Of a stretch of 64,000 nucleotides of DNA, positions 1 through 64,000 are shown piece after piece. Position 1 is the stretch's first letter; each line of letters opens with the position of its first letter. This stretch comes from Phycisphaerales bacterium (GTDB taxonomy: Bacteria; Planctomycetota; Phycisphaerae; Phycisphaerales; UBA1924), in the NCBI GenBank assembly GCA_020853815.1, contig JADYYE010000021.1:1-64000 (forward strand), in the 5' to 3' direction. Made by a program: the position numbers and the translations under genes. Below the pieces are notes generated by a model. It searched no databases. It was not told the origin of the DNA and saw nothing but the letters and a program-made list of their open reading frames with translations.

Positions 1-666
<666 letters not shown>

Positions 667-671
667 GTGAA

Positions 672-756
672 TAGGCACTTGGCAAGAGGCACTTGGCACC
701 AGGAAAGGCGGCAGACAGTGGGTTTTCCCAAGTGCCTGTTGCCCAATGCCCAGTGC
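672..756 (-). repeat. GGCACTN-type repeat tract with an inverted arm
   Basis: Ten bases after the groES stop, the minus strand reads GGGCACTGGGCATTGGGCA and then AGGCACTTGG. Nearer the next gene the same unit appears in the opposite orientation. The arms AGGCACTTGG (687-696) and CCAAGTGCCT (728-737) are perfectly complementary and could form a 10-bp stem in the groES-groEL message. The tract belongs to the same unit family as those at 25917-26008 and 49843-49934. Confidence 0.75.
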
Positions 757-765
757 CCGTTCCGA

Positions 766-1074
766 TCAATCGACCACGGCGAGGATGTCGTCCTCGGACA
801 TGATGAGCAGGTCCTGGCCGTCGATCTTGATCTCGGTGCCGGAGTAGCTGCTGAAGATGACTCGGTCGCCCTTCTTGACGGTGAGGGGGATTCGGCTGCC
901 GGTCTCGGTGTTGAGGGCGCCGTCGCCGACGGCCTCGATGATGCCGGTCTTGGGTTTGTCCTTGCTGGCTTCGGGGAGGAAGATGCCGCTCTCGGTTTTG
1001 GAGGCGGCCTCGTCGCGCTTGACGAGGATCTTGTCGTGCAGGGGGCGGACGCCGTTTCCGTTCTTCTTGGCCAT
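766..1074 (-). CDS. groES: 10 kDa co-chaperonin GroES
   Basis: A 102-residue protein with the GroES fold signature: VRPLHDKILVKRDEAASKTESGIFLPE at the N-terminal half (seen in pieces), a mobile-loop region, and a C-terminal KIDGQDLLIMSEDDILAVVD. GroES caps the GroEL ring and drives ATP-dependent folding. The ATG at 1074 is chosen over an upstream one (1098) because GGAG lies 8 bases before it and the family begins at this point (MAKKNGNGVRPLHD). The N-terminus is slightly longer than in typical 95-97-residue proteins. It is the first gene of the chaperonin operon. Confidence 0.96.
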   Translation of the reverse strand: MAKKNGNGVRPLHDKILVKRDEAASKTESGIFLPEASKDKPKTGIIEAVGDGALNTETGSRIPLTVKKGDRVIFSSYSGTEIKIDGQDLLIMSEDDILAVVD

Positions 1075-1105
1075 GACGCGAATCTCCAATTCACACAATC
1101 AGGCC

Positions 1106-1125
1106 GGGGCGCACCGGTGCGCTCC
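1106..1125. other. Perfect palindrome between groES and the upstream gene
   Basis: GCGCACCGGTGCGC (14 nt) is self-complementary and extends on both sides to about ten pairs with one G-T. It sits after the stop of the receiver-like gene and upstream of groES, so it may help end the upstream transcript. There is no T-run, so it is not a classical terminator. Confidence 0.4.
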
Positions 1126-1133
1126 GGCGTGGG

Positions 1134-1724
1134 TTACACGGTCGAACCGGGCCAACGCCCGTGGTAATGCCGATGGAGGCACCGACGCAGCACCTCCAGC
1201 ATGACTTCCAAGTCCGTGATGCTGCGCGGACGCTCGACCACCGCGAACGCGCCGGCGCGGAGCGCGGCGCCGATCTCGCGTGCGTCGTCGCGCAGCGAGC
1301 GCGAGCGCTTCACGACGACCGTGGGCGGCGGGGACGAGAGGCGGGCGAGCAGATCGAGCAGGCGCGGGCCGCCCTCGAGATCGTGGGATGACTGACCATC
1401 GAGGGGCAGGCCGAGGTCGACGACCGCGATGTGGATGGGGGTCGATTCGATGACGCGCTTGGCCTCGCCGCCGGTCTGGGCGCGGTGGGCGATGACGCCC
1501 ATGGGCTCGAGCAGGCGGGGGAGGCGGTCGACCCAGGGGTCCTGTTGCCAGCCGGCGCAGGAAAGGAGCAGGTTGAGGCGGCCGCCGCAGGTCGGGCCGG
1601 GGGTGGTTGCGGGGTGGGCCGCTCCGGTCCCGGAGCCCGACGACATGCCGCCCTGGCCCGTTCCGGGCGCGTGGCCACCCTCGGGCGTGTGGGGGGAGTC
1701 GGGATGGGGGCGCACCAACACCAT
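1134..1724 (-). CDS. Response-regulator receiver-like protein
   Basis: About 196 residues. The N-terminal 40 residues are a Gly/Pro/Ser-rich low-complexity stretch. After this comes a receiver-like segment: LNLLLSCAGW, then IHIAVVDLGLPLDGQ with the candidate phospho-acceptor Asp in VVDLGLP, VVVKRSRSLRDD, and FAVVERPRSITDLEVMLEVL. The usual acidic pair near the N-terminus and the final Thr/Lys pattern are weak, so it may be a degenerate or phosphorylation-independent receiver. There is no DNA-binding output domain. Starts at 1724 (ATG) or 1646 (ATG) are both possible. It lies upstream of groES on the same strand, but a 59-base gap with a palindrome separates them. Confidence 0.65.
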   Translation of the reverse strand: MVLVRPHPDSPHTPEGGHAPGTGQGGMSSGSGTGAAHPATTPGPTCGGRLNLLLSCAGWQQDPWVDRLPRLLEPMGVIAHRAQTGGEAKRVIESTPIHIAVVDLGLPLDGQSSHDLEGGPRLLDLLARLSSPPPTVVVKRSRSLRDDAREIGAALRAGAFAVVERPRSITDLEVMLEVLRRCLHRHYHGRWPGSTV

Positions 1725-2057
1725 GCCAAGGCATGGGCAACCGGTGTGCCGATCGCGGCGGTAATCGGCGAATCGCGGCGGATGGAGGGCGGGCGCATAA
1801 AGAGAACGGACCGCGCGCGAAACCCGCGTTGAGGGCGTGCGGCGGGGTTTTCGTGGTGGGTCAGATGCGACGCGGGGCGCCGGGCGCAAGGAACGTGAGA
1901 GTCGATCGCGGCGACGGGCCCGAATCCGCCTGCCAGCGGGCTCATGCAGTGGTGTCGGCGGATGCCATTTCGGCAGGGGCGAGCGTGCGCCGAATCCGCT
2001 CAAATCGAGACGAAAGCGGGCATGGAATCGGATTTTGATCGGTATACTCGCACCACT
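1725..2057. other. Divergent intergenic region, no gene seen
   Basis: This is 333 bases between the receiver-like gene (minus) and rmuC (plus). No convincing coding frame or RNA gene is visible. It should hold both promoters; only the rmuC -10 candidate at 2043-2048 stands out. Confidence 0.6.
2043..2048 (+). promoter_or_regulatory. Candidate leaderless -10 box of rmuC
   Basis: TATACT ends nine bases before the rmuC ATG at 2058, and no Shine-Dalgarno sequence lies between. This spacing would put the transcript start at or very near the start codon. Confidence 0.45.
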
Positions 2058-3503
2058 ATGGACTCGGCACTGATTGTCACTGGGGTGGTCGCGCTGGCGG
2101 GCGTGGGCGTGGCGGTGTGGGCGGCGCTGGCGCGTGGGAAGGCGATGGGCCAGGCGGAGGCCGCATCGGCGCGGGCGGAGGCGCTGACAACCGAGGTCGC
2201 GGCGGCGCGCGAGCAACTGGCGCGGGCCCTGGATTCGGCGGCGACGACGGAGCGTGATCTCCGCGCGCAGCTCGAGGCTCGCGTCGACGAACTCTCGCGC
2301 GAGAAGCAGGAGCGGGCGAGACTGGGCGAGCGCGTCGTGGCGCTCGATGGTGACCTGGTCCAGGCGGATCAGGCGCACCGCGCGCGGGTGCAGGACATCG
2401 AGCGTCGGCACGACGAGGCGCTCAGGGCGTCGCAGGATCACTTCAAGCGATTGGCGGGCGATGTGCTGGCGCAGACGGTGAAGGAGTTTCAGGAGCGGGC
2501 GTCGCAGCAGTTCAGCGGGCAGCGCGAGCACCTGGCGCTGGAACTCGAGCAGCGACGCAAGAACATCGACGAGTTGCTTTCGCCCATCCGCGATCTGCTG
2601 GCGAAGACCGACACGAACCTGAGCCGCATCGAGCAGGAGCGGACGGCGTCGTTCGCGTCGCTGGTCGAGCAGATCCGCGGCACGCAGGAGTCGAGCGCGA
2701 AACTCAAGGATGAGACCTCGAAACTGGTTGCGGCGTTGCGCAAGCCGCAGGTGCGCGGGCGCTACGGCGAGGTGCAATTGCGCCGCGTGGTCGAGGTCGC
2801 GGGATTGCGGAGCTACTGCGATTTTTCCGAACAGGACTCGCGGCGGACCGACGCGGGCGACCTGCAACGCCCGGACATGACGATCAAGCTGCCGAACGAG
2901 CGGACCATCGTCGTGGACTCCAAGACCACCATCGAGGCGTACCTCGACGCGATCGAGGCGGCCAGCCCGGAGGCGGCCGAACACGCGATGGATCGATTTG
3001 CCGAGCACGTGCGCAAGCAGATCGAGGCGCTGTCGGCCAAGGCGTACTGGGACCAGTTCGAGCGCGCGCCGGAGTTCGTCGTGATGTTCGTGCCGGGCGA
3101 TCAATTCATCGACGGCGCGCTCTCGCGCCGGCCCGAGCTGTTCGAGCTGGCCGTCAAACGGCGCGTGATCCTGGCCAGCCCGTCGACGCTGATCGGCCTG
3201 CTGCGCGCGGTGGAGCTGGGCTGGCGCGAGCAGCGCCTGGCGGAAGAGGCCGGGGAGCTGCGCAAGCTCGGGCGCGAGCTGCACGAGCGTGCGTCGGTCG
3301 CGTGGGAGCACGCGGCCAAGCTCGGCGCGTCGCTGCGTCAGTCGGCGGAGCACTACAACCGCTTCGTCGCGTCGGTGGACACGCGATTGACGCCGACGCT
3401 CAAGAAGTTTGAGGACGCGGGGGTCCGATCGGCGAAGGAACTGGCGGCCTTGCCGGATGTGTCGGTGGTGTCCAAGGCGCTGGAGTCGGCGCGGGAGACT
3501 TGA
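2058..3503 (+). CDS. rmuC: RmuC-family DNA recombination protein
   Basis: A 481-residue protein: an N-terminal membrane segment at about residues 4-22 (ALIVTGVVALAGVGVAVWAA), a long Ala/Glu/Arg-rich coiled coil to about residue 190, then the RmuC domain with VRGRYGEVQLRRVVEVAG, RPDMTIKLPNERTIVVDSK and FVVMFVPGDQF. The domain is a predicted nuclease-like fold, and the family limits inversion at short inverted repeats. The region VVDSKTT carries the Asp and Lys expected of a PD-(D/E)XK-like core. The ATG at 2058 is chosen because the membrane helix follows directly and a -10-like box precedes it; 38 upstream codons in the same frame look non-coding. It is a single-gene unit followed by an unusual repeat tract. 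Confidence 0.93.
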   Translation: MDSALIVTGVVALAGVGVAVWAALARGKAMGQAEAASARAEALTTEVAAAREQLARALDSAATTERDLRAQLEARVDELSREKQERARLGERVVALDGDLVQADQAHRARVQDIERRHDEALRASQDHFKRLAGDVLAQTVKEFQERASQQFSGQREHLALELEQRRKNIDELLSPIRDLLAKTDTNLSRIEQERTASFASLVEQIRGTQESSAKLKDETSKLVAALRKPQVRGRYGEVQLRRVVEVAGLRSYCDFSEQDSRRTDAGDLQRPDMTIKLPNERTIVVDSKTTIEAYLDAIEAASPEAAEHAMDRFAEHVRKQIEALSAKAYWDQFERAPEFVVMFVPGDQFIDGALSRRPELFELAVKRRVILASPSTLIGLLRAVELGWREQRLAEEAGELRKLGRELHERASVAWEHAAKLGASLRQSAEHYNRFVASVDTRLTPTLKKFEDAGVRSAKELAALPDVSVVSKALESARET

Positions 3504-3520
3504 GCGTGGGCCGGATGACG

Positions 3521-3571
3521 CATGTTCACATGTTCACATGTTCACAGGGCACATGAGCACATGAGCACATG
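3521..3571 (+). repeat. Octamer tract: CATGTTCA x3 then CATGAGCA-like units
   Basis: Beginning 17 bases after the rmuC stop, three CATGTTCA units run head to tail; after a six-base break, CATGAGCA-like units follow. The unit length stays at eight while the inner bases change and the palindromic CATG is kept. Confidence 0.85.
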
Positions 3572-3707
3572 GGTGTATGGGAATCCTCGGATTTCCATGC
3601 CGAGCATGTCGGATGATCGCCCGCACGCGCACGGGACGCGTCACCATCCTCACTCGCGCGAGCGTTGACGATTTGGGTGCTTCCGCGTCTTGCGGTCCGG
3701 CCCTGAT

Positions 3708-5648
3708 CTACTTCATCACGGCGTCGAGCTGGGTCTTCACGCCCTTGGCGTCGTTGGAGTTCCCCGCGGCGTTGAGGGCGTCGAGGTAGAGCCCGCCGAT
3801 GCGGTACCAGTTGCTCTGGGTCACGAACTGCCCGCTCATCTTGCCGGGCTTCTTGGTCTTGCGCCACATGTCGCGCAGCATGTTGGCGACCTGCGCGGGC
3901 GTCGAGCCGCGGGCCTTCATCATCTCCGTGCAGCGTTGGGCGGCGGCGACGACGAACGGGCCCTCGTCCGCGAAGTTCTGCACGATCTCCTGGTAGAGCT
4001 TGTAGGCGCGATCGGTGTCCTTGCGGTCCTCGTAGAACCGCGCCTGCTCCATGCGGACGCGCACCGCCAGATCGACGCGCCGGAACCGGGCCTCGCGCAT
4101 GTTGGTGTAGAACTGCCCGTACGCCCACTCCCACAGCTTCTCCTGCTCGCGATCGTCGGAGACGATCTTGATCATGGGGATGAGCACTTCGAGCGCGAAG
4201 CCCGGCGACTTGTCGCCCGCCAGCTTGAGGATGGAGTTGGCCCACTCGTTGACCTGCTTGGGCGTGAGCTTGGCGGCGCCCGCCAGGTCGATGATCGATC
4301 GCCACGCCGGCGCGTACGCGGGCGAGGCGTTCACCGCGAACTTCAGAAGCTCGAGGCGCGTGTCGGTCGACTTGGCGCGCGGGGGCGGGGCCGCCCAGCC
4401 CTTGAGGTCGACGCGCGGCGGGAAGTCCATGCTCCGCGTGATCAGCCCGCCCAGTCGAGAGCTGGCGTCGGTCCACGCGGCGGCAACCATCCGGTCCGCC
4501 GGCTTGTCCCCCGCCAGCGAGGCCAGCAGGAGCACCTCGCCGTCGGTCATGTCCTCGCCGGTCTGTGGATTGGTCGTGTGCCCGACGAGTTTCTTATATT
4601 CTTCATAACAACCAAAGTCGAGGTTCCAGCGCGGGGGCGAGCCCGGCTCGAGGAACCCGACCCAGGCGTGCCCCACGTCCGCGCCCGCGGCGCCCATCTG
4701 CACCGTGGGAACGCCGATCGCCTTGCCGATGGTGGCGGCGTAATACGCCTGGTGAACGCACACCCCGCCCACCTTGCGGATGCTGGCGAGGCTGAACGGC
4801 TCCTTGTCGAGCTTGAGCGGCTGGCTGTACTTGAAGAACGCGGTGTCGTAGGGAACATCAAAGTACACGCGCCCCACGCGACGCTCGCCCGAGTGTTTCT
4901 CCATCGCCCAGCGCAGATCGGAGACGGGGGCCGCGGCATCGACCATGAAGACCAGAAGCTCGGTCGGCGTCACCTTCGGATCGAACACCAGCTTCTTGGC
5001 GTTGCTGGTGTAATGGTCGAAGAGCTCGACCGGGTCGGGGAGCTCGGCGCGCCCGAACGACGGCGGCTTGTCCCACACCAGCGCGACGGCGGCGGCGAGA
5101 TTCGGGAACTCCGCCACCTGCTTGCCGCGCTGGTCCAGCATCTTCAGGTACAGGCGGTACGCCGCGGGCAGGTCGTCCGCCGCGGGGCGCGCCACGAACA
5201 CCAGCGCGTCGGCGAGCTTGGGATTGTCGCGGTACGCGCGCAGGATCGCCTGACGCTCCGGCGCGTCGAGCTTGAGCGTCTGGGCGATGGCGCGGCGCCA
5301 GCGGGCGGCCTCGACGATGGCGCGCGTGTCCTCGAACGTGTCGAACGCGGCGATCAGGTCGAGCACCTGATCGATGTTCTGGAGCTCGGTCTTCACCTCG
5401 CCGCTCTCGATCACCGAGGCGAGCTGCTGGGCGCAGCGGGCCTTGACCGCCTCGAACGTGATGGGCGACGGGCTGGGCTCGGCGGGCTGGGTTCCGGGCT
5501 GGGTTCCGGGCTGGCCCGCTGACGGCACGCCGGGCTTGGGTCGGTCGACAAAGTCCGCGGGCTTGTTCTGGAACGCCGCGGCTGGGGCGGCGAACGCCAG
5601 TCCCGAAACGCCGAGAATCATCGAGCGAAGGAGTGTGGGTCCACGCAT
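3708..5648 (-). CDS. Exported transglutaminase-like protein
   Basis: A 646-residue protein with a signal peptide (MRGPTLLRSMILGVSGLAFA, cleavage after AAPAAAF) and a Pro/Gly-rich linker to about residue 60. The centre matches a transglutaminase-like cysteine-protease fold: GGVCVHQAYYAA (Cys near residue 296), VGHAWVGF (His near 328) and WNLDFGCYEEY (Asp near 342) form a plausible Cys-His-Asp triad. The last 250 residues are helical and look TPR-like (RAYKLYQEIVQNFADEG). It probably acts on peptide or protein substrates in the periplasm. The ATG at 5648 has GGAGG upstream; a start 42 bases earlier would displace the signal peptide. No partner gene is obvious. Confidence 0.8.
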   Translation of the reverse strand: MRGPTLLRSMILGVSGLAFAAPAAAFQNKPADFVDRPKPGVPSAGQPGTQPGTQPAEPSPSPITFEAVKARCAQQLASVIESGEVKTELQNIDQVLDLIAAFDTFEDTRAIVEAARWRRAIAQTLKLDAPERQAILRAYRDNPKLADALVFVARPAADDLPAAYRLYLKMLDQRGKQVAEFPNLAAAVALVWDKPPSFGRAELPDPVELFDHYTSNAKKLVFDPKVTPTELLVFMVDAAAPVSDLRWAMEKHSGERRVGRVYFDVPYDTAFFKYSQPLKLDKEPFSLASIRKVGGVCVHQAYYAATIGKAIGVPTVQMGAAGADVGHAWVGFLEPGSPPRWNLDFGCYEEYKKLVGHTTNPQTGEDMTDGEVLLLASLAGDKPADRMVAAAWTDASSRLGGLITRSMDFPPRVDLKGWAAPPPRAKSTDTRLELLKFAVNASPAYAPAWRSIIDLAGAAKLTPKQVNEWANSILKLAGDKSPGFALEVLIPMIKIVSDDREQEKLWEWAYGQFYTNMREARFRRVDLAVRVRMEQARFYEDRKDTDRAYKLYQEIVQNFADEGPFVVAAAQRCTEMMKARGSTPAQVANMLRDMWRKTKKPGKMSGQFVTQSNWYRIGGLYLDALNAAGNSNDAKGVKTQLDAVMK

Positions 5649-5736
5649 CGAAACGCCTCCGAAAACCCGTGCGGGTGAGTCAGACACCATGAGCCTACAC
5701 GATCGACGCCCGCGTGAAAACCGCGACTTGAGGCGT

Positions 5737-6165
5737 TCACCGCGTCCGCGTCACGAACGTCACCTTGGTGAAACCGGCGTCGCTGGCGGCCTGCATGGCG
5801 GCGGCGGTGAACTCCACCGGCGCATCCGGGTCCGCCTTGATGAGCACGCCGGGGTCCTTGGGCAATTGCGCGAGCACGGAGCCCAGCGCGTCCTGGGTTT
5901 CCAGGGCGCGAGCGCCCAGCACGAAGCGCGGGCGTCCGCCCTGGGATTTCACTTCGATGAGCGGCGCTTGCAGGAGCGCGTTGCGGCCGATGTTTCCGCC
6001 GCTGGAGGTCTTGAGGGTGCTGGCGAGTTCGCCCTCTTCGGCGGCGAGGTTTCCGGCGATGATGAAATAGAAGAGGAGGAAGAGCACCACGTCGATGAGC
6101 GCGATGAGGGGAAGGCGGAGCGACGCCGGATCGAGGCGGCGGGATTGCTTGCGGGCGAAGTTCAC
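5737..6165 (-). CDS. ExbD/TolR-family transporter subunit (second copy)
   Basis: A 142-residue protein beginning VNFARKQSRRLDPASLRLPL, with a single N-terminal membrane helix (IALIDVVLFLLFYFIIAG) carrying the Asp of the LIDVV motif, then a periplasmic domain ending AAMQAASDAGFTKVTFVTRTR. ExbD/TolR subunits use the proton-motive force with ExbB/TolQ to energise envelope processes. It starts with GTG inside the end of the previous exbD (GTGA overlap), with GGAGG upstream, so the two are translationally coupled. Confidence 0.9.
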   Translation of the reverse strand: MNFARKQSRRLDPASLRLPLIALIDVVLFLLFYFIIAGNLAAEEGELASTLKTSSGGNIGRNALLQAPLIEVKSQGGRPRFVLGARALETQDALGSVLAQLPKDPGVLIKADPDAPVEFTAAAMQAASDAGFTKVTFVTRTR

Positions 6166-6647
6166 CTGGAACCTCCCGCCGGCGCCGGGCCGCCCTCGTT
6201 GCTGGTCGCCAGACGCCAGCGCACCACGCCGGCGCGGCTCAGTTCCTCCGCGACCCGCGAGAGGTGCATCGACGGGCACAGACGATCGGCGCGGACGACG
6301 ACCTCGACGGGCGTGTGGCGCGAGGGCTTGGCGTCGCCCGCGGCGGGGGCTCCGCTCCCGGATTTGCTGCCCGCCTGGGCCGCGATCTGGGACGCCAGCG
6401 AGGGGAGGTCGACCGGCTGCCCGAGCGTGGAGAGGCGTCCGAGCCGGTCCATGTCGAGGTAGACGGCGCTGCCGGCCTTCTCGCGGGTGGTGTCGCCGCG
6501 CTGCGAGGGAAGGTCGAGCGAGGCCTGCTCGGAGCGGGAAAACTGCGACGTGAGCGTGAAAAAGACGATGAGCAGCATCACCACGTCGATCATCGGCGTG
6601 AGATCGAACGAGGCCTCTTCCTTGCTCTTGCGGAGGCTGAGCTTCAC
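6162..6647 (-). CDS. ExbD/TolR-family transporter subunit (first copy)
   Basis: A 161-residue protein with the family start KSKEEASFDLTPMIDVVMLL, where the membrane Asp of DVVMLL is the conserved proton-path residue, followed by a periplasmic domain VEVVVRADRLCPSMHLSRV. The ATG overlaps the stop of the upstream exbB-like gene (ATGA). The Gly/Ser/Ala-rich insert around residue 95 makes it longer than usual. It forms a three-gene operon with the ExbB-like and the second ExbD-like proteins; a TonB partner is not in the window. Confidence 0.93.
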   Translation of the reverse strand: MKLSLRKSKEEASFDLTPMIDVVMLLIVFFTLTSQFSRSEQASLDLPSQRGDTTREKAGSAVYLDMDRLGRLSTLGQPVDLPSLASQIAAQAGSKSGSGAPAAGDAKPSRHTPVEVVVRADRLCPSMHLSRVAEELSRAGVVRWRLATSNEGGPAPAGGSR

Positions 6648-7480
6648 GTGCGGTCGACCTCACGCGCGGCGGGGCGGGCGGCCTGGCGCGGCGCGGGGGC
6701 CGGCGTCGCGGCGCTGATGTGCGAGATCAACCGCTCCATCACGCGGCTGGAGTCGTCGACGATCTCCTCGATGCGACGGCGATAGATCGCGAACATGATC
6801 GTGCAGGGGATCGCGACGATCAGGCCCTCGGCGGTGTTCACCAGCGCCATCGACATGAACGTCGCCAGCTGGGTCGAACGGGCGGCGCCGGTTAGCGTGC
6901 CGATGGTGCGGAAGGCGCCGATCATGCCCACGACCGTGCCGAGCAGGCCCAGCATCGGGCCGACCGCGGCGATGATGCCGATGAAGTCGTTCATGCGGTG
7001 CATGCGCTCGGTCTCGGCGGCGCCGGCGTCCTCGACGGCGGAGCGCAACTCAAGGTTGCCGAACGCCGAGCGACGCACCCGCTCGATCGCCATGCCCATC
7101 ACGCGGGCGAGGAAGCTGTCGGCGTGCTCGCCCGAGCAGGCGCGGGAGGCCTCGTCCAGCGAACCGGCGGCCATGGCCATGTCGAGCTTCTGGGCCAGCT
7201 CGAGCGGGAGGTGGCGTGCGCGGCGCAGGTACAGGGCGTTGCGGATGATGAGGGCCAAGGCCACGATCGACAGGGCGATCATGATGTAGCTGACCAGCCC
7301 GCCGTCCTTGATGTAGTCCCACAGGGAGACACCGGCCAGGCCCGCGGTGGGGTCGGAGGGAGCGCCGCCGGGGGTGGCGGGATTGGGCGCCGGTCCGGTC
7401 GCGGGGCCGCTTGCGGGGTTGGCGGGCGGCGCGCCCGTGGTCTGTGCGAGCAAGAGGAGAGGAAGAACCATCGCCGTCAT
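6644..7480 (-). CDS. MotA/TolQ/ExbB-family proton channel protein
   Basis: A 278-residue protein with a signal-like N-terminus (MTAMVLPLLLLAQTTG), a Pro/Ala/Gly linker, a first membrane helix (YIMIALSIVALALIIRNAL), a cytoplasmic helical region, and the two-helix channel signature FIGIIAAVGPMLGLLGTVVG and then ALVNTAEGLIVAIPCTIMFA. These pairs form the pentameric channel of ExbB/TolQ motors. The start at 7480 is preferred because GGAG sits six bases upstream; an ATG at 7492 is also in frame. It is the first gene of the exbB-exbD-exbD operon. Confidence 0.93.
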   Translation of the reverse strand: MTAMVLPLLLLAQTTGAPPANPASGPATGPAPNPATPGGAPSDPTAGLAGVSLWDYIKDGGLVSYIMIALSIVALALIIRNALYLRRARHLPLELAQKLDMAMAAGSLDEASRACSGEHADSFLARVMGMAIERVRRSAFGNLELRSAVEDAGAAETERMHRMNDFIGIIAAVGPMLGLLGTVVGMIGAFRTIGTLTGAARSTQLATFMSMALVNTAEGLIVAIPCTIMFAIYRRRIEEIVDDSSRVMERLISHISAATPAPAPRQAARPAAREVDRT

Positions 7481-7781
7481 CGGAAGCTCCATCGGCCGCG
7501 CCGCTCAACCCTCACGCCCGAACCAACCGTGCATCGATACGCGGGCCCCGGCGGGGTAGACGCGGCAAACCGCCGCGTGTTTCCTCACGGGGTGGCCTGA
7601 GATGTAGTTGTATCGGCCGAACGAGGGAAAGGACGCAAGATCGGGGATGGTTGTCCGGCTTTCCGAAACTCGCGTCGGAATCCTGGTGGCCCCGAGACCC
7701 GACGGTGTCACGCCGACCGAGTGGCACGAGAACCGTCCATCGGGACGCCAAGAAGCCCCGTCGGCCCGTGCAGCATGGATG

Positions 7782-8504
7782 TTAGGGTTTCCGTGCTCGC
7801 CCTGTCGGAACGGGCGGTGCGAGCGGCTCTGCATCGGGAACCTGGACGCCCGCGGCGTGGGCGCGGAGGATTTTGATGCCCCAGGCCTGGAGCGTCTTGC
7901 GCAGCCAGGGGTTCTGCTCGTCGCGGTGCTTGAACTCGAAGGTCTCGGGGTAGGTCTCGGGGACGCTCTTGCGCTGCTCGGCGGCGCGATAGAGCACGAC
8001 GGCGCATCCGGTGCGTTCGCTCCCCGCGCCGCAGTGGACGAGCACGGGCTGCTTGGCGGGGTCGGTCATGATCGCCAGGGCCTGGACATAGTTGTTGGGA
8101 TTGCCGGTCGAATCGCCGTAGAGGTGGAAACGGAACCGCTCGACGCGGAGCGCGTCGGCGACGTCGGCGGCCCGCCGGTCCTCGCGCGAGCCGGGCTCGC
8201 ACGCGCCCAGGTCGACGATCGTGCGGATACGGTGCTCCTCAACAATCCTGCGCATGGCGGCGATGGAGAGCTCGCCGGCGCGGTAGAGCTTGCCCACTTC
8301 GACCACACCGAAGTTCTTGGGGACCAGGTTGGGCCGGACTCCCTGGACATAGAACCACACGCTCAGGACCGCGGCGAGGACGATGAAGAAGAGTCGGGCG
8401 GGGCTGGATTCGCGGCGCGGTGCGGTCGACGAGGCTTCGTCCGCCGATTTGGCGGACGGGTCGATGGCGGTCGCGGGATTTGCGGCCGGGCTGAGCGAAC
8501 TCAT
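7782..8504 (-). CDS. Membrane-anchored tyrosine/dual-specificity phosphatase
   Basis: A 240-residue protein with a charged N-terminal tail, one membrane helix at about residues 36-54 (ARLFFIVLAAVLSVWFYVQG), and a phosphatase domain with the P-loop HCGAGSERTG (Cys nucleophile and Arg of HCX5R). The upstream RTIVDLGACEPGSRED supplies the Asp-containing loop typical of this cysteine-phosphatase fold. It likely removes phosphate from protein tyrosine or a small phosphorylated ligand near the membrane. A TANNNT box ends exactly six bases before the ATG, and no Shine-Dalgarno sequence is visible. Confidence 0.88.
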   Translation of the reverse strand: MSSLSPAANPATAIDPSAKSADEASSTAPRRESSPARLFFIVLAAVLSVWFYVQGVRPNLVPKNFGVVEVGKLYRAGELSIAAMRRIVEEHRIRTIVDLGACEPGSREDRRAADVADALRVERFRFHLYGDSTGNPNNYVQALAIMTDPAKQPVLVHCGAGSERTGCAVVLYRAAEQRKSVPETYPETFEFKHRDEQNPWLRKTLQAWGIKILRAHAAGVQVPDAEPLAPPVPTGRARKP

Positions 8505-8510
8505 CGCGGG

Positions 8511-8516
8511 ATCGTA
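8511..8516 (-). promoter_or_regulatory. Candidate leaderless -10 box of the phosphatase gene
   Basis: On the minus strand TACGAT, then six bases, then ATG (8504). The divergent recR has a similar box about 50 bases away, so the two genes would share a compact promoter region. Confidence 0.45.
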
Positions 8517-8560
8517 GCGCGCGCCGAGCGAGCTCCCGCGCGGGCGCAGCGTGCGCGGCG

Positions 8561-8566
8561 TAGGAT
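8561..8566 (+). promoter_or_regulatory. Candidate leaderless -10 box of recR
   Basis: TAGGAT followed by seven bases and the ATG at 8574. An alternative ATG at 8565 overlaps the box itself, which argues for the later start. Confidence 0.4.
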
Positions 8567-8573
8567 GGCTTTG

Positions 8574-9281
8574 ATGGATCGCACGCGCACAAGGAAGGCG
8601 GCGGAAGCGGGAACGCCGACGCCGCAGGGCCCGGCCGGGCCCTGCGAGGGTGGTGCACGCACGGCGTACCCCGCCGCCGTCGAGCGGTTGATCGCGGAGT
8701 TTTCCAATCTTCCGGGCGTCGGGCGGCGATCGGCGGAGCGACTGGCTTTCTACATCCTGAAATCCGACGAGGCGACGGCGATGGGGTTGGCGCGGGCGAT
8801 CCACGACGTGAAGAAGCTGGTGAAGCACTGCCGCGTGTGCTCGAACCTGAGCGACGACGAACTCTGCGCCGTGTGCGCCGACCCGAGGCGTGACCGCACG
8901 CGCGTGCTGGTGGTTGAGCAGCCCAAGGACCTGATCGCGCTGGAGCAAACGGGGATGTACCGCGGGCTGTACCACGTGCTAATGGGAAGGCTCTCGCCGC
9001 TGGACGGGATCGGGCCCGGCGATCTGACGGTCGACGACCTTTTGCGGCGGATCGAGAAACCGGAGGGCAATCCGGGCGGAACAAAGGTGGAGGAAGTGAT
9101 TCTCGGACTCAACCCAACGGTCGAGGGAGATGGCACGTCGATGTACCTGGCGGAGCACCTCAGAACCAGAGGCGTGCGGGTCAGTCGGCTGGCGCGGGGA
9201 TTGCCGACGGGGTCTTCGCTGGAGTTTGCGAACCGAGCGGTCCTGGCCGATGCGATCCAGGGGCGTCAGTCGATGGAGTAG
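8574..9281 (+). CDS. recR: Recombination mediator protein RecR
   Basis: A 235-residue protein. A 30-residue Ala/Thr/Gly-rich N-terminal extension precedes the normal RecR start (LIAEFSNLPGVGRRSAERLA, helix-hairpin-helix). Then come the four-Cys zinc finger CRVCSNLSDDELCAVC and the Toprim domain (RVLVVEQPKDLIALEQTGMY, LGLNPTVEGDGTSMYL). RecR works with RecO/RecF to load RecA on gapped DNA in the cytoplasm. It lies 14 bases upstream of rpoN and is probably co-transcribed with it. The extension is unusual for the family (about 200 residues). Confidence 0.96.
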   Translation: MDRTRTRKAAEAGTPTPQGPAGPCEGGARTAYPAAVERLIAEFSNLPGVGRRSAERLAFYILKSDEATAMGLARAIHDVKKLVKHCRVCSNLSDDELCAVCADPRRDRTRVLVVEQPKDLIALEQTGMYRGLYHVLMGRLSPLDGIGPGDLTVDDLLRRIEKPEGNPGGTKVEEVILGLNPTVEGDGTSMYLAEHLRTRGVRVSRLARGLPTGSSLEFANRAVLADAIQGRQSME

Positions 9282-9295
9282 GTTGAACACTCGCC

Positions 9296-10717
9296 ATGCG
9301 TTTCGAAGCGTCCCAGCACATGAAGCTCGGCCAGCAGATGAAGCTGGCGCCCCGGATGATCCAGTCCATGGAGATCCTCCAGATGCCATTGGGGGAGCTT
9401 CAGGAGCGGATCGAGCAGGAGTTGGAGAACAACCCGACGCTGGAGATCGTGGAGCCGGTGATCGAGGGCGAGGACGGGCAGCCGATGACGCCCGGGCGTT
9501 CCTCGGTGCGAGAGCGGATCGAGCGTGCCACGGGGCTGGCGCCGCGTTCGACGGGCGAGCGTGATCCGAAGATGGACGCGATGGCGGCGGCGCCGGCGCG
9601 GAAGGCGTCACTGCAGGAGCAGTTGCTCGACCAGTGGCACCTGGTGGACGTGAAGGACAACCTGCGGGCGCTGGGCGAACTGGTGATCTCGTTCCTCGAT
9701 GACGACGGGTTCCTGCGCACGCCGGTGGAGACGATCATTGATCGCGCGCCGGGCGACCGCACCAAGCCCACGCCGGCGGAGATCGAAGAGGCGATCGGCG
9801 CGGTGCAGCTGCTCCTCGAACCCGCGGGCGTGGCGGCCCGCGATCGGCGGGAGTGCCTGCTCCTCCAGCTCGACGCGATGGAGGACGAGCCGGGCGAGGT
9901 CAGCATCGAGCTGATCGAGCACACGCGCACGCTGATCGAGCATCACCTCGAAGACCTCACGCAGAACCGATTGCCGAAGATCGCGGAGAAGACGGGCTTC
10001 ACGCTCGGGCAGATCAAGGAGGCGATGGGGTTGATGCGCCGGCTCTCGCTGGCGCCCGCCAAGCAGTTGGTAGACGACGATCCGAAGCCGATCATCCCCG
10101 ACGCGATCGTGGAGTATGACGCGGACCACGATCGGTACATCGGGTACCTGAACGACATGCGCATGCCGCAGCTGGCGCTGAACCGCGAATATGCGCTCAT
10201 GGCCAAGGATCGCGGGACCGACAAGCAATCGAAGGAGTTTCTGCGGACGAATCTGGGGAACGCGCAGTGGCTGATCGACGCGGTGCAGCAGCGGAAGAGG
10301 ACGCTGGAGCGGGTGATCGCGGTGGTGGTGGAGGCGCAGCGCGAGTTCTTTGATTACGGGCCGCAGGCGCTCAAGCCCTTGCCCATGACGCAAGTCGCCG
10401 AGCAGCTCGGGATTCATGTGGCGACGGTGTCGCGCGCGGTGGCCGAGAAGTACCTCCAGACGCCGCGCGGGATCGTCGCGCTCCGGAAGTTCTTCACGGG
10501 CGGAACCCAGACCGAGAGCGGCGAGGACATGTCGTGGGACGCAATCAAGGCGGCGCTGCAGGACGTGATCGCGGGTGAGGACAAGGCCAAGCCCCTCTCC
10601 GACGAGGCGCTGGTCGAGGAACTGAAGAAGCGCGGCATCGAGATCGCGCGACGCACGATCGCAAAGTACCGCGATCAGCTCAAGATCCCGCCGGCGCGGC
10701 TGAGGAAGGCGTACTGA
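9296..10717 (+). CDS. rpoN: RNA polymerase sigma-54 factor
   Basis: A 473-residue protein with the three sigma-54 parts in order: the N-terminal activator-interacting region (LGQQMKLAPRMIQSMEILQM), the acidic linker, the core-binding and DNA-binding domain, and the C-terminal RpoN box ARRTIAKYRDQL, which contacts the -24 element. It directs transcription that needs an AAA+ activator. It follows recR by 14 bases with only a distant GGAG. No clear -24/-12 promoter was spotted elsewhere in the window. A GCGAGACA-type repeat begins 12 bases after the stop. Confidence 0.97.
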   Translation: MRFEASQHMKLGQQMKLAPRMIQSMEILQMPLGELQERIEQELENNPTLEIVEPVIEGEDGQPMTPGRSSVRERIERATGLAPRSTGERDPKMDAMAAAPARKASLQEQLLDQWHLVDVKDNLRALGELVISFLDDDGFLRTPVETIIDRAPGDRTKPTPAEIEEAIGAVQLLLEPAGVAARDRRECLLLQLDAMEDEPGEVSIELIEHTRTLIEHHLEDLTQNRLPKIAEKTGFTLGQIKEAMGLMRRLSLAPAKQLVDDDPKPIIPDAIVEYDADHDRYIGYLNDMRMPQLALNREYALMAKDRGTDKQSKEFLRTNLGNAQWLIDAVQQRKRTLERVIAVVVEAQREFFDYGPQALKPLPMTQVAEQLGIHVATVSRAVAEKYLQTPRGIVALRKFFTGGTQTESGEDMSWDAIKAALQDVIAGEDKAKPLSDEALVEELKKRGIEIARRTIAKYRDQLKIPPARLRKAY

Positions 10718-10729
10718 ACGGGGCCCGAA

Positions 10730-10758
10730 GAGCGAGACAGCGAAACAGCGAGGCAGGG
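10730..10758 (+). repeat. GCGARACA octamer tract after rpoN
   Basis: GAGCGAGACAGCGAAACAGC and a further GCGAGGCA unit lie just after the rpoN stop, on the rpoN coding strand. They mirror the minus-strand tract at 10969-11010, which follows the convergent neighbour. Confidence 0.8.
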
Positions 10759-10968
10759 CAACGGTACCTGTCGGATGCCTTCGCCCGCTCGATTGCCTGC
10801 GGCCCACTGTTTGCGTCGCGTGATAGAGGCCGTCGGGACTAATACAACGATGGGAGAGCGAGGAAACCCATCGCACCGACCGAATCGCGGATTCGCCGAT
10901 CGGTGGCACGCCGAGGCCACGCCGAAGCTCCAACGCATGAGCCCCATCGCCTCTCGGAATGGGCCGCT

Positions 10969-11010
10969 TCCTGTCTCGCTGTCTCGCTGCGTCGCTGACT
11001 CGCGGTCGCT
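10969..11010 (-). repeat. GCGAGACA octamer tract after the coiled-coil gene
   Basis: On the minus strand, seven bases after the stop of the coiled-coil gene, units such as GCGAGTCA, GCGACGCA, GCGAGACA and GCGAGACA run in series. Together with 10730-10758 it forms an inverted pair across the convergent gap. The rest of the gap (10759-10968) shows no gene. Confidence 0.8.
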
Positions 11011-11017
11011 GGGCCGT

Positions 11018-12895
11018 TCACTTCGTCGGCGGCTGCCAGCGCTGCTCGTCGAGGATCGCGTCGAGCATCGCGGTCTGTTCGAAGGTGCTCTTGGCGGTGG
11101 CGAGCTTGCGCCACACGAGCACGCCGCCGAACGCCGCGAGGATCGAGCTCCCGCCCATGAGCACGCCGGCCATCTGCAGGCGTGTCGAGTCGATCGCGCT
11201 CCCGCCCGCCGCGGGCGTCTGACGCAGCACAGTAACGGCCCCGTCGACGCGGCGTTGACGCGAGGCGTTCGAGAAGCTGATGAGCGCGCCGGTGAGCGTG
11301 TCGGCCAGGCGCTCGGCCCGGTCCGCGCCCTCGGCCCGGACTTCGAGCCTCATCTCGCCAGGCTCGTTGAACTCGGACGACGCGGACTCCTTCAAGAACT
11401 TAGCAACCTGCGGCGCCGTCCCAAGCGTCGTCAGGCCACGCTTGTTGAACCGGTCGGCGGCGGCCTCGTGGAAGCGCGGGTCGTCCAGGAGCGATTGGTG
11501 GAAGGTCTGCCACTCGGCGAGCTCGGCCTGCGACAGCGTGCGGTTGCGCGAGTCGGCGCCGATCGCGGAGCGGGCCGAGAAGTAGCCGGGCCACACCTGG
11601 CCCGAAACGATCCACGCGATGCCGCCCAGGATGAGGAGCGTCATGCAGGCGTACATGAGCGTGGCGGCGGCTCGCCCGCGGGCCTTGGTTTTTTCGATGC
11701 GGCGCTGGGCGGCGTTGATGACTTCGCGGGCGCTCAAGAGGTCTTGGCGCTGCGCCAGCACCTGCTCGCACTGATCGAAGCGCGTGCGCAGCGCCTCGCC
11801 CGCGACGCGGAGCTTCTCCGATTGCTCTCGGAGCATGAGCTTGGCGCGCTGCAGGCGGTTCTTCCGCGTGCGTGCCACCTCGGTGATCCCGCCGCCGAAC
11901 GAGCGGGCTTCCTTCAGCTCGGCGGCGAGCTGCTGGGCCAACTCGCGCGAGCGCTGCTCGGTCTGTTCGAGCACGGAGAGATCGCGTTTCGATTCTTCGA
12001 GCTTGGTGCGGCAATCCGACAGCTCGCGCGAAAGGGTCTCGATGTGGGCGCGGGCCTTGGAAAGTTCCGCGCTGGATTCGCCGCCGCCCGAGCGGAGATG
12101 TTCAATAACGTCGGCGGCCTGTTCGAGCCTTTGCTTGTCCTGGGCCGTGAGTTGCTCGAGCTCCGCCGCGCGTGCCTGGAACTCGGCGATCTTGGACTTG
12201 GCCGCGACAAGTTCCTGGGTGGCGCTGGAGTTCTGGGCGCCGGCGTCGCTGGCCTGGGCGAGGGCGCGATCGAGCGCGCCCTTCAGGTTGGCGATCTCCG
12301 TGCGCGAGGATTCGAGCTCCTGGCGCAGCTGGCCCGCCACCTGCTGGGCCTGGTTCAGCTTGGCGACCAGCTCGTTGCGCTCGCGGGTCGCGCCGTCGAG
12401 GGTGGTGCGCAGCGAGGCGAGGGCGGCCTCCTGCGTCGAGAGCTGGGCGGCGCGCACGTCGAGGTCGAGACGCTTGGCCTCCAGGTCGCGGGCGCGATGC
12501 TCGAACTCACGGGCGCGGGTGTCCAGGTCACGCGTGCGCGCGTCCTGGTCGCGCGCGAAGACGGATCGCTGCTCGTCGAGCTCGGCGCGCGACGCCAGCA
12601 ACGCGGCGTTCTCGCGATCGAACGACTCGCGGGCGCGCGAGAGCACGCCCTCGGCGGCGGCCAGCGCGGTGGCACGCGTGGTCAACTCGGTCTCCGCGCG
12701 CTTCAACTGCTCCATCTGCGTCTTGCGCTCGGAGCAGAGATTCTTCAGGCTCTCCAGGCCCATCTGGAACTCGGACAGAACCTCGAGGACGGCCTCGTCG
12801 CCCGGCGTCTTGGGGCGCGGCAGGCCGTGCTCGTCCAGTGCATCGAGCATTGGATCGGACGGGCCGGGGTTGGAGGGGGAGGTGTGGTCGCTCAT
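11018..12895 (-). CDS. Large coiled-coil membrane protein with Wzz-like C-terminal module
   Basis: A 625-residue protein. Residues about 30-410 are a nearly continuous Ala/Glu/Arg/Leu-rich coiled coil (RAREFEHRARDLEAKRLDLD and similar). Then a membrane helix (TLMYACMTLLILGGIAWIV), a ~150-residue outer domain with repeated helical segments (MRLEVRAEGADRAERLADTL), and a second helix (GVLMGGSSILAAFGGVLVW) before a short basic tail. Two helices flanking an extracytoplasmic domain resemble polysaccharide chain-length or GumC-type proteins, but the huge cytoplasmic coil is not standard for them. The next gene, divergent, is fcl. The function is unknown; a scaffold for envelope assembly is inference. 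Confidence 0.75.
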   Translation of the reverse strand: MSDHTSPSNPGPSDPMLDALDEHGLPRPKTPGDEAVLEVLSEFQMGLESLKNLCSERKTQMEQLKRAETELTTRATALAAAEGVLSRARESFDRENAALLASRAELDEQRSVFARDQDARTRDLDTRAREFEHRARDLEAKRLDLDVRAAQLSTQEAALASLRTTLDGATRERNELVAKLNQAQQVAGQLRQELESSRTEIANLKGALDRALAQASDAGAQNSSATQELVAAKSKIAEFQARAAELEQLTAQDKQRLEQAADVIEHLRSGGGESSAELSKARAHIETLSRELSDCRTKLEESKRDLSVLEQTEQRSRELAQQLAAELKEARSFGGGITEVARTRKNRLQRAKLMLREQSEKLRVAGEALRTRFDQCEQVLAQRQDLLSAREVINAAQRRIEKTKARGRAAATLMYACMTLLILGGIAWIVSGQVWPGYFSARSAIGADSRNRTLSQAELAEWQTFHQSLLDDPRFHEAAADRFNKRGLTTLGTAPQVAKFLKESASSEFNEPGEMRLEVRAEGADRAERLADTLTGALISFSNASRQRRVDGAVTVLRQTPAAGGSAIDSTRLQMAGVLMGGSSILAAFGGVLVWRKLATAKSTFEQTAMLDAILDEQRWQPPTK

Positions 12896-13363
12896 GGTCG
12901 GTGCGTCCGGGAGGTGCGTGCGTGGCGACCACCGCCCACCCGAGGGGCGCGGCGATCGCTCCAAGGCGGATATCGGCGCTCCTTTAGAGCACCTGAACCG
13001 GAGGGTCCGGGAACGGAAAGAACCGGGGGAAAGCGGGCCCTTGCAGGCCCGAATCCCTGCCGAATCTGCCACGGGAAATGGCGCGAATAACGCGCGAACT
13101 TCACCGCCGCGGGGGTCGTATGACCTGCGGAACGTGAACGGGCGGTGAAGCGCCCGAGCACGCGACGACACGTCGCGACCCTCCTCTCGCCCGCTGGAAT
13201 CTGTCACCGGCGGGCGGTTCTCTTTTTGCACGAGGTCCGTTGGACCAGAGCTGCGACACCGCTCTGGAGAGCGGTGCCACCCAGAGGGCGGAGCCGCCAA
13301 TGACCTGTGCCCCTAAACTCGGGCCGCCCGTCCGCCGAGAGAGTCACTCTTCACGGAGTTGTC
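12896..13363. other. Divergent intergenic region with a GC-rich hairpin
   Basis: This is 468 bases without a convincing gene. The clearest structure is ACCGCTC (13258-13264), a four-base loop, and GAGCGGT (13269-13275), about 90 bases before fcl. Promoters for the coiled-coil gene and fcl must lie here. Confidence 0.55.
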
Positions 13364-14335
13364 ATGCCCACCCTGGACTGGACCAACGCGCGAGTCATCG
13401 TCACCGGCGGCGCCGGCTTCATCGGAAAGGTCGTGAGCGCTCGCCTGCAGGCCAAGGGCGTGAAGGCGACCAACCTGTTCGTGCCGCGACGCAAGGACTT
13501 CGACCTTACGGAGAAAGACTCGGTCGTTCGCCTCTATACCCAGGCGTTCCCGAAGCCCGACCTTGTGATCCATCTGGCGGCGGAAGTGGGCGGCATCGGC
13601 GCCAACCGCGCCAACCCCGGCCGTTACTTCTACGCCAACATGGCCATGGCATTGCACCTCATCGAGCAGGCGCGGATCACGGGCCTGATCGAGCGCGGCG
13701 GAAAGTTCGTGCAGGTCGGGACGATCTGCGCCTATCCGAAGTTCACGCCCGTGCCGTTCACCGAGGAGAACCTGTGGAACGGCTACCCGGAAGAGACCAA
13801 CGCGCCGTACGGCGTGGCGAAGAAGGCCGCGTGGCAGATGCTCGACGCGTACAAGCTCCAGTACGCGATGAAGAGCGCGTACGTGCTTCCCGTGAATCTG
13901 TACGGGCCGAACGACAACTTCGACCTGAACACCAGCCACGTGATCCCGGCGCTGATCCGCAAGTGCGTCGAGGCGCAGGAGCGCGGTGACTCGAAGATCG
14001 TGTGCTGGGGCACGGGCGGCGCGAGCCGCGAGTTCCTGTACAGCGACGACGCGGCGGACGGCATCATCCGTGCCGCGGAAGTGATGAACGATCCCGATCC
14101 CATCAACCTCGGCGCGGGGTTCGAGATCAAGATTAAGGACCTGGTCGAGCTGATCGTGAAGCTGACGGGGTTCAAGGGCGCGATCGAGTGGGACGCGACC
14201 AAGCCCGACGGACAGCCGCGGAGGTGCCTTTCGACGGAGAAGGCGGCGCGCCTGCTCGGCTGGCGAGCGCAGATGGGCTTCGAGGAAGGGCTGCGTCGCA
14301 CCATCGACTGGTTCCGGGCCCAGCCGCGGAAGTAG
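13364..14335 (+). CDS. fcl: GDP-L-fucose synthase-like epimerase/reductase
   Basis: A 323-residue extended short-chain dehydrogenase: the nucleotide-binding motif GGAGFIG at about residues 14-20, [20 protein letters not shown] typical of GDP-fucose synthases, [17 protein letters not shown], and the catalytic YGVAKK (Tyr-x-x-x-Lys). The middle [20 protein letters not shown] is diagnostic of this subfamily. It converts GDP-4-keto-6-deoxymannose to GDP-L-fucose with NADPH. The ATG at 13364 has GGAG upstream. GDP-mannose dehydratase (gmd) is not in the window. Its product could feed the polysaccharide genes near 50 kb. Confidence 0.88.
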
Positions 14336-14515
14336 CGGGAAAGGTCCGAGAAGCCCACCGGCGATTCCATCGGATGATGGGCGATTCTCCCGGATTATCC
14401 CGGCGCTGTGACGGCCCGCGCGGCGTTTCCCGATGAAAGAGCGTGCTCGCCGCGTTCGGCGGGTCGCGATTTGCGCGCCCGTCGCGCGAGGTCCGGTGGA
14501 CTGTGGAGTCAAGGC

Positions 14516-14962
14516 ATGCTGCTCGATTCGATCATGACGCGCCAGGTCGTGACGGTGTCGATGGACGACACCCTGTCGGAAGTGCGCCGCGTGATGGGCG
14601 TATATCACATCCATCACCTGGTGGTGGTCGAACTCGGCAGGGTCGTGGGCGTGGTTTCCGACCGAGACCTTCTCAGCCACATCAGCCCGTTCGTGGGCAC
14701 GACCACCGAGCGGCGTGTGGACAGCGAGAGCCTCTCGCGGAAAGTCCATCAGATCATGACGCGGAAGCTGATCGTGGGCACACCCGCGATGACGGTGGAC
14801 GAGGCCGCCGCGTTGCTCCTGGCCCATCCCATCTCGTGCCTGCCCGTGGTTGATACCAACGGAATATGCCTGGGGATCGTGACGTGGCGCGACCTGCTCC
14901 GGGCGGCGTATGAGCCGGAGTCGGCGAAAAAAGCCGACCCGCCCAGGCCAAAGATCGCATGA
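14516..14962 (+). CDS. CBS-domain pair protein
   Basis: A 148-residue protein made of two CBS domains: the first begins MLLDSIMTRQVVTVSMDDTL and ends VVSDRDLLSHI; the second runs from IMTRKLIVGTPAMTVDEAA to GIVTWRDLLRAAY. Such stand-alone pairs bind adenine nucleotides and often sense energy state. A start at 14516 is chosen because the family begins here; GGAG lies about ten bases upstream. No enzyme domain is fused, so the partner is unknown. Confidence 0.9.
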   Translation: MLLDSIMTRQVVTVSMDDTLSEVRRVMGVYHIHHLVVVELGRVVGVVSDRDLLSHISPFVGTTTERRVDSESLSRKVHQIMTRKLIVGTPAMTVDEAAALLLAHPISCLPVVDTNGICLGIVTWRDLLRAAYEPESAKKADPPRPKIA

Positions 14963-15277
14963 ACGCGCCCCCTCGCTTCGGGCGTCCTCTGTACATTCAT
15001 GGCTCGCAATGCCTGGGCACGGGCAACGCGCGTGATCGAACGCCGGTGAAGCGATTGAACACGGGCCGCCTGATCACGTCCCGCACTCACCGCCACAGCC
15101 GGGCGGGATAATTGCCGATATATTCGGGTGCGATGGGTCGGGGCGTTTGTTCGGGCTCCTTGCGGGCTGATGCTCCGTGCGTGAGAGTCGTGTCCGGCGG
15201 GCCTAGCCTCTGGCGCACGTCCGGGCCACGATGAAACCCGCGCTGAACTGACCGCGCGGTAGACGAAAGGCGAACGC
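14963..15277 (+). other. Intergenic region, no gene seen
   Basis: This is 315 bases between two plus-strand genes. It contains an AT-richer patch (TAATTGCCGATATATTCG, near 15109-15126) that may hold a promoter for the downstream epimerase; nothing else stands out. Confidence 0.5.
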
Positions 15278-16330
15278 GTGAAGGTACTGATCACAGGCGG
15301 CTCGGGGTTCATCGCTCGCTATTTCCACGAGCTCCTCACGCCGCGCGGCGTGGAGATTTCAATCCTCGACCTCGTGAGCCCGGAGTGGGACATCGGCCGC
15401 GCCGCGTTTCACCAGGGCGACGTGCGCGACCCCGCGGCGGTCCGCAAGGCGATGCAGGGGTGCGACGCGGTGCTCAACCTCGCCGCCGCCCACCATGACT
15501 TCGGCATCGAGCACGACACCTACTACGACGTCAACGAACGCGGCAGCAAGGTCGTCTCCGACGTGATGGACGAGCTCAACGTCCGCAAGGCGTGCTTCTA
15601 CTCCACGGTCGCGGTCTACGGCAGCGCGCCCGAGCCTCATCACGAGGACGCGCCCACCAACCCCAGCTCGCCCTACGGCGGGTCGAAGCTCGCCGGCGAG
15701 AAGGTCTTCGCCGCGTGGGCGAGCAAGGGCGAAGGCCGCACGTGTCTGGTCATCCGCCCCACGGTCACCTTCGGCCCGCGCAACTTCGCCAACATGTACT
15801 CGCTCATCCGACAGATCTACTCGGGCAAGTACTTCCAGGTCGGCCCGGGCACGAACATCAAGAGCTTGTCATACGTCGAGAACATCGTGGCGGCGACGGC
15901 GTTTCTGTGGGAGCGCCCCGGCGCCAAGCCCTTCGAAGTGTTCAACTACATCGACAAGCCCGACCTGACGAGCAAGCAGATCGGCGAGACGATCTACGCC
16001 GGGCTGGATCGCAGGCCGCCGGGTTTCGCGGTGCCGATGTGGCTGGCGATGCTGGGCGGGCTGCCGTTCGACATCGTGATCGCGCTGACGGGAAAGAACC
16101 TCCCGATCTCGACGGCGCGCATCAAGAAGCTGTTCTCGACGCAGACGAAGTTTGAGGCCGACAAGGTCGCGGCCGCGGGCTTCAAGGCGGCGATCCCGCT
16201 CGCCGAGGGGATCAAACGCATGACGCAGTGGTACGCACGCGAGGGCAAGGACCAGCGCCCGGTCTGGCACACGCCGCCCGCGAAGGTCGGCGGCGCGCTG
16301 GTCGCGACCGACAAGGCGGGCGGGGCGTAG
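15278..16330 (+). CDS. NAD-dependent epimerase/dehydratase (extended SDR)
   Basis: A 350-residue protein with an N-terminal Rossmann motif written GGSGFIA (the last Gly replaced by Ala), GCDAVLNLAAAHHDFG, and the catalytic YGGSK. The GTG start has AAAGG eight bases upstream. The C-terminal part (FAVPMWLAMLGGLPFDIVIA) is hydrophobic. Candidates are a nucleotide-sugar epimerase or a 3-beta-hydroxysteroid-type dehydrogenase; the substrate cannot be told from the sequence. It is probably a single-gene unit. Confidence 0.85.
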   Translation: MKVLITGGSGFIARYFHELLTPRGVEISILDLVSPEWDIGRAAFHQGDVRDPAAVRKAMQGCDAVLNLAAAHHDFGIEHDTYYDVNERGSKVVSDVMDELNVRKACFYSTVAVYGSAPEPHHEDAPTNPSSPYGGSKLAGEKVFAAWASKGEGRTCLVIRPTVTFGPRNFANMYSLIRQIYSGKYFQVGPGTNIKSLSYVENIVAATAFLWERPGAKPFEVFNYIDKPDLTSKQIGETIYAGLDRRPPGFAVPMWLAMLGGLPFDIVIALTGKNLPISTARIKKLFSTQTKFEADKVAAAGFKAAIPLAEGIKRMTQWYAREGKDQRPVWHTPPAKVGGALVATDKAGGA

Positions 16331-16332
16331 GA

Positions 16333-16370
16333 AAATCGCCAACTTGCCGAAGCGCCAAATTGCCAAGTGA
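16333..16370 (+). repeat. GCCAANTT-type repeat tract after the epimerase gene
   Basis: Starting three bases after the stop: ATCGCCAACTTGCCGAAGCG and then CCAAATTGCCAAG. Units of eight to nine bases share GCCAA. It is another unit type in the position seen for the other tracts. Confidence 0.65.
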
Positions 16371-16503
16371 AGAGGCAGGTCGGGAAGCGCTTGCGAGCCC
16401 GATCGGCGACAGAGCGTTTAGCGTTACGAAGTGTGTGCCGCATGGAGCGCTACGAGTCGCGTTGCTCATCGTGGGCATGAAATCGTGGGAATGCGAGCAC
16501 TCG

Positions 16504-17871
16504 CTATCCGTTGAGCACCCAGCTCCGATCGTTCCACAGCTTGGCGGCCAGCGCGGTCACGGGCGAGCCCGAGGGGAGCGACACGCCGCAGGCGATCAGC
16601 AGATCGACCAGCGCGTGATAGTCGTGGGCGCTGATGAACTCTCGCCCGACCTTCGCCGGAGTGGTGTTGGTGCCCGCCTGCACGTTGGCCAGGTCCGCCA
16701 TGTTGTGGTAATTGCCGAGCGGCAGGCACACGCACGTCGCCTCGTACCCCGCTTCGCAGAAGACCGACGCTTCGCACGCGCCGCCCGCCATCAGCTTGCG
16801 CTGCCAGTGCCACTTCGGGAGCGCGCTGTTCTTCTGCGAGGCGGTCACCGTCGACGGAGCACCCGCGATCTCCTCGGCACGCTTCGCAATCGCGTCGGTG
16901 AGCTGGGGCGAGAAGACGCTGACGCGGTCTCCCACGCGGACGATCGGCCCGCCTCCGATCGGCGATTCGGCGAACGAGCGGCTGTTCTCCAGCGCGATCA
17001 CACGGGCGTGCATGGGCATGAGGCGCTGGTCGCGAGGAGGGCGACAGGCCGCGATCGCACCGATGAACCCGACTTCCTCGGCACGGGTGAAGAGCAGACG
17101 CACATCGCCGCCGATGTCGCGCGAGAGAAGCTCGTCGAACGCGCACAGAGCCGCGGCCAGGGCGGCGAGGTCGTCGCACGCGTGGGTGTGGACCAGCGCA
17201 TCCTCGATCGTGGCGGCGGGAAGGTCCCAGGTCGCCACGTCGCCGGGCGCGACGGAGCCCGACGCGCGCTCGAGTTCGGCGAGGTAGTGCGAGAACGGAG
17301 AGGGCGAGCCGTCGCCCTTGCGGGCCTCGTTCAACTTGCCGGTCAGCTTGCCCTTCAAGGGAGCTTTCAGAGCGCCGGCGCAATGAGCATCGCGGGCGGT
17401 CTGCGACGCGTGCGGAGGGCGCGCGTCACTCGCGTCTCGCGCGTCATGTGATTCATACAGCGCGATGGCGGCGTCGCGGAAATAGTCCTCCATCACCCCG
17501 CCGCGGAACGACAGCTCGACCACGCTGGGGGCGATCACCCGCTCCACAACAAAGGCGGGGTGGTCGAGGTGAGCGGTGAAGTGGACGGGGCGCGTGCCGT
17601 CACCTTTGCCCGAGCGGGCCTTGATCGCGACGTGGATGTTCCCCGCGGGGTCGGTCGTGATCTCAAGGCCCGGGCGGGCCGCCAGCCACTCGTGCAGCCA
17701 CGCGACAACCCGGAACTCGCGCCCCGCGGCGGTCGGGATCTGGGTCAACTCGAGCAGCCAGCGGAGGTGACGCTCGCGTGCTTCGGGTCCAATCTCAAAC
17801 CCAAGCCCCGGCGCGGTCAAAACGAACGATGCGGCCTTGATCGGGTCTTGTACGGATGCCGCGTCACTCAT
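16504..17871 (-). CDS. Zn-dependent aminopeptidase-like protein (M42/M20 type)
   Basis: A 455-residue protein with the features of a two-metal peptidase: HFTAHLDHPAFVV (His and Asp ligands), FTRAEEVGFIGA (catalytic and ligand Glu pair), ARVIALENSRSF, and GACEASVFCEAGYEATCVCLP before YHNMADL. The fold is closest to the M42/M20 group, which trims peptides in the cytoplasm. An insertion of about 80 residues after residue 160 (DARDASDARPPHASQTARDA) is unusual. The start at 17871 is 16 bases after the upstream small membrane protein gene, suggesting an operon. Confidence 0.78.
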   Translation of the reverse strand: MSDAASVQDPIKAASFVLTAPGLGFEIGPEARERHLRWLLELTQIPTAAGREFRVVAWLHEWLAARPGLEITTDPAGNIHVAIKARSGKGDGTRPVHFTAHLDHPAFVVERVIAPSVVELSFRGGVMEDYFRDAAIALYESHDARDASDARPPHASQTARDAHCAGALKAPLKGKLTGKLNEARKGDGSPSPFSHYLAELERASGSVAPGDVATWDLPAATIEDALVHTHACDDLAALAAALCAFDELLSRDIGGDVRLLFTRAEEVGFIGAIAACRPPRDQRLMPMHARVIALENSRSFAESPIGGGPIVRVGDRVSVFSPQLTDAIAKRAEEIAGAPSTVTASQKNSALPKWHWQRKLMAGGACEASVFCEAGYEATCVCLPLGNYHNMADLANVQAGTNTTPAKVGREFISAHDYHALVDLLIACGVSLPSGSPVTALAAKLWNDRSWVLNG

Positions 17872-17887
17872 GCTCGCTCCGAGTTCG

Positions 17888-18106
17888 TCATGCCTTGGGT
17901 GCGGGCTTGTGGTCGGGTTTGATCTCAGACTTGGCGTCACTGGCGACCGGCCGCCCGCCGACGGTCAGGGTCGTGGACTTACCTTTGGCCCTGCGCCGGA
18001 AGCGCTTGGGCCACATTGACGGAGGAACGACCATGCGCACGACCGCCACCAGCGCGACCAGTGCCAGGATCGACACCACCCAGAATTGCCAATCGCCGAC
18101 GGGCAT
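17888..18106 (-). CDS. Small single-pass membrane protein
   Basis: A 72-residue protein with one helix (WVVSILALVALVAVVRMVV) and a basic C-terminal tail (KRFRRRAKGKST, then SEIKPDHKPAPKA). No family was recognised. It precedes the peptidase gene by 16 bases. A TAGCCT box lies six bases before its ATG, and no Shine-Dalgarno sequence is seen, so it may be translated from a leaderless message that also carries the peptidase. Confidence 0.7.
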   Translation of the reverse strand: MPVGDWQFWVVSILALVALVAVVRMVVPPSMWPKRFRRRAKGKSTTLTVGGRPVASDAKSEIKPDHKPAPKA

Positions 18107-18112
18107 GGGCGA

Positions 18113-18118
18113 AGGCTA
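18113..18118 (-). promoter_or_regulatory. Candidate leaderless -10 box of the small membrane protein gene
   Basis: On the minus strand TAGCCT, six bases, then ATG at 18106. Confidence 0.35.
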
Positions 18119-18170
18119 GGCGATCGGGGCTGTCCAATCCCGCACGACCGCCGCCGCCCGACCTGTCGCC

Positions 18171-18176
18171 TACACT
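18171..18176 (+). promoter_or_regulatory. Candidate leaderless -10 box of atpG
   Basis: TACACT, nine bases, then the atpG ATG at 18186; no Shine-Dalgarno sequence between. Confidence 0.4.
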
Positions 18177-18185
18177 TCCGCCCCT

Positions 18186-19070
18186 ATGGGCAAAACGCGC
18201 GAAATCAAGCGGCGAATCAAGGCGGTCGGCAACATCCGCCGCATCACCAAGACGATGCAGATGATCGCGACGGCGAAGTTCTCGGCCAGCCAGAGCCGCG
18301 CCGTCGCCAGCAAGCCCTACACCAAGGCCCTGTTCGCCCTCGTCGGCGAACTGACCGGCGGCCTGGGCGACATTTCCCACCCGCTGCTCACCGGCGGCGG
18401 CTCGGGGCAAGAGCTCACGCTCATCATCACCTCGGACCGCGGCCTGTGCGGCCCGTACAACAGCTCGCTCCTCCGCACCGCGATGCAGTTCTTCCGCGGC
18501 AACGAGACGGCCAAGAGCGGCCTGATCGAACTCGTCGGCAAGAAGGGCGCCGGCGCCCTCAAGTACAATCGCATCCCCGTCGCCAAGCAGCACTCCCAGT
18601 TCGGCGACAAGCCGACCTACGACGCCGTCGACGCGCTGGCCCAGGACTTCATCAACCGCTTCTCGGCCGGCGAGATCTCGACCGTCCGCGTGATCTACAT
18701 GCAGTTCCTGTCCGCGGGCCGCCAGCGACCCGAGGTGCTGCAGCTCCTGCCCTTCAAGCCCGCGGCGGCGGGCGAACACGCCCACGCCGGCGCGACGGAA
18801 ACCAAGGCCAAGGCCCAGTACGAGTTCAGCCCCGCGCCCAAGGAGCTGCTCGACGACCTGCTCCCGGCGGCGGTCAAGGCGACGCTCTTCCAGTGCTTCA
18901 TGGACGCGAACGTGAGCGAAAACGTCGCCCGCATGGTCGCCATGAAGGCCGCGACGGACAACGCGGGCAAGATGGGCAAACGCCTCACCCGCATGTACAA
19001 CCGCGCCCGCCAGGCCCAGATCACGACGGAGCTGACCGAGATCATCTCCGGCGCGGCGGCGCTGGCGTAA
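18186..19070 (+). CDS. atpG: ATP synthase F1 subunit gamma
   Basis: A 294-residue protein with the typical first helix (KTREIKRRIKAVGNIRRITK, then TMQMIATAK), the central domain with LIITSDRGLCGPYNSS, and the C-terminal helix MVAMKAATDNAGKMGKRLTR. Gamma is the rotor shaft that couples proton flow to ATP synthesis at the inner membrane. It is fully intact but stands alone: no atpA, atpD or other ATP synthase gene is adjacent, and both neighbours are on the minus strand. Confidence 0.96.
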   Translation: MGKTREIKRRIKAVGNIRRITKTMQMIATAKFSASQSRAVASKPYTKALFALVGELTGGLGDISHPLLTGGGSGQELTLIITSDRGLCGPYNSSLLRTAMQFFRGNETAKSGLIELVGKKGAGALKYNRIPVAKQHSQFGDKPTYDAVDALAQDFINRFSAGEISTVRVIYMQFLSAGRQRPEVLQLLPFKPAAAGEHAHAGATETKAKAQYEFSPAPKELLDDLLPAAVKATLFQCFMDANVSENVARMVAMKAATDNAGKMGKRLTRMYNRARQAQITTELTEIISGAAALA

Positions 19071-19167
19071 GCACGCAACCGGCACGAACCACGTCCCGAT
19101 ATCCCATTCCTTTTGATGCGCACGAAGAGCAACGCGCATTGTGGCGCCGCGTGTATGCGTGCAACCG

Positions 19168-22100
19168 TCACCCGCGCGAGGTGAGCCCGAAGGTCTTGCA
19201 CGGGCCCCTGCAGTTGTTCTTGCCGCCGAATTCGCCGGCGAGGATGCCGTCGATGAGTTCGCCGATGTCCTCGCGGATCTTCGCAAGGTCGAGGGAGTCG
19301 AGCCCGATCACGCCGCGTTGCCCGCCCGCGAGCAGCCAATACTCCGCGGTGCCCGCCATCGGCGCATCGGGATAGAGCCGGGACAGCGCCATCGCGTAGA
19401 TGCCCATCTGCAGGTCGGTCTTCTTGGGTGCGCGCAGGTCCTTCCACGCGCCGCCGGTCTTGTAGTCGATGATGCGGAAGCCCGCGGGCGCGCGATCGAT
19501 GCGGTCGATCTTCGCGGTCATGCGGTGTTTGTGCCCCGCGTGCTCGATCTCGAAGTGGACCACGCGCTCGGTCTCCATCGTCTCCGCGCCCGGATCGTGG
19601 AACTCGCGCGCGTAGTGATCGAGCAGGTCGTCGAGGCGGCGCACGTCGTCGGCGCCGGCGTCGGGCTCGTGCAGCATCAGCATCTCACGCCCCATCTTCC
19701 GCAGCGCGTCGATCGACGGCGGCAGGCGTCCCTCGCTCTCGGCGCTCCGACATGAACCCACGAATTTCTCGAGCGTGTCGTGGACCACGGTGCCGAGCTG
19801 CGTCTCCCGCCGCTCTTCTTCCGGCAAGCGCAGCACGAACTTGAGGTAATAGCACGCGGGGCAACGCTCGTACGCGTCGAGCGCCGAGTAGCTCAAGTCC
19901 AGTGGAGGCTTGGGCGTGATCCGCCCGCGCGACAGGCCTCGCTTGAGCAACTCCGCGCCCGCGTCTCCCAGACCGCGCTGCGCCGCCCACGCCGGAACCG
20001 CGGCGACGACACGGACGTGGGCCGCCATCGCAAGACGCGCCGCGGCCTCCGAAAGCGAGCGCGACGCCGCCTCGATCTCGTCGGAAGACACGCCGGGACG
20101 ATCGATCGTGTCGAGCGCCATCGCGGCCAGGGCACGTGCCTCGGCCCGCGCCAGGTCGGCCGCCGGCGCGCCCGCCTGCTTCTCGACTTCCGCGCCCGCG
20201 TTCTCCCCCAGAAGCTCGCTGTCCCTGATGATCGCCACGACCGCCGGCGTTGCGAACACCAGCTCCTCGAAGAAGTTCACCGAGTCCGACCGCTTCTTGT
20301 TCCTCTTCGACAGCACATACAGCGATGACTTCGCGCGCGTACACGCGACGTAGAAGAGCCGCCGGAACTCGTCGTAGATCCGCTCCTCGGTCGTCCGCGC
20401 GTCGCCCACGCGATCCACCAGTCCCTCGGGGAGCTCGATCACGCCCTCCCGCTTGTGCAGCGACGGGAAGCGGCTCACCGGGTTGACCCGCGGCACAAAG
20501 ACCGTGTCGAACTCCAGCCCCTTGGCGGCGAAGATCGTAAGAAGTTGCACGCCGCCCGCGCCCTCCGCGTCGTCGGCGTCCTCATCGACCGGCGACTCAT
20601 CAAGCGACGTGAACTGCTGCTCATCGGCGTCCAGATCGTCGTAGTACGCGAGAAAGCTCGCGAGATTCCGCGGCTGATCGAGGCGGCTCAAACGCTCGCG
20701 CGCGAACTTCAGCACGCGCACCAGCGCCGACACCCGACGCGATCGCTCCCGCGCCGGCAACAGCTCGTGGCTCGCCACGCCGCTCTCGCGGATGATCGCC
20801 TCGATCGCTCCCGCGGCGTCCAGCGATGCGCCCGCGCTGGCGAGCATCTCGTGGAGCGCCAGGAACCGCCCAACTCGCGCATCGCCGCTCATCCTGCTCG
20901 TCAATTCGTCGAGGAACGCGACCGACGGCTGGCCGTCCATCGCGCGACGCCCGTCGCGACGGCGCCACGACTCGCGCCACGCCGAGGTGTCCTCCAGGCT
21001 CACGCCGCACCCGCGCGAGAGCAATCGACACACTGCCCAGTCCGCGCCCCGATCGACCAGGAGTCGTGCCCACGCCATCACGTCCTGAACGCCCTGGTCC
21101 GAAAGCACCGGGCCGGCCCGGCGGCGCACGCTGGGGATTCCCTCCAGCTCGAGCGCCAGCGCGTACCGCGCCAGATGATCGTGCTTCAGCCCGAGGATCG
21201 CGAACGACTCCCACGGGCGATCCGGATTCCGCTCACGCTCGCGCCGGATGAGCGCGATCATCGCGGAGGCGTCGCGGTCGTCCGACTGCAACTCCACGCA
21301 CACCGCGCCCGCGCCCGTGCCCCGCTTGGACTCCGCGACGATCTTCTTCTCCGCGTCGAAGCGCGAACACGCCGCCCCGATCACCGCGTTGCTCGCCGCC
21401 ACGATCCGCGGATCGCTCCGGTAATTCCTCGAAAGCGGCACGGCCTTGAAGTCCTTCCACGCCGCCGCAAAGCGGTGGAAGATCCGCTCGTCCGCGCCGC
21501 GGAACGCGTAGATCGATTGATCGTCGTCGCCCACCACCATCAGCCGCGACGCGCGCGAGCCGGGCGGCGAGAGCTCGCGCATGATCGCCAGCTGCGCGGC
21601 GTCGGTATCCTGGAACTCGTCGACGATGATCTGCCGCCATTGCGAACGCATGAACGCAGCGGCGTCCTTGTTCTCCACCAGCACGCGCCGCGCAAGCGCG
21701 ATTGAGTCGTCGTGGCTCACGAGCTGCCGCGCCACGAACTCCCGCCCCGCGAAGTGATACAGCTTGGCGGCGTCGAGGAACTCGCGAGCCTCGCCAACTC
21801 TTGCTTCGTGCTCGTCGCGCGCGGGCTCGTCCTTGCCGGGCGGCGCGCCGATCACATCGTCCATCGCTCGCTGCGCAAACTCGACGGCGCTCGCCGCGTC
21901 GACGCCTTGGTGGCGCAGCGCGCCGATCACCTTCCACGCCCGCTCGATCGCGCCGTCGATGCCATCGGCGACCGACGCGCGGAAGAGCCCATGCCGCTCC
22001 GCCAATTCGCGCGAGAGACGCCGTCGCTGCGCCGAATCGGGCTGCTCCACGCGAGGTGAAAGGCCGAGTCGATCGCCGAACCTCGCGAGAACGCGCCGCG

Positions 22101-22389
22101 CCATGGAGTGGATCGTGCCGATGAACACCGCGTCCGCGCGCGGGCCGAGCAGCTCGACGAGCCTCTCTCGCATCTCGCCGGCGGCCTTCACCGTGAAGGT
22201 AACGGCGGCGATCGACGATGGGTCCTCGCCCAGCTCATCGATCAGATACGCGATGCGCCGGATGATGACGCGCGTCTTGCCCGTGCCCGGGCCCGCGAGC
22301 ACGATCAGCGGGCCGACGTCCTCGCCGCTCCCCCAACGCACGGCACGCTTCTGCTCGTCATTCAGATCGCTCAGCCACGACTGCGCCAT
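19168..22389 (-). CDS. UvrD/PcrA-type helicase with C-terminal RecB-like nuclease
   Basis: A 1073-residue protein. The N-terminal two-thirds carry superfamily-1 helicase motifs: Walker A LAGPGTGKTRVI, motif II IIVDEFQDTD, motif III VVGDDDQSIYAFRG, and motif VI FYVACTRAKSSLYVL. The last 250 residues are a PD-(D/E)XK nuclease: YERCPACYYLKF, LGTVVHDTLEKF, and IDRIDRAPAGFRIIDYKTGG with the catalytic Asp and Lys. Cys residues at CPAC and near the C-terminus (NNCRGPCK) could bind an iron-sulfur cluster. It likely unwinds and trims DNA ends in repair. TACACT lies six bases before the ATG, with no Shine-Dalgarno sequence. Confidence 0.92.
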   Translation of the reverse strand: MAQSWLSDLNDEQKRAVRWGSGEDVGPLIVLAGPGTGKTRVIIRRIAYLIDELGEDPSSIAAVTFTVKAAGEMRERLVELLGPRADAVFIGTIHSMARRVLARFGDRLGLSPRVEQPDSAQRRRLSRELAERHGLFRASVADGIDGAIERAWKVIGALRHQGVDAASAVEFAQRAMDDVIGAPPGKDEPARDEHEARVGEAREFLDAAKLYHFAGREFVARQLVSHDDSIALARRVLVENKDAAAFMRSQWRQIIVDEFQDTDAAQLAIMRELSPPGSRASRLMVVGDDDQSIYAFRGADERIFHRFAAAWKDFKAVPLSRNYRSDPRIVAASNAVIGAACSRFDAEKKIVAESKRGTGAGAVCVELQSDDRDASAMIALIRRERERNPDRPWESFAILGLKHDHLARYALALELEGIPSVRRRAGPVLSDQGVQDVMAWARLLVDRGADWAVCRLLSRGCGVSLEDTSAWRESWRRRDGRRAMDGQPSVAFLDELTSRMSGDARVGRFLALHEMLASAGASLDAAGAIEAIIRESGVASHELLPARERSRRVSALVRVLKFARERLSRLDQPRNLASFLAYYDDLDADEQQFTSLDESPVDEDADDAEGAGGVQLLTIFAAKGLEFDTVFVPRVNPVSRFPSLHKREGVIELPEGLVDRVGDARTTEERIYDEFRRLFYVACTRAKSSLYVLSKRNKKRSDSVNFFEELVFATPAVVAIIRDSELLGENAGAEVEKQAGAPAADLARAEARALAAMALDTIDRPGVSSDEIEAASRSLSEAAARLAMAAHVRVVAAVPAWAAQRGLGDAGAELLKRGLSRGRITPKPPLDLSYSALDAYERCPACYYLKFVLRLPEEERRETQLGTVVHDTLEKFVGSCRSAESEGRLPPSIDALRKMGREMLMLHEPDAGADDVRRLDDLLDHYAREFHDPGAETMETERVVHFEIEHAGHKHRMTAKIDRIDRAPAGFRIIDYKTGGAWKDLRAPKKTDLQMGIYAMALSRLYPDAPMAGTAEYWLLAGGQRGVIGLDSLDLAKIREDIGELIDGILAGEFGGKNNCRGPCKTFGLTSRG

Positions 22390-22395
22390 GGTAGG

Positions 22396-22401
22396 AGTGT
22401 A
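22396..22401 (-). promoter_or_regulatory. Candidate leaderless -10 box of the helicase-nuclease gene
   Basis: On the minus strand TACACT, six bases (CCTACC), then ATG at 22389. Confidence 0.45.
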
Positions 22402-22430
22402 CGAAGCGCGCACCGACCTTGTTGAGCGTG

Positions 22431-22817
22431 CTACTTGTCGCCATCGGGCGACGCCGCGCCTCGCCCTCGATTGCCCGCGCGGGGCGTGCTCGCCTGGCTC
22501 TGATTCTTTGCGCTGGCGCCGGCCGCGCTGCTGCTTTCCTTCACTTGCTCGCGCCACACGGGCGCCACGGCGCGACGGATCGACTCAAGATCATCGGGGA
22601 TCGCGCCCTCGTCCTTCGTGCCCCGGCGCGGGTGTACCAGCACCACGATCACGAGCGCCATGAACAGGATCGCGGCCAGCGCAACCCTGCGGGCGCGCAG
22701 CGCCGCCGCCTTCGTACCGATCGCTTCGTGCAGCGCGGGCGGCATGGGGGCGTCGTGCCCCGACGCCAGCGAACGCCCGAGCGCATCCAGCCGATGCTCG
22801 AAGTTCCCGTTGCTCAT
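22431..22817 (-). CDS. Single-pass membrane protein, candidate anti-sigma factor
   Basis: A 128-residue protein with a ~45-residue cytoplasmic part (EHRLDALGRSLASGHDA), one membrane helix (VALAAILFMALVIVVLV) and a Ser/Ala/Gln-rich outer tail. Its ATG overlaps the stop of the ECF sigma gene, the usual arrangement of sigma and anti-sigma pairs. It has no zinc-binding HXXXCXXC motif, so it is not a ZAS-type anti-sigma; the role is inferred from position and topology alone. Confidence 0.7.
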   Translation of the reverse strand: MSNGNFEHRLDALGRSLASGHDAPMPPALHEAIGTKAAALRARRVALAAILFMALVIVVLVHPRRGTKDEGAIPDDLESIRRAVAPVWREQVKESSSAAGASAKNQSQASTPRAGNRGRGAASPDGDK

Positions 22818-23383
22818 GACGACCTCCCAACGCCGGCGCGCGCCGCACTCTCGCGCTCCGACATGACCTCACGCAGCCTCTGCAACGCGACGCGATAGCG
22901 CGACGCCAGCGTGTCGCGGTTCTCTTCCAAGACCAGCGCCAACTGGTCGAACGTCAGGCCCGCGACGTGCTTGAGCAGGATCAGCTCGCGCTGGTGTTCT
23001 TCGATCGAGTCCAGGGCCGACAGAAGTTCGGCGTCCGCGGTGGCTTCTCGGGTGTCGACGATCTCGTACGCCTGGACCGCGGGCACGCGCGACGGTCCGC
23101 GATCGAGCCTTCGCCGAGTGTCGATCGCCTCGTGCCTCACAAGCGTGGTGAGCCACGCCGCCACGTCAATGATTGACTTCAGTTCTCGCGTCGGAAGCCG
23201 GAGGACTTTGAGGAACACGCCCTGCACCACGTCCGGCCCGAGCGACGCGCCCGCGGAGTGCCGCAGCATCGACGCCGCCAGCGCCGTCAGCCGGCCGCCC
23301 AGACGCGACCACAGCTCACGCGCCGCGGCGTGGTCGCCGCGGTGCATGAGCCTGAGCAGGTCGTGGTCGCTGGTGTTGTCCAC
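22814..23383 (-). CDS. ECF-family RNA polymerase sigma factor
   Basis: A 189-residue protein with sigma region 2 (SLGPDVVQGVFLKVLRLPTR, then DVAAWLTTLVRHEAID) and region 4 (LDSIEEHQRELILLKHVAGL, then TFDQLALVLEENRDTLASRY). It starts with GTG, with AGGAAG upstream, only three bases after the stop of the gene for an exported 359-residue protein, and overlaps the candidate anti-sigma gene at its 3' end. The three genes therefore look like one operon that senses an envelope signal. Confidence 0.92.
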   Translation of the reverse strand: MDNTSDHDLLRLMHRGDHAAARELWSRLGGRLTALAASMLRHSAGASLGPDVVQGVFLKVLRLPTRELKSIIDVAAWLTTLVRHEAIDTRRRLDRGPSRVPAVQAYEIVDTREATADAELLSALDSIEEHQRELILLKHVAGLTFDQLALVLEENRDTLASRYRVALQRLREVMSERESAARAGVGRSS

Positions 23384-23386
23384 GCG

Positions 23387-24466
23387 TCACTTCCTGGGCA
23401 CGCTCTCCGCCGGAGCCGAGGGCGCGCCGCCGAGGAGCTTGATGACTTCGTCGATCCCGCTCATGCCTTTGCCCCATGAAACGCGGCATTTCTCGAACGC
23501 GGGGCAGAAGACCGAGCCGAATAGGCCGTAACGACCATCCTCCACATCCTTGCCCAGCGTCTTGAGCAGCGCCTCGCCGTCGGGCTGATAGAACGCCGCG
23601 ATCGCGTCGTCGTAGAACTTGACGGCCTCGTCGATCTGCTTGTCGAGCTCCGCCGGCGACATGGCGAGCAGCGCGTCGAGCTTGGAGGCATCGCCGTCCT
23701 GCATGGAAACGTAGTCGCCCAGCTTCTTGCCGAGGTCGGCCCGTCGGATCACGCGCCTGAACCAGTCGTCAACGACCATTCGCTCCGTGGCGATCGCGCT
23801 CTTCATGTGGAAGTCGCTCGCCCGCGCCTGGGACGCCGCCGCGACGATCAGCGCTCGGCTCTCCGTGTCAAGCCAGCCCTTGTCCACCAGCAGCTTGACA
23901 TCGCCGCACGCCAGCGAGCTGATCGCGATGCCGACCAGCGAGCCGATCAGGATGTTCTCGCGAGCGACGTGATCGCTGATGCGATACATCGCCGCGAGGC
24001 GCTCGGCGGCCTGGCGCGATTCGCCCTGGCTCGCCAGGCGCCGCGCATCGGCGGAGAGCAGACGCGCCGCCGTCCGCATCTTGCCGAGCGCCGGAAGAAG
24101 CGCCTCGAACCCGTCGGTGTAATACGCCGTGCCCCACGCGCACTCCTTCAGCTTCGACGCGCGGATGAATTGCGTGATCGTGCCCTGCTCGTTCTCGAGT
24201 GCCGTCGCGGTCTCCGCGTCGGGAATCCAATCATCCGAGCTGCGGCGCTCGCCCACCATCGTCGCGGCCTCGCCGAACGGCGCGCACATGATTCGGTAGT
24301 AGTGCAGCGCCGCGTTGGTCTCGTCGCGCGGATCGAGCGTCAGAGGCGCGATCGCCCGCTCTCGCTGCTCTTCCTTCGTCAGCTCCTGCGCCATCGCCCG
24401 GCTCGCGCCGGCGAACAAGACAAGCGAGGCGGCCAGAACGGGCAGAATCCGGGACTTCGCGGGCAT
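23387..24466 (-). CDS. Exported helical protein, first gene of the sigma operon
   Basis: A 359-residue protein with a signal peptide (SRILPVLAASLVLFAGASRA, cleavage after AMA). The mature part is helical: ETNAALHYYRIMCAPFG, then GKMRTAARLLSADARRLASQ, AMYRISDHVARENILIGSL and GIAISSLACGDVKLLVDKGW. I do not know the family. The same layout (a paired-residue start with 'aLhYYr', then a bookkeeping-like helix set and a 'LigsLvgIAi' helix) recurs loosely in the 644-residue protein at 45011, also linked to a regulator gene. It probably works in the periplasm as a sensor or target of the sigma system; this is inference. Confidence 0.72.
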   Translation of the reverse strand: MPAKSRILPVLAASLVLFAGASRAMAQELTKEEQRERAIAPLTLDPRDETNAALHYYRIMCAPFGEAATMVGERRSSDDWIPDAETATALENEQGTITQFIRASKLKECAWGTAYYTDGFEALLPALGKMRTAARLLSADARRLASQGESRQAAERLAAMYRISDHVARENILIGSLVGIAISSLACGDVKLLVDKGWLDTESRALIVAAASQARASDFHMKSAIATERMVVDDWFRRVIRRADLGKKLGDYVSMQDGDASKLDALLAMSPAELDKQIDEAVKFYDDAIAAFYQPDGEALLKTLGKDVEDGRYGLFGSVFCPAFEKCRVSWGKGMSGIDEVIKLLGGAPSAPAESVPRK

Positions 24467-24600
24467 GGGTGTCCTTTCAGGTTCGCACCACGAGTTTCTG
24501 ATGCGTCTACCCAAAGGACGATCGATCGGCTGCGGCATGTGAACCGCACGGCCTGTTTTTTCACGGCAAGCGCGAAAATCACGCCACGCACCGCTCGCGC

Positions 24601-25881
24601 TCAATGCATCACGACACCCCGGTCAACCACCGAATAGTCGGGGAAAACCTCGCCCAGAGCCGCATTCCCGAGGCGGTGGCGGACAATCTCGCCCAGAACG
24701 TCGCGGAAGTCGATCGTCGCCGCCAGGTCGCGATCGTCGAACGGGTGATCCAGCCCCGGCCAAATCGTGTGGACCCGTCCGCCGTTGACCTTGTGTCCCA
24801 TCACCAGCATCATCCCCGCGTGGCCGTGGTCGGTTCCCAAGCCCGCGTTTGGCGCGATGCGCCGGCCGAACTCGCTCATCGCAACCACGACCACATTGAT
24901 GATCGAGCTCTGGATCACGTCGCGGTGGAACGCCTTCAGGCCGTTCGACAGCGTCTGCATGAGCGTCGCCATGTCCCCGGCGAAAATCCCCTGCGAAACA
25001 TGAGTGTCCCAGCCATTGAGCTCGATGGTGACCGCCTCGACACCGACCTGGGCCTTGATGAGAGCCGCGGCACTCTTCAGCGCGGTTGCAAACGGATCAA
25101 CGCCATAGCTCGCGCCGCCCGCCGGGACATACCCCTTGAAGTTGATCGCCTCCAGCATCGAGATGGTCGCCTGCGTCTGGGCCGCGATCGAGCGCAGCGG
25201 CTCATCCGTGTCGGCGTAAAGCTCGCTCAGAAGCTGCATGCGCGACGATTTGCTCGCCGGCCTTCCGGTCAGCCCGGCGTTGGAGGGATCGGCCACGGGC
25301 AACGCCAGCGGCCCGCCGCTGAGCGATCGCGGCAGACCCGGCGTGATCGACATCGCGCGCAGCACCGCGTCGCTCTTCATGGGTGAACTCGTCAGCAGGT
25401 GCCGCGCCAGCCAGCCGGTCGCGAGCGTCATGTCCGATGGCTTGCCAACTTCCATGGAGCGCTGCGCGTCGAAGTGCGAGCGAGAGGGATCGGGCGAGCC
25501 GCACGCGTGAACGATCGCGAGCTTGCCCGCGCTGTAGGCCTCCAGCAGCGGGAGCATCGCGGGCGGGAGGCCGAAATAGCCGTCCAGGTCCGTCGCCGCG
25601 TTGAGCCCCGCGCCGGGCATGGGCACCGCCAGAGCGCCGCGGAGAGGTAGGTACCACGGATCGCCCCAGGGCACGCACATCGTGAGCGCGTCGGCCCCGC
25701 CGCGCAGCATGATCGAAACGATCACGTCGCGGGACGCACGATCGTCCGCCGCAAACGCCACGCGCGGCAGCCACGCGGGCGCGCCGGCGATCGCCGCCGA
25801 CATCGCGCCAAGGAACCCGCGCCGCGACAGCCCGCGATACTCCAGGCACCCGCACCCCTCATGCTCACGCTGACCGCTCAC
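24601..25881 (-). CDS. DUF1501-family Tat-exported protein
   Basis: A 426-residue protein. The N-terminus has a twin-Arg motif (LSRRGFLGAMSAAIAGAPAW), so export by the Tat route is expected. The body has the DUF1501 pattern: IVSIMLRGGADALTMCVPWG, PAMLPLLEAYSAGKLAIVHA, SRSHFDAQRSMEVG, TIELNGWDTHVSQG and VVVAMSEFGRRIAPNAG. This is an alkaline-phosphatase-like fold of unknown activity that is abundant in Planctomycetota. It follows the DUF1800 gene on the same strand, the standard pairing; a repeat tract fills the gap between them. Confidence 0.93.
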   Translation of the reverse strand: MSGQREHEGCGCLEYRGLSRRGFLGAMSAAIAGAPAWLPRVAFAADDRASRDVIVSIMLRGGADALTMCVPWGDPWYLPLRGALAVPMPGAGLNAATDLDGYFGLPPAMLPLLEAYSAGKLAIVHACGSPDPSRSHFDAQRSMEVGKPSDMTLATGWLARHLLTSSPMKSDAVLRAMSITPGLPRSLSGGPLALPVADPSNAGLTGRPASKSSRMQLLSELYADTDEPLRSIAAQTQATISMLEAINFKGYVPAGGASYGVDPFATALKSAAALIKAQVGVEAVTIELNGWDTHVSQGIFAGDMATLMQTLSNGLKAFHRDVIQSSIINVVVVAMSEFGRRIAPNAGLGTDHGHAGMMLVMGHKVNGGRVHTIWPGLDHPFDDRDLAATIDFRDVLGEIVRHRLGNAALGEVFPDYSVVDRGVVMH

Positions 25882-25916
25882 TCACAACTCCTTCGACACG
25901 CCTTCCCATCGGGGTG

Positions 25917-26008
25917 CCTGACTTCGCTTCTTCCTGACTTCTGACTTCCTGACTCCGTGACTTCTTCTTCTCTTCCCTAGTGCCCAGTGCCCAGTGCCTA
26001 GTGCCTTC
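25917..26008 (-). repeat. Composite repeat module after the DUF1800 gene
   Basis: On the minus strand, starting at the stop: GGCACTAGGCACTGGGCACT, then GGGCACTAGGGAAGAGAAG, AAGTCACGGAGTCAGGAAG and further GTCAGGAAG-like units. The order and spacing of these blocks match the module at 49843-49934 behind an unrelated gene. Confidence 0.88.
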
Positions 26009-27448
26009 CTAAAACCACTGATACTCCGCCGAAGAGATCGCCAGCCCCAGAGCCTCGGCCATCACGCCGTTGCTCGGGTTGTTCGCGCGCAGATAGTCCT
26101 CCAAGAGCACGCGCGTCAGCATCGGCATCGTCCCGCCGAACACGATCGAGTCGATGCGATCGGCGATCTGCTCGACGTTCCGCGCCCCGAACATGAGCCG
26201 CGGCACGTCCACCTCCACGCCCGTCATCTCGTTGTACATCAGCGACGCCGCAAACCGCCACCGCCACAAGAGCGCCCCAGCCCAGTATGACGTGCGATCC
26301 GGGTACCCATCCGGCGTTTCCCACTTCAGCGGCATGTGCCCTGCCTGGGCGAGCTTCAATCGCAGCTGGCCCGCGTGCGGCATGGTCGCCTCGAGCGCCC
26401 GCGCCACGCCCACCGCAAAGTGAAAAGGCCGCTTGAACTTCGGCCTGGCGTGCGTCTGGCACCGCGTGGAGAGCGCCTCGCGCACCATCGCGCGGATGTT
26501 TCCACCCGTCGCCGTGAACACGCCCGCGAGTCGATCGATCAGTGATTCGCCCGGCGCGGGCGTGATGAAATGACGCGCGACGCGCCCGGAGACATGGCGC
26601 GCCGTCGCGGGATGCGACGCCAGGATGTCGAGCACCGCCTCGCCGTCGCCGATCCCGCCGCCCGCGGGGATCACCCGCCCGAGCACGACCTTCTCGCCGT
26701 CGTCGTGCAACGCGGGATCGAACTTGAAGGTGAGCGCCGCCTCGCCCGCGTTGGCCAGGTGGTTCGTCCATCCGGTGAAGCACCGCGCCACCTCGCGCAC
26801 GTCCTGCTCCGTGTAGGGCCCGACGCCCGTCGTGTGCAGTTCCATCACCTCACGCGCGTAGTTCTCGTTCGGGGCGGCGGCGATGTTCTTGGCGTTGTCG
26901 AGGTAGAGCACCATCGCCGCGCTCCGCGCCGAGGCGCCGAGCAACGCGCGGAACGTCCCCATGGCGTTGGCCCTGATGACGTCGCGCTCGTCGACCGCGC
27001 GGGTCCAGGCCATCGTCAACCCGCTCGACGTGATGTTGAAGTGGTCGTTCCACATCTCGACCACGCGCTCGTAGAGCTGGCGCCGGCCCCGGATCGCCCG
27101 CGTGATCGTCACCTCCGCGTGCCCGATGTCGACCTCCTCGATCCAGCCGGCGACCATCTCCGCCGCCGACATATTCAGCCACGGATAGCGCGCCGCAAGC
27201 TCCGCCTCCAGCGCCGAATCGTCGATCGACTCAAAGGCAAGCTGCCACTCGAGATAGGCCTCGCGCCCCAACGCCGCCATCATCCCGCGATCCTGATAGG
27301 TCGCGCCAAACGTCATGCGCCGCAGCAGCCAAAGGTCCGATCCGAGTTCCGCGCCGCCGCCTCCCAATCGGGAATCACCGGGCAACGGATCGGCGGGTGG
27401 GAACGTACTCACATCGCACCCGGCGCGGCCATGCGCCGGCTCCAACAT
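26009..27448 (-). CDS. DUF1800-family protein
   Basis: A 479-residue protein with the DUF1800 layout: LLRRMTFGATYQDRGMMAAL near the N-terminus, ERVVEMWNDHFNIT, NENYAREVMELHTTGVGPYT, TEQDVREVARCFTGWT, and a C-terminal YLRANNPSNGVMAEALGLAI. The function is unknown; such proteins are usually encoded beside DUF1501 proteins, as here. No clear signal peptide is visible with this start; a GTG at about 27412 is an alternative and neither has a strong ribosome site. Confidence 0.9.
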   Translation of the reverse strand: MLEPAHGRAGCDVSTFPPADPLPGDSRLGGGGAELGSDLWLLRRMTFGATYQDRGMMAALGREAYLEWQLAFESIDDSALEAELAARYPWLNMSAAEMVAGWIEEVDIGHAEVTITRAIRGRRQLYERVVEMWNDHFNITSSGLTMAWTRAVDERDVIRANAMGTFRALLGASARSAAMVLYLDNAKNIAAAPNENYAREVMELHTTGVGPYTEQDVREVARCFTGWTNHLANAGEAALTFKFDPALHDDGEKVVLGRVIPAGGGIGDGEAVLDILASHPATARHVSGRVARHFITPAPGESLIDRLAGVFTATGGNIRAMVREALSTRCQTHARPKFKRPFHFAVGVARALEATMPHAGQLRLKLAQAGHMPLKWETPDGYPDRTSYWAGALLWRWRFAASLMYNEMTGVEVDVPRLMFGARNVEQIADRIDSIVFGGTMPMLTRVLLEDYLRANNPSNGVMAEALGLAISSAEYQWF

Positions 27449-27613
27449 AAACCCGCGGCCCGCGCCGCGTCCATCTCGGGAGCTTCGCGCGACTCCCCTC
27501 CGCGCCAGCCATGGCGCTCCACGCGAGCGATCAACCTATCACGCGCGTGCCCCCTGTCAATCAAAATCGCATCGGGGCAATCCCTCGCCGAGACCTCACG
27601 GCCGACGCACGGT

Positions 27614-27640
27614 TCAGGTCTCGTCAGGTCCGGCAGTCTG
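27614..27640 (+). repeat. Partial copy of the CCGGACCT/AGGTCCGG element
   Basis: CTCGTCAGGTCCGGC (15 nt) is identical to part of the element at 44945-44990; the other arm is decayed. It lies between mutY and the DUF1800 gene (27449-27747), a 299-base gap with no gene seen. Confidence 0.45.
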
Positions 27641-27747
27641 GAGAAACTGCGCGGGATGGGCGAAGTCGGCCAGCAGGCGCGTGGCTCCCTTCACCCCGAT
27701 CGCCCTACCCGCTCGCCGATACGCACCCAATCCAAGCACTCGCGCGA

Positions 27748-28839
27748 TCATTCCTCCCCCAGCAGAATCCGCCGCTGCGGACTCGACAGCGCCAACTCCG
27801 CGACTTCCTCGCGCGTCGCCCAGCGCCGCTCGCGCCCCGCCACAAGCAAACCACTCGCGCCGACCACCACCACCCGCCTCACGCGAAACAGCACGCGTCG
27901 ATGCGTGGTGATGTGCTCAAACTCCAGCGCCGCCTTCCCGACCCGCACCCCCAACAGCCCAAGCAGACTCCCCAATCCCCGCGGCCTCAATCCCCCCGCG
28001 TGCTCGTGCGTCGGCGCTTGCCACAGCCCGCCCCACATCCCGCCCACCCCCCGCCGCTCCACCAGCAGCCGCCCCGCTCCATCGCGCACCACCACCACCT
28101 CGCACACCAGCGACTTCTGCCTGGCCTTGGCCTTGGGCTTCGGGATCGAGCCCTGCTTGCCCCCGGCCCGCGCCAGACACAGCGACGCGATCGGGCACGA
28201 ATCACAACGCGGCCCGCCCGGCGTGCAGACCGTCGCGCCCAATTCCATCAACCCCTCGTTGAACGCCGCCACCGCTCCCCGCTCGTGCGCCAGCGTCGCC
28301 AATCCCTCCGCCCGCTTCCACGCCCACCCCATCGCCTCGTCCGTCGCCAAGGGCTTCGCCGAGACCCGCAACAGCACCCTCGCCACGTTTCCGTCCACGA
28401 TCGGCGCCGGCCGCCCGAAAACGATCGACGCGATCGCGCCCGCCGTGTATCGCCCCAGCCCCGGCAGCGACATCAGCGCCCCAAGCTCCCGCGGCACATG
28501 CCCGCCATGTGTTTCCACGATCGCCCTCGCCGCCGCGTGCAGCAGCCGCGCCCGCCGGTAATACCCAAGCCCCGACCACGCCGCCAGCACGTCGCGTTCG
28601 TCCGCGCTCGCCAGCTCACGCACCGTCGGAAACCGGGCGACAAACGCGTCAAACTTCTCCAGAACCCGCGACACCTGCGTCTGCTGCAGCATCAGCTCCG
28701 ACACCAGCGAGCGATACGGATCACGCGGCGACGTCCGCCATGGCAACCCCCGCGCCGCAGCGCCAAACCAGCGCGCCACCCGCGTCACCAACTCAAGATC
28801 GCCCCGAGACTCAGCGGGCTTCCCCGCGACGCGCGCCAT
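27748..28839 (-). CDS. mutY: A/G-specific adenine glycosylase MutY
   Basis: A 363-residue protein. Catalytic domain: LPWRTSPRDPYRSLVSELML, then QQTQVSRV (catalytic Glu in SELMLQQT), the hairpin MSLPGLGRYTAGAIASI with the key Asp in VDGNVARVL, and the iron-sulfur cluster ligands in CTPGGPRCDSCPIASLC (C-x6-C-x2-C-x5-C). The C-terminal Nudix-like domain (LLVERRGVGGMWGGLWQAP) reads 8-oxoG opposite A. It removes adenine mispaired with 8-oxoguanine. It lies four bases after the Nfu-N-like gene, so the two form an operon. Confidence 0.96.
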   Translation of the reverse strand: MARVAGKPAESRGDLELVTRVARWFGAAARGLPWRTSPRDPYRSLVSELMLQQTQVSRVLEKFDAFVARFPTVRELASADERDVLAAWSGLGYYRRARLLHAAARAIVETHGGHVPRELGALMSLPGLGRYTAGAIASIVFGRPAPIVDGNVARVLLRVSAKPLATDEAMGWAWKRAEGLATLAHERGAVAAFNEGLMELGATVCTPGGPRCDSCPIASLCLARAGGKQGSIPKPKAKARQKSLVCEVVVVRDGAGRLLVERRGVGGMWGGLWQAPTHEHAGGLRPRGLGSLLGLLGVRVGKAALEFEHITTHRRVLFRVRRVVVVGASGLLVAGRERRWATREEVAELALSSPQRRILLGEE

Positions 28840-28843
28840 CGCC

Positions 28844-29110
28844 CTACGTCGCCGCCTTCATGGCCCGCTCAACACCCGCCTTCAGCGCCTTCCACGACGC
28901 CCCCGGCGCCTTCGACACCGTGACAAAGTTCCCCAAAATCAGCACGTTCGTCACGCCCTCGAGCGCAAACAGGCTCGATGCCAACGGGTCCGCCGACGCC
29001 TGCTCCCTCGTAAAATAAGACCGCGGCGATTCCGAAATCGCCCGGTCCAGCACGCACTTCATCGCGTGGGGGTTGGGCGTCTCCTGGAACTCAACGACGG
29101 CGTACGACAT
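28844..29110 (-). CDS. Nfu/NifU N-terminal-domain protein
   Basis: An 88-residue protein: EFQETPNPHAMKCVLDRAI, then FALEGVTNVLILGNFVTVSK. This matches the stand-alone Nfu N-terminal domain, which lacks the CXXC motif of full Nfu and is often paired with iron-sulfur proteins. It sits directly upstream of mutY, itself an iron-sulfur enzyme. The start (ATG 29110) follows GGGAG at a suitable distance. A scaffold or carrier role is inference. Confidence 0.85.
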   Translation of the reverse strand: MSYAVVEFQETPNPHAMKCVLDRAISESPRSYFTREQASADPLASSLFALEGVTNVLILGNFVTVSKAPGASWKALKAGVERAMKAAT

Positions 29111-29227
29111 GGGGCGCTCCCGGCCTTGGGATGCTAGGCTTCCTTGTCGCTCGCCCGTCGCCGCGGACACCCACGCCGCCGCGCCGGAGATTCAACGCCG
29201 GAAGCTCGCCGCCGGGAGATCGCACGC

Positions 29228-30160
29228 GTGCCGTTGTTCGGGCCCATCCAGGACCTCTTCCAGCGCGCCGCGGCGTACCCGCCCGCCATCGTCGTCACCG
29301 AGTTCGTCGTCATCTGGATCGTCGTCTACGCGATCGTCCGCTTCGTCCAGGGAACCCGCGCCGCCGGCGCCCTCAAGGGACTTCTCGTCCTGCTCGTCGG
29401 CATGCTCGTCATCTCACGAATCCTGGGAGGCACCGACACCTTCCAACGCCTCAGCCTCCTCTACGACCGCTTCCTCGCCCTCGTCGCCGTCGGACTCATC
29501 GTCATCTTCCAGCCCGAACTCCGCCGCGCCCTCGTCCGCCTCGGCGAAACCCCCTTCTTCCGCGGCGGGCGCTCCGACATCGACTTCGTCGTCGACGAGA
29601 TCGCCGAGGCCTGCGCCTACCTCTCCAAGGCCCGCTTCGGCGCCCTGGTCGCCATCGAACGACAGGTCGGCCTCGACGACGCCGTCGAGGGCGGCACCGT
29701 CCTCAACGCCGAGGTCTCCTCCCGTCTCCTCCAAAGCATCTTCTTCCCCGGCGGCGCCCTCCACGACCTCGGCGTCGTCGTCCGCGGACGACGCCTCCAC
29801 AGCGCCAACGTCCAGTTCCCCCTCGCCGAACCCACCGACATGCCCGACGCCAAGCTCGGCTCACGCCACCGCGCCGCCGTCGGCCTCACCAAGGAATGCG
29901 ACGCCCTCGTCGTCGTCGTCAGCGAAGAAACCGGCGCCATCCGCATCGCCGAACGCGGCAAGCTCAGCGCACCCATGACCTCCGATGAACTCACCGAGCA
30001 GCTCACCAGACGCCTCGAAATCTCCCTGCGCCAGCGCCCGCAACAGGCCCCGCCCGCCGAAGAGTTCTCCTCCGAAACCGCCGAATCACTCGACGCCTCC
30101 GCCACCGGACGCGTCGTCTCCGCCGAGGGCCAGGACCGGGGCGACGACCGGGTGGCCTAG
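29228..30160 (+). CDS. cdaA: Diadenylate cyclase, CdaA/DacA type
   Basis: A 310-residue protein: three N-terminal membrane helices (IVVTEFVVIWIVVYAIVRFV; LLVLLVGMLVISRIL; LLYDRFLALVAVGLIVIFQ), a DAC domain with SKARFGALVAIERQVGLDD, FPGGALHDLGVVV and GSRHRAAVGLTKECDALVVV, and a Pro/Ser-rich tail. It makes c-di-AMP from two ATP. The RHR motif is intact, but the usual DGA motif reads DLG here. The start is GTG (29228) with GGGAG upstream. It is followed by ybbR 18 bases later, the conserved cdaA-cdaR order. Confidence 0.92.
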   Translation: MPLFGPIQDLFQRAAAYPPAIVVTEFVVIWIVVYAIVRFVQGTRAAGALKGLLVLLVGMLVISRILGGTDTFQRLSLLYDRFLALVAVGLIVIFQPELRRALVRLGETPFFRGGRSDIDFVVDEIAEACAYLSKARFGALVAIERQVGLDDAVEGGTVLNAEVSSRLLQSIFFPGGALHDLGVVVRGRRLHSANVQFPLAEPTDMPDAKLGSRHRAAVGLTKECDALVVVVSEETGAIRIAERGKLSAPMTSDELTEQLTRRLEISLRQRPQQAPPAEEFSSETAESLDASATGRVVSAEGQDRGDDRVA

Positions 30161-30178
30161 CCCGCACCAGGAGGGGCG

Positions 30179-31222
30179 ATGTTCCGACATGTCAAAACCT
30201 TCATCCTGGTGACCTTCGTCACCGCCCTCATCTGGATCTTCGCCGAGGGCGAGAGCCTCACCCGCCGAAGCCTCAAGGCCGACGTCTTCTTCGAGAGCGA
30301 CGCCGCCGGCGAACGCGTCATCGCCGTCTCCGACGCCGCCTGGCGCGACCGCGTCGACATCGTCGTGCAGGGCACCGCCTCCGCCGTCACCGAGGCCGAG
30401 TCCGTCCTCCGCCGCGCCGTGCGCCTCCGCCCCGGCATGTCCGGCGTCCCCTCCCAGTCCGGCGAGTTCACCGTCGACCTCGAGCAGGCCCTCTCCGACG
30501 CCCCCGAACTCGCCGCCGCCGGCATCACCATCGCACGCGCCGACCCGCCCGCCGTCACCGTCCGCATCGATCAGCTCCAGGAAAAAACCCTCCCCGTCGT
30601 CCTCGACGCCCCGGGCGTCGACATCGAAGGCCCCGCCGAAGTCACGCCCTCCTCGGTGAAACTACGACTCCCCGCCGAGTTCGCCTCAAGGCTCACCCCA
30701 GACACGCCCGCCCGCGTCCGCATCCCCGCCGAAACCCTCGCCAAGCTCGTCCCCGGACGCAAGGAGTCCATCGCCTCCCTCCCCATCGAGCTCCCGACCG
30801 CCGTCGTCGGCGCCCACTCCACCAAGTTCGATCCCCCCACCTGCAGCGTCTCCATCACCCTCCGCAACAACACCGCCAGCCACAAGCTCTCCTCCGTCCC
30901 CGTCTTCATCAAGCTCGCCGCCGTCGAGATGGGAAAGTGGGACATCACCATCAACGAGGCCGATCGCTTCCTCACCGACGTGACCGTCACCGGCCCCAGC
31001 GACCTGGTCGAACGCGTCCGCCGCGGCGATCTCAAGGTCGTCGCCACCGTCCCCCTCTCCTTCGAAGAGCTCGAACGAGCCATCGCCGCCAAGGACGCCC
31101 TCTTCAGCGATCTCCCCGCCGCCCTCCGCTTCGAGGTCCAGAACGCCCGCGTCCGACTCGACATCCAACGCCGCGACGTCGTCGGCCCGCCACTCCCCCG
31201 CGAACGACAGCCCGGCCCCTAG
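30179..31222 (+). CDS. YbbR/CdaR-domain protein (diadenylate cyclase regulator)
   Basis: A 347-residue protein with an N-terminal membrane anchor (KTFILVTFVTALIWIFAEG) and several ~80-residue YbbR-type repeats outside the membrane (for example VVLDAPGVDIEGPAEVTPSS, then VRIPAETLAKLVPGRKES). Family members bind CdaA and tune c-di-AMP synthesis. It is 18 bases after cdaA, with GGAGGGG before the ATG, so the pair is co-transcribed. The usual third gene glmM is absent; a zinc-ribbon membrane protein gene follows instead. Confidence 0.88.
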   Translation: MFRHVKTFILVTFVTALIWIFAEGESLTRRSLKADVFFESDAAGERVIAVSDAAWRDRVDIVVQGTASAVTEAESVLRRAVRLRPGMSGVPSQSGEFTVDLEQALSDAPELAAAGITIARADPPAVTVRIDQLQEKTLPVVLDAPGVDIEGPAEVTPSSVKLRLPAEFASRLTPDTPARVRIPAETLAKLVPGRKESIASLPIELPTAVVGAHSTKFDPPTCSVSITLRNNTASHKLSSVPVFIKLAAVEMGKWDITINEADRFLTDVTVTGPSDLVERVRRGDLKVVATVPLSFEELERAIAAKDALFSDLPAALRFEVQNARVRLDIQRRDVVGPPLPRERQPGP

Positions 31223-31239
31223 CCCCCGCGAGGAACCCC

Positions 31240-31626
31240 ATGGGTGCGTTCGGTCCCAGGCTTCCCGCCGCCCAACTCCGCAGCGATCGCAAGATCGGCA
31301 CCTGGCTCCTCCTCGGCTACATCGCCGCCTTCCTCGCCGCCGCCCTCCTCGCCCAACTCGCCGGCGGCAGGGTCGTCGCACTCACCCTCGTCGCCGTCAT
31401 CCCCATGACCCTCCCCATCGGTCTCATCTGGGCCATGAGCCGCCGTCACAACGACCTCGCCAAGCGCGTCGCGGCCCACCACGGCCTGCTCTGCCCCGAC
31501 TGCGAATACCCCCTCGATCATCGCGACTCCGATCGCTGCCCCGAATGCGGCCGCATCGCCGACAACGACACCGTCCGCGCCGCTTGGATCGACGCCGGCC
31601 TGTGGGAAAACCCCGACAAGAACTAG
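31240..31626 (+). CDS. Two-helix membrane protein with C-terminal zinc ribbon
   Basis: A 128-residue protein: two helices (IGTWLLLGYIAAFLAAALLA and LTLVAVIPMTLPIGLIWAM), then LLCPDCEYPLDHRDSDRCPECGRIAD in two CXXC pairs, a rubredoxin-like zinc ribbon of the kind often seen in planctomycete membrane proteins. It begins 17 bases after ybbR and may belong to that operon. The function is unknown; the ribbon recurs in the protein at 52632. Confidence 0.8.
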   Translation: MGAFGPRLPAAQLRSDRKIGTWLLLGYIAAFLAAALLAQLAGGRVVALTLVAVIPMTLPIGLIWAMSRRHNDLAKRVAAHHGLLCPDCEYPLDHRDSDRCPECGRIADNDTVRAAWIDAGLWENPDKN

Positions 31627-31686
31627 CCTCGGGCACCTTCGGAAAGGGCGGCACAGCCCCCCGCGCGCGACGATCGGACTCCGTGC

Positions 31687-31692
31687 TACGAT
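31687..31692 (+). promoter_or_regulatory. Candidate -10 box upstream of uvrA
   Basis: TACGAT, followed by a transcript leader of about 85 bases to the ATG at 31783. No clear LexA-type operator was recognised. Confidence 0.3.
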
Positions 31693-31782
31693 CGGTGCCT
31701 GTCAGGGTGGGAGTCTTTGACGGATCGCGGTGACTCAGGGAGGGGCGGGCATCCGGCAAACAACCGGACCCGAAGCAACAGC

Positions 31783-34700
31783 ATGTCCATCGTCGAGGCG
31801 GGATTGATCGAACCCAAGAGTGACAAGAACACCAGCGGGCCCGGGAGCACACCACGCGGCGAGCCCGGACGCTCCATCCGCGTGCGCGGCGCGCGCGAGC
31901 ACAACCTCAAGAACATCGACCTCACCATCCCGCGCGATCGCCTCGTCGTCATGACCGGGCTCTCGGGCTCGGGCAAGAGCTCGCTGGCCTTCGACACCAT
32001 CTTCGCCGAGGGCCAGCGGAAGTACATGGAGTCGCTGTCGGCCTACGCCCGCCAGTTCCTCGATCAGCTCAAGAAGCCCGACGTCGACGAGATCGAGGGA
32101 ATCCCGCCCACCATCGCCATCGAGCAGCGCTCCGCCAGCGGCAACCCGCGCTCCACCGTCGCCACCACCACCGAAATCTACGACTACCTCCGCCTCCTCT
32201 TCGCCCGCTGCGGCACCGCCTACTCCTGGGCTCCCACCAAGATCAAAAAAGACGGCACGATCAACGAGCGCTCCGGCATCCCCATCACCGCCATGGGCAG
32301 CTCTCAGATCGTCGACGCCGTCATGACGAAACCCGCCGGCACGCGCGCCCTCGTCCTCGCGCCCGTCGTCCGCGGACGCAAGGGCTTCCACCGCGAGGTG
32401 CTCGAAGACTTCGTGCGCCAGGGCTGGGGGCGCGCCCGCGTCAACGGCACCGTCGTCGAACTCCGAGACGTGCTGAAGGAGCCCGGCGAGAACCCGCTCA
32501 ACCTCGGCCGCTACGAGAAACACGACGTGTTCGCGGTCGTCGATCGCCTGGTGCTCGGCGCGGACGTCCGCCAGCGACTCGCCGAATCGGTCGAGAGCGC
32601 GATCAAGCTCGCCGACGGCGCGGTGATCCTGTCGTTCGAGGACGCGTCAACGACCGCGTGGTCCGACACCGCCTACAGCACCAGGTTCGCCGACCCCGAG
32701 CACCCCGAGTACGCGCTCGAGGAACTCTCGCCGCGCCTCTTCAGCTTCAACTCGCCCCACGGCGCCTGCCCCACCTGCGACGGCCTGGGGACCATCGTCG
32801 AGTTCGACGAGAAGATCGTCGTCCCAGACGAGGAGAAGTCGTTCGCCGAGGGCGCGGTCGCCGCATGGAACAAGAACGGCCCGGTCCGCGCCTGGTTCAA
32901 CCGCAAGCTCCGACGCTTCTGCCGCGACTTCGACGCCAGCTTCGCCGCCCCCTTCTGTGCGCTCAATAAAGAGCAGCGCCGCATCGTGCTCTACGGCACG
33001 ACCCGCGAGGACGCCGCCAAGCACGGCGCAAAGTTCGAGGGCGTCATCCCCAACATCACCGAGTGGTGGAAGACCACCGAAAACCCCGGCGTCAAAGAAT
33101 GGCTCGGCGGCTTCCTCTCGCAATCACCCTGCAAGGCCTGTTGCGGCGATCGCCTCCGCATCGAGGCCCTCCACATCCAGCTCAAAAGCTCCCACGCCGC
33201 CGACAAGAAAAAAGCCTTCAGCGACAGCGTCATCGGCCGCCCTTCATCCGACGCCACGATGCTCAACATCGCCGAGCTCTCGCGCCTCAACATCCCCGAC
33301 GCCGCCGCCTTCCTCGATGGCCTCGTCCTCACCAGCGAGCAGCGCACCATCGCCGAACCGATCTTGAAGGAAATCCGCAACCGCCTCCGCTTCCTCACCG
33401 GCGTCGGACTCGAATACCTCTCCCTCGATCGCAAAACCGCCACCCTCTCCGGCGGCGAGGCCCAGCGCATCCGACTCGCCTCCCAGGTCGGCAGCGGCCT
33501 GGTCGGCGCGTGCTACGTCCTCGACGAGCCCACCATCGGACTCCACCAACGCGACAACGACCGCCTCATCGCCACCCTCCGACACCTCGCCGACATCGGA
33601 AACACCGTCCTCGTCGTCGAGCACGACGAGGACATGATCCGCGCCGCCGATCACGTCATCGACGTCGGTCCGGGCCCGGGGATCCACGGCGGGCGCATCG
33701 TCGCGCAGGGGACCATCGACGAGATCGCCCGCGTCCCCGCCTCCCTCACGGGCCAGTACCTCTCGGGCGTCAAGAAGATCGACGTGCCGCCCAAGCGCCG
33801 CAAGCTCTCGGAGAAGAAGGCGATCATCGTCAAGGGTGCGCGGGCCAACAACCTCAAGAACGTCGACGTCTCCTTCCCGCTCGGCGGGCTGGTGTGCGTC
33901 ACCGGCGTCTCGGGCTCCGGCAAGAGCACCCTCGTCAACGACATCCTCCTCACCGCCGCCACCCGCGAGATCGACGGCGCCCGCGTCACCCCCGCCGCCC
34001 ACGACCGCATCACCGGACTCAAAAACGTCCTCCGCGTCATCGAGGTCGATCAATCCCCCATCGGCCGCACACCCCGCTCCAACCCCGCCACCTACACCGG
34101 CATCTTCGACGACATCCGCAACATCTTCGCCCAGGCCAAGGAATCCAAGATCCGCGGCTACAAGCCCGGACGCTTCAGCTTCAACGTCGCCGGCGACAAC
34201 GGCGGCGCGCGCTGCGAAGCCTGCCAGGGACAGGGCCTCAAAAAAATCGAGATGCACTTCCTCCCCGATGTCTACGTCGAGTGCGAGGTCTGCCGAGGCA
34301 AACGCTACAACCGCGAAACACTCGAAGTCCTCTACCGCGGCAAGAGCATCGCCGACGTCCTCTCCATGACCATCGAGGACGCCAGCAAGTTCTTCGAGAA
34401 CCACCCCAAGGTCCAGCGCTTCGTTCAATGCCTCCACGACGTCGGCCTTGATTACATCACCCTCGGACAGCCCTCCACCACCCTCTCCGGCGGCGAGGCC
34501 CAACGCATCAAGCTCGCCACCGAACTCGGCAAGGGCGGCGGCACCAAAAACGACCCCGGCGGCTCCCAGTCCGCCGGCGGCACCCTCTACATCCTCGACG
34601 AGCCCACCACCGGACTCCACTTCGAGGACATCCGCAGGCTCTGCATCGTCCTCGACCGCCTCGCCGACGCCGGCAACACCCTCGTCGTCATCGAGCACAA

Positions 34701-34860
34701 CCTCGACGTCATCAAACGCGCCGATTGGATCATCGACCTCGGCCCCGAAGGCGGCGAGGGCGGCGGACGCGTCATCGCCGCCGGCACCCCCGAAGACATC
34801 GCCAGGTCCAAGTCCAGCCACACCGGACGCTACCTCAAAAAAGTCCTGCAAGCCCGCTGA
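31783..34860 (+). CDS. uvrA: Excinuclease ABC subunit A
   Basis: A 1025-residue protein with two ABC ATPase modules: Walker [13 protein letters not shown] (about residue 58) and [13 protein letters not shown] (about 708), signature [13 protein letters not shown] and [12 protein letters not shown], and Walker B YVLDEPT and [11 protein letters not shown]. It recognises bulky lesions as a dimer and loads UvrB. The second zinc finger (CEACQGQGL to CEVCRGKRY) is intact; the first has lost its first Cys pair (the site reads [12 protein letters not shown] before the retained CPTCDGLG). TTG and CTG codons upstream are also in frame, so the start is uncertain. Confidence 0.96.
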
Positions 34861-34887
34861 AACAAGCTCGGCTTCATCACGCCCACA

Positions 34888-34936
34888 TCCAAGCGCCTTT
34901 GGACGCCGGACCTGAGGCCCTGCGAAGGTCCGGGCC
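34888..34936 (-). repeat. Dispersed palindromic element, copy A
   Basis: Arms CCGGACCT (34906-34913) and AGGTCCGG (34926-34933) enclose 12 bases. The minus strand continues CAGGTCCGGCGTCCAA, matching the plus strand at 44971-44984 in copy B. It lies between convergent genes, where it could end transcription from both sides. Confidence 0.6.
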
Positions 34937-34991
34937 CAGGCGATCGCTCACATGATGCATCCCGAACTCGCGCACCGCCCCGGCCAACCAC

Positions 34992-35054
34992 GGGCATTTG
35001 CAGGCCCACGAGCTGACGCACGTGGTGCAGCAGAGCGCGGGCCGCCCGCGGTAA
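34992..35054 (+). pseudogene. Remnant of a DUF4157-type metallopeptidase domain
   Basis: One frame reads GHLQAHELTHVVQQSAG before a stop (TAA 35052-35054). HELTHVVQQ is the zinc-binding HEXXH signature of DUF4157 proteins, which are often effectors linked to extracellular contractile injection systems. There is no start codon, and nothing upstream in the frame resembles the family, so it is a fragment of a decayed or transferred gene. Confidence 0.55.
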
Positions 35055-35171
35055 CGCCTCGTTCGCCGGGCGACATCGAACGGCGCGACGAGAATGAGAA
35101 TGACGTCATGCCGCGCGGGGCACGCTTCGCGCGGTTGTTTGTTTGATGGAGGAGCGGGATCGAGGGGAGCC

Positions 35172-35477
35172 TCACCCCGCGCACCGGATCTCCTGGTCGA
35201 TCGCCGGCGCCCACCGCCGCGCCCGCGCCGCGTCGAACACCGCCGGGAAACTCCCCGGCGTTCCCTTCTCCAAGAGATATTCCAGCACCAGCTCCACCAC
35301 CCGCGACGGCGCCAGCCTCCCGCCGCTCCAGTGGTCGTGATCCACCCACGCCAGCGTCACCCGATGCTCCGAACGCGTCCCGTCCGCGTGCGTCACCTGC
35401 ACCTCGTACCGCCACCCGCGCGCCGTCTCCGCCTCGTGGCCAACGTCAACTCGCGATGCCGGACGGGTCGTGCTCAT
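35172..35477 (-). CDS. Small uncharacterised protein
   Basis: A 101-residue protein: ETARGWRYEVQVTHADGTRS, EHRVTLAWVDHDHWSGG, then SRVVELVLEYLLEKGTPGSF and a C-terminal IDQEIRC. It looks like a small soluble protein with beta strands then helices; no family was recognised. The ATG at 35477 is chosen because the upstream part of the frame is a repeat region. It is isolated, convergent with uvrA and divergent from the ABC permease gene. Confidence 0.65.
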   Translation of the reverse strand: MSTTRPASRVDVGHEAETARGWRYEVQVTHADGTRSEHRVTLAWVDHDHWSGGRLAPSRVVELVLEYLLEKGTPGSFPAVFDAARARRWAPAIDQEIRCAG

Positions 35478-35488
35478 GCGTGCAACCT

Positions 35489-35510
35489 GACAGCGAGACA
35501 GCGATTCAGT
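35489..35510 (+). repeat. Short GCGAGACA-type repeat
   Basis: GACAGCGAGACAGCGATTCA, two to three degenerate units of the same type as after rpoN. Unlike those it lies upstream of a gene, in a divergent gap of 256 bases (35478-35733). Confidence 0.5.
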
Positions 35511-35733
35511 AGCCCGACCGCCAGGGAGGGCCTGACGTGGACGGGCCGACGCGTTCGATCGAACGCAACATCGACCCTCGGGCGTCGCCGCCCCGCCCAT
35601 CGTACGATTCGGCGTTCGCACCGCGAGTCTTGAGCGCAAGCATCGGGGACGCCCACGCCCACGCCCCCCGCCGGCGATTTCCTTTCCTTCGCCCGCTTTC
35701 CCTCAAGCCTCGCCGCGACACGGAGCGGCACGC

Positions 35734-37068
35734 ATGCAGTTCATCCTCGAAACCATCCGCCTGGGCCTCACCAACCTCCGCCTCCACATGCTCCGCTCCG
35801 TCCTCACCGCCCTGGGCATCATCCTCGGCGTCGCCGCCGTCATCACCATGGTCTCCATCGGCGAAGGCTCCAAGCTCGAAGCACTCGCCCAGCTCGAACG
35901 CCTTGGCGCCCGCAACATCATCGTCCGCTCCCAGAAGCCCCCCGAATCCACCAACGCCCAGCAGAGCGGCTCCCGCGGCGGCGGACGCGCCTCCTTCATC
36001 AGCCGCTTCGGCATCACCCGCGAAGACCTCGACGTCGTCCGCGAAAACTTCCCCCTCGCCGAGGCCATCGTCCCCCTCAAGGAAATCGGCGGCCAGATCC
36101 TCCGCAACGAAAACCGCAAGACCAGCCAGTCCTACGGCACCACCCCCGAGTTCCCCTCCGTCTCCAACATCTCCGTCGCACGAGGCCGATACCTCTCCCA
36201 GAGCGACATGGACGAACGCGCCATGGTCGCCGTCATCGGCGCCGAAGTCGCCCGACAGATGTTCCCCCTCGAAGACCCCCTCAACAACACCCTCCGCATC
36301 GACGAGAAAGTCGTCACCGTCGTCGGCGTCCTCGCCCCCGTCGGCCTCGCCGCCGGCAGCGGCGCCGCCCTCGTCGGACGAGACCTCAACCTCGACGTCC
36401 ACATCCCCCTCACCACCGCCCGCTCCGTCTTCAGCGACCTGGTCGCCAAGCGAGAAACCGGCTCCTTCCAGATGAGCGAGGTCCAGGTCTCCGAAATCTA
36501 CATCTCCTCACGCTCCCGCGACGACGTCCTCTCCGACGCCGCCCGCGTCCGACGCATCATGGACTCCCGACACCCCGGACTCACCGACGTCTCCCTCGTC
36601 GTCCCCTACGAACTCCTCGAACGCGCCCGCAAGAGCGCCCTCACCTGGCAGCTCGTCCTCTCCGCCATCGCCGGAATCTCCCTCCTCGTCGGCGGCATCG
36701 GCATCATGAACATCATGCTCGCCACCGTCACCGAACGCACCCGCGAGATCGGCATCCGACGCGCCATCGGCGCCTCCCGACGCCACATCCTCTGGCAGTT
36801 CATGGTCGAGACCGGCGTCCTCTCCGCCGTCGGCGGCGTGATCGGCGTCGGACTCGGCGTCGGCGGCAGCCTCCTCCTCGGCTGGGCCGTCCCCTGGCTC
36901 GCCGACAACGGCATCCTCACCCCCGACGCCAACCTCCCCACCCGCGTCACCATGTGGTCCATCTACCTCGCCTTCGCCGTCGCCGCGCTCACCGGCCTGG
37001 TCTTCGGCATCTACCCCGCCCGCAAAGCCGCCCGCCAAGACCCCATCGTCGCCCTCCGACACGACTAG
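35734..37068 (+). CDS. MacB-like ABC transporter permease
   Basis: A 444-residue protein: N-terminal helix (LRSVLTALGIILGVAAVIT), a periplasmic domain of about 230 residues, and three C-terminal helices (LVLSAIAGISLLVGGIGIMN; GVLSAVGGVIGVGLGVGGSL; SIYLAFAVAALTGLVFGIYP). Motifs ATVTERTREIGIRRAIGAS and PARKAARQDPIVALR are the standard MacB/FtsX-type permease marks. It exports envelope-acting substrates or lipoproteins together with an ATPase, but no ATPase gene or adaptor is adjacent here. It is followed by a rho-independent terminator. Confidence 0.9.
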   Translation: MQFILETIRLGLTNLRLHMLRSVLTALGIILGVAAVITMVSIGEGSKLEALAQLERLGARNIIVRSQKPPESTNAQQSGSRGGGRASFISRFGITREDLDVVRENFPLAEAIVPLKEIGGQILRNENRKTSQSYGTTPEFPSVSNISVARGRYLSQSDMDERAMVAVIGAEVARQMFPLEDPLNNTLRIDEKVVTVVGVLAPVGLAAGSGAALVGRDLNLDVHIPLTTARSVFSDLVAKRETGSFQMSEVQVSEIYISSRSRDDVLSDAARVRRIMDSRHPGLTDVSLVVPYELLERARKSALTWQLVLSAIAGISLLVGGIGIMNIMLATVTERTREIGIRRAIGASRRHILWQFMVETGVLSAVGGVIGVGLGVGGSLLLGWAVPWLADNGILTPDANLPTRVTMWSIYLAFAVAALTGLVFGIYPARKAARQDPIVALRHD

Positions 37069-37104
37069 CGAGGATTCAGCTCGAAGCAGGCGCGCCTTGG
37101 GGCA

Positions 37105-37130
37105 CCCCACGCTCCGCGCGGGGTTTCTTT
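37105..37130 (+). terminator. Rho-independent terminator of the permease gene
   Basis: CCCCACGC, loop TCC, GCGCGGGG (one mismatch), then TTTCTTT. It begins 37 bases after the permease stop. Confidence 0.75.
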
Positions 37131-37351
37131 CCGTCTCTCAACAAGAGGCGTGTTGAAACGAGAATCCGAGCCAAACTTGAGCGCCGCGCCCGCGACCCGT
37201 CGCGCATCCCCCTCACGCACCACCCGGCCCCACCCGAATCTCGGCATCCCCGCTCGCGCTCCGTTCGGCCTTCTTCCAGCCGAACCGCCGTCATCGCTCC
37301 CATTCTCGGACGCTCGCCGACAGAACTTCACGCCCCGCCCGCCACTTTCAC

Positions 37352-37379
37352 TTGTGCCCGTAATTCACTGGGATAAACT
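37352..37379 (+). promoter_or_regulatory. Candidate promoter of the PEP-CTERM gene
   Basis: TTGTGC (37352-37357), 16 bases, then TAAACT (37374-37379). A leader of about 60 bases with AGGAGATG-like sequence precedes the ATG at 37445. Confidence 0.35.
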
Positions 37380-37444
37380 GCCCCTGATTCACATCACCCG
37401 CGACGCCGTGAGAGAGCGCCGTGGGCAAGAGAAGGAGATGAGAC

Positions 37445-38119
37445 ATGAAGACGTTGTCGGCGTTGGTTGTTCTGTCGTTGGCGGGCTTCGCGCAGGCCCA
37501 GCCCACCCAGGTGTTCTATTCCAATTTCGATTCCGGCCAGCCCGCCGAACTGACCGGCTACGGCGGCCTTGAGTCCGTCGCCGGCTTCGCAGGCGCCGGC
37601 AACACCGGTGACACCTTCACCGGCGACCTCTGGCGCAACGACGGCACCGCCTCCGTCAAGACCACACTCACCCTCACCAACCTCCCCGCCCACAACTCCG
37701 TCTCCGTCGGCTTCCTCCTGGCCTTCATCGATTCCTGGGACAGCACCAACGGCAGCCCCGCGCCCGATTGGTTCAACCTCGACATCGACGGCACCAACTT
37801 CCTCCAGCTCACCAGCGCCAACGCCTCCGGCAACGTCATCTACGCCGGAGATCAGATCTACTGGGGCGGCGCCGGCTGGAACGGCGCCTGGTGGGATCGC
37901 GCCTTCGACATGGGCAACGAAGCCCTCATCCAGAGCATCCCCCACACCGCCAGCACCCTCACCCTCGATTTCTACGCTTCCGGCGACGGCTGGCAGGCCG
38001 GTATCGATGAGTCCTTCGCCATCGATAACCTCGAGGTCATCGTCAACAAGGTTCCCGCGCCCGGCGCCGTCGGCGCTCTCTCGATCCTCGGCCTGGCCGC
38101 CCTCCGCCGCCGCCGCTGA
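37445..38119 (+). CDS. PEP-CTERM-sorted secreted protein
   Basis: A 224-residue protein with a signal peptide (MKTLSALVVLSLAGFAQAQ), a beta-rich body with SNFDSGQPAELTGYGG, DWFNLDIDGTNFLQL and an Asp/Trp-rich region, and a C-terminal sorting signal: VPAPGAVGALSILGLAALRRRR read in parts as Pro-Ala-Pro, a hydrophobic helix and four Arg. Such signals are cut by exosortase or a related enzyme and anchor proteins to the envelope or matrix. Exosortase is not in the window. It has its own promoter and terminator. Confidence 0.88.
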   Translation: MKTLSALVVLSLAGFAQAQPTQVFYSNFDSGQPAELTGYGGLESVAGFAGAGNTGDTFTGDLWRNDGTASVKTTLTLTNLPAHNSVSVGFLLAFIDSWDSTNGSPAPDWFNLDIDGTNFLQLTSANASGNVIYAGDQIYWGGAGWNGAWWDRAFDMGNEALIQSIPHTASTLTLDFYASGDGWQAGIDESFAIDNLEVIVNKVPAPGAVGALSILGLAALRRRR

Positions 38120-38183
38120 TCGCGACCGCCCGAAGTGAACCCTCGCGGCCCCGCGCCGATCAAGTCACGCTCCAATACGACAA

Positions 38184-38217
38184 GGGCCGTTCCCACCACG
38201 GGAGCGGCCCGTTTCAT
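38184..38217 (+). terminator. Rho-independent terminator of the PEP-CTERM gene
   Basis: GGGCCGTTCCC, loop ACCAC, GGGAGCGGCCC, then TTTCATTT; an 11-bp stem with one wobble. Confidence 0.85.
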
Positions 38218-38258
38218 TTCCACCTTCGTCTCTCCCCGCCCCATTGTTTCGCCCCCGC

Positions 38259-38293
38259 TTACAACCGCTTCCGTGCGCACCAAAGTGTCCGTC
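38259..38293 (+). repeat. Direct repeat, copy 1
   Basis: It shares GTGCGCACCA and GTGTCCGTC with copy 2 at 38417-38451; about 29 of 35 positions match by eye. Confidence 0.7.
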
Positions 38294-38416
38294 TTTTTCC
38301 CCTCTTTTCAGATTCCCGAAAAAAATCTTCGCGCGCCTTCTCCCCGCGCGCAACCACTTGCCCGGTCTGCATTTCTGCCATTGCCCATTCCCCAGTGCCC
38401 TCCGGCTAGTGCCCAC

Positions 38417-38451
38417 TTACCACCGCCCCGGTGCGCACCAGAGTGTCCGTC
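38417..38451 (+). repeat. Direct repeat, copy 2
   Basis: The second copy of the 35-base repeat, 158 bases downstream of the first, within the same gap. Confidence 0.7.
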
Positions 38452-38572
38452 CGCCCCCTGTGTGGAGAGCGCGTGCGTAAACCCCGCGCCCTCACCTGGG
38501 CCAGGCCAAGGACGAGCCCGTCCAAAGCGCAACCCCGGCGTCTTTGACAAGTGAATACACCCGCCCCAATTG

Positions 38573-38599
38573 AAAAAAAGCCCGCCTGGAGAGGCGGGC
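38573..38599 (-). terminator. Rho-independent terminator of infC
   Basis: On the minus strand GCCCGCCT, short loop, AGGCGGGC, then seven T. It lies 87 bases after the infC stop, so infC is transcribed without rpmI or rplT. Confidence 0.88.
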
Positions 38600-38685
38600 C
38601 TTGGGGAACGCGCTGGGTTTGTTCGACTCGTGGGCCAAGCGAATGGCGGGGCCGGGGCATCGCGACGACGCCGAGGGCCAGGCCA

Positions 38686-39420
<735 letters not shown>

Positions 39421-39843
39421 GATCGATCTCCTTCAAGCCGTTGCCCGCGCTACATGCGGGGTCGGGCACAAGCGTTGCACCTTGCGAGGAACGTCCTCGC
39501 GGAGGTGTGGTTGGACGAACAAGAAAGAACGGCGAGGTCGTTCACGGGCGCGTCCAGCGTGACGCGGACCACGGAGCGCGCACGACGCCGCGCGGGTGGC
39601 GGGCGGCGGTGAAAGTCGATCGGGTGCGCGTCATGGGCTGCCGGGATACCTCGTTGGGAAACGGAACAGACCAGTTCCCTACCAAAGGCTACCACCCCCG
39701 CCCCCCCGCGACAAGGGAACATCGCCTCGGAAGGGCACAGAACTGGCGGGAAACTCGCCAAGATCGGGCCAAACACGGGCAAAGACTGCACGAAATCGCT
39801 GCGCGGCGGGGGCGGCGAGGGGGCGGCGAGAGCGCGTGTGGGG
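39421..39843. other. infC leader and intergenic region, no gene seen
   Basis: This is 423 bases between infC and the upstream kinase gene, both on the minus strand. It contains C-rich runs near 39690-39710. No riboswitch or RNA gene was recognised. Confidence 0.5.
39428..39433 (-). promoter_or_regulatory. Shine-Dalgarno site that fixes the infC start
   Basis: AAGGAG on the minus strand, seven bases before ATC. The next possible start (GTG 39381) has no ribosome site. Confidence 0.8.
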
Positions 39844-41244
39844 TCAGGAGCGGCTCGCGAGGATGATGTTGATGACGATGCTGACGACCAGGAGAACCAG
39901 CATGAGGATGACCAGCGGCTGGCGGAAGAGGTCGGCGATGGTGAACGAGCCGCGCTTGGGGGCGGGGGCTTCGGCGATCTGGCCGATGGCGGCGGCCTCG
40001 GCCTGGGCGACGCCCGCCAGGTCGATGCCCCAGTCCTTGTGGGCGATGACGGGGCTCTTGCCCTCGCGGACGGCCAGGAGATCGGCGCGGACGTCGGCGC
40101 ACTTCTGATAGCGGGCCTTGGGGTCCTTGGCCATCATCATCTCGATGACCTGCGAGATGCCGGCCGAGAGCTTTGGATTGACGTGATCCGGCGGGACGAG
40201 CTCGGCCTTGAGATGCTTGTGCATGACGGCGGAGGGGTTCGGGCCGTCGTAGGGCACCGAGCCGGTGACCATGTGGTAGAGGGTGGCGCCGAGGGAGTAG
40301 ATGTCGGCGGGGGGGCCGATCTGGCGTTCGCCGCGGATCTGCTCGGGGGAGATGTAGTAGGGGGTGCCGAAGGCCTTTCCGGCCTCGGCCTCGGCCATTT
40401 CCTTGTCGGAGACGGCGCGGGCCAGACCCATGTCGGCGAGCTTGGCGACGCCCTCCTTGGTGATCATGACGTTCTTGGGCTTGACGTCGCGGTGGATGAG
40501 TCCCTTGGAGTGGGCGTGCTGGAGGGCGTCGGCGATCTGGATCGCGATGTCGATCGCTTCGCGTTCGCTGAGGCGCTTGTGCTTGGTGATGTCGTCGTAG
40601 ACGGTGCGCCCGTCGACGTACTCCATCACGAAGAAGTAGAGATCGCCGGCCTTGTCGACGTCGTAGGCCTGGACGATGTTGGGGTGGTTGAGCTGGGCGG
40701 CGGAGCGTCCCTCGGCGATGAAGCGTTCGATGAACTGCGGGTTGCTGGTGAACTTTCTCGGGAGGATCTTGATGGCGACATCGCGGTCGAGGCGGAGCTG
40801 GCGGGCCTTCCAGACGGTGGCCATGGCGCCGGCGCCGAGCTTCTTCTCGATCTTGTAGCCGGGGATCTTCTGGCCGCTGCGTTCGGCCTCGATGGACTGA
40901 CGGAGGCGGGCGATCTGTCGTTTGGTGACGTACTCGTTGTTGAGGAGGAGCTGGACCAGAGAGGCCTGGTTGTTCTCCTCGCGCATCTGCTTGACGCGCT
41001 CCATGCAGTGGCGGACCTCGTCTTCGGTGGCGAGGTTCTGCTCGATGACCAGGCGGCTGACGATGGTGTCGAGGTTGGTGCCGCTTTTGGCGGCTTCCTG
41101 GAGCATCTGCTCGGCGTCGGCGGCGGTGGCGGGGGTGGAGTCGCTGGCGGGGACGGGGGCGGTGTCGGCGGCGCGATCGGGGACGATCGGGGTGGTCTTG
41201 CCGGGATCGGGCTTTGGTTTCGGATCGCTCACCAGGTTCCCCAT
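39844..41244 (-). CDS. Membrane-anchored Ser/Thr protein kinase
   Basis: A 466-residue protein: a Pro/Thr/Ala-rich N-terminus, a helical segment (EQMLQEAAKSGTNLDTIVSR), then a Hanks-type kinase domain with Gly loop LGAGAMATVWKA, Lys in DVAIKILP, HRDVKPKNVM, DMGLA (in place of DFG), GTPYYISPEQ, and ADIYSLGATLYHMVTG. It ends in one membrane helix (PLVILMLVLLVVSIVINIIL). All catalytic residues are present. The ATG at 41244 is used; the extra upstream frame is not protein-like. Neighbouring genes do not reveal substrates. Confidence 0.93.
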   Translation of the reverse strand: MGNLVSDPKPKPDPGKTTPIVPDRAADTAPVPASDSTPATAADAEQMLQEAAKSGTNLDTIVSRLVIEQNLATEDEVRHCMERVKQMREENNQASLVQLLLNNEYVTKRQIARLRQSIEAERSGQKIPGYKIEKKLGAGAMATVWKARQLRLDRDVAIKILPRKFTSNPQFIERFIAEGRSAAQLNHPNIVQAYDVDKAGDLYFFVMEYVDGRTVYDDITKHKRLSEREAIDIAIQIADALQHAHSKGLIHRDVKPKNVMITKEGVAKLADMGLARAVSDKEMAEAEAGKAFGTPYYISPEQIRGERQIGPPADIYSLGATLYHMVTGSVPYDGPNPSAVMHKHLKAELVPPDHVNPKLSAGISQVIEMMMAKDPKARYQKCADVRADLLAVREGKSPVIAHKDWGIDLAGVAQAEAAAIGQIAEAPAPKRGSFTIADLFRQPLVILMLVLLVVSIVINIILASRS

Positions 41245-41671
41245 GCCATCCGGTACCACGCGGCGTGCGGCGCGGTTCGCGCCATGTCCGGTCTTCCGGG
41301 GGCCGAAACCGTACCGGGGTGGTGCGGCCCGTGTCAAACCGGGCGGGCGGAGGCGTCCCCAGGTCTCCTTGTTCGGATTCTGATTTATCGCTCCTGAGCG
41401 AAATGTCGATTGATTTGGAAAGACGGCCCGTGGATCGCGGGAACCGTGGGGTGGGACGGGGCGAAGGGAGAGAACGGCGGTCCCCAATTCTGGGGTTTGT
41501 GCGTCGGAGGGCTTTCGCCGGCGTCGAAAAGTGCCTATGCTGGATTATTCAGGAACATCGGCACGGGCCGATGGATGAAGATGGCGTTCCGTTCTGGAGC
41601 GTCGGGGCAACACAGTCGCGGATCGATCGGTCGCTCGTTCGAGCTCCGGTGCGACGCATTGAGGTGCGAAG
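41245..41671. other. Divergent intergenic region, no gene seen
   Basis: This is 427 bases upstream of both the kinase (minus) and the prepilin-like gene (plus). A TGCCTATGCTGGATTATTC patch near 41531-41550 may contain the plus-strand promoter. Confidence 0.5.
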
Positions 41672-42592
41672 ATGAAGAAGATCTTTGAACGAACCGGGGC
41701 GGGGCGGCGGGGCTTCACGCTGATTGAGCTCCTGGTGGTGATTGCGATCATCGCTCTCTTGATCTCGATCCTGCTCCCGGCGCTGGGCAAGGCCCGCAAG
41801 AGCGCCCAGATGGCGGTGTCGCTGGCGAACCTCAGCCAGGTGGGCAAGGCGGCCGCGACCTACCAGACCGACAACCACGGGTACCTGCCGATCACGCTGA
41901 CCTACAAGCGCGGGACCAAGAAGTCGGCGACCAGCGGCGGCTTCATCGGCTGGTGTACCTGGAGCTTCGCGGGCAAGAACAACGACGGCGTGTGGCGTCA
42001 GAGCGGGTTCAACAAGGGCTTTGACGTGGAGGCGATTGACCGCCCCATGAACAAGTGGATCGCTCCCGAGTCGACCTTTGAGGCGCCGGACGCGCCGGCG
42101 GATATGCCGGCCGACTATCCGGCCCGGAAGCTGCTCCAGATCCCGGTGCTGAAGGACCCGAGCGACAAGGCGACGCACCAGTTCGACTGGCCGAACGCGA
42201 CTTTTACGCGTAGTTGCTACGACGACGTTGGCACCAGCTACCAGTTCATCGCCAAGTGGTGGGACCAGCTGTCGGAAGTCTACGGCAACCCGAGCGGCGA
42301 GGCCGGGTTCATCAAGTACATGGACATGGGGTCCAAGCGCTTGCAGGTGGCGGACGCCTTCCAGCCTTCGCGCATGGTGTGGGCGTGCGACGAGTACGCG
42401 GACATCGTGATCTACGACCGGACGCCGGACGCCCGCGTCATTAACGGATACGGCGACGTGAACAAGAGTCTTTTGCTGTACTTGGACGGGCATGTGAAGT
42501 ACCAGCCCCTGGTGACGCACAACCAAGGGGCCGAGGTGTACTCCAACGGCAACTACACGTTTGTCTTTGATGACCTGAAGATGCCGCAGTAG
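41672..42592 (+). CDS. Type IV prepilin-like protein of planctomycete type
   Basis: A 306-residue protein with a class III signal: basic leader, GFTLIELLVVIAIIALLISI (Gly at the cleavage site and Glu at +5), then a long extracellular domain ending LLYLDGHVKYQPLV, the conserved DGHV patch of this planctomycete family. It is cut by a prepilin peptidase and assembled in the envelope, but no secretion machinery is adjacent. It probably has its own terminator at 42616. Confidence 0.92.
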   Translation: MKKIFERTGAGRRGFTLIELLVVIAIIALLISILLPALGKARKSAQMAVSLANLSQVGKAAATYQTDNHGYLPITLTYKRGTKKSATSGGFIGWCTWSFAGKNNDGVWRQSGFNKGFDVEAIDRPMNKWIAPESTFEAPDAPADMPADYPARKLLQIPVLKDPSDKATHQFDWPNATFTRSCYDDVGTSYQFIAKWWDQLSEVYGNPSGEAGFIKYMDMGSKRLQVADAFQPSRMVWACDEYADIVIYDRTPDARVINGYGDVNKSLLLYLDGHVKYQPLVTHNQGAEVYSNGNYTFVFDDLKMPQ

Positions 42593-42615
42593 CCCAAAGA
42601 GGAAGTCCGTATCGA

Positions 42616-42644
42616 GGGCCGGTGCCAAATGCACCGGCCCTTTT
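42616..42644 (+). terminator. Rho-independent terminator of the prepilin-like gene
   Basis: GGGCCGGTGC, loop CAAAT, GCACCGGCCC, then TTTT: a perfect 10-bp stem 24 bases after the stop. Confidence 0.92.
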
Positions 42645-42837
42645 ACATGGTGTTCGGCGATCGCGGGTCCGATGGGGCTCGAAGTCTGACGCGCCGCGGG
42701 CGGCTCTTGGGCCGTTGAGGCGAACGGGCGAGCCGGGAGGGGCACCGGCAAGTACGTCTCGCTGGACCCTGCGGCAAGGAGCCGGCCCGCGTCCTCAAGG
42801 CCATCGAAACGGCCCGAGAATGACGCCGAATATCTGG

Positions 42838-43545
42838 CTACTTTCCCGCGGGCTTGGTCGGATCGGTGGGCGCGGGGGCGGGCTGGGCCTTGGCGGGGTC
42901 CTGGGGAGCGCCGGGCGCCGGGAGGCGATCGACCTTGAGTTCCTTGAAGACCAGGTCGGTGATGTCCACGCCATCGGGCGAAAAGATGACCGGGCGGGCG
43001 TAGATTTCCTGGAAAGCGCCCGAGAGGGTTTGTGAGACGAAGGCGACGGGGAAAGAGCGGCTTCCGATGACGTAGGAGTAGCCTTCGCGCTTGGCGACGG
43101 TGTGGGCGGCATCGAGGACGAGGCGGTACGCCTCCTCGACCTCCTTGAGATTGCCCTGCTCCATGATCTTGTCGCCCTCGGCCTTGGCCTGGCGGAGCTG
43201 GGCCTGGAGTTGCTGGCCCTTGGCCTGCAATTCCTTGGCTTCGGGGGAGTTGCGGTCGGTCACCTTTCCCATGCGTTCACGGAGGGCGGCCATTTCGGCG
43301 TCAACTTGCTTGGTAAGCGATGCGACATGGGCGGCGCGCTCCTCGCGGGGTTTGGCGTAGGCCGGGCCGCCGAGCACGGACTGGAGAACGGCGAACTGAT
43401 CGCAGGTGGCGATCGAGCCGGGTGGAGCGATTCGGGGCGATGCGGCCAGGGCGGGGTTGGCGAGGAAGCCGGAGCCGAGGGAGGCGCCGAGGCCGGCGGC
43501 GAGGCCGAAACCGGCGATGACGAGAGCGATCTGACCCGTTCGCAT
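42838..43545 (-). CDS. OmpH/Skp-family periplasmic chaperone-like protein
   Basis: A 235-residue protein with a signal peptide (ALVIAGFGLAAGLGASLGS), a helical hairpin typical of OmpH (LTKQVDAEMAALRERMGKVT; ELQAKGQQLQAQLRQAKAEG), VAKREGYSYVIGSR, and a Pro/Ala tail. Family members hold unfolded outer-membrane proteins in the periplasm. AAAGGAG lies five bases before the ATG at 43545. No bamA or lpxD genes are adjacent, unlike in proteobacteria. Confidence 0.82.
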   Translation of the reverse strand: MRTGQIALVIAGFGLAAGLGASLGSGFLANPALAASPRIAPPGSIATCDQFAVLQSVLGGPAYAKPREERAAHVASLTKQVDAEMAALRERMGKVTDRNSPEAKELQAKGQQLQAQLRQAKAEGDKIMEQGNLKEVEEAYRLVLDAAHTVAKREGYSYVIGSRSFPVAFVSQTLSGAFQEIYARPVIFSPDGVDITDLVFKELKVDRLPAPGAPQDPAKAQPAPAPTDPTKPAGK

Positions 43546-43641
43546 AGAGACTCCTTTGTTCCGGCGGCGTGGCGCGCCGGGCGAGGGGGAGTTTAGGGAG
43601 GGTGGCGGGGCGGCGTATGCTGGTGGAAACAGGAGGCGGTC

Positions 43642-44793
43642 ATGCGCGACGCGAGGCTGGATCGATTGGCGGACGTGATCGTGGGGTACTCGACGCGGGT
43701 GAAGAAGGGTGATGTGGTGGCGATCGTGGCGGAGCCCGGGGCCCAGCCGCTGGTGGAGGCGCTGTATTCCAAGGTGCTGAAGGCCGGCGGGAACCCGCAC
43801 TGGGTGGTGAGGTCGGAGGCGTTGCAGGGGATCATGCTGCGCGAGGGGAGCGAGGAGCAGATCAAGGCGGTGTCGCCGTTCGACATGCACCTGGTGGAGA
43901 CCGCGGACGTGCGGATCGTGCTCTGGGCGGAGGTGAACACCAAGGCGTTTGGGCGGGTTGATTCGTCGCGGCTGGCGATGCAGCAGGCGGCGCGGAAGCC
44001 GATGCTCAAGCGGTTCATGGAGCGGGCGGCGACGGGCGAGCTGCGTTGGTGCGGGACGCTGTATCCGACGGCGGCGTCGGCGCAGGACGCGGAGATGAGC
44101 CTGGATGAGTACGCGGACTTTGTGTTCAGGGCGGGGAAGCTGGACCTTGCGGACCCGGTGGCGGCGTGGCGCTCGGTGCACGAGCGGCAGGAGCGGGTGC
44201 GCGAGGCGTTGCAGAAGTGCAAGGGCGTGCGGTTCTTTGTGCCGGCGCACGATGGGCACGACGGGACGGACCTTCGCGTGGATGTCTCGCCGCCGAGCGT
44301 GTGGGTGAACTGCGCGGGGCACGAGAACTTCCCGGACGGCGAGGTGTTCGCCGGGCCGCAGGGCGCGGAGGGGCATGTGAACTACACGTTCCCGGCGGTG
44401 TACCAAGGGCGCGAGGTGGAGGGAGTGCGGCTGGTGTTCAAGGGCGGGCGCGTGGTGGAGGCCAGCGCGAAGAAGAACGAGGAGTTCCTGATCAAGATGC
44501 TGGACCAGGACGCGGGCGCGCGGACCATGGGCGAGATCGCGATCGGGACGAACTATTCGATCAGGGACTTCTCGAAGAACACGCTGTTCGACGAGAAGAT
44601 CGGCGGGACGTTTCACGCGGCGGTCGGCGCGGGATACCCCGAGAGCGGGAGCACCAACGAGAGCGGGTTGCACTGGGACATGGTGTGCGATCTTCGCGGG
44701 CTCAATGGGAAGCCGGGCGGCGTGATCGAGGCGGACGGGAAGGTGATCAGCCGGAACGGGAAGTTCGTGGACGCGGGCTGGCCGGGGGAGTGA
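43642..44793 (+). CDS. M29-family aminopeptidase
   Basis: A 383-residue protein of the thermophilic-aminopeptidase (M29) type: VIVGYSTRVKKGDVVAIVAE, AEVNTKAFGRVDSSRLAMQQ, EVFAGPQGAEGHVNYTFPAV, MGEIAIGTNYSIRDFSKNTL, and the metal site SGLHWDMVCDL. These enzymes remove N-terminal residues using two metal ions, in the cytosol. A TATGCT box and AGGAGG precede the ATG. It is divergent from the OmpH-like gene and followed by a CACGGAG repeat tract. Confidence 0.92.
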   Translation: MRDARLDRLADVIVGYSTRVKKGDVVAIVAEPGAQPLVEALYSKVLKAGGNPHWVVRSEALQGIMLREGSEEQIKAVSPFDMHLVETADVRIVLWAEVNTKAFGRVDSSRLAMQQAARKPMLKRFMERAATGELRWCGTLYPTAASAQDAEMSLDEYADFVFRAGKLDLADPVAAWRSVHERQERVREALQKCKGVRFFVPAHDGHDGTDLRVDVSPPSVWVNCAGHENFPDGEVFAGPQGAEGHVNYTFPAVYQGREVEGVRLVFKGGRVVEASAKKNEEFLIKMLDQDAGARTMGEIAIGTNYSIRDFSKNTLFDEKIGGTFHAAVGAGYPESGSTNESGLHWDMVCDLRGLNGKPGGVIEADGKVISRNGKFVDAGWPGE

Positions 44794-44821
44794 GCGGGCG
44801 CGGGAGGGGGAGGAGTTTCTC

Positions 44822-44860
44822 ACCACGGAGAGACACGGAGAGGCACGGAGGGCGGACGGG
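44822..44860 (+). repeat. CACGGAGN repeat tract after the M29 gene
   Basis: CCACGGAGAGACACGGAGAG and then GCACGGAGGGCGG: units of about nine bases on the coding strand, 29 bases after the stop. Confidence 0.8.
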
Positions 44861-44944
44861 TGTTGTGATACGTCTGGCGGATGTGTTTCAGAAAACGAGG
44901 CGGGCGAGGCGGTTTCTGCATCGTGCGCGCGTGGGGCGCGTCGA

Positions 44945-44990
44945 CCCGGACCTTCCTCGCGGACTCGTCAGGTCCGGCGTCCAAGCCCGC
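44945..44990 (+). repeat. Dispersed palindromic element, copy B
   Basis: Arms CCGGACCT (44946-44953) and AGGTCCGG (44970-44977); it continues CGTCCAAG as copy A does on its minus strand. It lies between convergent genes, like copy A at 34888-34936. Confidence 0.6.
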
Positions 44991-45010
44991 GGAATCGCGG
45001 CGCGCTGGTG

Positions 45011-46945
45011 CTACTGAGGATCGACGGGCTTTGGCTTGCGCGGCTCGGGCGGCCAGAGGACCCAGTCGCCGTCGATCTCGTGAGCCTTGGCGCCCCGCAA
45101 CTCCGCGCGAGCCTGCTGCGCGCTCATCCAGCGCGGCGGGAGGTTATTGAGATTCGCGATCGGTCGCCCGGCGTCGTCCTTGCGGTCCGGGCCGACGGAG
45201 TAGATGACGGGCCGGGCTCCGCGGGGGGTGTCGCGGAGGGTGTAACGCAGGGGCTTGCCGTCGAACACGTCGCGCGGGACCTTGGAGAGGAGCGAGGTCG
45301 GGAGGGCGTCGAGCGACGGCGGGTAATCGGAGAAGCGGCGTTTGTAGAGCTCGCAGGCGATGGCGACGAGGAGCGCATCGCGTTCCTGCGCGGCGTGGTC
45401 GTAGGACCAGACGGCGTTTGAGAGCGCGGGCATGAGAAGCCAGACGAGCGTGTATCTGGACCGGCCGCCTTGCGACATGAACTGCTCGAACTCGGCGTCG
45501 GGTGAGAGATCGGGGCGGTTCCACGGCGCGAGCGATGCGTAGGTCATCGCGCGGCTGATCATGTTCGCGTAGAGATCGCGGGTTTCCTTGCGTGAGGCGC
45601 CGACGAGGGAGTCGAAGGGGACTTCGAGTGCATCGCGGACCTTGTCGGAGGCGCCGTGCCACGGGTCGGTCTGGGCGGTGCTGGGCCAACTGGTGAGATA
45701 AGAGCGGAGGAGACGAGCGCCGTCGAGGGTGAGGTGGCCGTCGGAGTTGCCATCGTCGGAATAAACGCGCTGGAGGATGTCCTCCAACCAAAGGACTTCG
45801 CCGTCGAGCGCGATGTGAGATGGTCCGCGTGACGCGGCGTGGGCGAATGAGGCGAGTTGTTCGTCGGTGAAGAGTGACGGGGTGTCTCTGAGCAGCTGCG
45901 CGAGGGTCTGGCGAGTCTGGGCGTGGATCGCGAGTTCAACGAGGCCACCGATGAGGAAGGCGTCGCCACTCATGTGGGTGGCCAGGCGGAACATGGCTTC
46001 GAGGTCGTCGGTGGCGCGGGTGTTGTCGCTCACGCTTGCCGCAGCACGGGCGTCGAGGGAGAGGATGCGGGCGAAGTTTCGGCCTTGGCCGAGGTGGGGC
46101 AGGAGCAGATTGACGAGGGGCGGGTTGGGATCAATGGGCACGCGATCCATGATGAGTCGGACGGCCTCGCGGGCCTTTTCAGGCTCTACACCCGCGAGGA
46201 ATTGGGAGTGTGCTTCGAGTTCCGCGTCGGGTGTCATGGTCAGTTCGCGGCCGAGGCAGGGTTTTCGGGTCGCTTGGCGAGCGAGGTCGAGGGACGTGGC
46301 GCTGGCGGCGAGGTAGTCAAGGGCGAGGGGCCAGCGCGGGTCCGAAGGCTCGATGTTCGGGAAGTCCGCGGCGAGTTCCTTGGGGAGCGCCGGGAGCGCG
46401 AGGTAGGCGGCGCGATAGAGGGGCCAGGCACGATCGGAATCGGGGACCTTCGCGATCGGCGCGTTCAATTCTTCGAGGTAGTTGCGGGCGATCGTGGGGT
46501 GCGAGGTGAAGGCGCGGACGGCGGCGATGGTGTACACGACGGCAACCAGCGCGAGGAAGAGCAACGCGGCCTGGAGAGTGCGCCGCATGGCGCGCCACGC
46601 GACGGGGCGGCAGCGCTTCTTGGCGCGGCGGATCAGACGGGCGGCGTCGGCGGGCACGCCAAAGTCGCGGACGAGATCATCGGGCGAGCGTCCCGCCTCG
46701 ATACCGTCGCGGAAGTGGGCGATGAGCTCGCGCGTGACGTCGAGCTTCTCGCGGGGCCACAGGCGGGTGCGGCGGGTGACCAGCGCGATCAGGCGTGTGA
46801 TCGGCGCGGGGAGCGCGGCGTCGGCGAGGAGCCTGGCGGGTGTCTGCGACAGGCCGGGCGGGAAAAGGGTGATGGGGCGCGAGAGAAACGCCATCAGGCC
46901 GCGGGGGGCTTGGGTCCTGGAATCGCTCGAGCTTGCGGGAGTCAT
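45011..46945 (-). CDS. Large membrane-anchored helical protein under PadR control
   Basis: A 644-residue protein: an N-terminal cytoplasmic part of about 120 residues (KLDVTRELIAHFRDGIEAGR), one membrane helix (TLQAALLFLALVAVVYTIAA), and a long extracytoplasmic helical domain (YRAAYLALPALPKELA; DLEAMFRLATHMSGDAFLIG; LVELAIHAQTRQTLAQLLR) ending in a strand-rich stretch, KPLRYTLRDTPRGARPVIYS, as in prepilin-type or lipoprotein-like tails. The family was not recognised. It overlaps the padR gene (ATGA), as membrane proteins controlled by PadR regulators often do. Confidence 0.75.
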   Translation of the reverse strand: MTPASSSDSRTQAPRGLMAFLSRPITLFPPGLSQTPARLLADAALPAPITRLIALVTRRTRLWPREKLDVTRELIAHFRDGIEAGRSPDDLVRDFGVPADAARLIRRAKKRCRPVAWRAMRRTLQAALLFLALVAVVYTIAAVRAFTSHPTIARNYLEELNAPIAKVPDSDRAWPLYRAAYLALPALPKELAADFPNIEPSDPRWPLALDYLAASATSLDLARQATRKPCLGRELTMTPDAELEAHSQFLAGVEPEKAREAVRLIMDRVPIDPNPPLVNLLLPHLGQGRNFARILSLDARAAASVSDNTRATDDLEAMFRLATHMSGDAFLIGGLVELAIHAQTRQTLAQLLRDTPSLFTDEQLASFAHAASRGPSHIALDGEVLWLEDILQRVYSDDGNSDGHLTLDGARLLRSYLTSWPSTAQTDPWHGASDKVRDALEVPFDSLVGASRKETRDLYANMISRAMTYASLAPWNRPDLSPDAEFEQFMSQGGRSRYTLVWLLMPALSNAVWSYDHAAQERDALLVAIACELYKRRFSDYPPSLDALPTSLLSKVPRDVFDGKPLRYTLRDTPRGARPVIYSVGPDRKDDAGRPIANLNNLPPRWMSAQQARAELRGAKAHEIDGDWVLWPPEPRKPKPVDPQ

Positions 46946-47328
46946 GCCTCACCTCCGGCGATGATCGGCCGTGGGTCGGCGGGGGAGGGCGCAAGCAGCT
47001 TGACGACGCCGAGGGCGGACATGGCCTGGGCGACCGCGCGCCACTGCTCGCTGTCGGTGGCGAGGCGCTTGCGCCCGTCGCGGGTGAGGTGGTAGTACTT
47101 TCGATCGCGCTCGGTGGAGGGGGCGGACTGCCAGTAGGAGCCGATGAGGCCCTTGCTTTCGAGGTTGTAGAGGAGCGGGTAGAGGGTGGATTGTCCCATG
47201 TCGAGGATTCCGGCGGTTTTGGAGGCGAGGGCTTCGGCGAGTTCGTAGCCGTACATGTCGCGCTTTTCGAGGAGCTTGAGGACGGCGACGGGTCCGGCGC
47301 CGCGCATGAGTTCGCGTTCGATTCGCAT
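46942..47328 (-). CDS. PadR-family transcriptional regulator
   Basis: A 128-residue protein with the PadR winged-helix core: MRGAGPVAVLKLLEKRDMYG, YELAEALASKTAGILDMGQS, TLYPLLYNLESKGLIGSYW, and KYYHLTRDGRKRLA. Such repressors bind near their own promoter. The ATG at 47328 was chosen because the family begins here. The gene overlaps the 644-residue protein gene, so the two form an operon, and the inverted repeat at 47376-47396 is its likely operator. Confidence 0.92.
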   Translation of the reverse strand: MRIERELMRGAGPVAVLKLLEKRDMYGYELAEALASKTAGILDMGQSTLYPLLYNLESKGLIGSYWQSAPSTERDRKYYHLTRDGRKRLATDSEQWRAVAQAMSALGVVKLLAPSPADPRPIIAGGEA

Positions 47329-47375
47329 GGGAGGGGCACTCCGGGGCGGGGGGTGGCGTGGATAGGCCGCGTCAC

Positions 47376-47396
47376 ATACTATGGCACACATAGTAT
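47376..47396. promoter_or_regulatory. Inverted repeat, likely PadR operator
   Basis: Perfect 8-base arms ATACTATG and CATAGTAT around five bases, 48 bases before the padR start. A TATACT -10 candidate on the minus strand overlaps its left edge, so a bound repressor would block RNA polymerase. Confidence 0.7.
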
Positions 47397-47556
47397 ACGG
47401 GCGAGCTGGCGGGCGGGTTGCGAGGATCGGGAGGGACGCGAACTTCTTGAAGTGGATTTCCGGTCGGGGGCCGGACGCGACGGCCCCGCCCGGCCTGCTG
47501 CCTCGGACCGACCGCCTCGGGGGCCTGCGCGGCCCGCCTGACGTAAACTCAGCCGC

Positions 47557-47641
47557 GGCCCCGTGGCGGAACGGCAGACGCAGCGGACTTAAAATCCGCT
47601 TTCTCGCAAGGGGAGTGTGGGTTCGACTCCCACCGGGGCCA
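47557..47641 (+). tRNA. tRNA-Leu (anticodon UAA)
   Basis: An 85-base class II tRNA: acceptor GGCCCCG/CGGGGCC with discriminator A, D arm, anticodon stem GCGGA/TCCGC around loop CTTAAAA (anticodon TAA), a long variable arm, and T arm GTGGG/CCCAC with loop TTCGACT. CCA is not encoded. It stands alone, with no neighbouring tRNA. Confidence 0.95.
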
Positions 47642-47909
47642 GTGCGGGCTTTGATGGGTATCACCTTTGCCCGCGGGCAGGGTGCAGCTCGCGGTCACGT
47701 CGGGCGGGAGCGCCCGAACGAATCGAGATTTGACGTGAGTGGACCCCTTTGGTGCGCGGAATGCGGGCGTTGAAGTGATTGGCCGCCGATCGAAAGGCGG
47801 ATGTTGGCGGGAGTCGCATGAAAAAGGGCCCCTGCTTCCACGGGCCTTTGGCCATTTTCGATGTGGTTCACACGCCGCGACCGGCGTGCGGGCGCTCGGT
47901 GGGGCGGCG
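47642..47909. other. Intergenic region after tRNA-Leu, no gene seen
   Basis: This is 268 bases that hold only the minus-strand terminator at 47821-47847. Confidence 0.5.
47821..47847 (-). terminator. Rho-independent terminator of the pyruvyltransferase-like gene
   Basis: On the minus strand GGCCC, a ten-base loop, GGGCC, then CTTTTT. The stem is short but GC-only. Confidence 0.65.
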
Positions 47910-49103
47910 TCACGCGACGTTTGCGACGCCGAACTTGGGCGTAAGCAGCTTTAGCTTCTCGCCCAGCCAGGCGCGGTAGTTGGCCTTTTCGCGGCGCAGG
48001 AAGTCCAGGTCGAGCTTCGTGGGCTTTTCCTTGATCGTCGTCAGGCCCAGGCGGTTGAGCAGGTATGCACGCGGCGAGCGTGTGAACAGCATCGCCTCGT
48101 TGCCGTAGCTCGCGGTCGCGACGCACGCGTGCACGCGGTTGCTGAACGTGCAGCGGGTGTGCGCGTAGAGCGCCAGATACGTGTGCGGGATATCGCTCAC
48201 GAAACTCCGCGGCCAGCGGTAGGTCTTCCGCGGGAGGAACGGGTTGTAGCGGTGGTCGGTCCGCACGATCGGGAAGCCGTCGATCGTGTCCGGGCGCTTG
48301 GGGAGCGGGAGGAACGCCTCGACGAACGGCCAGGTCCGCGCGCGGTAGCTCATCTCGGTGCGGAAGGCGGGCTGGCGTGCCTCCCACACCTTGCCGTTCC
48401 ACTCGAAGGGGGTGATGTTCTTCCGCGCCTTGGAGAGCGCGGGCACGTTGACGAAGTCGGGCTCGGGGATCTGGTCGAAGTTGACCAGCACGTACTCGGG
48501 CAGGTCGTGGGGGAGCGGGCGGTAGAGGTCGCTGACGAATGTCGCGACGTCCACGCCGTCGAAGGCGTGCTCGGCCAGATCGGCGTAGAGCTCGTAGGTC
48601 TCGCGGTCGCGGGTGGTGAAGATGAAGGGCGGGGTTTCCTTCAGCAGTCGTCGCGAGAGCGCGACCGTGTCCTTGTCATACTTCATCATTCCCGCGGCGA
48701 GCACGATGATTTTTCCGCCGCGTTCGTGGCAGGCGCGCATGGCCTTGGACATGATTGATTCCATCTCGGGGCGCATGAAGGGCCCGAGGATGACCAGGGC
48801 GTCGCACTTGACGTGGGCGGCGTAGTCGAGCGCGTTGGGCGGGTTGCCGATCTCGGTGTTCCAGTAGCCGGGCTGGTCGCCGATAAGGACGACGTTGGCC
48901 TCTGGGCACACCTGCTTGAGGAGATATTCGGCGCCGAGCTGGAAGAAGGCGTTGCCGATGTTGGTGGACCAGTACCCGGCGAGGATGGCCAGGCTGGGCC
49001 CGGCGCCGGGGGTGTGCGAGCTTCTCGGACCAGTGTCGGACATCACGTTCATGCTCCCCGGAAAGGTGCCGCCCGTCAGCTTCATTCGGTTGCTCTGGTC
49101 CAT
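47910..49103 (-). CDS. Polysaccharide pyruvyltransferase-like protein
   Basis: A 397-residue protein: LAILAGYWSTNIGNAFFQLG (glycine-rich start), VLIGDQPGYW, ALVILGPFMRPE, GKIIVLAAGMMKYD, EYVLVNFDQIPEP and TRCTFSNRVHACVATASYGN. The fold and the order of motifs fit pyruvyltransferases that decorate surface sugars, which carry 'R.H....a...G.p' near the C-terminus. The match is by pattern, not by a signature sequence. The start at 49103 or 49085 cannot be decided. It is divergent from three acyltransferase genes, which supports a polysaccharide role. Confidence 0.7.
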   Translation of the reverse strand: MDQSNRMKLTGGTFPGSMNVMSDTGPRSSHTPGAGPSLAILAGYWSTNIGNAFFQLGAEYLLKQVCPEANVVLIGDQPGYWNTEIGNPPNALDYAAHVKCDALVILGPFMRPEMESIMSKAMRACHERGGKIIVLAAGMMKYDKDTVALSRRLLKETPPFIFTTRDRETYELYADLAEHAFDGVDVATFVSDLYRPLPHDLPEYVLVNFDQIPEPDFVNVPALSKARKNITPFEWNGKVWEARQPAFRTEMSYRARTWPFVEAFLPLPKRPDTIDGFPIVRTDHRYNPFLPRKTYRWPRSFVSDIPHTYLALYAHTRCTFSNRVHACVATASYGNEAMLFTRSPRAYLLNRLGLTTIKEKPTKLDLDFLRREKANYRAWLGEKLKLLTPKFGVANVA

Positions 49104-49242
49104 GGCCCGATCATCGACGATCGGGGGACATGGCTTCGGGCCCGCCCGGCCCCGTGCGGCAGGATTGCCGATCGGGCCGCCCCCGTTCGCCCGATATCAT
49201 CGTGGCGGACGAGGGGGAGAATCCTAACGCGAACCGGCACGC

Positions 49243-49857
49243 TTGAACACCCAAACCCAATCCCAATCTTCGACGAACTCTTCCGGTACGCCCGGCGTGC
49301 CGGGCACGGGAGGCACCTTGGCCGAACCGCCGCGTCGTTCGCCGTATTCAGCCCGCGCGAAGATCGGGCGGGTGCTGTGGTCGCTGGCGTCGCTCCTGGT
49401 TTTCAAGCCCTCGCCGTCGGGTTGGAACGGGCTCCGGCGCGGGTTGTTGAGAATGTTCGGGGCCAAGGTCGGAGCGGGCGTCGCGATGCATCCCTCGGTG
49501 TACGTCGAGGTTCCGTGGAACCTGTCGATCGGCGCGAACGTCCGCGTGTGCGAGCGCGCGATCCTGTACTGCCTCGGGCCGGTGTCGATCGGCGACGGCA
49601 CGCTGGTCGGGCCGTTTGTGCATATCTGCGCCGGCACGCATGACTACACGAGCCCGTCGTTCACGCTGCTGCGTTCGCCCATCACGATCGGGGCGCGGTG
49701 CGCGCTCATGACGGCGTCGTTTGTCGCGCCGGGGGTGGTGGTCGCGGACGGCACGGTGCTCCTGCCACGCGCGGGGCTGTTCAAGAACTCCGAACCCGAC
49801 TCGACGTACGAAGGCAATCCGGCGAAGGCGGTTGAGAAGAAAGGCACTGGGCACTAG
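49243..49857 (+). CDS. Hexapeptide acyltransferase (WcaF/LbH type), copy 1
   Basis: A 204-residue protein. After a low-complexity N-terminus, the left-handed beta-helix pattern begins: RGLLRMFGAKVGAGVAMHPS, VPWNLSIGANVRVCERAILY, GPFVHICAGTHDYTSPSF (catalytic His in GTHDY) and PITIGARCALMTAS. It transfers acetyl or similar groups to sugars. The start is a TTG with no close ribosome site and is uncertain. The stop codon lies inside a GGCACTN repeat tract, which writes the last residues (KKGTGH). Confidence 0.85.
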   Translation: MNTQTQSQSSTNSSGTPGVPGTGGTLAEPPRRSPYSARAKIGRVLWSLASLLVFKPSPSGWNGLRRGLLRMFGAKVGAGVAMHPSVYVEVPWNLSIGANVRVCERAILYCLGPVSIGDGTLVGPFVHICAGTHDYTSPSFTLLRSPITIGARCALMTASFVAPGVVVADGTVLLPRAGLFKNSEPDSTYEGNPAKAVEKKGTGH

Positions 49858-49934
49858 GCACTTGGCACTAGGGAAGACAAGAAGAGACGAAGAGACGGAG
49901 TGAAGAGAAGCCACGGAGTCAGGAAGGGAAGAAG
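49843..49934 (+). repeat. Composite repeat module after acyltransferase 1
   Basis: Order: GGCACTGGGCACTAGGCACT, TGGCACTAGGGAAGACAAG, AAGAGACGAAGAGACGGAG, then AAGCCACGGAGTCAGGAAG. It starts inside the coding region and resembles the minus-strand module at 25917-26008. A TTCGGCATTCGTGATTGGGC unit follows (49955-49979). Confidence 0.88.
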
Positions 49935-50030
49935 CAGCGGAGTGTGGAGCGGCGTTCGGCATTCGTGATTGGGCATTCGAAAAGGAACGCAGGGACGGCG
50001 AGTCGGGCGTGCTCGTGAGCGATTGTTGAG

Positions 50031-50681
50031 ATGACGACTTCCTCGACCAATCCGCTTCCCGCTGACCCCGCGTTGCTCGCGAGCGCGACAATGTCGGATC
50101 GGCTCTGGCCGCTGGTCCAGGCGACGTTCTTCCGCTTCTCGTTCCACAACTGGTACAAGTTCCGCAACGGGCTGCTGCGTGCGTTCGGGGCGAAGATCGA
50201 TCCGACGGTGCGGATCAGGCCCTCGTGCACGATCCACAGGCCGCGTTATCTTTCGATGGGACGCAAGAGCGCGTTGGGCGACGACGTGACGATCTTCGCG
50301 CACGCGCCGGTGGCGATCGGGGCGCGTGTGGTGGTGAGCCAGTACTGCCAGGTGAACGCGTACACGCAGGACGCGACGAAGCTCGATGCGCCGGTCGCGC
50401 CCGCGCCGGTCACGATCGGCGACGATGCGTGGGTCGCCGCGGATTCGGTGGTGCAGGGGCCGATCGAAGTGCCCGCGGGCGTGCTGGTGGGCGCGAGATC
50501 GGTGATCCGCGGGCCGCTGGAGCCCTGGTCGATCGCGTCGGGCGACCCGGCGCAATCGCGACGTCCGCGCCCTTACCACGGCGCAAGGCCCGAGACGGCC
50601 GCGAGCGCGGGAAGTTCCGGCGGGGGCAATGGCGGCGGGGACAATGCCGGTGCGGGCAGTTCGGGCGGGAGCGCCGCATGA
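50031..50681 (+). CDS. Hexapeptide acyltransferase paralogue, copy 2 (catalytic His missing)
   Basis: A 216-residue protein with the same beta-helix: FRNGLLRAFGAKIDPTVRIR, YLSMGRKSALGDDVTIFA, AIGARVVVSQYCQVNAYTQD, DDAWVAADSVVQGPIEVPAG. At the position of GTHDY in copies 1 and 3 it reads AYTQDA, so the catalytic His is replaced by Gln. It may bind sugar without acylating it, or use another residue. The C-terminus is Gly/Ser/Asn-rich. Its stop overlaps the start of copy 3. Confidence 0.82.
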   Translation: MTTSSTNPLPADPALLASATMSDRLWPLVQATFFRFSFHNWYKFRNGLLRAFGAKIDPTVRIRPSCTIHRPRYLSMGRKSALGDDVTIFAHAPVAIGARVVVSQYCQVNAYTQDATKLDAPVAPAPVTIGDDAWVAADSVVQGPIEVPAGVLVGARSVIRGPLEPWSIASGDPAQSRRPRPYHGARPETAASAGSSGGGNGGGDNAGAGSSGGSAA

Positions 50682-51280
50682 GCATGCCGAGGGTCGATAT
50701 CTCCAATGTTCCCAGCCCTCACTCGTCGGGGCATCGCCTGGCGCGCGTGATGTGGGGCGTGGTGTATGCGACGCTCTTCCGGCTGAGTCCGAAGCCCATG
50801 CACGGCTGGCGATCGTTCCTGCTCCGGATGTTCGGCGCGAAGGTGTCGCCCAGGGCGCGGGTGTATCCGCGAGCGAAGGTGTGGGCGCCGTGGAACCTCA
50901 CCATGGGCGACTTTGCGACGCTCGCGGACGATGTCGATTGCTATTGCGTTGCGCCCATCACGATCGGGGCGCACACGGTCGTGTCGCAGTACTCGTACCT
51001 CTGCGGCGCGACGCACGATTTCGAACTGGCCAAGCGCCCGCTGGTGCCGATGCCGATCACGATCGGCCCGAGCTGCTGGATCGCGGCGGACGTGTTCGTC
51101 GGGCCGGGTGTGTCGATCGGCGAGGGCACGGTGGTGGGGGCGAGGTCGAGCGTGTTTGGCGATCTGCCGGCGTGGAAGGTGTGCGTGGGCTCGCCCGCCA
51201 AGGCCGTGCGGGATCGGGTGATCAGGGACGAGAGTCACGAAGTCACGGCGCCACGGAGTCACGAAACGGAAACGCCGTGA
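50678..51280 (+). CDS. Hexapeptide acyltransferase, copy 3
   Basis: A 200-residue protein: RSFLLRMFGAKVSPRARVYP, APWNLTMGDFATLADDVDCY, HTVVSQYSYLCGATHDFELA (catalytic His in GATHDF), PITIGPSCWIAADVFVGPGV, KVCVGSPAKAVRDRV. It overlaps copy 2 by ATGA, so the pair is translationally coupled. The last 15 residues (DESHEVTAPRSHETETP) come from a CACGGAGT repeat that runs through the stop codon. Confidence 0.88.
   Translation: MSMPRVDISNVPSPHSSGHRLARVMWGVVYATLFRLSPKPMHGWRSFLLRMFGAKVSPRARVYPRAKVWAPWNLTMGDFATLADDVDCYCVAPITIGAHTVVSQYSYLCGATHDFELAKRPLVPMPITIGPSCWIAADVFVGPGVSIGEGTVVGARSSVFGDLPAWKVCVGSPAKAVRDRVIRDESHEVTAPRSHETETP
51231..51272 (+). repeat. Repeat tract inside the 3' end of acyltransferase 3
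   Basis: GAGTCACGAAGTCACGGCGC and then CACGGAGTCACGAAACGG, in frame with the coding region; this shows a repeat that has become protein-coding. Confidence 0.7.
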
Positions 51281-51345
51281 GGTCGGGCGGCGAGACGGAG
51301 AAACAGGAGAAATAGCGGCCCGGCAGCGTTCCGCCCGATTTTCCT

Positions 51346-52557
51346 ATGCCCCCTCTCCGCATCCTTCATGTTCATCGCAATCTGAAGCTCGCCAAGGGCG
51401 GCGTGGTTCGCTTTGTCATCGACCTGGCCCAGGCCCTCGCGCGTGAGCACGAGGTCACGGTCGTATCGCCCGACGTCTCTGACGTGCCGAAGGAGTGGGA
51501 GCATTCGAAGGCCGGCGGGGTCGATTCGCGCGGCGCGGCATCGACGCCAGCAACGGCGGACACGTCGCGTGCGCCGCGTTGCATTGAGATGCCGGGCCCC
51601 TCGCTCCCGATGGACGTGCTGTCGTCGAGCGCGATCGCGAGCGGGTTGCCCCTGATCGAGTGGTGCGACGTGGCGCATTTCCACGGCGCGTGGATGCCGA
51701 TGAACATCCAGCTCGCCGCCCAGTGCCGTCGGCTCGGCAGGGCTTACATCGCCTCGCCCCACGGCATGCTCGACGACTGGTGCATGAACCAGGCACGCCT
51801 CAAGAAGCGCATCTTCCACACGCTCGCGGGCGCGAAGTTCTTCGCGAGCGCGGCCCGCGTCCACTGCACCGCGCTGGCGGAGCTCGATCAATCGAGCGCG
51901 TGGTTCCCAAAGTCGCTGGGTGTCGTGATCCCGCCGCTGGTTGATCTGGCGGCGTATCGCGCGCTGCCCGGGCCCGCGCTCTGGCGCGGGCGGCACAACG
52001 CGGGCGACGCGCCGATCGTGCTGTTCCTCTCGCGGCTGCACCCCAAGAAGCGTCCCGACATCCTGATCGAGGCGGCGGCCATGCTGCGCGATCGCGGCGT
52101 TCGCGCGAGCTTCGTGCTCGCGGGGCCGGGCGACGAGGCGTATGTCGCGTCGCTGCGCGAGCGGGCGCGCGCGATGAAGGTCGAAGACCGCGTGGAGTTT
52201 CCGGGGCTCGTGACGGGCGAGCTGAAATTGTCGCTGTACCAGGCCGCGAGCGTGTTCGCGCTCCCGACCAGCCAGGAGAACTTCGGGCTGGTGCTGGCGG
52301 AGGCGATGGCGTGCGGCACGCCGGTCGTGACGACGCGCGGCGTCGACATCTGGCCCGAGCTCGAGTCCTCTGGCGGCGCGATCATCACCGACGCGACGGC
52401 GGGAGCGTTCGTCGGCGCGATCGCGACGGTGCTCTCGGACCGGACCAAACGCCACGCGATGTGTGCCGCGGCCCGGGCGCATGTCTTCTCGTGGCTCGAT
52501 GAGGCGAGCGTGCTCTCGCGGTATGTCGAGATGTACGCTCGCGCCTTGGGGAAGTGA
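51346..52557 (+). CDS. GT4-family glycosyltransferase
   Basis: A 403-residue protein with a GT-B layout: an N-terminal RILHVHRNLKLAKGGVVRFV, HFHGAWMPMNIQLAAQ, SPHGMLDDWCMNQ, then the donor-binding half: IVLFLSRLHPKKRPDILIEA, FVLAGPGDEAYVASL, ALPTSQENFGLVLAEAMACG. The ENFGLVLAEAMACG Glu-rich site marks GT4 enzymes, which transfer activated sugars to growing polysaccharide or lipid. It follows copy 3 of the acyltransferases; the whole group may build one surface polymer. Confidence 0.9.
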   Translation: MPPLRILHVHRNLKLAKGGVVRFVIDLAQALAREHEVTVVSPDVSDVPKEWEHSKAGGVDSRGAASTPATADTSRAPRCIEMPGPSLPMDVLSSSAIASGLPLIEWCDVAHFHGAWMPMNIQLAAQCRRLGRAYIASPHGMLDDWCMNQARLKKRIFHTLAGAKFFASAARVHCTALAELDQSSAWFPKSLGVVIPPLVDLAAYRALPGPALWRGRHNAGDAPIVLFLSRLHPKKRPDILIEAAAMLRDRGVRASFVLAGPGDEAYVASLRERARAMKVEDRVEFPGLVTGELKLSLYQAASVFALPTSQENFGLVLAEAMACGTPVVTTRGVDIWPELESSGGAIITDATAGAFVGAIATVLSDRTKRHAMCAAARAHVFSWLDEASVLSRYVEMYARALGK

Positions 52558-52631
52558 AGCGGGTGCGCGGGCGTGTGCGTGCGAACTTCGCGCCGATTCG
52601 CGTCGCGGCGACGCTCATCGTCGGCGTGGTA

Positions 52632-53171
52632 TCACGTTGAATGCGGCGGAGATTGAGCGTGCCCGCACTCGGGGCAGGTGACGACGCCGTCGATGGGGGC
52701 GAGGCCGGCGAGGGAGTAGCCGCAGGGGCAGTGTGCGGCAATCGTGCGGGAGTTGTGAAAGCAGATGAGCGCGAGGAGAATGGCGGCCGCAGTCGGAGTC
52801 AAAAGGGGCAACTCAACTTCCCACGAGGTGATCACGCTCCACTCGCCCTCCCGGTTCGGTTCGAGGCGACCACTTGTGCGACCGAAACGTGGCAGGATCC
52901 AGCCCATGGGGTCGGCGATTGGTGAGGAATTGAGCTTCCATGCATCCCACTCAGCGTCGAATGAACTGCCACTGAGGAGGATGCGGCCATTTCGAACGAG
53001 GATGCCACCCTCTCCGAATGTAAGCAAGCAAGGCGGGCACCAGAAAGTGCCCCGAACGTGCGGCGGTGCTTTGGGCCGGTTGATCGTCAAGGCGATGAGC
53101 GCGATGCCGCTCAAACCAGCGAAAAGCCACACCCACGCCCAGCGGCGTGTTCGTCGTCGGCGGGCAGACAT
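52632..53171 (-). CDS. Two-helix membrane protein with zinc ribbon
   Basis: A 179-residue protein: helix 1 (AWVWLFAGLSGIALIALTI), a strand-rich extracytoplasmic part (TFWCPPCLLTFGEGGILVRN), helix 2 (LPLLTPTAAAILLALICFH), and a C-terminal CPCGYSLAGLAPIDGVVTCP-ECG ribbon. The first CPPC outside the membrane may also bind metal. The arrangement is like the zinc-ribbon protein at 31240. The function is unknown. A TATCAT box lies six bases before its ATG. Confidence 0.72.
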   Translation of the reverse strand: MSARRRRTRRWAWVWLFAGLSGIALIALTINRPKAPPHVRGTFWCPPCLLTFGEGGILVRNGRILLSGSSFDAEWDAWKLNSSPIADPMGWILPRFGRTSGRLEPNREGEWSVITSWEVELPLLTPTAAAILLALICFHNSRTIAAHCPCGYSLAGLAPIDGVVTCPECGHAQSPPHST

Positions 53172-53177
53172 CAAAGC

Positions 53178-53183
53178 ATGATA
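53178..53183 (-). promoter_or_regulatory. Candidate leaderless -10 box of the zinc-ribbon gene
   Basis: On the minus strand TATCAT, six bases, then ATG at 53171. It overlaps the plus-strand box at 53182. Confidence 0.4.
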
Positions 53184-53187
53184 TCTT
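53182..53187 (+). promoter_or_regulatory. Candidate leaderless -10 box of the 35-residue gene
   Basis: TATCTT, six bases, then ATG at 53194. The two divergent start codons are only 22 bases apart. Confidence 0.4.
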
Positions 53188-53193
53188 GCCGCG

Positions 53194-53301
53194 ATGGACT
53201 GGAAGGACTGGTGCAAGCTCGCCGGGGCGATCGTGTTCTTTGTGATCGCGATCTGGCGTTGGATCGTCTACCGACGGTCCCGCCATCAGAATTCAGGCTG
53301 A
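53194..53301 (+). CDS. 35-residue single-pass membrane peptide
   Basis: MDWKDWCKLAGAIVFFVIAI, then WRWIVYRRSRHQNSG: a short acidic/aromatic start, one membrane helix and a basic tail, which follows the positive-inside rule. It is too short for most gene finders. A -10-like box sits six bases before ATG. It is divergent from a membrane protein gene. Confidence 0.55.
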   Translation: MDWKDWCKLAGAIVFFVIAIWRWIVYRRSRHQNSG

Positions 53302-53351
53302 GGCACCACCTGGCGTCGTTTCCAGCCTACACGCGCCGCCCCCGGGCGCGG

Positions 53352-53357
53352 TAGGAT
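53352..53357 (+). promoter_or_regulatory. Candidate leaderless -10 box of the 284-residue gene
   Basis: TAGGAT, six bases (TCTGTC), then ATG at 53364; no ribosome site. Confidence 0.45.
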
Positions 53358-53363
53358 TCTGTC

Positions 53364-54218
53364 ATGCAGACGCGTTCGGCGGAGCCGATCGATCGTTGTG
53401 TCATCTGGACGCCCCGGGGGCGGCACGCGCCCGAGGAGCTGGTCGGCGTTCTTGAGAAGCGCGGGTTTCATATCGCGCACGCGAGCAGCGCACACGAGAC
53501 GGTGGGAGAGTTGTGCGCGCTGGCCCGCGAGGGGATGCCCGAGCACGGCGAGCTGGCTGGGCATGACGAGCAAAGCAAGCAGGACGAGCAGGGCGAGCAC
53601 GCGGGGCTGGATGGGAACGGAGCGATCGCGGTCCGCCCTCGGATCATCGTCCTCATCGTCACCGACCCGACGAATCTGGACCATCTTTCCGCGGCGTATT
53701 CGGCCGCGAGCGAGTACGCGCCGCGGTTGGAGACTCGGGTGGTGTGCTGGTGGTTCGACGAGCCCTCGCGCCGATTGCGGGCCGCGGATTCGACGGACAT
53801 CGCGCGCTGGGGCGCGGGGCTCGAGGTGGTGGTGAAGCCCGGCGCGGGGAAGAAGCTGATTGAGCGCGGGGCGGGGGCGAATCGGGCGACGCCGAGCGCG
53901 ATCAAGGCCGAGGGCCAGAGCGCGACGGGTGCGGGCGATGCCAAGGCCTCGAGTTCTGGGAGCGCGCCCGTGCCGACGAGTTCGCCGAGCGTGTCCCAGC
54001 AGGCGGACGACGTGGCGGAGATGTTCCTTGGAAAGGGGCGGCCGTCGCTGCGATTGGCGGGCGAGGGGACGCTCCCGCCGAGCCAGGAAGAGTCCGAGAA
54101 CCCACGTCCCGGGGATATCCCGGCCCCCACGGGCGGCATGGGGGGAATGCTCACGGGTGAAGAACTTGCGATGTTGCTCGATCCCGATCCGCCGGGGCGT
54201 GCATTTCGTACTGAATAA
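53364..54218 (+). CDS. Pseudo-receiver-like protein upstream of the GGDEF gene
   Basis: A 284-residue protein: a receiver-like N-terminal half (CVIWTPRGRHAPEELVGVLE, then PRIIVLIVTDPTNLDHLSAA, VVCWWFDEPSRRLRAADST) without a clear phospho-Asp, then a long Ala/Ser/Gly/Pro-rich linker, and an acidic C-terminus (MLTGEELAMLLDPDP). The family is not recognised. The next gene, seven bases downstream, has a related pseudo-receiver fused to a cyclase, so the pair probably works together. Confidence 0.7.
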   Translation: MQTRSAEPIDRCVIWTPRGRHAPEELVGVLEKRGFHIAHASSAHETVGELCALAREGMPEHGELAGHDEQSKQDEQGEHAGLDGNGAIAVRPRIIVLIVTDPTNLDHLSAAYSAASEYAPRLETRVVCWWFDEPSRRLRAADSTDIARWGAGLEVVVKPGAGKKLIERGAGANRATPSAIKAEGQSATGAGDAKASSSGSAPVPTSSPSVSQQADDVAEMFLGKGRPSLRLAGEGTLPPSQEESENPRPGDIPAPTGGMGGMLTGEELAMLLDPDPPGRAFRTE

Positions 54219-54225
54219 GAGGACA

Positions 54226-55845
54226 ATGACAGGGCAAGGCGGGCGGCTGGGCGCGAGATCGCGCGGGCCGGTCCGGCGGCAGGGAGAGGACGTGGCAGGG
54301 GCATCTCGCTCACAACCAGGCGACCAGCACGCGCGGCCTCGCCGCACGCTGGACCTCACCACCGCCACGGGGCGGCGGGTCATCCTCGTTGGTCGCACGG
54401 GGCTCGAGAGCGTGCTGCGCGGCGACGCGGAGCTCGAGGTGACGCGCGTCTCAACCACGTTTGACGCGATCGGCGAGCTGTCGTCGCCCATCGATCAGGA
54501 TTCGCCGCGTGATGCGGTGGTGATCGTGGGACCTGATGCGGACCCGGCGCTGCGCGAGAACGCGGGCAAGGACGCCGGGCTGGGCATGATCGAGGCCGAG
54601 GAGTTCGTCCGCGGCCTGCGGCGCGTGCAGCCCTTGGTGCGCGTGCTGCGCGTCGCCGAAGCGGGGCTGAGCGGCGTGCCGTATGACGGTGTGATCTCGT
54701 CGCGCAGCGATGCCGCGGGGGCGAAGCGTGTCATTCTGGGCTTGGCGGCGGGCGGCGCGAGCGGCCAGTCGCGGGTGCCGGGCGCACGCGGCGCGGCGGG
54801 CCCGGTGAACGCGGATCGTGACGACGAACTCGACGGCGGGATCGCGCGCCAGATCGAGGGTGGCGCCATGGGCGTGCCGATCGCCGGGGCCGCCGGCGGG
54901 CCCTCGTATCCGACGCCGCGTGCGGCGGGCGCTGCATCAGGCGGCGCAGCGTCCGACGCGACCTCCGGCACACCGGCGAGCGGCGATGAGCTGCTGGTGC
55001 AAAGCGTGCTGCAGGGTCGCGAGGTGCTGGGGCCCGCGATCGAGATCGCGCGGGCGCGGACGGGCGACGCGACGCTGGTCGTGACGAGCGCGGGCGGCAG
55101 TTCTCCGGGAATCGGGAACGGCGCTGGCTTGGGTGCGGGGCTCGATGTTTCACTCCCCACCGCTGCGGGGACGGTTGAAGTCAGCGATGGAGTTTCAGTG
55201 ATCGGCGTGCTGAGCGGCGCACGGGTCGACCCGGCGATGCTTCGCGCCACGGGCGCGTGGCTGTCGGGCTGGCTGAAGCTGGCGCGTCAGCAGGGCGAGC
55301 TGCGCCGGGCCGCGTTCACCGATGCGCTGACGGGCGCGTGGAACCGCCGGTATTTCGAGCGGTTCCTGTCGGCGGCGATCGAGCAATCGGCCAAGGCGCG
55401 GCACCAGCTCTCGGTGCTGGTCTTCGACATCGACGACTTCAAGCGGTTCAACGAGCGCTACGGGCACATGGCGGCGGACGAGGTGCTGGTGGAAGTGGTG
55501 CGCCTGCTCAACAGCGTGATCAGGCCGAGCGATCGCGTGTGCCGCATCGGCGGCGATGAATTCGCGGTGGTCTTCTATGAGCCGGGCGGGCCGCGGAACC
55601 CGGGGAGCAAGCACCCGTCGAGCGTGCAGGAGATCGCGGCGCGGTTCCAGGCGCAGATCAGGCAGAAGCGATTCCCGAAGCTGGGGCTGGACGCGCCGGG
55701 GACACTGACGGTGTCGGGCGGGATGTCGACGTTCCCGTGGGACGGGCGGAGCGCGGAAGAACTGCTGCGCCACGCGGACCTCCTGGCGCTCGAGAGCAAG
55801 CGCCAGGGCAAGAACGCGATCACGCTCGGGCCCGGCGGGGCGTGA
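54226..55845 (+). CDS. Diguanylate cyclase (GGDEF) with pseudo-receiver
   Basis: A 539-residue protein: an N-terminal receiver-like part (RRVILVGRTGLESVLRGDAE; VVIVGPDADPALREN), a low-complexity region, and a C-terminal GGDEF domain: FTDALTGAWNRRYFERFLSA, SVLVFDIDDFKRFNERYGHM, RPSDRVCRIGGDEFAVVFYE. The intact GGDEF loop and the RPSD inhibitory site five residues before it predict an active, product-inhibited c-di-GMP synthase. It starts with an ATG seven bases after the previous gene, with AGAGG upstream. Confidence 0.92.
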   Translation: MTGQGGRLGARSRGPVRRQGEDVAGASRSQPGDQHARPRRTLDLTTATGRRVILVGRTGLESVLRGDAELEVTRVSTTFDAIGELSSPIDQDSPRDAVVIVGPDADPALRENAGKDAGLGMIEAEEFVRGLRRVQPLVRVLRVAEAGLSGVPYDGVISSRSDAAGAKRVILGLAAGGASGQSRVPGARGAAGPVNADRDDELDGGIARQIEGGAMGVPIAGAAGGPSYPTPRAAGAASGGAASDATSGTPASGDELLVQSVLQGREVLGPAIEIARARTGDATLVVTSAGGSSPGIGNGAGLGAGLDVSLPTAAGTVEVSDGVSVIGVLSGARVDPAMLRATGAWLSGWLKLARQQGELRRAAFTDALTGAWNRRYFERFLSAAIEQSAKARHQLSVLVFDIDDFKRFNERYGHMAADEVLVEVVRLLNSVIRPSDRVCRIGGDEFAVVFYEPGGPRNPGSKHPSSVQEIAARFQAQIRQKRFPKLGLDAPGTLTVSGGMSTFPWDGRSAEELLRHADLLALESKRQGKNAITLGPGGA

Positions 55846-55854
55846 GGCGCTGCG

Positions 55855-55960
55855 AAGACAGAAGTGCAGAACGCGGAGGACCCAGAGGGAATCAGAGGAG
55901 CGCGGAGAGGAATCCAGACCAGGGGCAACGAGCACAAGTTGAGCGCAGAAGTCGCAGAGG
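55855..55960 (+). repeat. Degenerate CAGAG/GCGGAG repeat tract after the GGDEF gene
   Basis: GAAGACAGAAGTGCAGAACG, CGGAGGACCCAGAGGGAATC, AGAGGAGCGCGGAGAGG and later GCGCAGAAGTCGCAGAGG: loosely eight-base, purine-rich units on the coding strand. Confidence 0.6.
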
Positions 55961-55991
55961 GCTCGATCGAGTTGGTGCGTAGGAGCGGCGG

Positions 55992-56330
55992 GTGGTCGGG
56001 GGCGTTTCAAAGGCACTTCGGCGGATGGAAATCGAGCCGACTCACGCGTGGGTCGTGTGGATTCTCTCGCTCATGATCCCGAGCGTGTCGCTTGGAGCGA
56101 CCTTGCTTTTTCTCGCGTTCGACGTGGATTCTGCCGTGAGCATGATCCTTGCGTTCCTTGGAGTTCTGGCTCCGCTGGTGATCGGGTTTGCCCTTGCGGT
56201 GCGTGTTGATCGAGCGCCGTTGTGGGTGCGCCTGTTGTGGGCGAGTCTCCCTTGGCCGATCGTGGCGATTCAGGTTGTGGTCTTCGCAGTCCTGGGAGTC
56301 ATCACTTTGGGGCCACCTGTCGGAGCGTGA
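55992..56330 (+). CDS. Small four-helix-like membrane protein
   Basis: A 112-residue protein with hydrophobic segments (WVVWILSLMIPSVSLGATLL; MILAFLGVLAPLVIGFALAV; WASLPWPIVAIQVVVFAVLG). No family was recognised. The GTG at 55992 has AGGAG six bases upstream, better than the internal ATG at 56025. It stands alone after the GGDEF gene. Confidence 0.6.
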   Translation: MVGGVSKALRRMEIEPTHAWVVWILSLMIPSVSLGATLLFLAFDVDSAVSMILAFLGVLAPLVIGFALAVRVDRAPLWVRLLWASLPWPIVAIQVVVFAVLGVITLGPPVGA

Positions 56331-56784
56331 CCCGCATCCGGGTCGGATACCGAACTCGAAGACCGCGGAGCGCGCGGAGAAGAGTTGAACTCGAAGGGCT
56401 TGAAGAGCGCGAAGGTGGTTCGCGGCGATCGGCATTCGTGATTCGCCATTCGTGAGTTGAAGCTGAGCGCGATCGGGGCGGGGCACAAAGCCGCGCCGAG
56501 AGGCGGATCGCTCCTTTGGCGATTTCCGAGGTGGCCCGCGTTTGCGCAGACACCTTGATCAGCCCGTTTCTGCCGCGTAACCAATTGATACATAGATGGT
56601 TATGGCAATTCGTCATTCGGCGTGTGATTTTATCGGACCTTGAAACGGACGAGAATCCAAAGAATCACATACGAAATTTCATTCTCGGAGCAACACTTCT
56701 ATTTGGATTGCGTTTAGGCCAATAAGCTCCTTCTGTGTCTTGAGATCGACACAGACTCGATGGTCGAGGGAGAGAGAGGCTTTC
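56331..56784 (+). other. Intergenic region with a repeat tract and an AT-rich stretch
   Basis: This is 454 bases. It holds a GGCATTCGTGATTCGCCATT unit (56429-56455), an AT-rich stretch (about 56570-56730) unlike the surroundings, and the hairpin CTGTGTC/GACACAG (56733-56739 and 56748-56754) just before the next gene. No gene seen. Confidence 0.55.
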
Positions 56785-57411
56785 ATGAAATACGTGTTGG
56801 TGGTCGGAGCGCTCGCGGCCGCCGCTGGCGTGGCGTCCGCGGACGTGGTCATCTCGGAGTGGATGTACAGCGGGTCGAACGGCGAGTTTGTCGAGTTCAC
56901 GAATGTCGGGCTGGTGCCGGTGGATATGACCAACTGGAGCTACAGCGACACCGACGCCGCCGCGGGCGACCTGATGTTCTTCGACGTCTTTGGCGTGGTG
57001 ATGCCCGGTGAGTCGGTGATTCTGACCGAATCGAACCCGTTGGACTTCCGCGGCGCGTGGGGCCTGGCGGACACGGTCAAGATCTTCGGTCCGAATGCTA
57101 ACAGCAACCTGGGGCGCAACGACCAGATTAATCTGTACGACGCGCTCGGGAACCTGGTGGATCAGCTTTCGTTCGGCGACCAGACCTATCCCGGCACGCC
57201 GCGCACGCAGAACCGGAGTTGCAACATCCCGGCGGCGGACTACGGCTTCGCGGTGGCGCAGGCGACGTGGGTTCTGTCGGGTGACGGCGACGAGTTTGGC
57301 TCGTGGGTTTCGACGGGATTCGACGTCGGGACGCCGGGGTATGTGGTTCCCGTGCCGTCGTCGCTCGCGCTGTTTGGTGCGGGTGGCCTGCTGCTGAGGC
57401 GGCACCGCTAG
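56785..57411 (+). CDS. Secreted lamin-tail-domain protein with PEP-CTERM signal
   Basis: A 208-residue protein with a signal peptide (MKYVLVVGALAAAAGVASA), an LTD-like body (DVVISEWMYSGSNGEFVEFT, then NVGLVPVDMTNWSYSDTDA, VMPGESVILTESNPLDF and DQINLYDALGNLVDQLSFGD), and a C-terminal VPVPSSLALFGAGGLLLRRHR sorting signal. LTD domains often sit in exported matrix or nuclease-like proteins. GAGAGAGG precedes the ATG at 56785. Confidence 0.85.
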   Translation: MKYVLVVGALAAAAGVASADVVISEWMYSGSNGEFVEFTNVGLVPVDMTNWSYSDTDAAAGDLMFFDVFGVVMPGESVILTESNPLDFRGAWGLADTVKIFGPNANSNLGRNDQINLYDALGNLVDQLSFGDQTYPGTPRTQNRSCNIPAADYGFAVAQATWVLSGDGDEFGSWVSTGFDVGTPGYVVPVPSSLALFGAGGLLLRRHR

Positions 57412-57509
57412 ATCGCGGGGCTGGGGCGAGACCACGCGCAGAAAGTGGTTGAGGTGCGCCCCAAGCGCCCCTCGGCCTTGTTGAATGGCCTGCTGAAAGG
57501 ACCAGCTTC

Positions 57510-59546
57510 ATGTCACGAGCGACGATTCTCGGGTTGGTGGGTGGGTTGGCGGTGGCGGGGTGCGGCTCGGCGCTGGCGCAGGTGGTGCATGGCCCGGGTT
57601 CCTCGGTCCAGCTCAACACCAGCATCTCGCTCAACGGCAACTCGATCACGGTGAAGGGCAAGTGCGTGTCGGTCAGCGGCACGACGGCGACCATCACCTG
57701 CCCCGGCACCTACGTGATCAGCGGGTCGCTTACCGACGGGCGGATCATCGTGGACAGCCACGGTGCCGGGCTGGTGCGCCTGGTCCTGAACGGCGTGAAC
57801 ATCAGCAGCTCCGTGTCCGCGCCGATCTATGTGAAGCAGGCGGCCCAGACCGAGATCGTGCTCGCGGACGGGAGCGTGAACGTCGTCAGCGATCCTCCGG
57901 CGTATGTGTACGACGACCCGGTGGCGATGGAGCCCAACGCCGCGGTGTTCAGCGATGACGCGCTCGTCGTGTCGGGCACGGGCACCCTGACGGTCGCGGC
58001 CCACTTCAACGACGGGATCGCCAGCAAGGATTCCTTGCTCATCAACGGCGGAATCCTGAACGTCTCGGCGGTCGACGACGGCATCCGCGGCAAGGACTCG
58101 CTGATCGTCAACGACGCCGACGTGTACCTCAACGTCGGCGGCGACGGACTCAAGGCCGACAACGAGGTCGACGCCAACCTGGGCGGCCTCTCCATCCTCG
58201 ACGGCGATTTCCACATCACCTGCGGCGGCGACGCGATCTCCGCGGCCAAGGTCGCGAACATCGGCGGCGGCACGTTCACCGTCCTCGCCGGCGGCGGGCA
58301 CACCGTCACCATCCCGACCACGGCGTCGGCCAAGGGAGTCAAGGGCGGCACGGGCGTGACGATCGGCGGCGGCACGTTCAACATCGATGCCGCGGACGAC
58401 GGCGTTCACTCCAACACCAACCTGACCATCAGCGGCGGGTCGCTGACCATCGCGACCAACAGCAGCACGACGGCGGGGTACGGCGATGCGGTCCACGCCG
58501 AGGCGACGACCACCATCACGGGCGGAACGATCAACATCACGGCGTGCTACGAGGGCGTCGAGGGCGCGAACGTCGCCATCTCGAACGCCAACGTGCATGT
58601 CGTGTCGAGCGACGACGCCATCACCTCCGATGGCGCGGTCAACATCGCGAGCGGAACCTACACCATCGTCTCCGGCGGTGGGCACACCGTGACGATCCCC
58701 AGCACCGCCTCGGCCAAGGGGATCAAGGGGCTGGCCAGCGTGACGATCGGGGGCGGCACCTTCACGATGGACTGCGCCGACGATGGCGTTCACTCCAACA
58801 ACGCGATCGTGATCAACGGCGGCACCATGACCATCGCGACCAACAGCAGCGCAAGCGCCAGCTATGGCGACGGGCTGCACTCGGATGTCTCGCTGGATAT
58901 CAACGGCGGGTCGGTTACGGTCAACCCCTGCTATGAGGGCGCCGAGGCGTCGCACATCACGATCAACAATGGCACGCTGCGAGTCACCTCGACCGACGAC
59001 GGCGTGAACGCCTCGGGCGGCACCAGCAACTGGATCCACATCAACGGCGGGTACGTCGTCGTCAACGCCTCGGGCGACGGCATCGACTCCAACGGCGCGA
59101 TCACGATGTCGGGCGGGACGGTGCTTGTGAACGGGCCGACGGCCGACAACAACGCGCCGCTCGATTACGACACGACCTTCCAGATCAGCGGCGGGCTGCT
59201 GATCGCGTCGGGGAGCGCCGGCATGGCCCGGGCGCCGAGCAGCAGCTCGACCCAGCGCTCGATCAAGATCACGTACTCCGCGTCGAAGACCGCGGGCACG
59301 ATGGCCCATATCCAGGCGACGAACACCGGCGCGGATATCGTGACGTGGGTGCCCTCGAAGCAGTACCGCTCGCTGGTGGTGTCGAGCCCGGCGCTGACGT
59401 CGGGGCTCAGCTGCCAGTTGTACCGCGGCGGAACGTCGACCGGGACCCTGCTCGACGGGCTGTACACCGGCGGCGTGTACACGCCGGGCACGCTGACCAA
59501 CACGTTCACGACGACCAACATCGTGACGAACGTCAGCGCGCCGTAA
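57510..59546 (+). CDS. DUF4353 (Cthe_2159-type) secreted carbohydrate-binding protein
   Basis: A 678-residue protein with a signal peptide (ATILGLVGGLAVAGCGSALA) and a long parallel beta-helix of repeated Asp/Gly-rich turns: FSDDALVVSGTGTLTVAAHF, NDGIASKDSLLINGGILNVS, AVDDGIRGKDS. Family members bind acidic polysaccharide such as polygalacturonate through calcium. A 128-residue unit is duplicated (from residue 250 and from residue 378: GGGHTVTIPTTASAKG and GGGHTVTIPSTASAKG). There is no sortase signal. Confidence 0.88.
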   Translation: MSRATILGLVGGLAVAGCGSALAQVVHGPGSSVQLNTSISLNGNSITVKGKCVSVSGTTATITCPGTYVISGSLTDGRIIVDSHGAGLVRLVLNGVNISSSVSAPIYVKQAAQTEIVLADGSVNVVSDPPAYVYDDPVAMEPNAAVFSDDALVVSGTGTLTVAAHFNDGIASKDSLLINGGILNVSAVDDGIRGKDSLIVNDADVYLNVGGDGLKADNEVDANLGGLSILDGDFHITCGGDAISAAKVANIGGGTFTVLAGGGHTVTIPTTASAKGVKGGTGVTIGGGTFNIDAADDGVHSNTNLTISGGSLTIATNSSTTAGYGDAVHAEATTTITGGTINITACYEGVEGANVAISNANVHVVSSDDAITSDGAVNIASGTYTIVSGGGHTVTIPSTASAKGIKGLASVTIGGGTFTMDCADDGVHSNNAIVINGGTMTIATNSSASASYGDGLHSDVSLDINGGSVTVNPCYEGAEASHITINNGTLRVTSTDDGVNASGGTSNWIHINGGYVVVNASGDGIDSNGAITMSGGTVLVNGPTADNNAPLDYDTTFQISGGLLIASGSAGMARAPSSSSTQRSIKITYSASKTAGTMAHIQATNTGADIVTWVPSKQYRSLVVSSPALTSGLSCQLYRGGTSTGTLLDGLYTGGVYTPGTLTNTFTTTNIVTNVSAP

Positions 59547-59688
59547 GCGGCGAGCGGCGGGAAGAACTGAGCGCGGGCGCGCGATGCAAGGGTGGGAATC
59601 GGACGCTTGCTCATCGTCGCTCGGGCTCCAATACACTCGTGCGTCGTAGGCGCGGAAGGAACGCGAGGGCCGCGAAGCGCGAGGCGAG

Positions 59689-60003
59689 ATGACCAAGCTG
59701 AATCTCGAACGTGGATTCTGGGCAAAAGCGTGGCCGCCGCTGCCCGGGATGGTGATCGCGAGTATCGGGTGGGACTTCTCGGAGCGCGATCAGTTCGGAC
59801 TTGGGCCGAGCGGGACCGCCAGCAATGCGTTCCTCATCATCGGCATGTTCTGGAGTTGCGTGCTGACGGCGTGGGCCATGCAGCGAGGCGCGCCGAGCCC
59901 GTATCGGCGCTTCGAGTTGGCGGCGTTCGGGGTGGTCATCGGGTTTCTGTGCGCTTCGGCGACGTGGTTTGTGCCGATGGCGGTGAGGTTCTTCTTCGTG
60001 TGA
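59689..60003 (+). CDS. Small membrane protein, tandem copy 1
   Basis: A 104-residue protein: RGFWAKAWPPLPGMVIASIG, FLIIGMFWSCVLTAWAMQRG, FELAAFGVVIGFLCASATWF. Four hydrophobic segments are likely. It is a paralogue of the next gene. The function is unknown. Confidence 0.65.
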   Translation: MTKLNLERGFWAKAWPPLPGMVIASIGWDFSERDQFGLGPSGTASNAFLIIGMFWSCVLTAWAMQRGAPSPYRRFELAAFGVVIGFLCASATWFVPMAVRFFFV

Positions 60004-60058
60004 CTTTGTCCGCGTGAGTGACGGGATGATCGGGGATCGAAGACCACAAAGGCTGAGT

Positions 60059-60379
60059 ATGGGCAAACCACATCGCCAACGTGGGTTCTGGGCGGAAGCC
60101 TGGCCGCTTGTGCCGGGATTGGTGGTGGCGAGCGCGGCCTGGGCGTTCCCGGGGCACAGTGAGTTCGGGTTTCCCAATTCGACGGCGAGCGAAGTGTGCC
60201 TTTGGATCGGAGCGATCTGGAACAGTCTCTACACCGCGTGGGCCTTGCAGCGAAGTGCATCGGGCGTACTTCGTCGCATCGGGATGGCTGCGATCGGGCT
60301 GTTCGGCGGATTCATGCTCACCGATATCCTGGTTTTCATGCCGCCGATGGTGGTGTGGGCGCTCTTGCACTGGCTTTGA
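60059..60379 (+). CDS. Small membrane protein, tandem copy 2
   Basis: A 106-residue protein: RGFWAEAWPLVPGLVVASAA, CLWIGAIWNSLYTAWALQRS, RRIGMAAIGLFGGFMLTDIL. It matches copy 1 in order and spacing of helices and in RGFWAxAWP and LTAWA/YTAWA. The ATG at 60059 has AAGG upstream; a GTG at 60014 would extend it by 15 residues. Confidence 0.65.
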   Translation: MGKPHRQRGFWAEAWPLVPGLVVASAAWAFPGHSEFGFPNSTASEVCLWIGAIWNSLYTAWALQRSASGVLRRIGMAAIGLFGGFMLTDILVFMPPMVVWALLHWL

Positions 60380-60470
60380 TGGTGCGCGGATGCGTGCGAC
60401 GCCACGTCGCGCAACGCCGACGATGACTCCGTGCGCGATGCGAACATGCGGGCCATCGCCCCTGCCCCGC

Positions 60471-60526
60471 TGTCTCGCTGTTTCGCTGTTTCGCTGTTTC
60501 GCTGTTTCGCTGTTTCGCTGTTTCGC
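60471..60526 (-). repeat. GCGAAACA octamer array after the transporter gene
   Basis: On the minus strand, ten bases after the stop, six exact GCGAAACA units (60479-60526) and one GCGAGACA (60471-60478) run head to tail. This is the longest perfect array in the window. Confidence 0.92.
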
Positions 60527-60536
60527 TGTCCCCTTC

Positions 60537-61925
60537 TCACGCCTGCGCGTCGTTCTTCTTGTCCTTGTCCCAGAAGCCCAGGAAGAAGATCACCATGATC
60601 GCCGCCGCCGCGATGGCGGGAAAGGTCCAGACGGACTTCCAATCGACGGCCTTGGTGGTGGCGTCGGTGTAGTGCCCGACCAGACGCCCGAACGCCTGCG
60701 CGCCGAGACCCAGCCCCAGGCCCTGCGTGATGAGGACCAGGAATCCCTGGGCCTGCGCGCGAATCTCCTTGGGGGCCTTCTTGTCGACGTAGATGAAGCC
60801 CGTGACGAAGAAGAAGTCGTAGCAGATGCCGTGCAGGATGATGCCCGCGAGGATCATCCATTGCGTGCTGGTGGGGGCGGCGGCGGCGAAGAGCGCGTAG
60901 CGGGCCGCCCACGCGAGCATGCCGACCAAGAGCATCCACTTGACGCCCAGGCGCGCGAAGAACGCGGGCATGAGCAGCATGAACACGATCTCCGACATCT
61001 GGCCGAACGTCATGGTGACCGCGACGTTCTTGATTCCCGAGGCGCCGGCGAAGGTGGCCGCGAAGCTGTAATAGCCCGCCAAGGGAGCGCAGATGAGCAG
61101 CGAGCAGAGCGCGAACACCGCGAAGCTCGGGTTCTTGAGGAGCGAGATCGCATCGCCGCCGAGCAGTTCGCTCACGCGGACGGCCTTGCCCGCCGCCGGC
61201 GGTGGCGTGTGCGGGAGCGCGAACGAGAACAGCCCGAGCAGCACGCTCGAGGCCCCCGCGATGTAGAAGAACAGAGGCGAGGAGGCCCGCGCGGTCTCCG
61301 TCGCCTTGGCGGCGGCGGCCACGGCTTCGGCGGACTGGTCGGCCGCCACGGTCGCGGGCACCATGAACTGCATCGCGTACCCGACCGCAAAGCCCGCGAC
61401 GATCCACCCGATCGTGCCCAGCACGCGGATCACCGGGAACTCCTTCTCCGGGTGCTTGATGTGCGCGAACGAGATCGAGTTGGTCAGCCCCAGCGTCGGC
61501 ATGTAGCACAGCATGTGCACCAGCAGCGCGCCCAGGTACGGAAGGTGGTGCGTGTTCAGGAACGGCTTGGCCGCTCCCTCCGCCAGCGGGTGCGCCGCCG
61601 CCGCGTCCACCGACATCTTCGCCAGCGCCGGCGCCGCGGCCAGGGCGAAGCCGCCCAGGATGTGCAGGAACGCCAGCACTTTCTGCGAGGCGAAGAAGCG
61701 ATCGGCGATCATGCCCAGGAAGAAGGGCGAGAGGATCGCCGCGATCGGGCCGACGGTGTAGGCGTGCCCGATCGAATCGCCCAGGCCGACCGTTCCCATG
61801 TACGGGCCCATCGTGACGTACCACGCGCCCCAGACAAAGAACTGGAGGAACATCATGGTGGCGAGCTTGAGGAAGGGTGACGGGGCTTCGGCCTGGAATG
61901 CAGCGGGAGCTTGGGATGTGGTCAT
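60537..61925 (-). CDS. MFS transporter of the nucleoside:H+ symporter type
   Basis: A 462-residue protein with about 12 membrane helices, for example MMFLQFFVWGAWYVTMGPYM, GALLVHMLCYMPTLGLTNSI and MFGQMSEIVFMLLMPAFF read as TFGQMSEIVFMLLMPAFF, and the loop SFAHIKHPEKEFPVIRVLG typical of NupG-like carriers. It probably imports a nucleoside or sugar with protons. It is divergent from the alpha-L-fucosidase gene 180 bases away, which suggests a fucose-related substrate, but that is inference. Confidence 0.87.
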   Translation of the reverse strand: MTTSQAPAAFQAEAPSPFLKLATMMFLQFFVWGAWYVTMGPYMGTVGLGDSIGHAYTVGPIAAILSPFFLGMIADRFFASQKVLAFLHILGGFALAAAPALAKMSVDAAAAHPLAEGAAKPFLNTHHLPYLGALLVHMLCYMPTLGLTNSISFAHIKHPEKEFPVIRVLGTIGWIVAGFAVGYAMQFMVPATVAADQSAEAVAAAAKATETARASSPLFFYIAGASSVLLGLFSFALPHTPPPAAGKAVRVSELLGGDAISLLKNPSFAVFALCSLLICAPLAGYYSFAATFAGASGIKNVAVTMTFGQMSEIVFMLLMPAFFARLGVKWMLLVGMLAWAARYALFAAAAPTSTQWMILAGIILHGICYDFFFVTGFIYVDKKAPKEIRAQAQGFLVLITQGLGLGLGAQAFGRLVGHYTDATTKAVDWKSVWTFPAIAAAAIMVIFFLGFWDKDKKNDAQA

Positions 61926-62104
61926 GGGTTTTCTCGCGTGCGCGTTGGCCGAGCGGGAAGAGCGCGGCGGCGCGTGAAGGTCCGTGCGGGCGGCTGTGGG
62001 AACACGCCGCGACGCACAAGGGGATTCCGTCGCACCAGCATACACGCCCCGCGGGCGCTCGTGTATGCTCGCGCCGCCGGGAAATCGGCGCCGGGAGACC
62101 AACC

Positions 62105-64000
62105 ATGAACATGCGCGGGATGATGCGGGTCGGGGCGATGCGGACGGCGGCGGGATCGGCCTGCGTCGCGGGGCTGGTGTCGTGGGGCACGCTCGCGGCG
62201 GCGCGTGAGTTCCAACTCGAAGCCGCACAAGGCTCCGTCCGTGCGGGCATCACCTTCGGCGCGGGGGCCGTCGCAGCGCCAGGGAGTGATCCGGGCGAGG
62301 CGACATCGGCCGCCCAGCCCGCGGCTCCTGAAACCCCAGCTCAGCGCGACGCGCGCATGAAGTGGTTCCGCGAGGCCCGCTTTGGCATGTTCATCCACTG
62401 GGGGCTCTATGCCATCCCCGCGGGCGAGTGGAAGGGCAAGGAAGTCGGCGGGATCGGCGAGTGGATCATGAACTCGGCCCAGATCCCCGTCGCGGACTAC
62501 GAGCCGCTCGCCAAGCAGTTCAACCCCGTGAAGTTCAACGCCAAGGAGTGGGTCGCCACCGCCAAGCGCGCGGGGATGAAGTACATCGTCATCACCAGCA
62601 AGCACCACGACGGCTTCTGCCTCTGGGATTCCAAGCTCACCGACTACGACGTGATGGACGCCTCGCCCTTCAAGCGCGACATCCTGCGCGAGCTCTACGA
62701 CGAGTGCCAGAAAGAGGGGCTCACGATGTGCTTCTATCACTCGATCATGGACTGGCACCACCCCGACTACCTGCCCCGTCGCCCCTGGGACCCGCGCGAG
62801 GGCGTGAAGGCCGACTTCCCGAGATACGTCGAGCATCTCCGCGGGCAGGTGACCGAGCTCCTGACCAACTTCCCGAAGACCGGCATCCTCTGGTTCGACG
62901 GCGAGTGGGAGAACACCTGGACACACCAGCAGGGCCAGCCTCTCTATGACCTGTGCCGAAAGCTCGCGCCGGGCGTCATCGTCAACAACCGCGTCGACAA
63001 GGGGCGCGGCGGGATGGCGGGCATGAGCGACGCGGGCTTCGCCGGCGACTACGGCACGCCCGAGCAGGAGATCCCCGCGACCGGGATGCCCGGCGTCGAC
63101 TGGGAATCCTGTATGACCATGAACGACACCTGGGGCTTCAAGAAGAACGACCACAACTGGAAGTCCGCCACCACGCTCGTGCGCATGCTCATCGAAACCT
63201 CCAGCAAGGGCGGCAACTTCCTCCTCAACGTCGGGCCCACCAGCGAGGGCGTCATCCCGCCGGAGTCCGTCGAACGCCTCGCCGAAGTCGGCAAGTGGAT
63301 CGACGTGAACGCCGAGGCGATCTATGGCACGCACGCCGGGCCGTTCAAGAAACTCCCGTGGGGCCGCGCAACCGCCAAGGCCGACGGCAAGAACACCGCG
63401 CTCTACCTCTGCGTCTTCGACTGGCCCAGCGACGGCGTGCTGCGCGTCCCGGGCCTCGCCAACAAGCCGCTCTCCGCGTCGATCTTCGGCGGCGGCGAGA
63501 CGATGGCGCGGCGCGACGGCGACGACATCGCGATCAAGGTCGGCGACACCCCCCGCAACCCGCACGCGACGGTGGTGAAGCTCGTCGTCGAGGGCGAGCC
63601 ACAGGTCTTCGAGAAGCCGGTGAGGATGGGCGCGGACGGCGTGCTGAGCGCCATGGCCGTCGACGCCGAGGTTGTCGGCAAGACCGCCCGCTTCGAGGGC
63701 GAGCCCAAGAACGCCATCGGCTGGTGGATGGACGCCAAGGACTCCGTGAAGTGGAACGTGGAAGTCTCCAAGGCGGGCGACTACGCGGTCGAGGTCGAGA
63801 GCGCCTGCGCGCCGGGCAACGGAGGAACGTTCCGCATCGAGTTCGTGCAGAACGGCAAGGCCGAGGCGACGCTGGAAACGAGCGTGAAGGTGACTCAGGG
63901 CTGGACCGATTTCTCGCGACAGATCGCCGGCCGCGTGAGTCTTCGTGAGGGTCGCTACGAGCTGCGCGTCGTGCCGGTCAAGCTGGAGGCGGCGCTCATG
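62105..64000 (+). CDS. Alpha-L-fucosidase, GH29 (3' end beyond the window)
   Basis: The frame is open for 632 codons to the right edge. After a signal-like N-terminus, the catalytic domain begins [20 protein letters not shown] and contains [40 protein letters not shown] and ILWFDGEW, where the Asp at about residue 265 is the expected nucleophile. Later [20 protein letters not shown] closes the barrel, and a beta-rich domain follows. The enzyme removes terminal L-fucose from glycans, likely outside the cytoplasm. GGAGA lies six bases before the ATG. Confidence 0.93.

Follow-up and report, generated by a model that had tools for sequence, protein, structure and literature searches.

The two composite repeat modules of the window (the whole stretch of 64,000 nucleotides of the Phycisphaerales bacterium contig JADYYE010000021.1 analysed here) belong to a family of heptamer arrays, built of the unit GGCACTD (D = A, G or T), that recur across the genome at gene edges. 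These arrays, most often four units long, obey a common law of placement, are gained and lost at orthologous sites and include one privately copied pair, whilst matching inverted arrays form the ends of loci encoding IVP proteins (PF05635) in several phyla. We lean slightly towards reading the window module as a non-coding member of an IVS/IVP-type family of small insertions with four-heptamer ends.

The first module lies on the plus strand at the 3' edge of a hexapeptide-repeat acyltransferase gene (acyltransferase 1; 49243–49857, plus strand, PF00132 match). Its (GGCACTD)4 array (49843–49869) reads GGCACTGGGCACTAGGCACTTGGCACT, then AGGGAAGACAAGAAG..., and is followed at 49870–49934 by the purine-rich linker AGGGAAGA... 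and then by octamer-type repeats (AGACGAAG / CACGGAGT). The second module is on the minus strand, where a (GGCACTD)4 array (26005–25979; GGCACTAGGCACTGGGCACTGGGCACT, then AGGGAAGAGAAGAAGAAGTCACGGAGTCAGGAAG) begins 3 nt past the stop codon of a DUF1800 gene (26009–27448, minus strand; PF08811, E 2.5e-107) and is backed at 25917–25978 by the linker AGGGAAGAGAAGAAGAAG and octamer-type repeats GTCACGGA/AGTCAGGA. Both are built alike: four GGCACTD units are followed by AGGGAAGA, then by a linker GAAGAAG and then by GTCACGGA/AGACGAAG repeats that resemble octamers. The earlier note had described such a shared composite module from the letters alone, and this was borne out by a local alignment score of 79 over approximately 84 nt, compared to a mean of 19 (sd 3.3, maximum 38) for 2000 dinucleotide-preserving shuffles. 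The acyltransferase 1 array straddles the end of its gene: the boundary of its second unit gives the TAG stop codon (49855–49857), and the last codons (GTGH*) of a protein ending ...KKGTGH are array-derived. Since the orthologues in the congeners G254 and G292 end ...AGTTGA or AGCTGA and have no array, whilst that of G296 has six degenerate units, the array now provides the stop codon. Deeper in the same spacer, at 49950–49979 on the plus strand, lies another heptamer array, one belonging to the GGCATTC/GGGATTG class, which is also present in G254 and G296. Neither window site has a second, inverted array or a PF05635 (IVP) gene, an Rfam search of the window gave tRNA only, no DNA match traced the module to a plasmid or a phage, and a literature search for the exact module sequence returned nothing relevant.

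The genome (G000) is a fragmented MAG, 94% complete, whose 329 contigs total 4.5 Mb. Further copies are many: a three-unit query (GGCACTNGGCACTNGGCACT) with up to two mismatches gave 171 overlapping matches in the 4.5 Mb, against six for the reversed control. The block order on which the earlier note had argued against simple slippage recurs at many sites, and slippage alone is indeed insufficient, being ruled out by the block order, the four-unit mode and the existence of empty sites. Array statistics rest on 1.38 Mb (1.377 Mb), sampled mostly because it contained matches, in which genes were called with our own hexamer-score finder. This portion holds 65 GGCACTD arrays of at least two units, 13 of them inside a separate dispersed repeat of approximately 170 bp (all 13 with four units); the remaining 52 have four units in 27 cases and three in 10. 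Within arrays the seventh position of the unit is A in 69, G in 46 and T in 37 cases and never C. Generalised heptamer arrays number 118, compared to 13 for the reversed pattern, and among the intergenic short tandem repeats of G000 the predominant periods are 7 (95) and 8 (98). An example of the latter in the window is an octamer array at 60468–60529 (CGCTGTTT, 7.8 units, 98% matches), the AAACAGCG family being common in G000 spacers.

Other repeats were encountered alongside. A dispersed repeat of approximately 13 copies occurs in the window at about 38200–38440 on the minus strand, downstream of the IF-3 gene, and consists of two copies of GGACGGACACTTTGGTGCGCACGGAGGCGGTGRTAAG spaced by approximately 165 bp, between which lie a slot for four heptamers and the conserved GCGCGAAGATTTTTTTCGGGAATCTGGAAAG. 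It is also found at loci L033, L046, L049, L055, L056, L057, L058, L060, L063, L067, L069 and L070, and the copy at L056 (contig C83) has an unrelated sequence in the array slot. Contigs C79 (L035, near 6413) and C101 (L051, near 5120) share a MITE-like element of approximately 105 bp that has terminal inverted repeats GGAACCTCTGA...TCAGAGGTTCC, contains a hairpin and is inserted in or beside GGCAATN heptamers.

Placement was assessed for the 37 arrays of at least three units that lay outside the other dispersed repeat and had both neighbouring genes known. Reading away from the gene edge behind them, 33 of the 37 start within 40 nt of that edge (null mean 9.2, maximum 19, n = 2000), which is nearer than the edge ahead in 34. 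The earlier note had the module keeping its orientation to an upstream stop codon; this holds for the 24 of these 33 arrays that follow a same-strand stop in the sense direction, but the other nine lie antisense before a start codon, so that orientation is kept to the nearest gene edge rather than to the stop codon as such. Divergent spacers are depleted in arrays (2 of 41 versus 174 of 756, p = 0.003), and the octamer arrays of G000 obey the same law, with 76 of 92 nearer the edge behind (p = 2e-10). No broad base-composition skew of the spacers was found that could have caused the orientation. Arrays also occur inside operons (livH-livM and livG-livF), which argues against strong termination, and a role as transcription terminator was rejected on this ground. 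By eye, several arrays (contigs C79, C214, C327, C130 and C253; S04, S07, S09, S24 and S29) stand behind dockerin-like C-termini (DFNGDGFVNGDDYDAFA...DAGC).

Gain, loss and copying were followed at orthologous gene edges in three congeners, G296 (the closest), G254 and G292; the names liv, isc, dcd and nrdJ used here were read from the protein sequences and are not database-assigned. At least three units were retained at 5 of 25 orthologous sites in G296, 4 of 29 in G254 and 5 of 23 in G292, and unit number turns over between orthologous sites (for example 11 units in G000 versus four in G292). The DUF1800 heptamer array is absent from all three congeners; in its place are octamers or a short spacer. 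Its module has a single private near-copy, in the livG-livF spacer of contig C329, and G000 contains the 22-nt tail GGGAAGAGAAGAAGAAGTCACG at exactly two places (contigs C48 and C329), whilst all three congeners lack it. The livG-livF spacer of G296 holds only TAGAAGAAGTCACGAAGTCACGAAGTC, an octamer array without a heptamer block, and the G000-only block on C329 adjoins an octamer array also present in G296. In the livH-livM spacer of G000, which is divided between contigs C327 and C329 by a CAGAAGA array, there is an insertion of at least 550 bp that is bounded by inverted (GGCACTN)4 arrays and absent from G296 and G254. No target-site duplication was visible at livH-livM or livG-livF, where the flanks are repeat-rich, and neither excision nor a constant target duplication was seen among the sites compared. 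The gain of modules at orthologous sites in this lineage is supported, as is the copying of a module as a unit between the DUF1800 gene and livG-livF. The earlier note's proposal of copying as a unit is therefore upheld by the DUF1800/livG-livF pair and not by the pair from which it was argued, the two window copies being ordinary, distant family members and not a recent donor and its copy. Separately, the iscS-iscU spacer (L065, 14974–15071; orthologues L267, L286 and L302) carries an inverted four-unit pair whose variable letters are nearly unchanged and which, unlike most sites, is kept in all four congeners; this pair is a candidate functional hairpin.

Spacers with arrays at both ends number five in the 1.38 Mb when units of the form GGSRNBN are allowed, and all five pairs face inward. 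Inverted arrays on both sides occur at window 674–757, livH-livM, iscS-iscU, C85 and C76. The window pair lies in a spacer between two minus-strand genes, with its left arm (GGCAAGAGGCACTTGGCACC) at 674–701 on the plus strand and its right arm at 730–757 on the minus strand (AAGTGCCTGTTGCCCAATGCCCAGTGCC on the plus strand). Co-occurrence of both arms was significant for generalised heptamers (p = 0.015) but not for GGCACTN alone (p = 0.12). One of the five spacers, on C76, encodes a PF05635 protein (23S_rRNA_IVP, E 2e-35) with a weak match to bAvd. Around the IVP genes of other genomes of the family, period-7 arrays were found within 150 bp on both sides at 15 of 30 loci and on one side at 11, many of the 30 sharing three orthologous sites and therefore not being independent insertions, compared to 5 of 1004 control genes and 1 of 333 random windows; arrays on both sides were never of period 5, 6 or 9, and at three loci were of period 8. 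The repeat unit varies from locus to locus (GGCACTN, GGCATCN, GGCAATN, TCAGTTG, GGGAGCN, GAGTCGC and others), and the two ends of one IVP locus are each other's best match in 17 of 19 cases (permutation p <= 5e-5). In the dcd-nrdJ spacer, the nine spacers bearing an IVP gene are 444–972 nt long, all nine with inverted tandem-repeat ends of heptamers or octamers (scores 32–59), whilst nine of the 20 IVP-free spacers are only 39–135 nt and all 12 that are long enough to be scored reach 22 or less. IVP elements adjoin ribonucleotide reductase genes in two unrelated phyla, at dcd-nrdJ (L357–L386) and at nrdB-nrdA (L341). Sites beside ribonucleotide reductase genes are also favoured by inteins and introns.

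The resemblance of IVP loci to the window modules extends to block order. The IVP gene of G000 on contig C91 is preceded by GAA-GGCAACAGGCACTGGGCACTTGGCATT-GGGGGAGAAGAAGGG, in which the GGCAACAGGCACTGGGCACTTGGCATT slot is (GGCANYN)4, the order seen in the window modules, and ends of approximately four tandem heptamers or octamers after GAAG-type purines occur at IVP loci and window sites alike. Across 100 family genomes, array count correlates with IVP count (rho 0.40, p = 3e-5, phylogenetically uncorrected; approximately 0.26 after accounting for genome size and Y1_Tnp). No transposase, for which the earlier note had suggested a search, is implied, since copy number of RVT_1 does not track the arrays (rho 0.03) and that of Y1_Tnp does so weakly (rho 0.33, falling to 0.13 once genome size and IVP are allowed for). 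The orientation law had also prompted the idea of a telomerase-like reverse transcriptase that extends 3' ends with repeats; this was rejected for the same lack of correlation and because RVT_1 is missing from array-rich genomes such as G254, G257 and G287. In the literature searched, no paper connected IVP genes with heptamer ends other than in rRNA.

In other phyla, IVP genes with inverted matching arrays were found on plasmids of Nostoc (nrdB-nrdA), Calothrix, Geminocystis, Pseudanabaena, Anabaena (between cas6 and cas4), Azospirillum, Riemerella and Gemmatirosa (the last with octamers); several other plasmid IVP genes examined lacked such arrays. Conversely, none of 80 loci from other phyla with four-unit GGCACTN arrays contained an IVP-like ORF, with a profile that recovered 48 of 48 positive controls, and an inverted partner was present for 46 of 113 arrays at such loci, mostly in the opposite arrangement. 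The Gemmatimonadota MAG AVDCRST_MAG68 (L098, L121, L087, L102 and L150) has ORF-less GGCACTN inverted pairs 40–130 bp apart, likewise in the opposite arrangement (AGTGCC...GGCACT).

In the reading that we favour, the ends of the elements would be arrays of approximately four heptamers, sometimes octamers, and full-length members would carry one PF05635 four-helix-bundle gene (23S_rRNA_IVP / S23p) between two inverted arrays, occupying spacers beside stop and start codons, operon-internal spacers included. The arrays are read as IVS/IVP ends because the Coxiella IVS combines S23p, tandem heptamers and 28-bp inverted repeats, and four heptamers make 28 bp. The window copies would then be solo ends or ORF-less, mostly one-ended derivatives, each copied whole between sites, and for at least one copy the shared octamer tail was apparently the route of entry. 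Solo arrays may descend from IVP elements or be mobilised by them, with the IVP presumably acting on the arrays, and movement could proceed by RNase III-type RNA processing, by recombination or through an RNA intermediate. To our knowledge, the IVP has no known nuclease, transposase or other catalytic domain. More generally, and with slightly more doubt than belief on our part, mobile elements with locus-specific terminal inverted arrays of four heptamers or octamers could form a broad class that carries IVP (S23p) genes as cargo and perhaps uses them as helpers. ORF-less copies with two ends and solo ends of this class would then account for many of the four-unit heptamer repeats that lack an explanation in Planctomycetota, Cyanobacteria, Gemmatimonadota and others, both window modules included.

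Several observations speak against the IVP-element reading: most G000 arrays are single, both window sites lack an inverted partner and an IVP gene, the 80 array loci of other phyla gave no IVP-like ORF, the correlation with IVP counts is uncorrected for phylogeny, and neither target duplication nor excision was seen. The main rival is that solo arrays may be an older repeat class which IVP elements use. Simple-sequence repeats would, in that account, have arisen by slippage independently of any IVP, spread by recombination via shared units and been adopted by IVP elements as ends. The turnover of unit number and sequence at orthologous sites, the nesting of several kinds of repeat within spacers, the octamer array shared with G296 beside the private C329 block and the great majority of array loci without an IVP all fit it; left unexplained are the tight four-unit mode, the law of placement and orientation, the inverted matching ends and a unit conserved at six positions with one free position that is never C (A69 G46 T37 C0), and we regard it as rather unlikely. 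Similarity by chance between low-complexity spacers, for which the simple composition of the units might speak, is refuted by the shuffle maximum of 38 against a score of 79 and by the 118 heptamer arrays against 13 reversed ones, and is given practically no weight.

Selection for an RNA or DNA signal at gene edges, such as a G-quadruplex, a protein-binding 3'UTR site or a transcription boundary, could converge on four units, and both the identical placement and four-unit preference reported for other heptamers (PMC4692102) and the near-constancy of the iscS-iscU pair in all four congeners are in its favour. We nonetheless consider it improbable as a general account: G3 tracts arise in GGCACTD only where D = G, which excludes a three-tier quadruplex as the shared cause, the operon-internal arrays at livH-livM and livG-livF speak against strong termination, and most array sites are not conserved among the congeners. 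Mobilisation of a MITE-like repeat by a classical transposase (IS or RAYT/Y1 type) is more improbable still, in spite of the inverted ends of approximately 28 bp, the bounded livH-livM insertion and some correlation with Y1_Tnp. The association of RAYT/Y1 with the arrays is weak and not specific, most of it being lost after genome size and IVP are accounted for, with seven to nine Y1 genes in array-free genomes and one in the array-bearing G254 and G294; moreover, no constant target duplication was found and the end sequences differ at every locus.

Inverted four-unit arrays as the ends of IVP loci bring together matters so far treated apart. Accounts of four-unit heptamers in Xanthomonas, Nostoc and Geobacter, and of related heptamers in Beggiatoaceae, have appeared independently of one another and with differing guesses at function, whilst the PF05635 four-helix-bundle genes, although widespread, have no known function; such ends join both problems. 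The number four would receive a structural account, an end of approximately 28 bp, in place of a quadruplex, and the origin of four-unit bacterial repeats becomes testable.

Amongst known systems, MITEs and REP elements are likewise small, non-coding, dispersed and intergenic, with inverted ends in some copies, but the elements described here end in tandem arrays of a locus-specific unit and not in one conserved palindrome, and neither a target duplication nor a matching transposase was found for the arrays. Short dispersed intergenic heptamer arrays also occur as GGGACCG four-heptamer elements in Geobacter metallireducens (PMC2700814) and as TAACTGA repeats, mostly before start codons, in Beggiatoaceae (PMC4679880); the arrays here resemble them, in the four-unit length too in the case of Geobacter, although the units differ, and the parts of the two reports searched yielded no link to IVP genes. 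Closer are the GGGNATC and GGGGA(T/C)T heptamers of Xanthomonas and Nostoc, whose four-unit preference was put down to G-quadruplexes and for which no association with mobile elements was reported (Rehm et al., 2015; PMC4692102). These share with GGCACTD a period of 7, one free position, the preference for four units, an intergenic location and variability between relatives, as well as a position within 50 bp of a stop codon (sense) or start codon (antisense) and rarity between divergent genes; the GGCACTD unit differs, however, in its sequence and in having no G3 tracts except where D = G, and here there are also inverted pairs around IVP genes and bounded insertions. The 23S rRNA IVS of Coxiella burnetii has an S23p (PF05635) ORF, 28-bp terminal inverted repeats and 5' tandem heptamers GACAGAT (PMC4990558), and elements here similarly combine a PF05635 ORF, inverted ends of approximately 28 bp and tandem heptamers. 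Whilst the Coxiella IVS lies within 23S rRNA, the elements described here occupy the spacers of protein-coding genes, and the window copies are ORF-less with a single array.
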